From: Branchiostoma lanceolatum
Lineage: Eukaryota > Chordata > Leptocardii > Amphioxiformes > Branchiostomatidae
Direction of reading: 5' to 3'
DNA: 64,000 nt
Assembly (NCBI RefSeq): GCF_035083965.1
Contig: NC_089727.1
Span: 4,345,501-4,409,500 of the forward strand
Shown: positions 1 through 64,000 of the stretch, in pieces
Position numbering within the stretch: position 1 is the first letter of the stretch
Layout: each line of letters starts with the position of its first letter
Made by a program: the position numbers and the translations under genes
The notes under the pieces: generated by a model
Database searches by the model: none
Told to the model about the DNA's origin: nothing
What the model saw: the letters and a program-made list of their open reading frames with translations, nothing else

Positions 1-44
1 TTGCTCTCCAAAGTAATGTCTTACTTCTGAACCGTTTTCCGTAG

Positions 45-3000
45 CTCCGCCGACCCTTGAGAGACAGCACAGCCGAGTGGAGGCCCTGAAGGCAGACCAG
101 AGTCCCGACACGTCCTCCCCTGCAGGGGGGAAGACTTACCCCGCCTGGGAGACGGTCGTCCTGTTCGCTGTCAAACTCTCCCGCCTGGAGGTCAACATGA
201 ACATGAGCAATGTCATGGGAAACACTGTGTAAGGCGATCAGAAGTATTGTGGCATACAATGCTTTCTGATAAACAGTAGACTTGTTAGCAACCAAAGTCC
301 AAGAAAGCCAAGTAATGTCTTTTTAACATAAACTTTCTTGAATTTATAATGATGTTAATATAATGTTGTGGATGTTTAGTACGCTTCAAGCTATATCATC
401 ATGCATGTACATGTATACTGTAGTGCAGTGATTGTTTACATAGTTTGCAATACATTCAGCAAACTGCATAATGAATGCAATGCTTCTGAGGTAGCTGACT
501 GAGGAGCTTTATTACTGTACAAGGCTTATACAAATGTATATTGTAGTGATCTATAGGCAATTTGCATGAAAAAATACAATTTTGGTACATTTGATACATG
601 ATATAATGATAGGCCCGGGTTTGTTTCCCAGGAGACTGTACTACTTGCCTCATGCGTTTCAATGCTAACTGTAGCCTTACCTGTTGGCAGGTGGCTGACC
701 CAGGAGCTGTGCAGCCAGGGCCGCCTGTGCATCGCCAGCACCGGGTACAAGAACGTCAGCATCACCGCGGGACTGGACAGCTCCACGCTGGACGCACGCG
801 GAGGGGTGGTAGGGGGGATCATCCAGATATCCAAGATCAACACATCAGGTACAAGCACCCTCACGAAAGAAACGAATTATATAAAAGCAGCTTCCGTTAA
901 TTCCCCTAGCTTTCGCCATTTGAATAACTTACAAAAATCCATCTTACCAAAATCAACCAACCCACTTACAATACAAAACGTGGGTCACTTCATTTTCCAC
1001 TGCCTTCAAAAAAGAAGTCAAACCCAACCATAGTCTGTCATTGTGTCCACTTTCACAGTAGACTAGATCTGTATCTGCATAGGCCGTATAACCGCCTTTC
1101 GGCACAATACATCACTAACTCTGCAGGTACGCAGCTTGGCAGCAGCTGGTTACACCACCTACATGTATAGCCCTCTCACACCAAACTTTTGCACATCAAG
1201 TAGATTGATTATCTGTATCTATGTAGCCAGTATAACCACCTTTAGGCATAACACACCAGCTTTGCAGGCACTCAGCATGGCAGAAGCTGGCTATATTACA
1301 CAGAACAATCTGTACAGGTCACGCCTAACCTTTGCACATAACTGCAAGCATTGCTTACAGCAACATGTATCCAGTCAGGGTCCCCTTACTGTCTTGGTGG
1401 CAGATCGCTCTGGGCCACATTTAGTAGTATCTATGCCCAAAGTCTGTTAAACCTTTACTAAATGCCAAAGTCATGCATTTGACATCAATCTGTCAATCGA
1501 AGATGTCTTGTATCAAATTTGATCTTGGTTATGACTGTCCATCATTTGTATATGTTTTCTTGTTGTATTTTGATTTTAATGTATCAATGTGAATGGACTC
1601 CAGGAAGAAAAGTGTAAGATTGTAATAATTGAACACTAATGGAGATCCCAATAAAACAAACAAACAAACAAACATCAGATGATGGGAATATAGCCACCTG
1701 CTAGGCCACACCAATTTAATTTCTTGGTTAACAGATTTTTATTTTCAAAAAAAAAATCTGTTAACCAAGAAATTAAATTGGTGTGGCCTTAGAGAACTAT
1801 TAGCCATAAATTATACATCATAAAACTGATACCCCTCTCCACTATGCCCCCCTTCCCAGTGAACCTCCACAAGAACCCGGACGACGAGCCCACCCACAAA
1901 TTACACTGAACAACTTGTCTAGAACAACAGTAGCTAATTGAACTATTGGCATAAACTTTGTCTTGAATTAATCTTCTTTTTAAAGACTTCTTCAAGACAT
2001 CCTAAATTGTCTTTACCTCATCAACATATCTATTCAGAGTTTTGGTATAAAACCTGGTGTTCTCAGTCCTATCGTTAGTCACTGACGAAAGACAGTGGAT
2101 ATCTGTATCTACGTCTATATAACGTCTGACTGTTTCAAAATCTTATCCAGTTGCTTGAGTAATTATTTTTGGCGTAACCTGTCATATCTAACTGCATGCA
2201 TTGCTTAAATCTAGTGAGGGTGCCCCTACTGTACGTACTTGGTGGCAGACAGCTCTTGTACTGTATCTGTATCTATATAGCCGGTACAACCGCCATTAGG
2301 CGTAACACACCAGCTTCGCAGGCAGGCGGCACGGCAGCAGCTGGTTATATTACACCGAACGTGTACTGGTGTTCTCGTAGTCATGACATGCTAACTAACC
2401 GCAAAACTCTGGAATTCCCTCCCAGCCCACTGCTTTCCCCCGAATACAACCTACAAACCTTCAAAACAAACACACACCGCTGTCTCTCACCTATGCCACA
2501 TTAGTTCAATTAGTTCAATGCCGAGAAGTGGCCTCTTACGGCCTTGCATTGAGCGAGATCGTTAAAAAAAAATTTAAAAAAATAAAAGTGGATCCCAATA
2601 GGCTCAAACTCTGCTGACACCTATCTTTATTAACCCATCCCTCCCAGTGAACCTGCACGAGAACCCGGGCGACGAGCCCACCCACAGGTGTAACTTTGAG
2701 GTGAAGTCTGCCGACACGCGGCTGGACTACATGGGGGCAGCCATCCTGATGGCGCGTCTGCACCAGCTCACTGTCAGCCTGAAGGACGAGTGGAAGGTGG
2801 AGGCACTCACCCCGAAAGCTCCACACATATATGATGAGATGGGGGAGAAAAGGTAAGAAATCTTACATTACCCTGAATAATTACCCCCCCCTGCACTAAG
2901 TGCACATCATCATCATCCTTCGACCTGGGGGAACGGGGTACGTTCATGCTCTGAGCTTTACACCAGTCGATCAGCCATACATTGTAGCTGCTCCCAGGTC

Positions 3001-6000
3001 CTCTATGTCAACTCTGGTGTCTGTAGAGAGGGCTCTTGTGTAGGTCAGTTTTCTAGCCTACTTTGATAATGCATTTTAATCCCTACACCTGAGCCATTGA
3101 GAGTGAAGACAGTCAAAGTTATTTTTCTTCCAATTACGCCATCTTCATCCATGTTGAGAAGGTAAGAAATGTCACCATCTTGCTGTTTAAGAAAGTTGCA
3201 TATCTTTGGGAGGAATGGGCTGATAACTTTTTCTCAGTGTAGCCAGGGGGGGCTGAATTGTGAGGAGCTCACAATAGGTAGAGCTGATGTACCTCGGAAA
3301 CGCCTATTCGTGGTTATAATCTTTTGGCAAAAATGGCAAAAATAAAGTCATCGCTGATGTTTCAAGATTTACAATATTGCTGATCCCTTGGAAATAAAGT
3401 CTGAGTTGTCGTTTTTTCCAGTGCCATCTTCATCCATGGAGACTTGGACTGGGACCGTTTCCACCTGATGATCTCCCGCTCTACGACCCCTGACCTGATC
3501 AAGGTGTGCCACCGCCTGGAGGAGTTCTTCACGCAGCAGTTCAACAGCAGCCGGAGAATGTTGTCACAGTGGGGTCTGCACGGGGTGTACCTTCCCCAGC
3601 CCTCCAGTCTTACTCCTGTTACACCTGAACCTTCAGATAAACCCAACGGTACGGAGTATCTGTTTGTGGGATAACAAAGTTAACAAAACTAGCAACCTGA
3701 TGATGCAGAAACTATTCATGGAAACTTTGTTTGGTGTTCCTGCAGGCTTTTCTTTCAATCGTGATTGTGCCGGTAAACTTACCATTTTTAGCATTAAAAT
3801 GTTGGGTTTGCAACATTGATACGGCATAATCATTTAGGTCATGAAAAATGAGGGGAAAATTGGTTTTAAAATGTTAACACTCACTCATACACTCAGTATA
3901 TTTTTCATACAGTTAAATTAAATGATAAATGTATCATCTGTGTTTTTCTGTGTGTTTTGTTTAATCCTGTCAGAGCTAGCAGACGCCCACCACCACCGCC
4001 ACTGGCCCTCCGTCCTGGCGCGAGTCTGCGGGTCCAGACTGAGCCTGTTCTCCGCCGCCCTCCCACTGCAGGACCTTGTACTGGGCGGGACCATGAATCT
4101 CCGGGGCAACGACCTGACCTTGGCCTGCTTCCACGGGGTCAACTTCAGAGCCAAGTCTTGGGCGCTGTTTAACGTCCTCGAGCCCAACATCTCCTTCTGT
4201 ACCGAGGTCCAAGAAATTCAGGAAGAAGGTAATTTGTATTAGCCTTGGTACAATCCTCAGTTGTTACTGCTGGCTGCATCTTTTCACTTGTTCATGACGT
4301 ACCCAAGCTAAATGTGCATAATATAATTACTAGTATACAAACTAGTCTGTACTTGTCAAGTACATTTAGCTTCTTAACAAAACAGACATTTTTTTTATTT
4401 TCTAACAAAGATGCTGTCAGTAGATTTAATGCTGCTTGGACAGGTGTATCTAGAAACAGTTGTTGTGTTGAGAATTTGATGTGTACTTCCTAGTACATGT
4501 ATATATCTGCTTACATACACAAAAGTAGATGAATCATTTAAGAATGAATGAAAGACCTTTATTGAAGATGCGCCATGCGTTTGGTATTCATCACAACGCT
4601 ATGCAGCATGCTCTACATTATTAGCTCCATGAAATGCTTTTTTTAGCTAGGTAATGTTTCAGGTGTATCTAAGCAACGGATGGATGGTGCTAATATTAAG
4701 TGCATGGGGAGACAAAGATCAAGATTAATTTTGGGCCTTTTAGCAGCTTTCCTTGCAATACATGATTGTGTTCCATTTTTGCCTGACCCCAGATGGCAGC
4801 AGATCTGACACCTACATCGTGCAGAACCTGTCCTTCCACATCGGACACAACGTCTGGGTCACCAGCGAGAAGGACCAGGCCATCCCCATGGCAACCATCC
4901 GCAGACTGACGTGTGGTCGCTATGACAACCCTCCGCCCGGAGTGGCCAGTGTGCATGAGTGGTTTAACTATGTCAGCGCAACCAGAAATGAAGGTATGGA
5001 AAACAGTAGAGTATGAATTGAAGGGCAAAATGAACAAGCAAATTAGGCATTTGACAGCATTTGTACATTATTGTTATCATAGATACACCTTTTCAATATC
5101 TAACTAAATGAACCCCTTTTCAATATATAAGAAAATGCTGACTAGGTAAGAATATTTTGCTGCCATTAACTGAATTTTTTTCTGATAAACTACAATGTAT
5201 TTTCCAGTGCAAGTATAGTTGCCAGTTTGCTTTATATGTCTCTCATATCAGATGTGCATTGTGGTCACTGTCCCACTGTTGCCATATTAAATTGGTCACG
5301 TGTATTTTTAGTGTTTCTGAACATAGAAGCAGTGCATCTCCTACTGCTCTCCTAGCCTGGGAACCCACCCTCTGTAGTTTACCGCTGGCTCATTCTTTCA
5401 GCTGTCCATGGTTAGCAAGCAAATAGAATGAGCCAGTGGTAAACTATGGAGGATGGTACCCAGGCTACTGCTTTCCTACACACTTAAAGTTGGTAATGTT
5501 GTACAGTAAAATATCTACTGTGTACTTCCAGAGCTGGATGTGTTCAAGAGCCCAGAGGACCTGCAGAGCAACAGCCCCCCGGTGGAGCGCCGCCTCTTCT
5601 CCTCCAGGAAGAGCCTGGACTACGGCCACGAGACCGAGACCATCTTCGCCCTCCCCAAGCTGCAGCTGGAGTTCAAGACCGAACATGTGCAGGGGAAGAA
5701 GGAGCCACAGGCCGCAGGTAACGGGGCTACATTGTTAGAGTTTGTGTAGCTATGACATTCCACATTTGGTTAGAAGGGTTTCATTGTTGCCTTTAGCCAG
5801 AGTGTCCGCCTAGTTAGTTATGGGACTTCCATACTCTACCCTCACCAGGGGGAGAGTATGGGAGCCAAAGAACTTACTAGGATGACACTCTGGCTATGTT
5901 GCCTTAATCAATTCATAAAAAAGTACAATTAAAAAAAAATTACAATAACTATTGTTACTACTTTAGAATGCACAACAGTTACTGCTGTACCAAGCACAAA

Positions 6001-7925
6001 ATTGTTAAGTATCGGTTTTGCAAGTTAAAGGCTTTGTAGAATATCTTGCATTCCTTGAAAACAATTTTATTCCTATGATTATGCAATTGTTTATACAGTT
6101 TATATGGTTCATTATTTATGTTTGCAATTTTCCATGACATCAAAGATCACTTCTAGGAGAATGAAGTTTGTCAAAATTGATGTCAATCACACTGGTTTAG
6201 TTTTACTGTGATGTACAAGCCTTAGTGTACATGTATGCTAAACACTGAAAAATGCCATGTTGTTGCCATCAGAGCCGATGCCGACGGTTGTGTGCAGCTT
6301 TGTGACAGAGTTTATTGACCACATCTGCGTTGCCATGGACGCTGAGCTCATCCTGTTCCTGCACGACCTGGTGGCAGCTTACATCAAAGAGAAGGAGAGA
6401 GGTGACATATTCCTTGTAATAGCTTAAATCCTTTCCACACCTTTTAGTGTACAGTATATACAATGGCAGTGCCCATCTCTTTTTCTATAGCCCTTAGGCC
6501 ACACAGTCCACTACTGTAGGGGGCCTGTCCACTGGCAGTGGTGAGCACAGAAAGCAGTTTGTTTCAAGTCTTTGGTATGACCTGGCCAGGGTTTGAACCT
6601 TCCAAATGCAAGGAAAACTCTCTACCCCCTAAACCATTACACTTTTGATAAGTATAATACAATATTCCATTGGCATATTGATGTAACAGCTATGATTCTT
6701 TCATGCCTCTTCTGTCGTTTACCACAGACTGTTTGCTTAGCTTGAAAAGGTCTTTGTATTGTGTTTTCCTTCTACAGCTTTCCCCTCGGGTTTCCGCAAC
6801 TCCACAGCCATGAACCGCAGATCCCGGCAGGACTCCAGAGGGAAGGAAGGGAGCGACCCAACCGCTGAGATGTCCAAGGCCAAGGACTGGCGAGAGTTTC
6901 AGTGTCGAGTATGGCAGCTGGAACCTACTGTCAGGTAGATTGATTACACAACGTGTGTAGGTTAACATGCAGACCTTTGTGCATTGGCTGCCTCTTATTC
7001 AAACACACATAGATCCTCAGTTGGGAAGAGATAAATTAGATGCATAACTTTTAGTATGAAATTAACGATTGTACAACATCAACCAGATGTCAGATCAAAA
7101 ATTTTATGTCCTTTGCTGACAGTTGACCCCCCAAAAAAGCTAAAAGTCAGCAGTTTTTTGCTAGGGTCAGTCGAGTAACTAGAAACCCAACATTTTTTTC
7201 CTAGGTCTTATCATTAAATATGCACATCATGATGTTTATTGATGACAAACTACTTATGACATAGATTAGTTATGAATGATTGTGCAAGCCTGTGAGATTT
7301 TTTTCTGTATCAGCCACACAGTTTAACTTGTTTGGAGAAACATACTGCCAGCTACTGATGAAGATGATGATGATGACAAGAAGACATGAATTAAATGCAT
7401 ATTCTGTAGATACCTGTACATTGGGCAACCCTGGCTGTTCGTGTATATACATGAACAGAATATGCATCTAATTCATGTGTGCATGCTGAACCAATAGATA
7501 AATACAAATTGTACATATGTCGTAACTATGAGGTGTCACTTCAAATGTGAGGTGTCTTGCAAATGATTACTTCAACAACTTTGAATTTTCTTTACCTGAT
7601 TGTTATTGAATATGCACATTATGATACATGTTGATGACAAACCACTTATAACATAGATTGGTTGTGATTGACACAGTTAAACAGTGCTAAACTCTGTGAC
7701 TCCCTCCTGCTCAGACTCCTGTCCTGGGCTGGGAAGAGGATCGACCCGGTGGGAGTGGACTACATTCTCCAGAAGCTGGGCTTCAAACATGCCCGGGTCA
7801 CCATCCCCAAGTGGATCCAGCGGGGGGCCATGGACCCCATCGACAAGATCCTCTCCATCTTCCTCAACAAGATGGTCAACGCCCTGCGGGAGGAGCAGGA
7901 GACGTCTGCAGATGCTGCACAGTAA
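45..7925 (+). CDS. BLTP1: BLTP1 / KIAA1109 (tweek) bridge-like lipid transfer protein, C-terminal 10 exons (partial)
   Basis: Ten exons, all with AG/GT borders and continuous phase, encode about 637 C-terminal residues of the very large KIAA1109/tweek/BLTP1 family: 45-228, 691-848, 2648-2852, 3422-3648, 3974-4228, 4793-4993, 5532-5717, 6273-6401, 6778-6934 and 7715-7925 (TAA). The family forms a rod-like channel that moves lipid between membranes at ER contact sites. Recognition rests on family-like stretches: NMNMSNVMGNT at the end of the first exon here, HGDLDWDRFHLMISRSTTPD in the fourth, and DPVGVDYILQKLGF followed by ARVTIPKWIQRG in the last. These belong to the conserved C-terminal region known as FSA_C (fragile-site-associated). 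The 5' part lies beyond the left edge. I see no broken frame. The stop follows ETSADAAQ, so the tail ends soon after the conserved C-terminal block. Orthology is confident; exon borders come from splice consensus and phase only. Confidence 0.93.
1704..1788. mobile_element. Harbinger-like MITE, short near-perfect foldback copy
   Basis: An 85-bp hairpin begins GGCCACACCAATTTAATTTC and ends with its complement, separated by a short A-rich loop. It is flanked by CTA on the left and TTA on the right. Five longer copies at 9810, 40178, 40703, 44980 and 50989 share the ends and are flanked by TAA or TTA. A 3-bp TWA target duplication with GG...CC termini is characteristic of the PIF/Harbinger superfamily. 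No transposase is present, so this is a non-autonomous element. Confidence 0.75.
1855..1906 (+). pseudogene. Truncated duplicate of the start of the BLTP1 exon at 2648
   Basis: About 50 bp here, including a polypyrimidine-CCCAG acceptor, match the acceptor and first codons of the exon at 2648-2852 with only a few substitutions. Read in the same phase it gives VNLHKNPDDEPTHK against VNLHENPGDEPTHR in the real exon. The copy then runs into a TGA within three codons and homology stops. It is a partial tandem duplication of the exon start, about 790 bp upstream of the original. It could be a dead fossil or a rarely used premature-stop exon; I see no strong donor immediately after it. Confidence 0.7.
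5355..5465. mobile_element. TA-flanked foldback MITE
   Basis: A 111-bp imperfect palindrome with ends GCCTGGGAACCCACCCTC and its near complement GGATGGTACCCAGGC, flanked by TA on both sides. Inner arms (GTTTACCGCTGGCTCATTC and complement) are also paired. A TA target duplication points to the Tc1/mariner group. It lies in a BLTP1 intron just before the exon at 5532. Confidence 0.6.
5796..5894. mobile_element. TA-flanked foldback MITE
   Basis: A 99-bp element with terminal inverted repeats GCCAGAGTGTC...GACACTCTGGC and inner complementary arms (CCTAGT/ACTAGG, CCATACTCT/AGAGTATGG), flanked by TA on both sides. It lies in a BLTP1 intron. The ends resemble other TA-flanked elements of the window only in starting with GCC. 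Confidence 0.6.
6460..6660 (-). mobile_element. SINE-like repeat with tRNA-like head
   Basis: Read on the minus strand, the sequence from about 6655 begins with a tRNA-like head: an A-box-like TGGTTTAGGGGGTAGAG and, about 25 nt later, a B-box GGTTCAAACCC. A non-tRNA body follows, ending near CAGTGGACAGGCCCCCTACAG and GGGCTATAGAAAAAGAGATG. A second copy of the body and a weaker head lies at about 63760-63970, in the same orientation. The arrangement fits a tRNA-derived, polymerase III-transcribed SINE. The parent tRNA is uncertain. Confidence 0.55.
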
Positions 7926-10270
7926 GGTCTGGAGGAGGTCCAAGTCAGTACCTTAAGAAGTGCTATCATTGATCTTCCTTTATCTTCTTCAACAATAAGT
8001 CATGGACCATGTCCTCTCAACGCGGGAGGAGCAGGAGACGTCTACAGATTCTGCACAGTAAGGAGGTCTGGAGGAGGTCCAAGTCAGTACCTAAAGAAGT
8101 GCCATGCTATCATTGATATCACCTTCATCTTCTTCATCAAGGATTGGCATCAAAGAAGGCATGGACCATGTCCTATGCATCATCATCCTGATGCTTGATG
8201 TGGAAGAAGATAGTAGCTGAACCTCTTATACATGTATGTAGCTAAGCTGATATCCTGTTGAACTTGGGTCCTGCAAAACTTACCAAAAGATGTTTATCAT
8301 CTCACCCATGTAAATAACTTATTTAGTTTCAATTGTGAAATAAGAGTCAGCCAAAATTGAGTTGTTATTTTCTTCCTAAAATTAGAGTCAACCAAAATCT
8401 TGGTTAGCCCTTTGGACTTTTGTCTTCTTGTGCTTTTGCCAAACATGCAAGTTTTGCCACTCCTGTCTGCTTCAAATGGTTTTTTTAATTTCCAAGAATG
8501 GAGAAAGAGTCTTGCGACCTTTCAACAATGTCAGTTTCCTAAGTAGAATACTCAACTTTCATGTCAGTTCATGTGACAGGAAGCCAGTAAGCTGCATTCA
8601 TTCCAGCATTGAATATGGTGCATTCTTGCTACTTCAACGACTTGAAGTTAAAAACATTGTTTTTTGATGAGTAAAAGTTGTAATTTCTCTATTTGCTACA
8701 TGGAATATGCACCAATATCATTAGGAACAACATCAGCAATACAACAACTCAGTCAGTGCCAATATCAATATGAATTGAAACCATATCTGACAAGTGTTTG
8801 GGCGGAGCATTGCTGTGTGTATACATGTGTACATTTATGATGCATTGTCTTCAGTATTTGTGTTACACAGAAGTTGGAAATTTAATCATACATGAATGTT
8901 AATTTTAGCAGATTCATTACTTGTAAGTTGTATGATTATAAACCTGTACCCTTAAGCAACATATTAAGAGTTAAACAAATTGTAAAAAGTGACAATGATT
9001 GTCTAAGTGCAAAAGTATGTACAGAAGGGACTGGAATTGTAATAATGTATAAATTAAGATGTTATGATACTAGTACATGTACCTAATGAGAATGATTTGA
9101 AAATGTGGATGCTTGAGGTTGTACATACAGATATAGGACAAGGCTAAGGACAGGAAAGGTTTTGGAAATGTGCTTACCAGTACATTTTGAAGTGACTAGG
9201 TAGATACAAAGAAAGTTCTTAAATTGATAGTTAGTTAAAGAAGTACCAAAAGTCTGAAAACGTAAAAGGAGTACATGTAGACTTAAGTTGTGCATAGGTT
9301 GCTGTAATATACCTCTGACTTGAAGATGTGGACTTCCCAGGGTTAATTTAAAGATTGTTTGTGAGGTTTTTCTTTTGTTCTGCTGTTTCCTTGATCTCTT
9401 GTGCTGTGTTGCCAAAGGCAAGCCAGCATTTCTGTGCAATCATGTTTCTTGTGTATTTTGTATCATGAAAGCAAAATGTGACCACAATCTGCCTCTATCT
9501 GATGTGGAATCCACTATTAGCATATCAATGTGAAAACTATTACAAATATGATAGCTAGTTTCTTTAATTGTATATACTGTAATTCAGCCATATTGGCTTT
9601 AGCTGCAACCCAGCTGATCTGCCTATTGACAGTAAATGCGCTGGATTTCAGATTGTTAACTGTGTTGATGTCTAAAGCTTGTTCTTGGTACATGTCTATG
9701 TGTTGAAGTTGTCAGTGTCTTGTACAGTAGTCAAACAATACTGTTCCTGATGTATATCTTTAAGCCATGCCCCCAACTTTTATATCTACACAAGAACACT
9801 ATGCGTTAAGGCCACACCAATTTAATTTCTTGGTTAACAGATTTTTTTAAATTTTACCACGAGTACATCATTAAAACAGAAGGCTAGGGTGAAAACTTGC
9901 ACCTGACCCTGTTCACTCCCTGAAACTGTGTGCACCAAAGTACAAACTTTCCTCTGAGATTCTGTTTTCATCAAGGAGGTCTATATAACCTCCTTGGTTT
10001 TCATGTTGATTTTCCAATCTAGCATTTTTTTAGAATTCCGTTAACCAAGAAATTAAATTGGTGTGGCCTAATGTACGGACAAAACATTATTTTGTTTGAA
10101 TCTTTTACATATCATTCTGTGTGGCTCACTTCGGATTGTGTGATATATTCATTTGTTTTCCAACTATGCATTGTTTTTGTGTGGATGTACATGTCACAGT
10201 TGAAGTGTATTTGTTGAATTCAATGAATAAGAAATTTAACCAAGTGCAATAAAAGTTGACAGCTTTGAAA
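7926..10270 (+). other. Probable BLTP1 3' UTR with duplicated stop region
   Basis: No conserved coding sequence follows the stop at 7923-7925. The stretch 8024-8115 repeats the last codons, the stop and the bases after it (from about 7888) in tandem at a 136-bp offset. A canonical AATAAA at 10248-10253 is the best polyadenylation signal seen, giving a 3' UTR of about 2.3 kb that would contain the MITE at 9810-10068. No other gene is visible up to the converging sialyltransferase stop at 10711. Confidence 0.4.
9810..10068. mobile_element. Harbinger-like MITE
   Basis: This 259-bp element has ends GGCCACACCAATTTAATTTC and the complement, flanked by TAA on both sides (9807-9809 and 10069-10071). 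Its middle shares the block around CTTGCACCTGACCCTGTTCA with the copies at 40178, 40703 and 44980. It has no coding capacity. Confidence 0.85.
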
Positions 10271-10348
10271 TTGCTTCGAATCTCTTTTCTATGTACTCTG
10301 ACTGGCAACCACACAGAAGTGGACTTTTAGCCTCACTTCACAGTACCA

Positions 10349-10351
<3 letters not shown>

Positions 10352-10398
<47 letters not shown>
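10352..10398. repeat. (AT)n microsatellite
   Basis: About 46 bp of uninterrupted AT dinucleotides, between the BLTP1 polyadenylation candidate and the convergent sialyltransferase gene. Confidence 0.95.
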
Positions 10399-10399
<1 letters not shown>

Positions 10400-10710
10400 T
10401 ATCTTGTACAAAATGAGTAGGTTAATGATATATAGGGACATCATCCGTTTTCACTTCACAGCTTTGACCTTTTACTCGACTTTTCATCTGCTTATACGGG
10501 GTAAGGGACTTTCAGGCCGTCACTCAATAAAATATTACGACCTTTCACCCCAACATCTGCGTAGAGACCTTATCCGGTAACAACCTTTTACCTAATTTTT
10601 TTTTCTGCAACATAGAAAGCTCTACTTATCAAACGATCGTAACATATCGCGAGTGTAGAGTTTTTGGTCCCGATAATACTAGAATACCGTGATAACGGAA
10701 AGCCCTTAGT

Positions 10711-13135
10711 TTAAAGTTCTTTGCCAAAAGTACATTTTCCAACAACAAGTCTTATTGTCCCTCTATTGTTGAGTTCCTGAAACGTTTCAAACTCCACTGG
10801 CATCTTGTGAGCTTTGTTGAACATTTTCCCGTCATAGTAATGGTACGGGACGCTCCGGTTCTTGTAGGTCGGCAGCGGGTAGAACCCGTACATGGAGATC
10901 CGGTCGCAGAACGTCGAGGCCAGGGCGAAGGTGTTCAGGCCGGTTGACGGGAGTCGAAACCGTTTGTGGAAGAGTTGCTTGTACATGCTGGGGGGTGGAG
11001 ATATTTGATAATGTAACAAGACAACACGACGTCGACGCCACGAAAAGCGACAAGTTAACCTTAACGCAATGCGACACAATCATCATCATAGCTTGTCGCT
11101 ATTTCTATATGCGACACAGAAATATAACAAATGGCCAGTTCGACTTTACGTTACGTAGACATGTTCCCTTAGTTTGCTTAGGCCATGTTGATTTGATTAT
11201 ATGGATGCCATCCTCTAGGGACCCCAAAACTGATGCAAGCGTGCGAATAAAAGAAGGTTTGGCAAAATAAGAAGTTACCTTCATTATTAAATCTACGTCG
11301 TCAGGAAGGATGAACAAAACTAAGCACACAAAGTATGGTGTATCGAAATATAGATTCTTCATTTTTTGTTCTTTCGAAACAAACTTCTTCTTTGACTTTG
11401 GAATTGACTTTGGCATTCTACAACATTGGTGTCCGTTTTCCGAAATATTTCTTTGGCAATTTACAGCATTTTTTTTTCTCATTTTGCAGCTGCTTTTATA
11501 CGTTTTACAGCATTTTTTTTTTTGAATGGACGAAAATTGATGCGCGCGCGGACGTCAACCATATAATCAAATCAACATTTTTCACTTTTCCTACTTTACA
11601 AGGCAAGTACTTACTACCCTTTGTTTCCCATGTAAGACTGGTGCGAAAACGCCGTCACAGCGTCGATGTTGTTCTCCTTGATGGCCTTGTCTATGGCCTG
11701 CATTTTCTTCTTGGACGGAGAGCCTGGAAGGGACAGCGAGTAGCTAAATATCATCCCTGGAGACTCTCCGAGACGGGCCAACGTGGCTTTTCTCTTCTTA
11801 CGTCTCAGACCGCCTGCAACTTGCCCCAGGCGTGCGCGGTTTATCGTGGTGAGGTTGGTGGTCTTCCCCACGTCCTTCGCGTAGGGAACAGTTGGCGGGA
11901 AATTGTTCCGAATGACGAACTCGTGCGCGTCGATCTCCGCGCCGCAGCCGCTGTCCAGCAGTATCCCCCCGTTTCCTATCAACGCGCATGTCCGGTAACG
12001 TTTGATGGGGGTGTGCGTGACGTCACAACGCTTTTTCGACTTGAGAAGTGTGAACGATTTTGTGTTGCATTTTTCCATGAAGACGTCCAGGTCTGAGAAA
12101 TCTATGATGTGTCTTCTCGGGGAAAAGTACTGCCTTGTGATTTGCCTGTATGGGAAATATCATAATAGATGACACGAGTCTTGATAACATCAAGTAACCA
12201 TCTTTACTAAAATGTTAATCTCCAAGTAGATTTTTAGGATGGCAAGACAGTATCCATAAGACGAAACAGTAGCCGGATTGGCCCTGGATACTGTGGCCCA
12301 ATGGGTACTGTCCTGCCAACCCAAAGATCTGCTTGGAGATTACTAAAATGTCATGAAAGCGTGAATGTTGGTGTAGATGGATATGATTGAAACAGCTCAG
12401 GAGTTAAAACGTATTTTGTCAAATTTAATCTTCCAAATGCCATACTATTAGGAAAACGACAGCATTTTTACAATAACGCCAAATCGCATGCAAAGAAAAC
12501 TTACGTCAAAGGTAGAACTTCTTTGCCACTTTCACAAATCCTTAGACAAAAACCTTTCAGAGATCGTCTGTAGAATTCGATAGATTATAAACTATAGATT
12601 GTTTACGTCTGTACTTTCCATGCTGTATATCAAAAGCAGCTGTATAAACTGTCCAGAGTAATGCTTCGGTCCCATTTCCAACCCGGGGCCCGGCCGGGCT
12701 GTTTGCAAAAACGAAACATAAAAAAATGCATATCAAGAAAATACACAAAAAATATGGTTAGGAGTATTCTTTATGTTTTGTGTCTTTTCTTGTCTTTTAT
12801 ATCATATTTTTCGTTCCAGCAAGCTGCCCGACCGGGCCCCGCTTTGGAAATGTGACCTAAGTATAACTTACTGTAGCTCCCGAACTGACGTCATGTTGAA
12901 ATGCGCAATGACGTCATCCATGACTCGGTCCTCCGGACTTCTAACCTCCATCGTCGTTTCAGAACTTTGTGTACTATTGTTTGATGACGTCAATCTCGTC
13001 ATGTTCAGAACACGGGGGATCATGACGGGGAACTCAAATGCACCTTTGTTGTCCCACACGACGTAAGAAGTCAGCAGGATCAGGCAGAACACAACCGCCG
13101 TGAACTCCTTCCAATCCACCATCGTTGCCTTAAAC
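10711..13135 (-). CDS. ST8Sia-type sialyltransferase (GT29), 373 aa
   Basis: Four coding exons on the minus strand join in phase: 12872-13122 (ATG at 13122), 12505-12567, 11615-12145 and 10711-10987 (TAA). The product is a type II Golgi protein of about 373 residues. A short cytoplasmic end is followed by a membrane anchor (FTAVVFCLILLTSYVVW, about residues 7-23) and a stem with NMT and NST glycosylation sequons. The sialyl motifs are all present: L (CALIGNGGILLDSGCG onward, about 158-202), S (LPSTGLNTFALASTFC, about 294-309), III (HYYD, 331-334) and VS (H342 and E347). Motifs L, S and III resemble alpha-2,8-sialyltransferases, which transfer sialic acid from CMP-Neu5Ac to sialylated glycans. 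The exact linkage cannot be read from sequence. The third exon ends at a double donor, so 372 or 373 residues are possible. The exon containing the ATG starts at 13135, after an acceptor. Confidence 0.9.
12218..12340. mobile_element. TA-flanked foldback with CTCCAAG..GCTTGGAG ends
   Basis: The ends ATCTCCAAGTAGAT and ATCTGCTTGGAGAT form an imperfect inverted repeat, flanked by TA. Partly complementary arms lie around GACAGTATCCA and TGGGTACTGTC. It shares only its terminal 12-14 bases with the foldbacks at 17464, 20289 and 24502. It lies in an intron of the sialyltransferase gene. Confidence 0.65.
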
Positions 13136-13139
13136 CTGT

Positions 13140-14411
13140 ATCAAAGGCATCCAGAGCATTTTATGAGGTTTAAAACCTGAATTAGAAAAATTCAAATTTC
13201 TAGACATTCCTACACATGGTAAGTTTCAATAACACTATACCATTACATATCGATATTAAAGGAGCAAAGATACGATGTCGTTGTGTGGTGAGAACTGATA
13301 GAAAATCCAAGCCCTAATAGACTGATCCTGACTGTCCATCACAACTAGCTGTTCGACCAATGAGAGAGTGACTGCATGTCCGTCAAATACTTGCATTTTT
13401 ATGTTTAAATTTTGCATTTCTACGTTTTGACTGGAACACTTTTCACGCCGTGGCTATTGACAGCATGTTCCTGTCAATATTGCAAAAGATTTGCACAGGT
13501 ATTAGAATGAATTGTTAAGCTCCCATTCGATGAAGTGCAATTTACTTTTATCTTCTTCTTCTCCTTTTCATCCTGAAGGACGATCGGTTCAGCGTAATAC
13601 TTTTATCTCCTCTGGCTCATTCCCCGTCGTCGAGGATTAGTGGGAAGGGCAGGCCCTCTGATGGCTGAACAGTCCTATCCTGGAGAGGCATGCTCGCCCA
13701 CATCGCTCATTATTATTATTCGACAAATACACTGTAAGGCAACAACTTTTATTGAAGAGCGAGTCTGGAACATTGATCTATAAGTATTCTATATGCTTTA
13801 ACATAACAATGATAACTAAATACTAGTGACTTTTATATTCACTAATGTGCGAATTGATTACATGTACATGTTTTAAAATCTATTCACAAAACAGCAAACA
13901 TCATGACAAAAGAAGCAAGACAAAGTGACTGCGGACTCATTCATTTATTTATGAACGGGGTCTTATATTCTCGCCGTCACTTGTAACGTTACAGCATGGA
14001 AAATAGAATAGTCATAACAAGACAATCAAACATGTGAAATAAGAAATACACAGTTGATACACATGCATGTATTACACATTTGCTACGTGATGATGGTTCG
14101 GTTTTGCATGTGTGATGCCGGAATTATGATAGATAAATTGCTTCACATAGGTGGATATAGGAAGAAAACATAATTAATGATATCAGAGATGAGAAGATGT
14201 TTAGACCACATCCGTGGTGGCATGGATTAGACAGTAAACTATAACTTTTTCTTTCATCATGGCGTACGACTTTACCCTGTATATCTAACGTTACTTACAG
14301 TTTCTTTTTTACCAGAGACTGAGCCTGGTTTGGATGGAAATTTGATCTATAGCTATTGAAATAGTGTGTAAATGGGGAGGGGCATACTTTGTATACATGT
14401 TATGCACTCAC
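13140..14411 (-). other. Presumed first intron of the sialyltransferase gene
   Basis: No coding sequence is visible. The stretch 13165-13310 resembles 38100-38270 (both contain GATGTCGTTGTGTGGTG after a related 100-bp lead), so at least one dispersed repeat lies here. The rest is unremarkable AT-rich DNA. Confidence 0.4.
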
Positions 14412-14525
14412 CTGGTTGGTTCGAATCCTTCCCTCTGTGGGCGCAGGGTCAACTGAGGACAGCTTAGACCACTGCTGCTCCGGCATTAGTCTGAAAGTAG
14501 TCCTGATCCGCCATCTTTAGCTTTA
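14412..14525 (-). other. Putative non-coding 5' exon of the sialyltransferase gene, with a small upstream ORF
   Basis: On the minus strand a strong donor, CCAG|GTGAGT, ends an exon at 14412. It would splice to the acceptor TTGATACAG at 13136, 13 nt before the ATG of the sialyltransferase. The transcription start is not visible; about 14520-14640 is plausible. The exon holds an ATG in good context (AAGATGG, at 14514) opening a 16-codon ORF that ends with TAA at 14464, a candidate upstream ORF. The pairing of donor and acceptor is inference. Confidence 0.45.
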
Positions 14526-14776
14526 GAAAGGAAGAAATCTCTTGTCAGTGTTAAGATATAAGAGCGTATTACGACAACACCGGCCTGGTGAAAGGGCACG
14601 CTGCCACGCAACACCGCTCAGTGTTTAAATTATTAAAACGCCGGATGGACTGGAACAACCCGTTCTACTTTGGAAGACAATGCGGTCGGATATGTGCTGC
14701 AGTTTGAGTCAGCCCCGCTAGAGGCGCTGGTAAACAAATGTAGACCGATGAATTCACAATCATGAGCCAGGAGGCT

Positions 14777-15175
14777 GGAGCGGAGCTTGGGTAGCGGACT
14801 AAAGCTAAGAAGGCTAGACTCCTGGCGAGGAGCGGAGCTTGGGTAGCGGACTAAAGCTAAGAAGGCTAGACTCCTGGCGAGGAGCGGAGCTTGGGTAGCG
14901 GACTAAAGCTAAGAAGGCTAGACTCCTGGCGAGGAGCGGAGCTTGGGTAGCGGACTTAGCTAAGAAGGCTAGACTCCGTGGCGAGGAGCGGAGCTTGGAC
15001 TCCTGGCTTGGGTAGCGGGCTAGAGCTAAGAGAGCTGGACTCATGGCGAGGAGCGGAGACGGGTAGCGGACTAAAGCTATTATAAGAGGGCTAGACTCCT
15101 GGCGAGAAGCGGAGCTTGGGTAGCGGACTAAAGCTATTATAAGAAGGCTAGACTCCAGGCGAGGAGAAGGGACGG
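14777..15175. repeat. 52-bp tandem repeat array
   Basis: About eight units of 52 bp begin GGAGCGGAGCTTGGGTAGCG and include ACTAAAGCTAAGAAGGCTAG. The first units are near identical; later ones carry small insertions (TTAT before AAGA) and deletions. The array starts about 250 bp upstream of the putative first exon of the sialyltransferase gene. The long minus-strand ORF through it is an artefact of the repeat. Confidence 0.9.
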
Positions 15176-15269
15176 CGGTCGGGAGTGGTGCCCTTGGGGC
15201 GTCGAGCTCTCGGCAATTGATGACCGTTCCTCTCCTCATACGGAGGGCCTGGAGGAAGGGGACGCATTC

Positions 15270-15775
15270 TGAGTGGTTTCTCTCTTTATTTTTTTACTTT
15301 GCCGGTAAGGTTATGTTTTCGCCAGAGTTTGATTGCATGTCTGACTGTGTGTCTAACGATAACTCAAGAATGCCTCATGGATGGATTGTCATGGTATGTG
15401 GGTAGGTCTTCTTTAGACCTCGAAATGATTAGATTTAGTCATGAGGAAAAAAACTGAATCTGAATTTCAGATTTTGGGCCCCCTAGCGGCTTACTATGGT
15501 GCTGCATTGGAACTTCCGGGTTTGATATCTCGTGTTTTGGAATGCTATGGTCATGATTTTTAAGTGGTAGAAAGCTCTTGCGAGGGAGAGTAAGTCGTGT
15601 AGGTTTGGAACCCCTAGCGGCCTTTCAAGAAACTACAGGAGCCGATTTTGTTTCAAACTTTGAAAGAGAATAACTCTAGAAGGTGTCGGCGAATCGTCAT
15701 GATTTTTGGTATGTAGATAGCTTGAGTACTGTTTTACTTGATGCATCTCTTTTTCGTGAAGGAAAGCCAAACTTA
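15270..15775 (-). mobile_element. Dispersed repeat, same family as 45260-45670 and 49018-49415
   Basis: In reverse orientation this stretch shares with the two distal copies the strings GAGTTATTC(C/T)CTTTCAAAG, CCGCTAGGGGgCCCAAA and CTCAAAAATCA-like blocks, and the conserved order of GCCGCTAGGGG-type segments. It has no coding capacity; the class is unknown to me. Confidence 0.5.
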
Positions 15776-15992
15776 GCCTTTACCAGGCTCCGCGGATCGC
15801 TGGGAAAATAATAGAAATTGGCCACATGGAGTGAATAGTATGCCAAGCGTAGTTAGCTATACAGAGAAGGTCAATAGCCGACCAACCCTATTGACCTTCC
15901 CTGTATAGCTGACTACCCTTGGCATACTATTCACTCCATGTGGCCAATGTCTACTATTTTCCCAGCGATCCGCGGAGCCTGGTAGTAAAGGC
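15776..15992. mobile_element. Long foldback MITE, TA-flanked
   Basis: A 217-bp palindrome with arms of about 100 bp pairs GCCTTTACCAGGCTCCGCGG with its complement, broken by single-base differences. The arms include CACATGGAGTGAATAGTATG and complement. TA flanks both ends. There are no ORFs. Confidence 0.75.
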
Positions 15993-16879
15993 TAAGCCAA
16001 AATATGGTTAGATTTCTTAGTCATCCGCGGTACGGCCTGGATCACGTTCGGTCTGGATGACGGATGTTGGTGACTTTGATTTTGATTTGATTGATTCGAC
16101 TGTAAAAAGTACAGTCAGGGCTACCCAACTAGCCAAATGCTATTACAAAGAGTTAGCCCTGGGAACAGTATTCATTACAAACGTTCACAGAGTTCATCAC
16201 AAACGTTCACAAAGCACGCCAAACAGATACATAAAAACGCCAAGCTAAAAGCATAGAAGTAACGTTAACAAACTTTGAAAAAAAAAACAAGACTAAGCGC
16301 CTATGGTAAAAATGCACGAGACTAAACAATACGTAAAATTGTTGACAACTCAAAGCCAAAACTTAGGTTTACAGTACGTACTAGGTTACTTGGGTTATAC
16401 AATACTTTGAACTGGAACTCTCGGCTACGAGAGGGTGAAGTCCACTCGAGGGTTGTATAACGTTACCATTGTTCCCGCGGCACCGATGTTTACCCGCTGT
16501 CAAGTACAAAGGAAGAACGTTACGCAACGACGTTACGCAACGACGTTACGTTGACAGAAGGTCATTGACTTGGGTCATGATGTTAGACAAAGTTCATCTA
16601 CTGATATCGTAGCCTCCACCAGGCCTTCCTACGGGGGTGTGGATCGTAGAATTCGGCAAAAAAGGGAATAATTGATCAGAAGAGTCAGTCCACGGTAAGG
16701 TAGATGCAAATGAAACCCTCTGGTGACCAAATAAGCTTCCCTGGCGAATATTCTCCCTATAGCCAGCGTAGTTAGTCTAGTAGAGACTACTGATATCGTT
16801 GGACGGGGCTCAGAGGGAGGTATGGATAGAAAAATTTGAATGAACTTGAAAATCAAAAGTAGTCAACGTTGGTTGTCTG

Positions 16880-16950
16880 TCCATCTGTCTGCCTTATGTC
16901 TGTCTGTCTGTCTCTCTCTCTCTCCCTTCCTCCCTCCCTCCCCCTCTCTC
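16880..16950. repeat. Polypyrimidine microsatellite (TCTG/CT)n
   Basis: A run of TCTG, CT and CCCT repeats. The flank after it, GATCAGCGTAACTCGAGAAG, resembles the sequence after the GTCT array at 22.98 kb (CAGCATAACTCAAGATCC), so the microsatellite belongs to a dispersed repeat. Confidence 0.7.
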
Positions 16951-17463
16951 TTTCTGTGATCAGCGTAACTCGAGAAGCTGTAGATGGATCCTTCAATATG
17001 ATATTTGGTTGATGGCTGGTAAGGGTCAGAAAAATGAAGGTCAAGTAACGGGCCCTAGCGTACTGAATGTCATGTTTCTCGCCATACCTCGCCTTACAGG
17101 TGTCTCACGCACACATACATACACATACACACACTCACACACTCGCACATACCGTCATGACGACAGATAAGTTAACGTTACACACAAAAAGAGGCAGTTG
17201 CTGCTTGGCAGGAGTGGGTTGGTGGGTGCTTTTATACTCCAATTAAAAACGAGGCAGTTGCTGTCGTTGTTGTTGTGCCTTTATACAAAGACAGGCGGGA
17301 TATTTACAAGCCAAACTATTCTTCACCCCCTTAACAAAAAAACAAAAACAATCAGAAAAAGATAACTCACACGCATCAGTCTTAGCTCATTGACTCGTGC
17401 CTACATCCACATAATCACATCAACATGGCCTTATCATAATCACATTACCGCTGAAAAAACCTA

Positions 17464-17659
17464 CTCTCCAAGCAGAGGAGTGGGTCCGGCAGGTTTTTGA
17501 CGTGTTTTTAGGCGTTTTTTGTCGGGCTTTCTACTTTGTCATGGTATCTTTCTATCTTTATCTTAAAGATAGAAAGATACCATGACAAAGTAGAAAGCCC
17601 GACAAAAACGCCTAAAAACACGTCAAAAACCTGCTGGACCCACTCCTCTGCTTGGAGAG
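17464..17659. mobile_element. Near-perfect 196-bp foldback with CTCTCCAAGCAGAG ends
   Basis: Arms of about 97 bp are almost exact complements, from CTCTCCAAGCAGAGGAGTGG through TTTGTCGGGCTTTCTACTTT to the centre and back. TA flanks both sides. It shares the terminal 13 bases with the elements at 20289 and 24502, while its arms are unrelated to theirs. Such high arm identity indicates a young insertion or strong gene conversion between arms. Confidence 0.8.
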
Positions 17660-17700
17660 TAGAGTAAACCTCCATTGAGTGAGACGGGTGTTGGTTGACA

Positions 17701-17800
17701 TACACATCCTGCACGTGCGCCCTGCGCGGGAGGTGACCCTGCTCCACGGGCCGCCGCCTCACGTGCAGAGTCCGCCTTATATAACTACACGGAGGTGAAT
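17701..17800 (+). promoter_or_regulatory. E-box/TATA module, copy 1
   Basis: TACACATCCTGCACGTGCGC opens a GC-rich stretch with CACGTG at 17712 and 17760 and a perfect TTATATAA at 17777-17784, followed by GGAGGTGAA. The same order of elements recurs at 18569-18660. No conserved coding sequence lies downstream before the (TG)n repeat. Promoter function is inferred. Confidence 0.4.
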
Positions 17801-18054
17801 GGCCGTTTGACCGTGTAACGGTTACACAGAGAGCGAGGGAGAGGGGGAAGAAAGGGATGAAAGTGAAAGTGATCTTAAACCAGTTTTAGCTCTGACACTG
17901 AAGAGCTACTCTTCCACTGGCTGTTACAGAGATGACAGGCGCTGTGTACCGTATATGCAAGTTCATTGTATAAGGGGAAATTCCCCGAGCTCTTTTCGAC
18001 AAGTACAATAAACAGTGGACCACGGCTTAACGTCCTGTCCTTTCCAGTAGCGGG

Positions 18055-18055
<1 letters not shown>

Positions 18056-18123
<68 letters not shown>

Positions 18124-18148
18124 GTGCGTGTGTGCGTGCGCGCGTGTG

Positions 18149-18190
<42 letters not shown>
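18056..18190. repeat. (TG)n microsatellite
   Basis: About 130 bp of TG repeats, interrupted by CG-containing units at 18119-18150. The threonine/histidine-rich or cysteine/valine-rich ORFs across it are low-complexity artefacts. Confidence 0.95.
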
Positions 18191-18191
<1 letters not shown>

Positions 18192-18568
18192 TGTGAGCAT
18201 GTGGGGTGGGGTGGGTGTGTATACTAAACGGCCAACTCTTTGTCTGCGTACATACAAGTCGACCCATATTAAAGATGGATGTCACTTTTGTCAGATTAAC
18301 AAAATCATTTTGAAACTGAATAAAGGAGTAATATCCAGTCATTTCCATTGTTTAAGAGTTGATTATAAAAGAAGAAGAAGAACTTTATTGCGCGACAATT
18401 GTAACGGGTACAAAATATGGCAATTTGTAGATACATAACAATCGACTATTTCTAATATTTAACAGTTTCAAAGAACTTATCTATAACGTGAATAACAATC
18501 GATCTAGTAATGTGCATTCTAATGCCTAAAACAGTATACATATACACTGCCAGGTATGCTAAAGGCTG

Positions 18569-18730
18569 TACACATCCTACGCGTGCTGTGGGAGCCGTTC
18601 CACGGGTCCCTTCCTCACGTGCGTTTTTCCACCGTTATATAACGTCCCGAAAGGTGAACAGTCGGGTCAGGGCGCCCGACGTTCTGTTTATACCGCACAT
18701 ACCGGCGGCACGTGACCGCCGTGCACGTGC
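18569..18730 (+). promoter_or_regulatory. E-box/TATA module, copy 2
   Basis: TACACATCCTACGCGTGCTG, a CCACGGG block, CACGTG at 18616, TTATATAA at 18635-18642 and AAAGGTGAA follow in the same order and nearly the same spacing as at 17701. Two more CACGTG boxes lie at 18709 and 18724. Expected downstream transcripts are unknown; the next 7 kb shows no conserved coding exon. Confidence 0.4.
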
Positions 18731-20288
18731 GGAGTTGTTTACCAAGGCGTTTGACGAATGTAGCCACTTGTTACAAACATTGTTATTTTTGTACGAGAAG
18801 GCTTGGATTAATAGTAGCATGATACTCAATGTCCATATATGGTAACGTGTTAGACATCGTTCGCGAGATGCAATGGATGGAATGGTCCCGTATTTATTAT
18901 TAAGCTGTAATGACCCACCCCGAGGTGTATATACATGTAGTGTCATAAGGCCTGGTCATTTGCTATAACCACCTAATAAAATCACAGAGTGAGCAACGCG
19001 AATTTTGTTTTAGATGTCGAAATAACATTTGTTCACGAATTATGGGTGTCCTGATTGTGTGTGGGTGTCCGCACGCGTAGTTATATTTCATTGTCAATCT
19101 AGAATATATTTCCTAGACGGTGTGTTTTTAGAATATATCCTGTAGCGTGACTATATAGCTACGGTTTTTTTTCTCCTGTGGCTTGCAATTGTTTCACTTC
19201 TGATGCACTGGAAATCACTGTTAATATTGTTGTTTTGCTACCCATGTTTCTTATCTTGTTATCTCGTTCGAGTTAACCATATAGAGTTTTGGGTAGGAGG
19301 ACTGTTGCAGCGCCCTGGCTGCTCTATTTCTGTCCACGGGCCTCATATGAATATGAAAAACGGCGGAGAGATGCGTCATGACTCTGACTTGATACTGGAT
19401 ATGTATAAAGTACCGACGCACTAACCATTAGCGGGTTCCGACTGACTGCACGCGTATTAAGGCTGCGCCACGACGCCATCATACAGAGCGCACGTGACGG
19501 CGCCCCCACGTGTGCGCAAGACATGTAGAAAGATGACAGGTAGAGGTAGAAAGCTTTTACCGGCAGTGCTCAGCTGCGGCGGAAATCCAAGTTCAAAGTC
19601 AAGAGAGTGAATTTGAGCTTAAGTCAGGATTTACAGTATGCATGTATATAGCAGTGTAAACCATACCAGCGGGTTACGGTGACCCTGTGAAAATAACAAG
19701 TCTAAGCCGCTGTTTATTCACCAATGGGACCACGGTAACAGAAGAATGGCGCGAAATAGCACAATATAGAAGGGTCTATTGGGGGTTACCAGCACAAGTT
19801 ATTGGAGGTTATGTGTTGTTCGTCTCTTAGATAGCTGAGGTGGAGACTCGAAATAATCAAACAATCGAATGCTATTTAAATCGATACAGCAAATACATTT
19901 TGCGGTTATTATTTGATAAAGCCTGTGTTACATATTCAGGACCGTACCTCAACCTTTCCCCGAAAAAACTACCCAAAATACGAACAAAGTTCTTTGAGCA
20001 TTTGTTCAGGTCATTCGGCTGTAATTAAAGAGCACAGCAATTAAGGTGGCAGCGGGTTGGGAGCTTTCTGACCAGTTTTTAGGCCACGCCTATCTTTTGC
20101 GACGACCATGTTACAATATGTCACAAACAGTTTATGATTTACTGACGAATGCCAATCAAACATGGAACACATGATAACATTTTGGGTAATATTTAACGAA
20201 ATTCTGGACTCTTCACAAACGTTTGATTCATTACTTTTGGGGGGGGGTAATATTCTAGTTTGATTGTTTGAAATTTCCTATTTTGCTA

Positions 20289-20396
20289 TTCTCCAAGCAG
20301 AGGTCCCGGTCGGAGGATAGCAGTTTATTACGGAGGCAGTCAGCCGTAAGAAATCTGGGCCACTAATATCCCCCGACCGATCCTCTGCTTGGAGAA
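20289..20396. mobile_element. Foldback with TTCTCCAAGCAGAG ends, TA-flanked
   Basis: A 108-bp element with ends TTCTCCAAGCAGAGGTCCCG and CGATCCTCTGCTTGGAGAA and TA duplications. Paired inner blocks are GGTCGGAGGAT/ATCCCCCGACC-like and TTACGG/CCGTAA. Only the terminal motif is shared with its relatives at 12218, 17464 and 24502. Confidence 0.7.
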
Positions 20397-21015
20397 TACT
20401 ACATTAATTTTGTGCGTCCACTGCACTTTCACCTGTCGTTTACACACCATTTCATTCTTTGATTGTGCGTTTCTTAAAATGGTGCGACAGCTCCCTCGAC
20501 CACCATGATTAAACGAAAAGGGTCGTTACACACGTGTTGCCACAAGCGTTTTCCAAACATAGCACCCACCGGTGACCCGTCCATTGTGTGCCGTGTCAAC
20601 AGGTGGTGGTTGGGGACCAACTTTAGACGGAGCCTCGGGCAATTCTGTTGTGTAACATCGGCGTTGACAAATCTTCTTCATGACCAAGTTTTCAGTGATA
20701 CATTGGAACATATTATTCAAAATATTGTTGCGTAACGTATTGTTTTGTGAGAGCTTTGAGATTCATAATCATACTACTCTCATTTGAATTCTAATCTTCA
20801 GTAAATCTACCGAGCTTTTTAGGATAGTCTCCAGTAAGCAGATGTCTGTACTTGATGCCCTCTTCGGAATGTACGTTTTGACCTCGATGGTTGTAAATAT
20901 AAAAAATTGACAATTGAAAAAAAGGCGGTGGTATTTGTCTATTTCTGCGTCAGTCGTTCGATCGTTCTGTCCATGGCAAATTGCATGTACAACTGCACAA
21001 GAGTCGGAACTGTTG

Positions 21016-21580
21016 TTATTGAGGATGTAACGTAACCTCGTTTTATCCCGCCGTGCTCGGAAAGCCAGCGTCACAATGTCAACGACCTTCGACCGACTTT
21101 GTTGATCGCCAGAAGGTCATCGCGATCGAACACTAGTGATTTCAAAGCGAATCCAATGTATCTTACGTCTCTACGAGTAACTTGTTTCAACCTCAATGCA
21201 GACGTGCTTTTGGAAAGGTTAATTCCATGCCAACAGTGTACCTCAGCGACATATATAATGGCAATTTGAACACACCGAACCACGTTCAAATGTTCGGAAG
21301 GTAATCGACATCGCAAGAGTTCTACACATTATTTCCGTACACAATATAAAGCACTGACCAACAAGCTTTTGGTCAGTCCTCTGATCCTTTTCAATAATGT
21401 GTAGAAGTAGTTACTGTTATTGAGGATGTGCCATGACCTCGTTTTACCCCGTGCTCCGCAAAAGTCAGCTCACACTGTCAACGACCTTGAGCTTCCGCCG
21501 AATTTGTTGATCGCTAGAAGGTCATTGGATAATAACAGTTAGTAATGTCAAAATCGCCAGAGAATCCAATGTAGTTTACG
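21016..21580. repeat. Diverged ~400-bp-offset duplication
   Basis: The stretch 21016-21170 recurs at 21415-21580. Both contain TATTGAGGATGT, CCTCGTTTTA, TGTCAACGACCTT, TTGTTGATCGC and AATCCAATGTA in the same order with spacing differences. Non-coding. Confidence 0.55.
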
Positions 21581-21710
21581 CCGTAAATGTACCCTGTTAC
21601 ATTGCACGGGGCTCGGTGACCTGCAAACATAGACCTCTTCCTACAAATCGCGCAGTGACCCAGAAGATTACTCTCCAAGCAGAGGTTGGGAGTTGGGAGG
21701 GCGGACATCA

Positions 21711-22904
21711 TCATCGGCCTCCTTCCGTCTGAACAGACGATGGCACGCGCCCTCTCCTGGAACAGGTTCTCCGGTGGCTGTGCAGTCCGATCCGCGAGTG
21801 GCAGTCCCTGCTGCAGCCCTCACAGATAAACGTTGTAGCGTGTTGAGCTGTTTGTGTCTTTTGTTTTTCTCTCTTTTCCTTTTGTAGTCTGTCACGATCC
21901 TCATCGGCCCTTTTCACCCCCGTTTTAACAGTGGATCTCCACAAGGTGCGGCTTAGGGCGATGCTCTCCCAGGACTCAATGTCAATGTATGCTGCCCTAA
22001 AGTCCCTCTTACAGGCGTCCTTGTATCGCAGATGAGGGCGGCCCTTCTTCCGGGTTCCACACTCAAGTTGACCATACAGTAGGTCCTTTGGTATGCGGTC
22101 ACGGTCCATGCGGCGTACATGGCCTAGCCATCTCAGGCGACGCTCACTGAGAATTGCGTACATACTCCTGGATCTTGACCTCCTGAGGACTTCGGAGTTT
22201 GTGACCCTGTCCATCCAGGTAATGCCCAGGATCCTTCGTAGGCACCTCATGTGGAAAGCGTTGAGTTTGGCTTCTTGTGCCGCGTAAGTTGTCCAGGTCT
22301 CGCTTCCATACAGAAGAGTGCCAAGGACACAGGCCTCGTACACCCTGAGCTTTGTTTGTACGGACAGATTTTTGTTTTCCCAGACTCTGAGTTTGAGTTT
22401 GGACATTACAGAAGCTGCTCTGCCGATTCTGGTGTTGATTTCTGTGTCAAGGGACAGGTTGTGGGTTACTGTCGATCCAAGGTAGGTAAACTTGTCGACT
22501 ACAACAAGCCTGGAGCCGTTGACTGTTATGAGAGGGGGGCGTGGTGCATTTTGAGCCATAACCACAGTTTTCTTTATACTCTTTATACTGATGGTTAATG
22601 AGAACTCATGGCATGCACTTGAAAAGCAATCTAGGAGGCGCTGAAGGCCTTGTTCTGAGTGACTAGCTAGTGCTGCGTCGTCAGCGAAAAGGAGCTCCCT
22701 AAGTAGGACACGGATTGTCTTGGTTTTTGCACGTAGGCGAGCCAGGTTGAATAGCTTGCCATCGTGACGGGTATGGATGTAGACACCGTCATCTGAGGAC
22801 CGGAAAGCATAGCTCAGAAGTAGAGAAAAGAAGATGCCAAAGAGCGTTGGAGCGAGCACGCAGCCCTGTTTGACTCCACTGAGGACTGGGAACGACTCTG
22901 ACGT
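21711..22904 (-). mobile_element. Non-LTR retrotransposon reverse transcriptase, 5'-truncated, open frame
   Basis: A single open frame of about 398 codons on the minus strand starts after a (GTGT)n/(GTCT)n junction near 22904 and ends with a stop at 21711. It reads through RT palm motifs: GVKQGCVLAPTLF just inside the start and LLFADDAALASHSEQGLQ with the FADD catalytic pair. Next come the thumb-like FTYLGSTV block, the SETWTTYAAQEAKLNAFHMR segment and the WLGHVRRMDRDRIPKDLLYG segment. The protein ends in a Cys/His cluster (CEGCSRDCHSRIGLHSHRRTC), a zinc-knuckle-like tail seen in some animal LINE proteins. The endonuclease and the first RT motifs are missing. No stop or frameshift interrupts the remnant. 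I cannot name the clade with confidence. Confidence 0.85.
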
Positions 22905-22937
22905 GTGTGTGTGTGTGTGTGTGTCACACTGTGTGTG

Positions 22938-22976
<39 letters not shown>

Positions 22977-22990
22977 TTGTGTGTTTGTGT
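22899..22990. repeat. (GT)n / (GTCT)n compound microsatellite
   Basis: GTGTGTGT followed by about nine GTCT units sits exactly at the 5' truncation point of the reverse transcriptase fragment. The bases after it resemble those after the pyrimidine tract at 16.95 kb. Confidence 0.9.
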
Positions 22991-23548
22991 TGCCGGACTA
23001 TTGTAGTCAGCATAACTCAAGATCCTCTGGATCATGGAGCTATGAGGTCTCCGAACTCTTGCTTGACTTGTCATGTGCTGTTTTCTGACTGATTTGGCAT
23101 TTCTGACTGCTATGGTGTTTTGGCGAGACATTACGTTTTTGGCAAACTATTTGGCTGTATTTCTTCCAGTTAGCACAGATTATGACAGAACACATATGTT
23201 GGGTCATCTTTCATGTCCTTTTGTACATGTACATATGTGTGCTTGCTGCTCATTTAGTTTCCAAATAACGCTGGTACATCTTTAACCCTTTCTGGAAACC
23301 ATTATGTATTTAGGCCAAGGACGCCGATTATTTGCATATAGGTCTAGTAGCAGGTGTTCTCGATAGCTATCAATTTTTTCTACATAGATATTATTAATAG
23401 AAGATGCGTGTGAAAATATATTGAAAACAAAGAAATCTCCCTTTACCACGCCCTGTTATACAAGTCACACTTAACGTTACATATCCATGTATCTCGCTGT
23501 ATACCCAGGAGACGTTACATCACATGGCACCCTAGCGTTAGATAAATG

Positions 23549-24182
23549 CCAACTTAAAAAGTCGCTACACCTGCGCTGCAAGACGCATTTCACTACCTGG
23601 CGTTGTGTAAGTTCAGATTACACAAGTTTTGCTAAAAAGGACATGCTTAGGAGAGGAGCCCATATACATATGCATGATATACTAAGCACGCCCTCCATAG
23701 CAGGCTCTAACCGGCCTTTTGGTGGGCTAAATAATACACTTTTTGCAGCCAGCCCGTAACCATCAGCCACCCTGTAACTATCTTGCCGGCAAAGTGTATT
23801 ATTTAGCCCCCCAAAAAGGCAGGTTAGAGCCTGCTATGGAGGCTACCCACTGTACTCAATAACTTAAAAAGTATTTACATCTGCGCTGCAGGAAGCATGC
23901 CATTTCACTACCTGGCGTTGTGTAAAACAGATTATACAACTTCTGCGCATGCTTACGATGAGAGAGAACTGGAGGCCAATTTTGATGAGTCACTATAATA
24001 TATATGCATGATATTCACGCCCACTGTACCGAATAACTCAAGAAGTCGTTAACGTTACATCTGCGCTGCAAGAAGGATGCGGCCATGTCATTTCACTACC
24101 TGGCGTTGTGTAAAACAGATTATACAACTTCTGCGCATGCTTACAATGAGAAGTGGAGGCCAATTTTGATGAGTCACTATGA
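23549..24182. repeat. Three tandem copies of a ~170-bp unit, one interrupted by a MITE
   Basis: Copies at about 23549-23690, 23855-24026 and 24027-24182 share AACTTAAAAAGTC-like starts, CATCTGCGCTGCA, CATTTCACTACCTGGCGTTG and GAGGCCAATTTTGATGAGTC (the last only in copies two and three). The foldback at 23690-23843 lies between copies one and two. Non-coding. Confidence 0.7.
23690..23843. mobile_element. Foldback MITE, sister of 58473-58627
   Basis: Ends CTCCATAGCAGGCTCTAACC and the complement; the arms contain GGGCTAAATAATACACTTTT and complement. The loop, GCAGCCAGCCCGTAACCATC onward, is identical to that of the copy at 58473. The left flanking TA is not preserved here. Confidence 0.75.
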
Positions 24183-24501
24183 ATAAGATGCTAGTCACCA
24201 CAAGGAGGTGACTTCTTTGGTCTCCGTCGGACTTGATCGGACTCCATTTGGAACTGAACAAATAACAGACGTTGGCCAAAATCTGTACATCTGAGCCAGT
24301 CAAGTTAGCTAGGCAGATTAATCAGCATGCTAACTCCTGTGTCAAATATCACCCAATTTTGGCCGACATCCACTACGTTTTCAGTCTTGATAAAGGTCTG
24401 CTGGAGACTTTTCAATTGCTGTGTCACCGTGATTACGTGAGCGAGCGGAATCGTTGTTGTGTAACATCTTCAACTACACACTGAATGCTATTTACCAAGT
24501 A

Positions 24502-24674
24502 ATCTCCAAGCAGATCTACACGGTGCCAAAAATCGTATATAATAGCCAGAGAAGCTCCAGTCAGCCAGATACTGACAGTAAGCTCCAGTCCGCACCTAGC
24601 TCAGTAACTGGCTGACTGGAGCTTCTCTGGCTAGCATATACGATTTTTGGCATTGTGTAGATCTGCTTGGAGAT
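24502..24674. mobile_element. Foldback with ATCTCCAAGCAGAT ends, TA-flanked
   Basis: A 173-bp element with arms of about 70 bp pairs ATCTCCAAGCAGATCTACAC and AGAAGCTCCAGTCAGCCAG with their complements; the loop holds a second, inner copy of the AGCTCCAGTC motif. TA flanks both sides. Confidence 0.75.
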
Positions 24675-24699
24675 TAATTACCAAGCCCTTCCGTTGCAT

Positions 24700-25770
24700 G
24701 TCATACATATGTGAATATTTTTCTCTTATTCATCTATCTATTCTTTTTTTTTTGGACATCGCATATCCTTCTTTTATACGCGGGCACCTAACATGATGCT
24801 CTGTCGTGGTCTTTGCTAGACAGCGGCTTTGCAGGCCTTCTTGGGCGGCGAACGCAAAAACGATCTCTGCAGCAAAACAACCTGTTATGTTGAAATATGT
24901 TGAAAAAAAATGCCACGGCCTGCAAAGGGGCTAGCTTGGACTAGGCCTGGTAATTTGGACAGAAACATAGCCGGATACAAACACCAAATAAATATTACTA
25001 ATGATACTAGAGTTCCACCATGGCCAAACCTTGGCTAACAATTATATTCTCATTGACTATGGGATAGTATGCACTAATTTGCAAAAGAAAATATGCATTC
25101 CCTCAATACTTCTCAGTCAGTTATGCTTCGTTTTATTGATATCGATAGTGATTATTGTAATTCACTGTCCAATGTTTGTTACTCACGGTTAGTAAATAAA
25201 GTCTGGAATATCAATGCAACCTGAATTTCGAAACGAACTAAAAATGTATGATATCTTACTTTAGTGTCCAATAGGCCATAGACGGCGTTACATATGTATT
25301 ACGAATAAATGACATGATGTAAATATTGTTTGATGGTGTCGATCGGCCAAGCTCCAACAGACAACTGATTTGGCCGAGAAAGGGGTCAAAATGCTGCGAC
25401 ATAACGTATAGACATGGTTCAGTTCTCACATATGTTCGGGGCACAGTGGCGTTAGAGTAAGTACAACCCTAGCCTAGGCCAAGTAGAAACTGTCTGAAGA
25501 AAAAAAAACTAGAATTCCAAATTCACACCGCTCTTTGTTTGTTTTAATATTCATGAGAAGCTCAAATCGGCCTGCAGGCCGCTTTTCATTGAGGTCATGA
25601 GGGAATGGGTAGGGGTCACCTCAATTGCCCAAATTAAAGAAAACTACACCTGTAACATTAATTGTGCACATTTGCACTTGCACTAAGTTTCCTTTTCCTC
25701 CTGATTCAGTAGTTTGTAACTTTTGCGCCACTGTAACGTTTGAATCCTGTGCCTATGCCGATACGCGAGT
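24700..25770. other. Upstream region of LONRF, nothing coding seen
   Basis: AT-rich intergenic DNA without conserved ORFs, RNA genes or clear foldbacks. The short string ACTAGAGTTCCACCATGGCC near 25010 resembles the start of the dispersed repeat at about 48290. Confidence 0.4.
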
Positions 25771-25982
25771 TTAAATAGCCCCGCCCATGCTCGTTACATC
25801 AGACCACGTGACATTGTTGCCTTACGTAAGGTTCAGTTCAGTGCAAGCGCAGCGACAGCCCAGGACGTTATACAAGTACCCCGGGTCAGCTTACATAAGG
25901 ATAGCCAGAACCGAACCCAGCTTCAGAACCAGTCTCATTCTCAGTTTGAGCCTTCCAGGGTGCTAGTCCACATCCACACACC
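25769..25982 (+). promoter_or_regulatory. LONRF promoter region
   Basis: Directly upstream of the LONRF start lie a TTTAAATA box at about 25769, a GC box GCCCCGCCC at 25778-25786 and an E-box CACGTG at 25805-25810. The 5' UTR is GC-richer than the flanking DNA and the ATG at 25983 sits in a good context (CACACCATGG). The transcription start is not marked by any unique signal. Confidence 0.45.
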
Positions 25983-35494
<9,512 letters not shown>

Positions 35495-38400
35495 CTAAAC
35501 CTGGCGTGGAAGGTAGTGTTGGGGACTGCGGTGGCTGTAACTGCTGCTTTTATGGTAGTTTTCTGAATCATGAAATTTAAGTGCACACATTGTAGTAGGT
35601 TAGCTGGAATTACACTGTAGAATTAACACGTATCACTCGGGAATTACAGGATAGTCTGGTGATATTCAGTCCCACATTTGTAAACCTAGGGAAAACGTTG
35701 AGAAATCTTTGAAAAGTTACCTATTTTGAAGGACAGATCCATGATTATATGAAGCCATGGATTTCGACGTTGTTACAGGCACTAGTTTGCCTGGATGGAG
35801 TCTTACTATAACTAGATGGAAGTCAAAAATTGTTGCATAAACCATGTCATGCAAATGAGCAAACCGTCGTCACTATGAAGTGTTTCAGCATGATGCCCTC
35901 TGACTTCTTCTGTATCAAGTCTTTGTGATGAGAACGTTGCCAAAGTATTGTAAGCAATATTGGCATGAAAGGGAAAATGTCTGTGCTTCAGATTTCATGC
36001 AGTACCTTAGTAAGTGTCTCTGTTTTAAATGAGACCTTCAAAAGCTGGTTACAGGTTTTCGCTTGTATCTGTTTTCGTTTCCTTCAAGTTTATGATAAAC
36101 ACATATAACAGGATTCAAAAGGTGTATCCTTGTCCTAATGCTGTAATGGACATATTTGACATGGAGAAATAGTTCAGATATTGGCATCCTCAAATCGCAC
36201 AAATGCACATTAATGATTTTTGATGACTAGTTAATGATCCTGCATCAATCGCTATTTAAAGCAGTGAATTAGGCCTCTGAAACATGTGCTATATAAGCAT
36301 CATTATGATATTATGTAATTTTATGTATAGAAAACCTTTAAGGTGTACTTCGTCACTAAACCTTCCTCTTTTACTATGGATTGCCAGGGAAGTTGATTTT
36401 TTGCACAACTTATTACCTCTGTTGTAATGGCACTAATTCTCACAGTAACAGAGGCAGTTGTTGGTGAATGTTAGTTACCATGTATATAGTATCTTTTTGT
36501 GCTTCAATCTTATATTACATATGTCAGGAATGCTTTAGAGGGCACTAAGTAAATTTGATTTCCTTCTTGTTGGATATTAGTACATGGACAGGTTAATATA
36601 TCAACAGGCATAAATGGGAAAGAGAAAAGTTTCATAAAGGCACGATGTTTGTCTTACATTATCAGTTATTGTTGCTGCTCAGTCTTGTGAGATTGGTACC
36701 AACGTGACTAAGTTGAGGTTTTCTCGTCACTATTAGTAAATGTGTTAAGTCTCTCACTTGGTCCAATTTGTAAGACTTTAGACATTTAATCAATATCAAT
36801 GCACATGATTATTTTATGATTATATAATGCAAGATTCTTAATGCTGCCACATTTGTCATGTCACTATTTCCAGGTGGTCTGTGCCTCGATGCCAGGACAG
36901 TCTGTACTTCTCTTTGCAATTTAAGATGAGCAGGATTGTGAACTGTAAATAAGACGCTTTTATTGAAAAGGTGTACGTTCTGCTTGAGTTGTAGGTTGGT
37001 CAACAGGACAATTATTTTGCTACCAGAACTTGTGTTATTGTCAGCAGGTTAGTGAGCTATTATAATAGTGATGAAGCATTGTCAAGAAATATTATTTTAT
37101 ACAACATGGTTGTACTACCCTAACAGTAATTTTTAATTGAAAATCAAAACAAAAAAGAACATTAAGTTACAGGTAGCATGATGATGATGCTGTATCAAGA
37201 ACGACACCGCAATGGTTGTGATACAATTGTCTTTGTACTTAGCACTATGTGCCCTCTTTGACTCAGCGTGAAGAGACACTGTAGATAATGGATGATTCTT
37301 ATGGTAGTATGACAAGCTTTTTTTCTTCTGTTGGGTGGTGGCTGGAACCTCTGTATGAAGTTGTACAGTATCTGGAACCATTAAAAAATTGTGACTGAAT
37401 TTTTCTTTGTGTATGACTTGTCTCTCTAGTCTAACAACTCTCACTGTCCATGGATGTGTGCAAAAGACATGACCAGGGCTGCTAGAACCCTGATTTAGTC
37501 TGGCTAGGTCACTTATTATATTTTCTTGTCTCAGAATTAAAGACTCATATTTTCAAAAGTCTTAGCCACTGTCATGGCATTACTGCATCATCAGGAGTCA
37601 CCGACAGGAGAAAATTCCCAGCAATTCCCTTATACAGAGAATAGCCTCCCCAAAAGGATCGCAAGGTAACAGTTACTCGAGCAACTGCATAGATTTTGGA
37701 AACTTTTTAGTCAAAGACAGTCACTGAGGAAAGGAAGTGGATGCTACCTGAAACGTCTGGCCGTCTCCAAAATCTATCAAGTTGCTTGTAAACTGTTATC
37801 TTGCGCATCTTATTCCCTGGATGTCTAACTTCACTGACATGTTTATTAACTGTATAAACAATTGTAGTTCTTATCGTGAAACTGGGTGTACTGAAAAAAA
37901 TGAGCACTGCATATTGATAGGTATATTGAATATATTTAATTATTCCCTGTAAATTTCAGTGTCTTACCCTTGCCACTGATTTCAATTTCAGTAACAAAAG
38001 TGTAACTTATAATTTCACACAAGGCATAGACTTAATATCAAACTGTAGGACTGGCAAGGATAACATATTACTTATGCTTGGTCTCACATGATGCCACTTA
38101 TCGGCAACCTAAGCAATATTAGGGCGCTGAAAGTCATATATTCAAAATCAATTTTTTTCTAATTTCTATCCATAGTAAGTTTAGATAACACTATCCCATC
38201 GCATATCAACCATCTTGGAGCAAAAATGTGATGTCGTTGTGTGGTGGGAACTCATTGAAAATCTGAGCACTTGGAGGCCAGCCATCATTTCAAATCTTCC
38301 GAACATGCACGATTCTGACCGATAAGTCCCGAACGCTTCCGAAGAAATAATCACGTGGTCATGGCTCAATATGCTTGGGCATTGTGACGTCACGTGGCCG

Positions 38401-39420
38401 GAAGTTACCGAAAATTGTCGACAGAAAACGGTTACGGCATGGATTCTGGGCTGATTTTTGGGGGGACCCAATAAATAAAATACTCCTTTTGTGGCTTGCT
38501 TCTGTGCTATTTTTAAATGCCCAAAGTATGAAATACTGATGCAGATGTGCTAATATAGGGAAGTAAATGTAAATTTCAACCTCACCAAACAGAATTGCCT
38601 TCCCCAGAATATTTCAAGTTTTACCTGCTGAAATCGCTTAGGGCACCTTTAAGAAAAACAATCAAAGCCACAGCATGTGAAAACATGAAGCTTCTTCTTG
38701 AAAGGCCTGGCTTACATAAGCGGAAGACACTTTGATGATCTGACAACATGTTTTTCGGCAAAGTTGATTCAACGTACTTCAGTCAGTCTTCACATCATAA
38801 TGACGTACATGTAGGCGTGCAGGTTTAGAAGTTTATAATGAATCTAATTGGTGGTGGGTGGGGGAAATTACTGGTGTATCTTATATAAACTGTATTCTCT
38901 TGCCAAGGGTTCGGATAAAAGTAAAAATGTGGAATAAAACAATTACTTTTCCCTACACAAAAATCGAAGGAAATAATGACTTGATCCAATAAATTTTTTA
39001 TTTGATTGTAGGTTATAAATTCTCCAGATTATGCTAAATGAGAGTCCAGCGCAAAATGGCATTATATAGAGCTCACAGGATTACATTGAATTTCTAACAA
39101 AAATTCAGATCATGCTTAAACACTGGAAAAATTAAAACTTGGTTCCAAAAGGAAACATACCTTATCCACATAACATTGGATAGATCCATCACATCCTATT
39201 TCATTGAATAATACAATATAACATCATTTTACAAAAAAAGGCAGGGATCAACTTCTCTCTTTTTACATTTCCTGGGATATACATGTATATCAAACCTGAT
39301 CATGATAATAATTACTGGACTATCCCATTCTCGACTCTGTTCTTGACACAGGTTACATTGTTATCCAATCTATTTGATCCACAATTAATATCCTTGGTCC
39401 AGGAGTAGCCTTCAATCCTA
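35495..39420 (+). other. LONRF 3' UTR and convergent intergenic region
   Basis: There is no conserved coding sequence between the LONRF stop and the COMMD5 stop on the other strand. AATAAA occurs at 38470-38475 and again near 38936, so the LONRF 3' UTR could be about 3 kb; earlier weak signals are possible. The stretch 38100-38270 belongs to a dispersed repeat shared with 13165-13310. Confidence 0.4.
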
Positions 39421-39421
39421 A

Positions 39422-39666
39422 AGCCCCCCTCTCACCGGACCTGCGGCACGCTGGCGTCGTCGCTGCGGCCAATCGAATTGGCAAAGCACTCAATGAATTT
39501 CATCGACAAAAGACGAATCTTTTTAAGCTTTGTGTGTTTTGTTGTCTTTTTGGTCATACTTGCACGTTTTGAATGATATTCCCATTAGAAAGTCAAGGGT
39601 AACAAAAATCCAGTTTAGGACGCAGCGCTGCCGCCAGCGTGCCGCGGGTCCAGTGAGAGGGGGGCT
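39422..39666. mobile_element. TAA-flanked foldback MITE just downstream of COMMD5
   Basis: The ends AGCCCCCCTCTCACCGGACC and GGGTCCAGTGAGAGGGGGGC are inverted, with paired GC-rich blocks (GCGGCACGCTGGCG/CGCCAGCGTGCCGC-like). TAA is repeated at both sides (39419-39421 and 39667-39669). The 3-bp TAA duplication fits a Harbinger-type element, but of a family different from the GGCCACACC copies. Confidence 0.75.
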
Positions 39667-39767
39667 TAAGATTGTGAGGATGCCCACACCACCAACATTA
39701 ATGGATTGCGCTGTGAGAAGTTGTGATCTGGAGCTTTGTGCTGTGATGTGATGCACACTCAGTCTGT

Positions 39768-42700
39768 CTAGTCTTGAATCTTCAGCACATTTCTCTTCTC
39801 CAGACTCTCCATCTCACGTAGCACGTGGGCCACGTTGTACCTCAGCTCGTGGAACTTAGACACAGGCACCTGAAACACACACAAGTCTCTCCTTAGCTTG
39901 GTTGTTCATCGTTCTGAAGCATAGTCGAACTGTACTTTCCAACACAAACTTAGACACAGGCACCTGAAACACACACAAGTCTCTCCTTAGCTTGGTTGTT
40001 CATCATTCTGAAGCATAGTGGAACTGTAATTTCCAACACAAACTTAGACACAGGCACCTGAAACACACACAAGTCTCTCCTTAGCTTGGTTGTTCATCAT
40101 TTTGAAGCATAGTCTAACTGTACTTTCCGACACAAACTTAGACACAGGCACCTGAAACACACACAAGTCTCTCCTTAGGCCACACCAATTTAATTTCTTG
40201 GTTAATGGATTTTTCTTGTAAAATTTTAGCACAAGGACAATCATACTTAAAACAGGAGGCTGGGCTGAAAACTTGCACCTGATCCTGTTCACTCCCTGAT
40301 ACTGTGTGCACCAAAGTTCAAACTTTCCTCTGAGATTCTCTTTTCATGTTGATTTTCAATCTAGATTTTTTTTAAAATTCCGTTAACCAAGAAATTAAAT
40401 TGGTGTGGCCTTAGACACAGGCACCTGAAACAAACACACACACTGGTCTCTCCTTAGCTTGGATGTTGGTTGGCTGTGCTGGTACAAATCATTCTGTCAC
40501 AAAGTCGAACTGAAAAATTGGACTTAAAAATGTTCGGCTGTTCAACAGTTTTTTTATCAAGGAGTGAGCAATCTGCCGCAATTCTGAGATGTCACGTTAT
40601 GCAGATACAAACTGTAGAACATGTGACTCCATGAACAGTGGATCACATGGATTGCTCATTCCTTGACAATGAGTTGACTTGAACAGTTGAAAATTTGAGT
40701 AAGCCCACACCATTTTAATTTGTTGTTTAATGGAATTTAAAAAAAATGCTAGATTGGAAAATTAGCAGGAAAACAGAATCTCAGAGGAAAGTTTGTACTT
40801 TGGTGCACACAATTTCAGGGAGTGAACAGGGTCAGGTGCTAGTTTTCACCCAAGCCTTCTGTTTTCATGACTTTTTTTGGCTAGAATTTAAAACAAAATT
40901 CTGTTAACCAAGAAATTAAATTGGTGTGGCCTAAGTCCAACTTTGCTTTAGGACAAGTCTCTCCAGAAAAGGGCAGAGCCTACATGTACAGATTGTATAT
41001 ATACTACTACTCAGAGTTAAACACACATACTGTCAAGTGATGAACATTTGCTGCAAATGTTTTGAATCTTGTATTGCATATACTTGGTATGTATATCCAT
41101 AATTGATTTCATAATATACAGAGATATCCTCTGACAGGGACAATTATGTGGCAGGGACTGCCATTCTCATATAGGGCTGTTTAGCCATAGTTGATGCTGT
41201 AGGGCTGTTATGAATTACCGGTAGGATTTTACCATGGTAAATACTGACCAACGGAGGCCATATAGTACCTCTGACAGACTCAATAAGCAGATACACAAAA
41301 ATTAAACATTTGTCTCTATTCGTCTGTACTCAGGCTAAGTTTAGACTACTAAATGTTCACCTACGACCCATGGCAAGTAGAGCAGACAAATAAATCATGG
41401 TGTTCTACAGCAGTCTGGCAAGGTCGCATACCTCACAGTAACCATGCATACAAGTACTCTGAAGCCAGGTCTACATGATTTATGTAATGTTGAGCCTCCT
41501 AAAAATTCAAATCTATGTTGAGAATGGCAAAAGTCATGACAGTTTACTATGATTACTACAATTAAAAAAAAAAAAGGTGACAGAAAGAGTGTGCTGAAAA
41601 GGTGCACTTGCTTCAGGCATGTACTCAGATCTAGACCAAAGCTGGAAGGCAACTGAAAACATTTTTGATTACATGCCAAACCAAAGGAAATCATTTCCTT
41701 TGATAAGGGTGGGATATGTGGCACACAACCCCCTCGGCAGTCTTGTCTGTAAATTGAAAGAAAATCTTAAAAGAGAACTGTAGAACACGGCTTAATCACA
41801 GGGGAACATGACTACAGTTATGTAAAGGACAGGGGTGACTGATCCGTAGTTACCCAGAACTGCACAGTGCACATGCCCTGAACTGTGGCTTGACAAGTGA
41901 TCTGTAAATCCAACACAGCCAAGTGAACTTAGTCTTTAATTCTAGACTCTTAATTTATTCAGTCAAGTATAACACCTGACATAAATCATGATGGCAGACT
42001 AAAACTCTAGAAAGTCAGAGGTCTAAAATCTGAAAATCTGAAAAGACTGGCTATAACTCATGTCAAAGTTAAATTTTATAGCAAGACATAGTGTCGATTT
42101 TTTTATTCTGGCATGATTTCAAAGTAGAAAAATTTCATTTTTGTGGTCTGAGGTTTTGGCAACCGGAATACTCCTCAGATAAACCAACTGCAGCACACAC
42201 ATTTTCTTGAGGTTACATACATGTAAGCTTAACTTGATTTGTGTCTAACTTAGTACATCAATTTGACTAGACTGAGGCTTTGCTAAAAGCTTTTGTACAC
42301 GTCTTAGAAAGAAACTTCTAAAATGAAGCTTATTAAGACTAGCATTAGACAGCTGCAGAAGCTACTAAGAATTGAATCAATCAATCATTCGTTCACAAGC
42401 ATCAGGGTCTGATGCATGGTGGCTACATCTACTACAGCTAACTGTAAATGCACTTGAAGTCACATGGTTTTTATTTCGCGCTAAGGGGAAAATGGAGTGT
42501 TTGTGGTGGTTTAAATTCGCGGCAGCACTATAGTCACATACCGCTACAGTATTGGACAAAATTGTTCACGGTGGTTTTATGTTTGCCACGAAACGGTAAC
42601 CGCGGTAACCACGAAAACCGCGAACATAAAACCACTACAAACATTTCTGCATTTACAGTAACAGTCATGGGGTGCAAATTCTATTAGAATCTTAGATGCC

Positions 42701-45700
42701 ATTTCCTCCTACACCCCTTGTGGTTTGCTGAAACAAACCAGTTATGTAAACGGTCCCTACAGCAAGACTGCCTTGTACCTCCCCAACCTGAAATACAATC
42801 TGCATCATTCTGGGAAGATGTAATTCACCCATTTTGTGATTTTCTCACCTGACTTTAGTTCCATTCCCAATATCCCGCATGGTATGGGGCCTCTTATAGA
42901 ATCAAGTCTAGATCAAGTTTGGGATAAAGCCACTGTGATGAATGAATGAATGAACTTTATTGCTCGACAGTTGTACATGGTACAATGTATGGCAACAATG
43001 ACAAGACAATCAATACAATGAGTACTTAACTATTCTATTCTGAAAACTATAACTACAAAGTACAAGAGCATGGGCGTAAATGGCATACTGATATAGTATT
43101 AAAATCCCTATTTACGTACGCACTTTTTAAACTTTTCAAGTTGCAAGCAGGTGCTCCAGGCTGACGCCAAAGTCGGGGTGCGTATGTTAGGAGGGGTTCT
43201 TCCTCGGAAAAATCGCATATCAGCATGAGAGTACGGTACATCTTCATGCAAATGAAGTGTGGAATGCTACCACACAATCAATCAGTAATAAAGAATAAAT
43301 AATACATATATTTAAATTGTTTGATATTTTCTACCCAGAAATATTTTCTCACTAACCCTTTAAGTCGGTAAACATCATCGGAAGGATGATCATTCATGTC
43401 AACCTCTTAACTATCCACCGAAATGCTGGAGAGGGGGTGCGTACGTTAGGAGGGTTTTTCCCCTGAACGTTTCAACTCACTGAGTCAGGCCCGCAATCAT
43501 CCCCAAATCAGGGGTGCGTACGTTAGGAGGGGTGCGTACGTAAATAGGATTATTACCTTTCTGTCTGTTACAATACGTGCTCTCTTTTGTAAAGCGTTAC
43601 ATAATGTATTGATGAGTTTCCAACTAGGAGAAGGCTACTCAGATTATATAACCCACTGGTACTGGGTAATAACACGTTTAGTATCCAGCTATGGAACCGA
43701 ATGATATGCTGGCTAATTCCCAACTACAATGGCAGATGATGATGATGAAGACTACAGCTCAGACTACAGACGATAAATACTATTTGAGAATGGTCTTCGC
43801 AGCAGAATTTTTCTTAAGGTAACATGATCATTTTGCGAGATATGAAAGACAGATATCAAAGTTAGATTTTGATTGGCAATCAAAATCTCCTTATATAACC
43901 CCTGTGGCACTGGGTATAGACATGCTCTTGTTTCCTTCAGAAACCTCTTTGCCAATTTTGCTCATCAGTTATGTCTAGAGGCAATGATTGAAGAAAAACT
44001 GGGGCATGCAGAATGCAGGAAACCTTTTGAAAGAGCAAAATCCCAAGAAACGGGATCCGCAGAGGGAAAATCTTACACAAAAGACTTTCAACAGTTCAGG
44101 CCACTTCTGATTTTCAAAGAACTTGATATGATATACGAAGAGTTCAGTCAAAGATCATTTCTTTGATGTGGTATTCCCATTACATATATCCCATATCAAC
44201 CCACCTACGTAACAGACCTCAGTGGTAATTATACAAAATCTTTTTAAGACATCTGCCATTCAGAATCTTTCATAACAGCACCCTACATAACACGTGAGCT
44301 CACTACCTGTTATCTAAGCTTGTCTCCCACTACAGCCATAATCACGTTCCTTCTGTGGAAGCTTCTAGAAGAAAAGCAGCTCCTTTACATAACATCCCAT
44401 CCTCGAGGGTACATTTCTCTGACGTGCGCAGGTTTAGTTAAGCACTCTTCACAGCAGTTGTTTGGAGCCATGGTTGTGTAACCTGATGGGGGATCAATGT
44501 CTCATGAAAGGGTATTCAACCCAATTGAAGCACATATATCAACTACTTTGTGAACATAGCAGTCTAACAGGTAAAGTAACTGTTTCTTTTGACACAGCAA
44601 CCCAAAAGAATGGAACAATCTATTGACTCCTACATTGTATAGTTATGTTCTTCCAGCTTTTGAAACTGTAATAATTACCCAAATAGACAATCTTCAATCT
44701 TCTGTGCAGTAATATGTTTTCTGCATTCTAGAAAAATCTTATATTTTCAGACTAAAATTTTCCCTTCATTTAAGTTTTATAGAAGGTTCATGGATTCTTT
44801 CCCAGTATGGAAGACTAATTATCTTGTACCAAGTACAAATCTGAATTGTTAAAATCATATCTCCATGGTCCACTATGGTATGGTGAGAAATCTTTCTTAC
44901 ATCCTTACCACAATATACATACATACCTGTATGACATTTATTCATGTACTGTAAATTCATTAAGTTTGCAGTGGTCTAAGGCCACACCAATTTAATTTCT
45001 TGGTTAACGGATTTTTTTTTTAAATCTTAGCAACAAAAAAATCATGAAAACAGAAGGCTGGGGTGAAAACTTGCACCTGACCCTGTTCACTCCCTGAAAT
45101 TGTGTGCACCAAAGTACAAACTTTCCCATGAGATTCTGTTTTCCTGTTGATTTTCCAATCTAGCATTTTTTTTCTAAATTCCGTTATTAAACCAAGAAAT
45201 TACATGTAGAATGGTGTGGCCTAATGTTCATGACTTTTGTGGTAACCTCTTCACCGCAAACTTAACAAGCTATCTACTTACCAAAAATCATGGCCATTCA
45301 TCATGCCCTTTTTGAGTTATTCCCTTTCAAAGTCTGAAGCAAAACCTGCTCCTGCAGTTCCAAAAAAGCCGCCAGGGGGCCCAAACCTATAGCACTTACT
45401 CTCTGTCCAAAGAGCTATCTACTACTCAAAAATCAGTTCCATAGCATGTCCAGAACACGAGATATCCAAACAGGGAGTTCCGCTGCAGTACCGTGACAAG
45501 CCGCTAGGATACCCAAAATCTAATCATTTCCAGGTCTCATCAAGATCTACCCACCTACCAAATATCAAGACAATCCATCCAGGCCTTCTCCTGTTATTCT
45601 GCTTCTTTACAAACACAAACACACACACATACAAACGCTACCCTCTGCATAACCTTCTTGGCGAAGGTAAAAACACCGCGAAAGTTTATGTTCTGTCATC

Positions 45701-48700
45701 TTCCACCTGCCACCTTGTTTCAACAGCAAACTATAAAAAACACCACAAACACTTTTCCCTACTGCAAATTTAAATCACCGCCAACTTAAATGCATTTACT
45801 GTATGCTTTTAGGAATAAAATTGCCTTCATCCTAATCAGAACATAATTCCTTGCAGATCCCAAGTCGTTCCACTTCTACGTTCAGGTTCGTGCAATGACG
45901 TTATAAAGTCTATCCCTTGATGTTACATAACATGCTCAGGAAACATTATGTAACATCCACTCGGGTCTTCAGCTTTGTATTCAATGCATCTATAAGGACT
46001 ACCATAGGAAAACTTTTGAAAGAAAAAGAGGGCAAGATAGAGGACATGAGTCCAACATATCATACAGATCAATGCATTTAATCTGACCAGGTCAATTCGA
46101 GTTTTTGCCTTTCTCTTCATCAAAAAAGGATTTTCAATGGTTTAAACCCTGGTTTTTACTTGAGGTCTCTCACCGTGGGGTCTAAGCGTAGGTGCTAACT
46201 GTTTAGTCTCCCCTTTAGGACCACCTGGCTATAATTTAATCCTAGCTAAAAGCCTGGTGAACACTATTTAAGTTATAACAGAATTTCTTATGTAACAGGG
46301 TGAAGGATGTGCTTCCCATGGCATACATAATTTAACATTCAATACATTCATCCACTATATACACACACTCACACTCCATTTTATACAGTCCAGCTGGAAA
46401 AAGGAACTGAACTGCATCATTGTAGCTCAAGCAAAAGGTGAACCTTTCACTTACTCTATGTGGCTTATTATTGCTAGAAATCTAACACTTATATACAATA
46501 AGAACCAAATATCAACTCCCCCTACCCCTATTCCCCTCCCTTTATACATGGTACCACTGATGCATGTACAGGATAGGTGATGAAGATACGTATCCAGAGA
46601 CAAAAATATACATAAGACCAGTTATAAATAATGTTTCGTAATCATAACTTTTGGGAAAGGAAATATAAATTACTCATAGTAGGGGCAACATCCTGCCCAC
46701 AAGATGTATACACTCCACAAGTATTACTTAAATCAAGATATAGGACCGACATGACATAAGCAATAACTTATATAAGGGAATGATCAAAGCTTTAGGTAGC
46801 AAAGTGAAACTTGCCTAGGGGCCTTACATAATAATGGTGTTCCAATCACATCCTGCCGTGCCCTGAGCTACAACAGAATGCCACTCCTGGCTTCTTCTTA
46901 CCCACTCAGTTTAACAAGCAGCTGCAGGAGAAAAGATTTTACATTTCTACCTAACAAAATTATGACAGATGATATGGTGCTAATGTGCCCAGCCTTCTAA
47001 TTGAACACTGAAAGAGTGATTTGGTTTCAAATCTGTTCAGACCTAAAAACATTTTCCCATCTAGTAATCCAGCTACTCCTTGTGAGAGTGGTTTCTACAA
47101 TTTATATATGCATTAGCTTAAAAGCTTACTACAAATTTAAGAAACTAAGCTTCAAAATCACAAGTGCTTCTGCTTTTCCTTTTACTGATTACAGCCACAC
47201 ATGTTTCAAGAGTGTTTTGTATGGGCACTGATTCGCCGGATGAATAGTAAGACCTTACATAAAATTCTCCTTGAAATATAGTACAATGTAGGAGGAGTGA
47301 TTGCTCAAAGGGGTAGTTGGCTCATGTTTGTCCGTATCATCTGTCATACTTAAGTGGAGTATGTCTTTTATCATGTTTATCCTTTCAATATCTGCAGTCA
47401 TATACACTACATGTACATTATTTCATGTATACAAAAATAAAACATAGAAATTTCAATGGTAGCAACAATACTGGTCAAGTCATTCTTAAGTGACAATTGT
47501 ATGTCTTCTGTCATGTTTGTCCTTTCAATATCTGCAGTCATATACACTACATGTACACAAAAAATAAAACATTTAAAACGGTTCATGACATTTTGTAGCA
47601 ACAATATTGTGTCTACTTGTTCAGGCTTCGTCACAGGGTGGAAACTAAACTTCAAAAACATTTTATGTTCTTTCCTAGGGCAGACAATTAGTCCTTAAAA
47701 GGCTCTTTTCAAAGAATCGATAGCTGTTTCATTTCACATGAGCGAGCGGTTGTACCTTATGTAAGGTAGAGAGGTGTGATACGTAACAATCACTTATATA
47801 AGGATTAGCGAGAAAAGGTGAACGACCTGACAGACTTCACAACACCTGTGCTTTTAAGCGATGCATGATGTTTATTCCAGGATAATTTCACACCAGCCAG
47901 CTTAGGCAGATACCCTTGAATGTACTTACGTGTGAGCTTACAGGTATATTTTTCTCAAAACCCTCCTTTCTGTGTTGATCTCTCTCTTCCTTTGGTAGTA
48001 ACGACACCTGAAGGCTCTAGGCTAAGAGTAAGTACGGGCTGACTGGTGACATATGGAAAGTTTCATAACTTAAGATGCAGTTTAGCATTTCAAAATATTA
48101 TGTAACGCTCTGCTCTGCCAAACATGGAAAGTTCCAGAAGCTACATGTACCATGAGATGAGAAAATCACTATCATCAAAAGAGAGAAAGTAAAAAAAAAA
48201 CTCTTAACAGTACCAAACAAATTGTGATATGGAAAGTTTCATTAAGTTGCCATGAAGTTTGGTGTCAGAGGAAAAGAAAAGAAACTAGAGTTCCACGACC
48301 TCATACCTTCGCCAAATGATTTTAACCTTTTTGACTAACGTATCAGGAGTGTTTCTCATCAATTATAAATCATACCAGTTGATCTTCCTCACCCAAAAAA
48401 CAAAAGCATGAGCTTAACAAAGAAGGTCATGCTAACAAAGTAACATTTATCATGAATTATGCAAATGAGGTCCTTATTAGCATAATTTGATTCAACGATG
48501 TTCACATTCACATAACTTCCAAATGACACAAGTATGAAATTGCCATCATTTACCTGTTTGGAATTATAGTAGTTTCTCATTAAGTATGCAAATTAGGCCT
48601 ACATATCCATATTTTTTATCAATCAAAATTCCTCAGTAGCAAATGTCAGATATTTCAATAGTCATGTCATGGAACACAGCGGGGTTTTAAAATTGTCTCA

Positions 48701-51700
48701 TTAATTATGCAAATTAGAATCTGATTTGCCTAATTATCGTCCAATCATACAAAGCATCACGTAAGCTATCTACATACCCAAAATCATTAACATCCATCAA
48801 GCCCATCTTGAGTTATAGTATTTTCTCATTAATTATGCAAATGAGGTCTTCATTTGCATAATTGATATCTATTAATATTTCTCTCTTCTTCAATTACATA
48901 TGTCACATGTTTGAGAATCCTATCGTGGAATTTGGCGGATGGAGAAACTTTCCGCATTAATTATGCGAATTAGATGCTGATTTGCATAATAACTATCTAA
49001 TCATGTACATCATCACTCAAGCTATCTACTTACCAAAAATCATAACCATCCATCAAGCCCTTCTTGAGTTATTCCCTTTCAAAGTCTGAACCAAAACCTG
49101 CTCCTGCAGTTCCAAAGAAGCCGCTAGGGGGCCAAAACCTATACCAATTACTCTCTGTCCAAAGAGCTTTCTACCACTCAAAAATCAGTTCCATAGCTTG
49201 TCCAGAACACGAGATATCGAAACAGGAAGTTCCGCTGCAGTACCGTAACAAGCCGCTAGGGGACCCAAAATCTAATCATTTCCTAGTCTCATCAAGACCT
49301 ACCCACCTACCAAATATGAAGACAATCCACCCAAGCCTTCTCGAGTTATGCTGTACGTTACAAACATACACACATACAAACGCTACCCTCTGCATAACCT
49401 TCTCGGTGAAGGTAATTATTATGTAATGCTGCTTTCTAGCGCCAAACAGCTTTACAGTGAGGAAAACCAATACAGGTGCTTACTAGCAGTCTGGCCCATT
49501 ACATAGGGACTGGCTATGTAGTAGGGTCAACACAGGTTATCTGAAGACTGTAGGTCCAATTAAAACAGGTTAAACCTGACTCCTAACCCTTCTATTTACA
49601 TGGAGCAAGGACATCTTGGTCATTTGTCAAAATACAAAGACTAAAGGACATTGTACATTATTGTCTATTTACTTTATAGGGGTTTTGTGCAGATTATGGT
49701 GTATACGTTATTTATTGACTGTTTATTTGACTTATGTGCCATACAGTTTGTTTTTCTGTTGTTTTCTGTTGGTTATATGAAAAATCAATAAAAAAATTTT
49801 AAAAAAAAAGACCAAATGACCTCCCCAAGAAATCTCTGCGGTGATGAAGACCAATTTCACATCAAATAATTCTGAATGAGCTCATTCAAGTTATTGATAA
49901 GTAAATCAACATGTTTTCGCAAAGACTTGACCAGGGGTGCCAAAGAATACATACGAATTTTACGGAATACATACGAATTTTACGGAATACATACGATCCA
50001 TTACTAGAAACATACGATCCGTACGGAATACATACGATCCTTTAGGCAGAAACATACGATCCGTACGGAATACATACGATCCATTACGCGGAATACATAC
50101 GATCCTTACGGAAGACATACGATCCTTATTAATTTGGAGAAATGTGTCTGGATCACGTGACACCGGCGGCAAATTCAAGATGGCTGACTCGGGATAACCA
50201 GTTCTTCGTACAATATCTTGGCTTTTAGAGCTTAATGATGGCGTATCCCATCCGGCTAAACTCTATAAAATCTCAAGCTGCACTAAATGAAGACTGTTTT
50301 AGGCTTAGACCAACTAGGAGGACCAGACAAAGCTAGATTCGGTGCTAGCGCGATGGCCAGCAAATTAGTAAGGATCGTATGTATTCCGCATAATGGATTG
50401 TATGTATTTCGTACGGATCGTATGTTTCTGCGTAATGGATCGTATGTATTCCGTACGGGTCGTATGTTTCTAGTAATGGATCGTATGTATTCCGTAAAAT
50501 TCGTATGTATTCCGTAAAATTCGTATGTATTCTTTGGCACCCCTGTTGACATGACAAACATTGTAATAACATGTACTACATGTCTTCAACGCTTCAGATG
50601 TATGCTGTAAGTGAAACAAATTTTACTGTAGTCAAAACTGCCCAAGAAGACCACTCAGGGGACTGATAAAATCTGGTCTATGTGGACAGATGGACACTGT
50701 AGACAGGATTCTTAATGCTTGTGTCAATTGGAAACATTATCTGAGGGACCAACAAAAAGTGGTCACTTCTACCAGCAGAATCTGTAATCTGTTCTGACAA
50801 TCTGGCTGATAAAGTTACCCACAGTGAGATTGAGTCATTCAGGTTTGGTCATGGGAAAAATGTGCTTCTCGGTTTTGCATCAACAGGCCTCAAAATACCC
50901 ATTTGCAGCACTACATTCATAAAACAAAATTGGAGATAGCAGAAAAAATTTTAGAGGCTAAAAATGTTCAGGCTTGCTATACAGATAAGGGCACACCAAT
51001 TTATTTTCTTGGTTAACGGATTAAAAAAAAAATTTAAAAAAAATGCTACATTAGAAAAACAACATGAAAACAGAATCTCAGAGGAATGTTTTTAATTTGG
51101 TAAACACAGTTTCAGGGAGTGAGCAAGTTTTCACCCCGGCCTTCTGTTTTCATGATTTTTTGTGCGCTAAAAATAAAAATTTGTTAACCAAGAAATTAAA
51201 TTGGTGTGGCCTAACAGAAAAAGTATGTCAAGCTATGATTGACTTTTAACTCTATCTGATGAAGACTGACCTCAAACGTTTGTATTCTTCCGTCACTCAA
51301 AGTCATCTCCATCAGAATGGTTGGTTCTAACACTCGGTTCAGGGCACTGTAAAAAGTGAAGACGAAAACACAAATATATCATGTCACTTTACATTTTTTT
51401 AAATGGCTCTTCAATAAATAAAAACTTAGAAATTATAGACATGCAAACTAATGAAATGATAGAAGTATGAAAAAGGTTCAGAAAAAATATGTCGTGTTGA
51501 TGTTTCATTTAGAAAAGCAAACTGAAATGATAGATCAATCTGTAAATGGGACAGAACAAAACACAATGTCATGTTAGATGTTTGAAAAATGTCTTTTTTA
51601 AATAAAGATTCACAAATATGTGACATTGTCAACAAGGTGCAGTGTCATGTCACATCTGTGAAAAATGGAATTCTTCCATAAAAGTTTATTCAACCGTCTC

Positions 51701-54700
51701 CCTGCTGCCTAACTCTGTAACCAATGGAGAATTGGGTGCCAAACTGCTACTTCAGTCCACTCAAAATTAAAATCCATAGACATGCAAACTGATAAAATGA
51801 TAAAAACGCGGAAGAGGTGAAGAACAAAAACCAATGTTACATTTTCTTCCATAAAAATCACTAAAATACATGCAAACGGATAAAATGACAGAAATATGGC
51901 AAAACAATGGTAGAATACTTATGCAACAGATATGTTATGAAACAGCGCATAGTGCGCATGTACTAGTATGCACGTACACATACATTATTATTCATGAGTG
52001 TTATTCAACTCACATGTTTATTCCACGACGGGGAAATTGTCATGTTACATGTACATCATGAATGTTAAGTTCAATACCCCAAGGAATATGAATATCAAGA
52101 CAATCAGACTTTATGTAAGTTACCTTAGTTGAATATTCACATTGTCAATCATCATTTATGTAAGTAACCAGTTTTACCTTGAATATTCACGTCGTTATCA
52201 CTTATGAAAGGGGCACTGAAGAAACGTGTTTGTTTATGCAGTACATGAATGTACATGTACAGTGAGGTGGGGCATTGGCCTGAATAATCCAAGAACTCTG
52301 TTACCTCGTTTATCGGGAGTGACAGAACCGCAAATATATATATACATATATACATGTAACAGCAAATTGCTGCTCCCTATCCACATTTCTCTCTGAAAAC
52401 AGAAAATAGCCTAGAGCCAAAAGACCTACTTGTCATGAAGGCATGTACAGTTTTTGAGGAGAAAAAAAAATGGGTGCATTTCTTTCTGCTTTAAAGGGGC
52501 ATATTGTGACATGAACATAAAACAAAATTCTTTGTTTTTGATTATTTTTCATCATTAGTTGAATCTACCTTATTACACTGCACAGCAATATTCATCACGT
52601 AAGGATGCGACGTTGTAGTGTCGTGCGAACGTCTTGAAAAAATTATATACGCAATCCCCGCCGCCGCTTGAAATGGCCGCCATCTTGTCCAACATTCCGA
52701 CAAACCAACGAACACGCGATCGAACGCCCGACGTTCTGAAGTTTGTTAACTTGTGGTGATTTTCATGTGACGCTCGAACTCCGACCATAACGGTCGATTC
52801 TGATTTTTCATAGCGTTCTACACTGGCTTATTTGCATATCAACTTGCGGGACGCAAGTTAATATGTAAATGGACCAGATTTTACACGTTTTGCGTTTTTT
52901 GTTGTTGATTCATGCTGGAAATGTGACAAAATGACGGGAATATGTTGGAATTAAGTAACAGATAAGTCACAAATGTGAATCTAAGTGTAGATCTTTCAAA
53001 TTCTTACTATTTGTAGTTTTTGCCCACCAGATTCTACAATATGCCCCTTTAAGATTCAGGGCTTACCTGGTTGATATGCCGACATCTACTCTCCACCTGA
53101 AGTTCTGCAAGGTTGGAAGTCGGCTTCTACAGTCCAGTGCTGAGGCATCCAGGTTGGTCCTCCTGCAATACCAATACAGATCACTAGATGCCAGGCATGT
53201 CCAGCTTTACTGTAAAGGTTGCATGACACGGACTTGCGCAATTGCCTTCATATCAAGACAAAAAAATTTTAAAAATTGAAACGACCAAACATATTATAAC
53301 ATCATGTATAGATGAGGAAATTTTACTTACTTTCCTCCAAAAACAGCACTGGCAAGGTCCACAATAAACTCTTCTGGAATGCTGCAAGAAAAGTCAAGAG
53401 CAAGACAACTTACCAGCTGCAGCCATATTCTTATTTCATTATGATTAGAGAAATGCCATCACAAATGTGCATGAACATACAGTAATTCTAAGACACTGCA
53501 TTACATGTTTATCTGAGTTGGTGGCAGCTTAGTTGGTATGGAAAGGATTAAAGGAATAGCTGACAAACAATTTTCATTTCCCCTTTTCTAGGAGTGGCTC
53601 TTATTTTGAACTTACTTGAGTTCCTTGAGATCATCCTTGAAGAGCTGAAAAATGAAATGATAAGAATAAGTACATTGCATCTCATTCACATGACAATACA
53701 TGTATCAGTGAGGCGGTTAAGTTCTTTTCTTTCTTTCTTTGGCAGTCGAGTCTCGGAAGACTATCTGAGCGCCTCTGGAGTTCTCTTGTGACTTCTGATG
53801 TGGCAGTTAAGTAGTGCAGATAATATCAATGTAGTCAGCATAAAAATTGATTTGATTTATTAGATTGTATATTGTGTATAAAAACATATATACAGCCAGG
53901 GCTGACCAACTAGCCGACGGTTATTACAAAGCTAAGGGCCGGGCTAGCCCTCGTAACTGTACGAAAAACAATACAAGTGCAATGATTACAAGGCTGAGGC
54001 ACATATAAAGGCCTTTACAAAGCACATGACTTAGGTAACAAGTTCAGTTTTTACTTACTAGGTTATACAGATTATATAAAGCAATGAGTTATATTTGATG
54101 TATATATAATATAACATCATATATATATATATTATATAACATCAAGGAGGACCTCCACCACCTCAACCTACACAATGTAAATCCACAGGACAGAGGCACC
54201 TGGCGAGCGGCCACCAAGCTCCCCCATCAGCATGCAAGCACGTCAAACCCCCAGAAGACGATAAACCGGATAGTGAGTGAGTGAGTGAGTGTGGAGACGG
54301 CCTAAATTGATATAAATGAAATCTGATAGCTTTATTACCTCAGGTTTGAGGGAGGTTTGGGGTAACCTCAATGCCAACCTCAAGGTGCTGAGCAGCCCTG
54401 AATAAATTATGTTAATGAGGTCCTCTGTCATCCCATTGGTCTGTAGGTCGGTGAAGCTCTTGGAGTCCACATCGGCCCCTTCAAGGGCAGTAACTGCAAC
54501 TGTGGAGACAAAACATGCAGATGTATATTTAAGATAATGATAAAGAAAAGTATATTGGAGTTCAAAGTTACGCTCAAGGTCCGCCTTGATAACGCCAGCC
54601 CGCCTGGCGCTGCTCTCGTCCGCCAGTTGAAGACTTGTCCCTCTAACTGAGGGGGGAAATACGTGCCTTTCCCAAGGGAATCATATTATTTGGCGATCAT

Positions 54701-55024
54701 TAATCCCTTGGCAGAATGTCATATGACAAAGGTCATGGTTTTGTATCATCTATGTAGTGTAGTTAAACAACCCATATTCTTCTTCTCCTTAAACCACCCA
54801 TCACTTCATATTTAACGTTACATCTACTAACGTTATATATATCTAGGGTATCCAGGTTTTACCTCACCTGTAAGGAGACTTCGGAACGTCTTCTTGTCCA
54901 ACTTCTTGAGCTCCTTGACCATGATCTTGACCTCAGGAGGAACCCGTGTGCCGTAGAACGGTGTCCTGTCTGCACGAGTCGAGCTCCCGCCTGCTTTACT
55001 CGACTGGACTTGGATAATAGACAT
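39768..55024 (-). CDS. COMMD5: COMM domain-containing protein 5, 223 aa
   Basis: Seven in-phase exons on the minus strand: 54868-55024 (ATG at 55024), 54339-54499, 53616-53644 (only 29 nt), 53331-53381, 53067-53162, 51271-51346 and 39768-39869 (TAG). The 223 residues match vertebrate COMMD5 in length (224) and along the whole chain: VPPEVKIMVKELKKLDKKTF near the start, LRLPQTSLKPE, IPEEFIVDLASAVFG, then the COMM domain (about 152-220) with FRWRVDVGISTS, LEPTILMEMTLSDG and FHELRYNVAHVLREME. COMMD5 is a subunit of the ten-protein Commander ring that acts with CCC/Retriever in endosomal recycling and influences cullin ligases and NF-kB. A six-base in-frame acceptor choice exists at exon 2 (two CAGs). 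The last intron is 11.4 kb. Exon 1 lies 486 bp from the divergent VMA21 start. Confidence 0.93.
39854..40470 (-). repeat. 94-bp tandem array multiplying the COMMD5 last-exon acceptor
   Basis: The unit, read on the minus strand, holds a pyrimidine/GT tract, TTTCAG and the first codons of the last exon (GTGCCTGTGTCTAAG, VPVSK). Copies start at 39854, 39948, 40042 and 40136, exactly 94 bp apart. A fifth, partial copy lies at 40411 beyond a Harbinger-like MITE. The downstream-most copy is the true exon border. Each of the others is a potential decoy acceptor; because 94 is not a multiple of three, using one changes the frame. Confidence 0.85.
40178..40410. mobile_element. Harbinger-like MITE inside the 94-bp array
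   Basis: A 233-bp copy with GGCCACACC ends and TTA duplications (40175-40177 and 40411-40413). It splits the tandem array, so it inserted after the array formed. Confidence 0.85.
40703..40931. mobile_element. Harbinger-like MITE
   Basis: A 229-bp copy in opposite internal orientation to its neighbour at 40178, flanked by TAA. The left end has two substitutions (GCCCACACCATTTTAATTTG), the right end is intact. Confidence 0.8.
42440..42660. mobile_element. Foldback repeat with ACTGTAAATGCA ends
   Basis: Inverted ends ACTGTAAATGC and GCATTTACAGT, with inner arms around GTGGTTTAAATTCGCGG and CGCGAACATAAAACCAC. Degenerate relatives are visible at about 30360-30600 and 45660-45800, which share CACCACAAAC and AAATGCAT(T/G)TAC. 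The class is unknown; the TA at the left flank is suggestive only. Confidence 0.55.
42940..43045. repeat. Retroposon-end-like dispersed repeat
   Basis: The stretch GAATGAATGAATGAACTTTATTGC followed by CGACAGTTGTACATGGTACA matches copies at 18365 and 29870. In reverse it ends with GCAATAAAGTTC and a (ATTC)n tail, which resembles the 3' end of a LINE or SINE. A shorter relative of the tail is at 4540-4565. Confidence 0.5.
43103..43552. mobile_element. 450-bp element with TATTTACGTACGCAC ends and internal subrepeats
   Basis: Near-inverted ends (AATCCCTATTTACGTACGCAC and GTGCGTACGTAAATAGGAT) enclose several copies of a 20-bp motif, GTGCGTACGTTAGGAGGGGT, at about 43178, 43436, 43513 and 43533. 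The last copy merges into the right end. No coding capacity is seen and target duplications are unclear. Confidence 0.6.
44980..45221. mobile_element. Harbinger-like MITE
   Basis: A 242-bp copy with GGCCACACCAATTTAATTTC at the left, flanked by TAA on both sides. The right end carries a small insertion (ACATGTAGA) in the TIR. Confidence 0.8.
45260..45670 (+). mobile_element. ~400-bp dispersed repeat ending CATAACCTTCTTGGCGAAGGTA
   Basis: This sequence is about 90% alike to 49018-49415, from AAGCTATCTACTTACCAAAA through CCGCTGCAGTACCGT to the end CGCTACCCTCTGCATAACCT. A third copy is inverted at 15270-15775. The ORFs in the two forward copies differ and carry no domain I recognise. Confidence 0.7.
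46100..47360. other. COMMD5 intron, central stretch
   Basis: About 1.2 kb of AT-rich intronic DNA. I see no conserved exon, RNA gene or clear inverted-repeat element. Confidence 0.4.
47367..47640. repeat. 133-bp-offset tandem duplication
   Basis: Two consecutive copies of a unit starting TATGTCTT(T/C)T(A/G)TCATGTTT, containing CCTTTCAATATCTGCAGTCA and TACACTACATGTACA, then AAAATAAAACAT and a GTAGCAACAATA block. The copies are over 85% alike. It is non-coding and lies in the COMMD5 intron. Confidence 0.75.
48290..49420 (+). mobile_element. 1.1-kb dispersed element with CATTAATTATGCAAAT subrepeats
   Basis: It begins near ACTAGAGTTCCACGACCTCA followed by TACCTTCGCC and ends with AACCTTCTCGGTGAAGGTAA, so the two ends carry an inverted CCTTCGCC/GGTGAAGG motif. 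Inside, TCATTAATTATGCAAAT(T/G) recurs five times at intervals of 110-140 bp. Its last 400 bp are the repeat seen at 45260-45670. No protein domain is encoded. Confidence 0.55.
49932..50545. mobile_element. 614-bp CAGGGGTG-ended element built of short subrepeats, TTGAC target duplication
   Basis: Ends CAGGGGTGCCAAAGAATACA and the exact complement are flanked by TTGAC on both sides (49927-49931 and 50546-50550). Each end is a roughly 190-bp inverted array of a 20-bp motif, GGAATACATACGATCCNTNA and variants, on either side of a 240-bp unique core. The CAGGGGTG end is hAT-like; the duplication I see is 5 bp, not 8. The ORFs through the arms are repeat artefacts. Confidence 0.85.
50989..51211. mobile_element. 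Harbinger-like MITE close to COMMD5 exon 6
   Basis: A 223-bp copy with TAA on both sides. Its right end lies 60 bp from the donor of the exon at 51271-51346. The internal block is related to, but shorter than, that of the copy at 40703. Confidence 0.8.
51360..53060 (-). other. COMMD5 intron 5
   Basis: A 1.7-kb intron. The block around ATAGACATGCAAACTNATNAAATGATAGAA recurs at about 51433, 51776 and 51865, an internal repeat. No other gene is recognised. Confidence 0.45.
53850..54330 (-). repeat. COMMD5 intron repeat related to 16080-16165
   Basis: The string CAGCCAGGGCTGACCAACTAGCC followed by TATTACAAAG(C)TAA-like sequence matches CAGTCAGGGCTACCCAACTAG at 16113. A short (AT)n hairpin at 54098-54140 and a (GTGA)n tract at 54280 follow. 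Confidence 0.45.
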
Positions 55025-55509
55025 ACTACAACAGTGCAACTGCTAAACGTTCAAGTGTAAGAAAGTAAGGAACTGTACTTCTTGAAAGTCCCCTTTCCTC
55101 AGAAATTCAACATTCCTGCGAATACCAGAACTACTCTCTGGCCCTCTGCACAGTAGCAAACGGGTAAGCTGATATCTCGGGACGATTTGAAGGCAGAAAA
55201 TCACGGCAAAAGCAAAAGTAAGACAGCTGAGATCCTCCCCTTCCGGACAGGTCATAGGACTAACCTTTGACCACTAGACTAGACTATACTATTAGTGAAA
55301 AGGGGTACTAAATAGAAATTAAAATGTTTAAACAACACGATTAGATAACAATTTATTATCTAAATGCATTTAATACAAGAGGCATATAATAATTATTGCA
55401 ATTCATCATCCATTCATCTGGATATTATTCTGCTAGTTGTTAAATTTTACTCTACTGCAAGTAGTACATCCCTCATATTGCAAATACTTACTTCGAAAAA
55501 GGAGACAAA
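55025..55509. promoter_or_regulatory. Shared divergent promoter of COMMD5 and VMA21
   Basis: Only 485 bp separate the two start codons, which point away from each other. No other gene or transposon lies between. The VMA21 start is embedded in ACAAAATGGCTGAC, which holds an AAAATGGC core. I see no TATA box at a canonical distance. Bidirectional promoter function is inferred from distance alone. Confidence 0.5.
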
Positions 55510-56911
55510 ATGGCTGACACACGGACGACGCATGTAACGTACTACGGGTAAATTTTCAATTTCTCTGATTTCTTTGGCCGTCTGTTGGGACTTGTACACA
55601 TCCCAACGACAGATACAAATATCTTAACTTTTCCGGCGTTTATGTTTATATTGCATTTTCTCATTTGAAGGCAAATTCTTATGTACAATTTTGGGTGGGG
55701 AGGGGGGCACAACATCTCTCACTCGAGTGACATGTGATTTGATTGAAAAAGGGAAAATGTCGTATAATAATTAACATTACCTATCTTTCTAGCCTGAACT
55801 GCACTATTTGGTCGGATCCCCTTGATGTAATGTTGTCTAGATTGTATGTAGAACAACTTATTTTTGTTGCAAGCCCTAGCCTTTTGATGTGTATAATTCC
55901 ACGTTTATGACAAAACGTTGAATGAAAACATACAAAGCACTTTGCGTCTTTTGTCCATCATGTCTGTGGCCTCTGTGCAAATCAGGTCAATCATCTACAT
56001 GTATGTGATTATTAAACTATTTACAGTCACAAGTAAGTAGAGCAAAAAGTCAAGGAATCTGCAAACATTTTGTAGCCAACCAACTGAAGATGAAAAAAAT
56101 TCAAGAGGAACCTGGATAATTTTAATTCCAAAAACAACCTAAGAATACCAACTATGTAAAGAATACTAGTTCACATTGAATGAATCACACTGCATGTACT
56201 GATGATGTTATCCAATTCTGTATTTCAGCCCAGACCAAGACAACATCGGGCCCTTCAGGACACTTCTAGTCTTCACTCTCCTGATGGTGACAGCTCCCAT
56301 AAGCCTTTACTTCATGTCTAAGACAATAGTGTTTGAAGGTGGGTCACAATTACTGCATTGTGTAACAAATTGAGGTTTGCCAAATAACACTTGATCTACA
56401 TGTAGCAACTAGATAAAATTGGAAACTTTCAAGTTTCATCCAGGTGCTTGAGTAACTGTTATATTACTTACTACCTGGATGTCTAACCTTTATCAACCCA
56501 GTATTTATGTGTGAATACGGAGAAATAGTATTTTTTCTTAGTTGTTCTCTTTTGATCTTCCCGACCATTTTATTTTAGTGATTAGTCTACATTACAGGAA
56601 CAAGTGTTAACTGACGTAAACCATTGCTTTCTTTCTGTTTTACTTTAAATGCTATGATAAATGTAGTTCATGTATGCTCAACACAAATTGAATAGGTCTA
56701 TTTTATAGTCCAGGTCTCTAACTTTGAGAACGTTTTCTTTGGTTCATCTCCAGGTGTATTTGACGTGGATCCTCAGACTGCTAACATATACGGTGCCATT
56801 GTTGCCGTGGTTACGATACATCTCGTTCTGGCACTGGCTGTTTATGTGCTGTACGGAGACGACCTCGGCTTCAGGACAGTTGCACCACCTCCGAGCAAGA
56901 AGAAAGACTAA
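55510..56911 (+). CDS. VMA21: VMA21 V-ATPase assembly factor, isoform with proximal last exon, 101 aa
   Basis: Exons 55510-55547, 56229-56338 and 56754-56911 join in phase to 101 residues, exactly the length of human VMA21. The protein has two membrane spans, TLLVFTLLMVTAPISLYFMS and AIVAVVTIHLVLALAVYVLY, joined by a short lumenal loop with the family-typical IVFEG. VMA21 is an ER membrane chaperone that assembles the Vo sector of the vacuolar proton pump. This isoform ends PPPSKKKD, with lysines at -3 and -4, a canonical KKXX retrieval signal like that of the yeast protein. It shares exons 1 and 2 with the isoform ending at 57416. The exon 1/2 junction falls within a glycine codon. Confidence 0.9.
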
Positions 56912-57273
56912 CGATCATGTTTCAAGACTTTTCAACAGTAAGATTACTGCTCTTCTGTTCTGACTGTGGGATCAAGAAGCTGGGGACCGAGTGAGATCAC
57001 ACAGTGGATAACAGGAATGTTTTGATTCTAGGATACCCGCAGAAGACATTGACTAATGGGTTCATGATCGTCAACAGTTAAGGATACCCCATGCCCAGAC
57101 CATGATGGAATTTTATAAAATGGGGATTCAAACTAGTGTATACATGTTAAATTCCAGTTGTAAGCTGATAGCTGAAGGTCTTCAACTACCAAATATATTT
57201 CCATGCCAAAATCGTCATTTGAACTTCAGCATATCTGAACATGGACTTGACTGTCTTTCTCTGATCCCACCAG

Positions 57274-57416
57274 GAATGCTGTCTATGGAAGAGAACGATG
57301 CGTACTTCTACGGTGCGATAGTTGCTGTGGTGGTTGTTCACATCATCCTGGTCATGTTCGTGGTGGTGGCGTTCAGGGAAAAGCCAAAGGCAGGATTTCC
57401 ACTCAAACAGGACTAA
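57274..57416 (+). CDS. VMA21: VMA21 alternative last exon (distal), giving a 96-aa isoform
   Basis: After the acceptor CCCACCAG at 57273 an open exon of 143 nt has the same phase as the exon at 56754 and encodes a second version of membrane span 2: DAYFYGAIVAVVVVHIILVM onward, ending PLKQD. It is closer to vertebrate VMA21, which has YFYAAIVAVVAVH and ends KQD, than the proximal copy is. Spliced to 56229-56338 it gives 96 residues. The C-terminal KQD lacks the lysine at -4, so ER retrieval may differ between the two isoforms. The segment between the two exons (56912-57273) shows no intervening gene. It could in theory be a decayed copy, but it has no stops and full family conservation. Confidence 0.85.
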
Positions 57417-58472
57417 TTCACAGGAGAAATCAGATTGTTATCCTGGGAAATGCTTGCATAAGAGGACTTCTGTCAAAGGCTTCTGTGGGGAAAGGGCTAC
57501 ATGTCAGACTGGACAGTGAGTAGTATTGTAGATTTGAAATTGAATGATGTCTGTTTATCCATTCAAGCTTATCTGATTTCACACATGATGATGAGGTTTA
57601 GTAATAGGAGGGTTGAAATACATTAAAATTACACCATTTATCTGCACCAGGCAAGTGTCACAGGCTGGTTTTGTCATGGCACTGTGAAGGTAGATTTAAG
57701 AAATACTACTAGTAGTACTGTAACCTACCTGCACATTCAGGTACACTTTTACATGCATTAACCTGCATATGCAGCAGGTGGTATTTCAGGCCCTAAGATG
57801 AAACGTTTGTGCCTCCACATTTCAGTGTTTATGCAAACATATAACGTTACTGGTGCTTGTCTAATTTGAAGAGCAGTGAGACTTGATCAGCTTTGAGGTT
57901 ATGATGTAAATACTGTACATGTACGAATAGAATTGCATTGTGAAGGTATGGTATTGGCAGTCTTAACCAGTTGTAGATGTATACAATCAAGAATGTTTTA
58001 TTTATAATTTGCCCAATCAGATTTGATTTGTAAATGTACATGCACTTTGGGCCTGAATAGAAAGTGTGGTAGAACATTGACCCAAATTTCAGTACAAAAA
58101 TGATGTGTACTTGTTTTATAACTTGAAGGCAAAAACAATGTAATTTTGTCCCAAGTAAGCTGTTGGTTGTCAATGTAGCATTTGGAATAAGCAAAACTCT
58201 GATTTTGAAATCACAAAGTAGAAGTTAGCCCATCTGAAACATTTTGAAATAGAAGGAGCTTCTTGGAAAATGCATTTAGTGTAATCATGCCAAGTTTAAT
58301 TACAAGGCTATTTCTTCTTAACTTGGCTAGTATTTAGAACCAGATTAAGACTGAACTGAAGAACAATGTATAAAGCTACTATTCCATATTTGAAAGTAAC
58401 ATGGAAAGTTTGCTACCAGTCCTTTTGCCAATAACAAACTTTATACATTTTCAGGCTGATGGTGTAAGAGTA
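57417..58472 (+). other. VMA21 3' region
   Basis: No conserved coding sequence follows the distal stop. The stretch is probably 3' UTR then intergenic DNA converging on AMDHD2. I see no clear AATAAA within the first kilobase. Confidence 0.35.
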
Positions 58473-58627
58473 GCCTCCATAGCAGGCTCTAACCGGCCTT
58501 TTTGGGGGGCTAAATAATACACTTTTTGCAGCCAGCCCGTAACCATCAGCCACCCTGTAACTATCTGGTTGCAAAAAGTGTATTATTTAGCCCCCAAAGA
58601 AGGCGGATTAGAGCCTGCTATGGAGGC
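58473..58627. mobile_element. TA-flanked foldback MITE, sister of 23690-23843
   Basis: A 155-bp element with ends GCCTCCATAGCAGGCTCTAA and complement, flanked by TA on each side. Its left arm and loop are almost identical to the copy 35 kb away, pointing to recent activity. Confidence 0.85.
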
Positions 58628-59477
58628 TAGTGTAAGAGTGTTTTTCTAGTGTCATGTAACTGTTGAATGTACTGACATTGTGTATTCTCCCATACTGTAA
58701 GAAAAATACAACAAAAGATACAACTGCAGTGAGTTTCAGTTTGTTCCTTTAGCAATATTTATTTGCAATCACATCTGTCTCACAGATATAACACTGATTT
58801 CTGGCACCCAAGGCTAAAATACTTGCTGTGCACGAATAGAATTGTAGTTAACTTAGTACATAGACCTCTGTCCAATTTTCTTTATCATCTTGTCACAAAT
58901 ATACAAGAAAGGGGGTTCCATATCTGCTAGAAATGTTTTCAACACATAATTATAGTGAAATTGTTACAGTGTGGCCAGCAAGGTTTGTGGAAGAATGAAT
59001 ATAATACACAGAGCAGCACATAATAGCACCTAAAATGTTAAAATATGTCATATCAATTTCATTCACAACCATAATCAATCTTACATATCTTGATACCTTT
59101 GAATAATTCAGGTATGAGGATGGTGTCAAAATGGTTATGAGCAATCTATGATAACTTCTTTCACAGAAGATATCTTGATATGGTATTTATCTATTTAGGA
59201 ACAAAAGAAAAGTACACTAATCAGTGCATATATAGCTTATTGCTGAGGTTGTACTCGAATCTTTTTTTGGCATGTCTATATGACACTGCAGTTCTACATG
59301 GTTTTGACGCATCAAACTCAACAATTCTACTGCATGTCTTATCTTAAGGCCACAGTTTTGCTAGGCTCCTGTATTTCATAAGAATGGAATAAAGCGTTGA
59401 AAGTTCTGTGAAAGCAATTACTATGATATACATTTTGCCAAACAAAATCAAAATATCACTTTTTCTATCAAAAGTGC
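58628..59477 (-). other. AMDHD2 3' region
   Basis: No coding sequence. On the minus strand a possible AATAAA lies at about 58757 (TTTATT on the plus strand), which would give AMDHD2 a 3' UTR of about 0.7 kb. Confidence 0.35.
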
Positions 59478-62400
59478 TCAAACTATATCTTTAAATCCAC
59501 TGATACCCTTCCTTTGAACGCCACGTTTATCGTGGTTCCCCTTGACTTTGTCCCACACTAACTCCCCTGCAATGTACGTCGCCTGGACGTTCAACTCATC
59601 ATCGAGTAGGATAAAATCTGCATCAGAGTTGTAGTCCAGAGTCCCCTTCTGAGCTGCAATACCCAGCATCTCTGCTGGGTGGCGTGTGCCGGCCTCCAGG
59701 GCTTCCTCTGTGGAACAGTTTGTCGCCTCTAGAAAGTGTTTGACACACTTGTCCATTGTGACGATGCTGAAAAGGGAAAAGGACAAAAAATTTGGTGAGC
59801 AAAAGGGAACCATAAAGGACTGAAAATCATGGCAAAATAAATATCAGGAACATCGTGAAAGAAGCAGCACTACTGTACTAGTACTTTGTACAAGACATTG
59901 TGACGAGAATATATGCTGGAAATATCACAGATTATGAAGGATTTGTGTAACTTGTTTAAGACTATTGAAGAACATTTTGCATTGAACTCCCAAGAAAATC
60001 TTTGAAAGGCGTGCAAGTTTTCACTGAAGAGGTCAAATATACAGACAGATGTACCAGTAACTCAACATGGCCCTGTACAATAATGTCAAGCCTACAGCTT
60101 ACAGTCTTCTAATAAAGTTATTGGAAATGCTGTCAAAATTTCAAAGTGATAGAAGATTGAAAGAAAGTTTTAAATTATGTGAAGAAACTATCAGAATTCA
60201 GGAGGTAGGAATTGAAAAATATTTTTCTAGGGGTCTTGGAAAATTGATATCTTTACAAGAGAAGGGAAAAGGTCTTGGAGTTTCAAGCCTAACACAGGCT
60301 GACCTACAGCTACTAATACTTGTATTAGACTGCTGCCTATCACAGATGCTGGATCTTGAATATTTGCTTCTTATATACAGAGAGTACAAGAACTTCTGAT
60401 CCATCAGAGATCTCTGAACATCATTAGGGCATGGATGGCTTATTGTACCTTCCAATGAGAGTTTTGGTCCCCAGAACAAAAGCCCTGCCCTCGGGCGTCA
60501 CCTCAAACTCTTGTTGCCCAACTTTGTAGCTGCCGATCGGTAAACCCATGGCCGTGATGGCATCAGTGACCAGCACAATACCTGTAGTGTTCATATGTAA
60601 CACGCACAGGATCAGTACTGGTACTAGGGAAGGAGGGCTATGTAAACCTTTCTGATGCTGGCCCCAATGTTAAACTAAAGCTGAGCATCATGCCATATTT
60701 CATAGTGACTTGGGACATTAAAAATTGCAGTTTACCAAAGAGAAGGATTGAACAAAATGCTGTGGACCATTTTTGAAGAGGAATTATTGTAAAACAACTG
60801 ACTAAAACAACACGAGATTTATTTTGTTCCCTTGCTGCAAATTTTCTTTAATAAATGGGCTGGGGTTGGAATCAGTAAAACAACAGGAAGGAAAAATAGG
60901 GTACAGGATGATGTTTTAGATCCACACCACATATGGCTGTCATGTTCAGCTGTCAGTCATTCTTGGTGCAGGCATCAGAAAAGCAACGGATGGCACACAC
61001 AAACAGCTTAGGGTGTCCCCAGAACATGGAGCATGATTGTGTCAAGTGGAGTTCAGGTTGTAGTGTCATTAATGGTCACCTGTTAGAACGGTACATGTAG
61101 GTAGCCAGTAGATGCAGTCCTAAATGGATTTTGTATGAAAACAATTTTGTTTGCTTTGAAAGAAATGCAACAATGCGACAGCTGTAAAATTCTGTGACAA
61201 CTTTTTGGGAGAAAAGAGTTGAATGGTGAGTTTTGGCTGTAATGGCTTAACACCAGTGCTCCATACAATGGGAGACCCCTGCCTGTTGACAATGGTACCT
61301 TCCACAGAGGGTATTGGTTCCTGAGATGCAGGCTCGACCGTCTGACGTAACATCGACATCTAACTGTCCGATTTTGTGCGTTCCTATTGGGAACCCCATG
61401 GCGTTGATCGCATCGGTGACGACCATCAGCCCTGCGAAGTGTTATGGCATGTACATTTGTGTACAAGAAATACATTTGAACAAAAAATTGTCAGGACAAC
61501 AATAATTCCAAGACAATGGTCGTTTGGCCAATCTAACTTAAGTTTCCAGTTCCAACAATGAAAACAAAATAATGTGTATAGCTGTTTATTGTCAGTTTTA
61601 TAACAATGTTGAACCTTACGAGCCAGAATGACACTGGTTAGTTGTAGATAAATATGTATGGTATGAAAGCAAGCTGGTTAGTTGTGACTTTTAAAAAGTG
61701 ATCTTTCACCATTGCAGGGAAGCACATGAAAAGGGAAATTTTGTTTAAAAGAGGTTTTAATGCATGTGTAGTGTGTAGTAGCAGTGAATACTTCTGCATG
61801 ATGAAATGCTTGTTAGAATGTTAGGATGATAAAAAATGACAATGAATGACATGAGAAAGCAACATGGCATGGAATGATACTGGTTAGTCGATGTGATAGA
61901 AAGACAATGACATGTTATATGGTAGACAACAACAAGATAAGGTCATATTGCAGGGTAGAAATATACATGCAGTTCATTCTTGGACTTTCTCAAATATTTT
62001 GGCACACTTGCAGTTTAAGAGACATTAGAAAGTGCTGAAATAAGCAACTGACTAAACACAAAGCAGATACCCAAGACTTTCTAATGTCAAATCTCTCTTA
62101 CCATTAATTCCTAAAATATATGAGGGTAAGTCAGAATGAAATGTCTTTTGTATCATAGCAGGTTCATTTTTGTATAAAATTAGTTGAAGTTTATCCTAAC
62201 TTACCCTCATACAATGAGAAGAAATGATGTTAGAGTCTTCTGTGATCTAATAATCATATTACAGTGCATTGTTTGTACTGAAAACTGACTTCTAAATGAA
62301 GGATGCCTAACCTTGTGGATGAGCTCTGTAAGCTATCCTTAAGGCAGCGGGGTCTGTGTGGATACCGTCAGCGATCATCCCGTAGAACAGGGTCACTCCT

Positions 62401-63706
62401 TTGGGAATCTTGTGGCTTGTCAGCAGCCCAACAATCCCTGGGTCTCTGTGGTGGAACTGTGGATAGAAACAGGCATTCTATCTTTTGGCATCATTATTAC
62501 CAAGGTAAGCAAAAGACAATACGCTACAATATCATTACCATACTGGAGACATGTAGATGATGGGACAATAATATTACAGATTGAATCTTTCTGCGTAATT
62601 TTCGTTGTGTGAGACATTTTCTTCAAATGTGCATTTTGCTAGTCTCTACTTGTTTAAGACTTTGAGCATTTTTGAAAATGGGTAAAGAAATGTGGCATTT
62701 TCTACCAGTATTACTACGTGTACAAGCACTCTTTTTTTTATATCTCATATTTTTTTTCCTCTCTCCCTTCTCTTTCAAACCAGATTGGTCTGTCTTATTC
62801 ATTGTGTTAAACAATGTACTTACCGGTCCCATGGCGTTAAACAGGTGGGTAATACAGGTGGCACCAGCCTTCACTGCTGCCTCTGCCTGGGACAGGTTAG
62901 CAGAGGAATGTCCTACATTGCAAACAATGAATTAACAATCTTAAACGAGTTTAAACTGTAATTTCCAACACAAAAAATTGGACTTACCCAAATTTTCGAC
63001 CGTACGACATCGGTCTTTGTCAAGGAATGATCCATCCACCGCTGGGGTGACGTCACGTTATGCAGATAGCACACGTGACTCCGTGAGTAGTGGATCGTAA
63101 GTATTGAATTAACAAATTACTTTATCAAGAAAGTTGAAACTTGTATGACATTCAGTAAAAACTTTTCCCAATAGAAATACTGCAAACAAGTAACAAGATA
63201 ATTTATCAAGAAAGTTGAAACTTGTATGAATTTTGTTTTTAAATCATCCTGGTCAGAGAAACATTGTAAATCAATAACAAAGTCCATTATCAAGAAAGTT
63301 GCAACTTGTATGAAATTCAACACAAACTGTCTTGTCACTAAATCAAGACGCTGACTCTAGGGACCTCCATCTTTGCTGTGTTATGCTATGCTGCTGTACT
63401 GTGCTGTACTGTACTGTCACGCAGAGGAAGCTTACTTTTCTCCCTAAATGTTGACAGGTGACAAACCTGCCCAGTGATTCTCCACAGAATACCTACCCAC
63501 AGAAACTCTGATGTTCCTTTTGACGAGTTGCTTGATGATGTCAGACGAATGCTCCAATTCAGGTGCAATGGTGAAGAGCTTGACACCATCCAGGGTACTG
63601 TAGGTCTCCATCACATCATCCCAGCCCTGGCGGAACTTCTTAAGGTACTTTTCTGGATGAGCTCCCTTCTTGTCTTTGCTGATGAAGGGCCCCTCAATAT
63701 GTATTC
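59478..63706 (-). CDS. AMDHD2: AMDHD2, N-acetylglucosamine-6-phosphate deacetylase (3' part, partial)
   Basis: Exons on the minus strand, in transcript order: 63497-63706, 62824-62912, 62312-62456, then either 61299-61431 or 60449-60581, then 59478-59766 (stop). The enzyme removes acetate from GlcNAc-6-phosphate to give GlcN-6-phosphate and limits the hexosamine pathway. Family landmarks: [19 protein letters not shown] (metal-site Glu), [14 protein letters not shown] and THLFNAMGP (metal-site His), [12 protein letters not shown] and [17 protein letters not shown] (substrate pocket), VTDAI (catalytic Asp) in both alternative exons, and [19 protein letters not shown] near the end. All junctions keep phase. 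The first exons lie beyond the right edge. The C-terminus extends about 15 residues beyond the last ELVW-like block, as a basic tail. Confidence 0.93.
60449..60581 (-). CDS. AMDHD2: AMDHD2 alternative active-site exon, version A (downstream)
   Basis: A 133-nt exon with AG and GT borders encodes [17 protein letters not shown] and continues to GTKTLIG. It contains the catalytic Asp of the TDA motif and the GTKTL loop that lines the substrate site. It is closer to the vertebrate sequence (VLVTDAI, GQQE, GTKTL) than version B. The two versions are identical at 26 of 45 residues. The plus-strand ORFs across it are antisense shadows. Confidence 0.9.
61299..61431 (-). CDS. AMDHD2: AMDHD2 alternative active-site exon, version B (upstream)
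   Basis: A 133-nt exon, same length, same phase and same borders as version A, encodes [17 protein letters not shown] and continues to GTNTLCG. The catalytic Asp is kept; neighbours differ (Lys to Asn in GTKTL, Leu to Phe after AMG, Cys near the end). It has no stop or frameshift. Its use with version A in one transcript would break the frame, so the pair behaves as mutually exclusive. Confidence 0.9.
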
Positions 63707-63759
63707 CTGTGTGGATCATTAGTTAAAAGTTAAAATCCTCCCACACCATAATTGATGTA

Positions 63760-63970
63760 TAAGGCGGTGCCCATCTCCGTTTCATAGCCCTGGGCCACAC
63801 TGTGGTGCAATCACTGTAGCAGGGGGCTAGTACACTGGCAGTGAAGTGTGTTTAACTTCCTTACTGTTTCAGAAGTATGTACCATTTTTATAAAGTCTTT
63901 GGTAAGACTCAATGCGCCTCTTGTCCAGAGGTGTCCTACCTGGAGCTAGAACCCCAGTCCTTCTGGTCCA
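63760..63970 (-). mobile_element. SINE-like repeat, second copy
   Basis: Shares GTGCCCATCTC, CATAGCCCTnGGCCACAC, CTGTAG(C)AGGGGGC and CACTGGCAGTG in order with 6460-6560. The tRNA-like head, towards 63960, is more diverged (GGTTCTAGCTCC as a weak B box). It lies in an AMDHD2 intron at the window edge. Confidence 0.55.
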
Positions 63971-64000
63971 AGTAATTTAAACCAGATGTGGCAAGTACCA

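Follow-up and report, generated by a model that had tools for sequence, protein, structure and literature searches.

The gene for N-acetylglucosamine-6-phosphate deacetylase (AMDHD2) of the amphioxus Branchiostoma very probably carries a pair of mutually exclusive tandem exons that gives rise to two forms of the enzyme. The 3' part of the gene lies on the minus strand at the end of the window, i.e., the whole stretch of 64,000 nucleotides that was analyzed. A tandem exon duplication inside the gene would have produced two alternative 45-codon cassettes, each predicted to encode barrel strand 8, with the aspartate that serves as the catalytic base, and the complete three-stranded active-site lid; judging from the reading frame, a productive mRNA would take exactly one of them. 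Because the zinc site, the sugar and phosphate contacts, and the dimer residues are, by alignment, common to both forms, the two enzymes should catalyze the same reaction, GlcNAc-6-phosphate deacetylation, with lids that differ in sequence, and they probably differ in turnover, affinity, or tissue- or stage-dependent regulation. Any misspliced transcripts would be expected to fall to nonsense-mediated decay.

Other metabolic enzymes are known to have mutually exclusive exons that arose by tandem duplication, including ketohexokinase (KHK exons 3a/3c, which swap a 45-residue segment) and pyruvate kinase (PKM exons 9/10). Exons 4a/4b of OGDH are described as such a pair in the available text of PMC7969005. 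AMDHD2 resembles KHK, PKM, and OGDH in that two homologous exons occupy one interval, of which one per mRNA would be taken so as to swap a functional segment of the enzyme; it differs from them in that the enzyme is a deacetylase with a TIM-barrel fold whose cassette comprises the catalytic base and the lid and in that the pair is a candidate recognized by sequence. The preliminary description of this DNA knew of no account of such a pair in AMDHD2, and our literature search, by titles and abstract openings, likewise found no description of an alternative copy of this segment in AMDHD2 or NagA. The pair is a well-supported addition to the known kind of mutually exclusive tandem exons, with an unusually clear meaning in terms of structure, in an enzyme for which no described case was found.

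Structure of the exon pair

The exons of this part of the gene, with residues in human numbering as aligned to human AMDHD2 (7nut), are as follows.

63497..63706, minus strand: constant exon ending in RVSVG, with the metal ligand Glu (human E143) and Ala154
62824..62912, minus strand: constant exon HSSANLSQ...HLFNAMGP, with the zinc ligands H211 (its first whole codon) and H232 and the phosphate contacts N235/A236
62312..62456, minus strand: constant exon FHHRDPG...RAHPQ, with the partner-subunit contacts H242/R243, H272, and the dimer residue I280; donor at 62311
61299..61431, minus strand: alternative exon B, 133 nt, 45 residues (end residues completed by the adjoining exons)
60582..61298, minus strand: intron separating alternative exons B and A, 717 nt
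60449..60581, minus strand: alternative exon A, 133 nt, 45 residues, 45/45 identical to the database protein P0017
59478..59766, minus strand: last coding exon, constant, ending in FKDIV and the stop codon

The N-terminal part of the protein is encoded outside these exons, presumably beyond the end of the window. Among the matches listed, the best protein match was P0017, "N-acetylglucosamine-6-phosphate deacetylase-like isoform X2," from a Branchiostoma floridae x Branchiostoma record, whose second parent we take to be japonicum. The gene in the window is identical to it at 135/147 residues upstream of the alternative exon, at all 45 residues of exon A, and at 73/76 residues just downstream, and it therefore comes from a Branchiostoma that is related to, but not the same as, that of the record. 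Profile scores above the curated cutoffs place the gene in the AMDHD2 family: for PF01979 (cutoff, 25 bits), the B isoform of the window scored 55.5 bits and P0017 scored 83.7 bits, and for TIGR00221 (cutoff, 225.65), P0017 scored 274.6, while the part encoded in the window, which excludes the N terminus, scored below the cutoff at 209.7 (A) and 205.5 (B). In each isoform, 264/287 residues could be aligned to the human enzyme (AMDHD2, 7nut; E = 1.8e-106 for A and 2e-104 for B).

Exons A and B each measure 133 nt, with intact AG/GT borders and no stop codons, and are identical at 26/45 residues and 85/133 nucleotides. Both are entered in phase 1 and left in phase 2, the last codon being split AG|C. 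With exon A alone or exon B alone, the frame is open to the stop codon across all four proposed junctions (62312 to 61431, 62312 to 60581, 61299 to 59766, and 60449 to 59766), and with both exons or neither, the frame shifts and stops appear. A productive mRNA thus has to contain one, and only one, of the two exons. The pair consequently shows the hallmarks of mutually exclusive tandem exons, namely, adjoining homologues of equal length and phase whose joint inclusion or joint omission is unproductive. When the window was searched with exon A (tblastn), exon B was recovered at E = 1.8e-12, a likeness well above the level of chance, and the next match had an E value of 1.1, so that the matches listed for the window included no further copy. 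The preliminary description had assigned the gene to AMDHD2, had reported two stop-free exons of 133 nt with AG/GT borders and 26/45 identical residues, and had argued that the frame demands exactly one of them; coordinates, counts, gene assignment, and frame argument were all confirmed, and only its "phase 0-compatible" exit was in error.

The predicted exchangeable segment

The available text of PMC8970586 (eLife, 2022) describes, in human AMDHD2, a flexible three-stranded sheet that is inserted after barrel strand 8 and forms a putative active-site lid, and it identifies Asp294 as the likely catalytic base, the D294A mutant being inactive. When the residue positions given there are mapped onto the amphioxus gene by alignment, E143, A154, H211, H232, N235, A236, H242, R243, H272, and I280 all fall in constant exons. 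D294 is the only mapped human residue inside the alternative exon, and both copies have it within a TDA motif, in agreement with the earlier proposal that this segment carries the catalytic TDA aspartate. Altogether, 11/11 mapped zinc, substrate, dimer, and catalytic residues match the human enzyme in both isoforms. The amphioxus proteins therefore resemble human AMDHD2 and NagA (7NUT/7NUU) in the 264/287 aligned residues and the 11 mapped residues kept, and they differ from these in that the alternative segments are one residue longer at the lid turn.

The extent of the swapped segment was taken from a structure model of P0017, which represents the exon A form (22 sequences; mean pLDDT, 80.8, with values of <50 at residues 330 to 332). 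The alternative exon corresponds to residues 322 to 366, over which strands are modeled at 323 to 326, 338 to 342, 345 to 349, 354 to 357, and 363 to 366, and the next helix begins at residue 370; the exon thus begins shortly before strand 8 and stops shortly before the next helix. The exon is accordingly predicted to be a clean cassette made up of barrel strand 8, on which the catalytic Asp sits, and the three-stranded lid, with the three middle modeled strands being equated with the human lid by position rather than by superposition. Of the 19 residues that differ between A and B, the lid (exon positions 17 to 36) accounts for 11 and the first strand for 3.

It was suggested earlier that the two enzymes have different pocket residues, for example, K versus N in the GTxTL motif. 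We rejected this as the specificity residue: among the relatives compared, the x position is occupied by K, N, H, R, T, S, Q, E, or D (N is found in the lone protein listed for a fish, P0038), and the K/N site is a poor candidate because it is so free to vary. The ten other residues mapped from the available text of PMC8970586 are constant. The lid as a whole is a better candidate for a specificity switch.

Such a switch might concern the acyl-sugar that is accepted, e.g., N-glycolyl- versus N-acetyl-glucosamine-6-phosphate. The lid borders the active site, and AMDHD2 has been reported to take part in N-glycolylneuraminic acid breakdown (PMC8970586, available text); against this, the mapped sugar-contact residues are constant, and the K/N site varies as described above. 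We therefore consider a changed acyl-sugar choice unlikely and prefer two enzymes that share one reaction and are tuned differently. If so, the gene would offer a natural swap of the catalytic strand and lid with the metal site and sugar contacts held fixed, which amounts to a ready-made experiment on lid function. In the hexosamine pathway, AMDHD2 catalyzes the reverse step, and it limits UDP-GlcNAc (PMC8970586, in the part available). The exon pair would also provide that pathway with a point of control by splicing, none having been reported for AMDHD2 in the literature searched.

Age, maintenance, and probable use of the two copies

Exons A and B resemble different relatives. Mean identity to the vertebrate group (60 segments, grouped by exclusion) was 0.593 for A versus 0.493 for B, and mean identity to the arthropod-like group (12 segments) was 0.617 for B versus 0.534 for A; the named rows that were looked at came from beetles, vertebrates, one hemichordate, and amphioxus. 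The best tree, built from 30 segments hand-picked from 77 aligned rows with the insert column left out, separates A from B with weak support (77/66), and A and B were joined in 0/200 bootstrap trees. These observations would fit an exon pair that predates the chordates and goes back to early bilaterians, of which vertebrates kept the A-type lid and arthropods the B-type lid, with amphioxus still switching between the two. If this were true, the AMDHD2 lids found in different phyla would be alternative settings of a single ancestral switch in splicing that controlled hexosamine-pathway output. We judge such an age to be quite unlikely. The tree is based on 44 columns, and a tree in which A and B are held together is not rejected (p-AU = 0.268). 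In addition, among the 77 rows, A, B, and P0017 are the only ones in which a PIG motif goes with a lid turn that is longer by exactly one residue: the hemichordate P0082 has four inserted residues at this turn, the other 73 rows have none, and P0138, which is also 45 residues long, owes its length to an insert at another place. Furthermore, P0137 combines an A-like half with a B-like half, as an unduplicated ancestor would. We therefore favor a duplication that arose in the cephalochordate line.

A protein fragment, P0016, seems to include a translated intron between HYDG and GLILVTDAI. The alternative exons of amphioxus have their upstream border at this very position, which suggests that the intron position may be old.

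Both copies appear to be under purifying selection. In a comparison of the A and B copies within one genome, with which a recent loss of use of one copy would be compatible, the great majority of differences were silent: pS was 0.772 (saturated), pN was 0.217, and dN was 0.256, and identity at codon positions 1, 2, and 3 was 33/45, 39/45, and 15/45, respectively. When exon A was mutated neutrally in simulations to an equal nucleotide distance, at least 26 identical residues were retained in 3/20,000 runs (mean, 17.5). The open frame alone says little, because 35% of the neutral runs were stop-free. Relaxed selection on one copy (dN/dS near 1) had been named in the preliminary description as an outcome that would speak against two enzymes; this between-copy test instead gave a purifying signature.

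Conservation was assessed against relatives drawn from the best 120 of 1,645 proteins, with 139 protein records, 6 of which were left out of the count (P0001, which is off-frame, and 5 without the segment pattern). In 17 columns of the segment, conservation was at least 95% among 75 distinct relative segments, which include the amphioxus P0017 that is identical to A; exon A keeps all 17, and exon B, which has F in place of L at exon position 14, keeps 16. At the 19 positions that differ, counted over 74 segments with P0017 left out, the states private to A are at exon positions 21, 26, 30, 31, 37, and 43, and those private to B are at 10, 14, and 30. At 17 of the 19, the B state is either found in other segments (16 positions) or stands beside an equally private A state (1 position). 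Both copies thus seem to have diverged, and neither looks dead.

Two bird gene models in this set, P0039 and P0018, contain exact repeats: in the penguin model, the AMDHD2 segment with GLVLVTDAIAGMGL recurs unchanged, and in the crow model, a segment upstream does so. This suggests assembly or gene-model errors rather than alternative exons.

It is decidedly unlikely that exon B is decaying or unused and that exon A alone is spliced in, as it is in the known amphioxus protein. In favor of this, only exon A has been seen in an amphioxus protein (the database representative P0017), and exon B has both the L-to-F replacement in a nearly invariant column and a weak donor. The weak donor, however, is common to exon A, and a decaying copy is difficult to reconcile with the purifying signature, the intact borders and frame, the retained catalytic TDA, and the 17/19 positions at which the B state is seen elsewhere or the A state is just as private. 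Searches for exon B over proteins of ~158 to 502 and 47 to 149 amino acids, consisting of 90%-identity cluster representatives, gave 15 and 3 matches, respectively, which were beetle and other proteins, and found no amphioxus protein or transcript with exon B. This negative result carries little weight because representatives at 90% identity would hide an isoform that differs in 19 residues; the P0017 cluster holds 22 sequences, which could include exon B forms, and the "isoform X2" label of P0017 implies at least one other predicted isoform. We infer that exon B is used and that one gene probably yields two differently tuned enzymes.

How the choice between A and B is made may be approached through the splice sites. 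The intron between the two exons, at 717 nt, is too long for their splice sites to exclude each other simply by steric hindrance, so crowding is an unlikely means of keeping one exon out. By a rough matrix, the donors of the alternative exons scored 0.1 and 0.5 versus 2.2, 3.2, and 6.2 for three constant exons. Pyrimidines in the acceptors numbered 11/18 for B and 9/18 for A, and three constant exons had 11, 13, and 17; only the A acceptor thus falls below all three. T counts were 4 and 5 for the alternative exons versus 9, 7, and 11. These values are weakly suggestive of regulated exons.

Competing RNA structure was considered as the means of choice and is not supported by the pairing observed. 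Intron pairing was compared in a single species in three comparisons of 12 shuffles each, and the strongest was rerun with 100 shuffles; the best intron pair (-38.0 kcal/mol), which had seemed suggestive against 12 shuffles, was matched by 8/100. The amphioxus gene resembles the Dscam type of exclusive splicing, as portrayed in the accessible part of PMC6071210, in that one exon would be picked from homologous neighbors, and it differs from that type in that these comparisons showed no significant intron-intron pairing. The reading frame together with nonsense-mediated decay could enforce exclusivity instead of RNA pairing.

Under a last reading, the pair would tune the amount of enzyme, with inclusion of both exons or neither acting as a regulated, unproductive form of splicing through which AMDHD2 would fall and UDP-GlcNAc would rise, the difference between the proteins being minor; there are premature stops in both off-states, and AMDHD2 knockout in mouse cells raises UDP-GlcNAc (PMC8970586, available text), yet a poison exon needs no coding conservation and A and B keep their protein sequence, which makes this reading highly improbable.

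Other features of the window

The convergent neighbor of AMDHD2 is VMA21 (V-ATPase assembly factor; 56229-57416, plus strand), with PF09446 scores of 61.3 and 64.4 bits versus a cutoff of 29.5. Its last exon, too, is present in two homologous versions, which share the entry phase and have a stop codon each; their tails, KKKD versus LKQD, could differ as endoplasmic reticulum retrieval signals. These exons and the other features observed are as follows.

56754-56911, plus strand: VMA21 last exon 1, GVFDVDPQTANIYGAIVAVV...PPPSKKKD
57274-57416, plus strand: VMA21 last exon 2, GMLSMEENDAYFYGAIVAVV...FPLKQD
21711-22997, minus strand: open frame of 428 codons with a reverse transcriptase domain (PF00078)
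25950-26633, plus strand: RING finger with a weak TPR match
34967-35494, plus strand: LON substrate-binding domain
11614-12159, minus strand: open frame with a sialyltransferase domain (PF00777)

The open frame with the PF00078 domain is likely a retroelement remnant. The RING finger and LON features look to us like two parts of one gene, presumably of the LONRF type. Downstream of AMDHD2, at approximately 58470 to 58630, an imperfect inverted repeat, CTAGCCTCCATAGCAGGCTCTAA and its complement, was seen by eye and is perhaps a foldback or MITE-like element.
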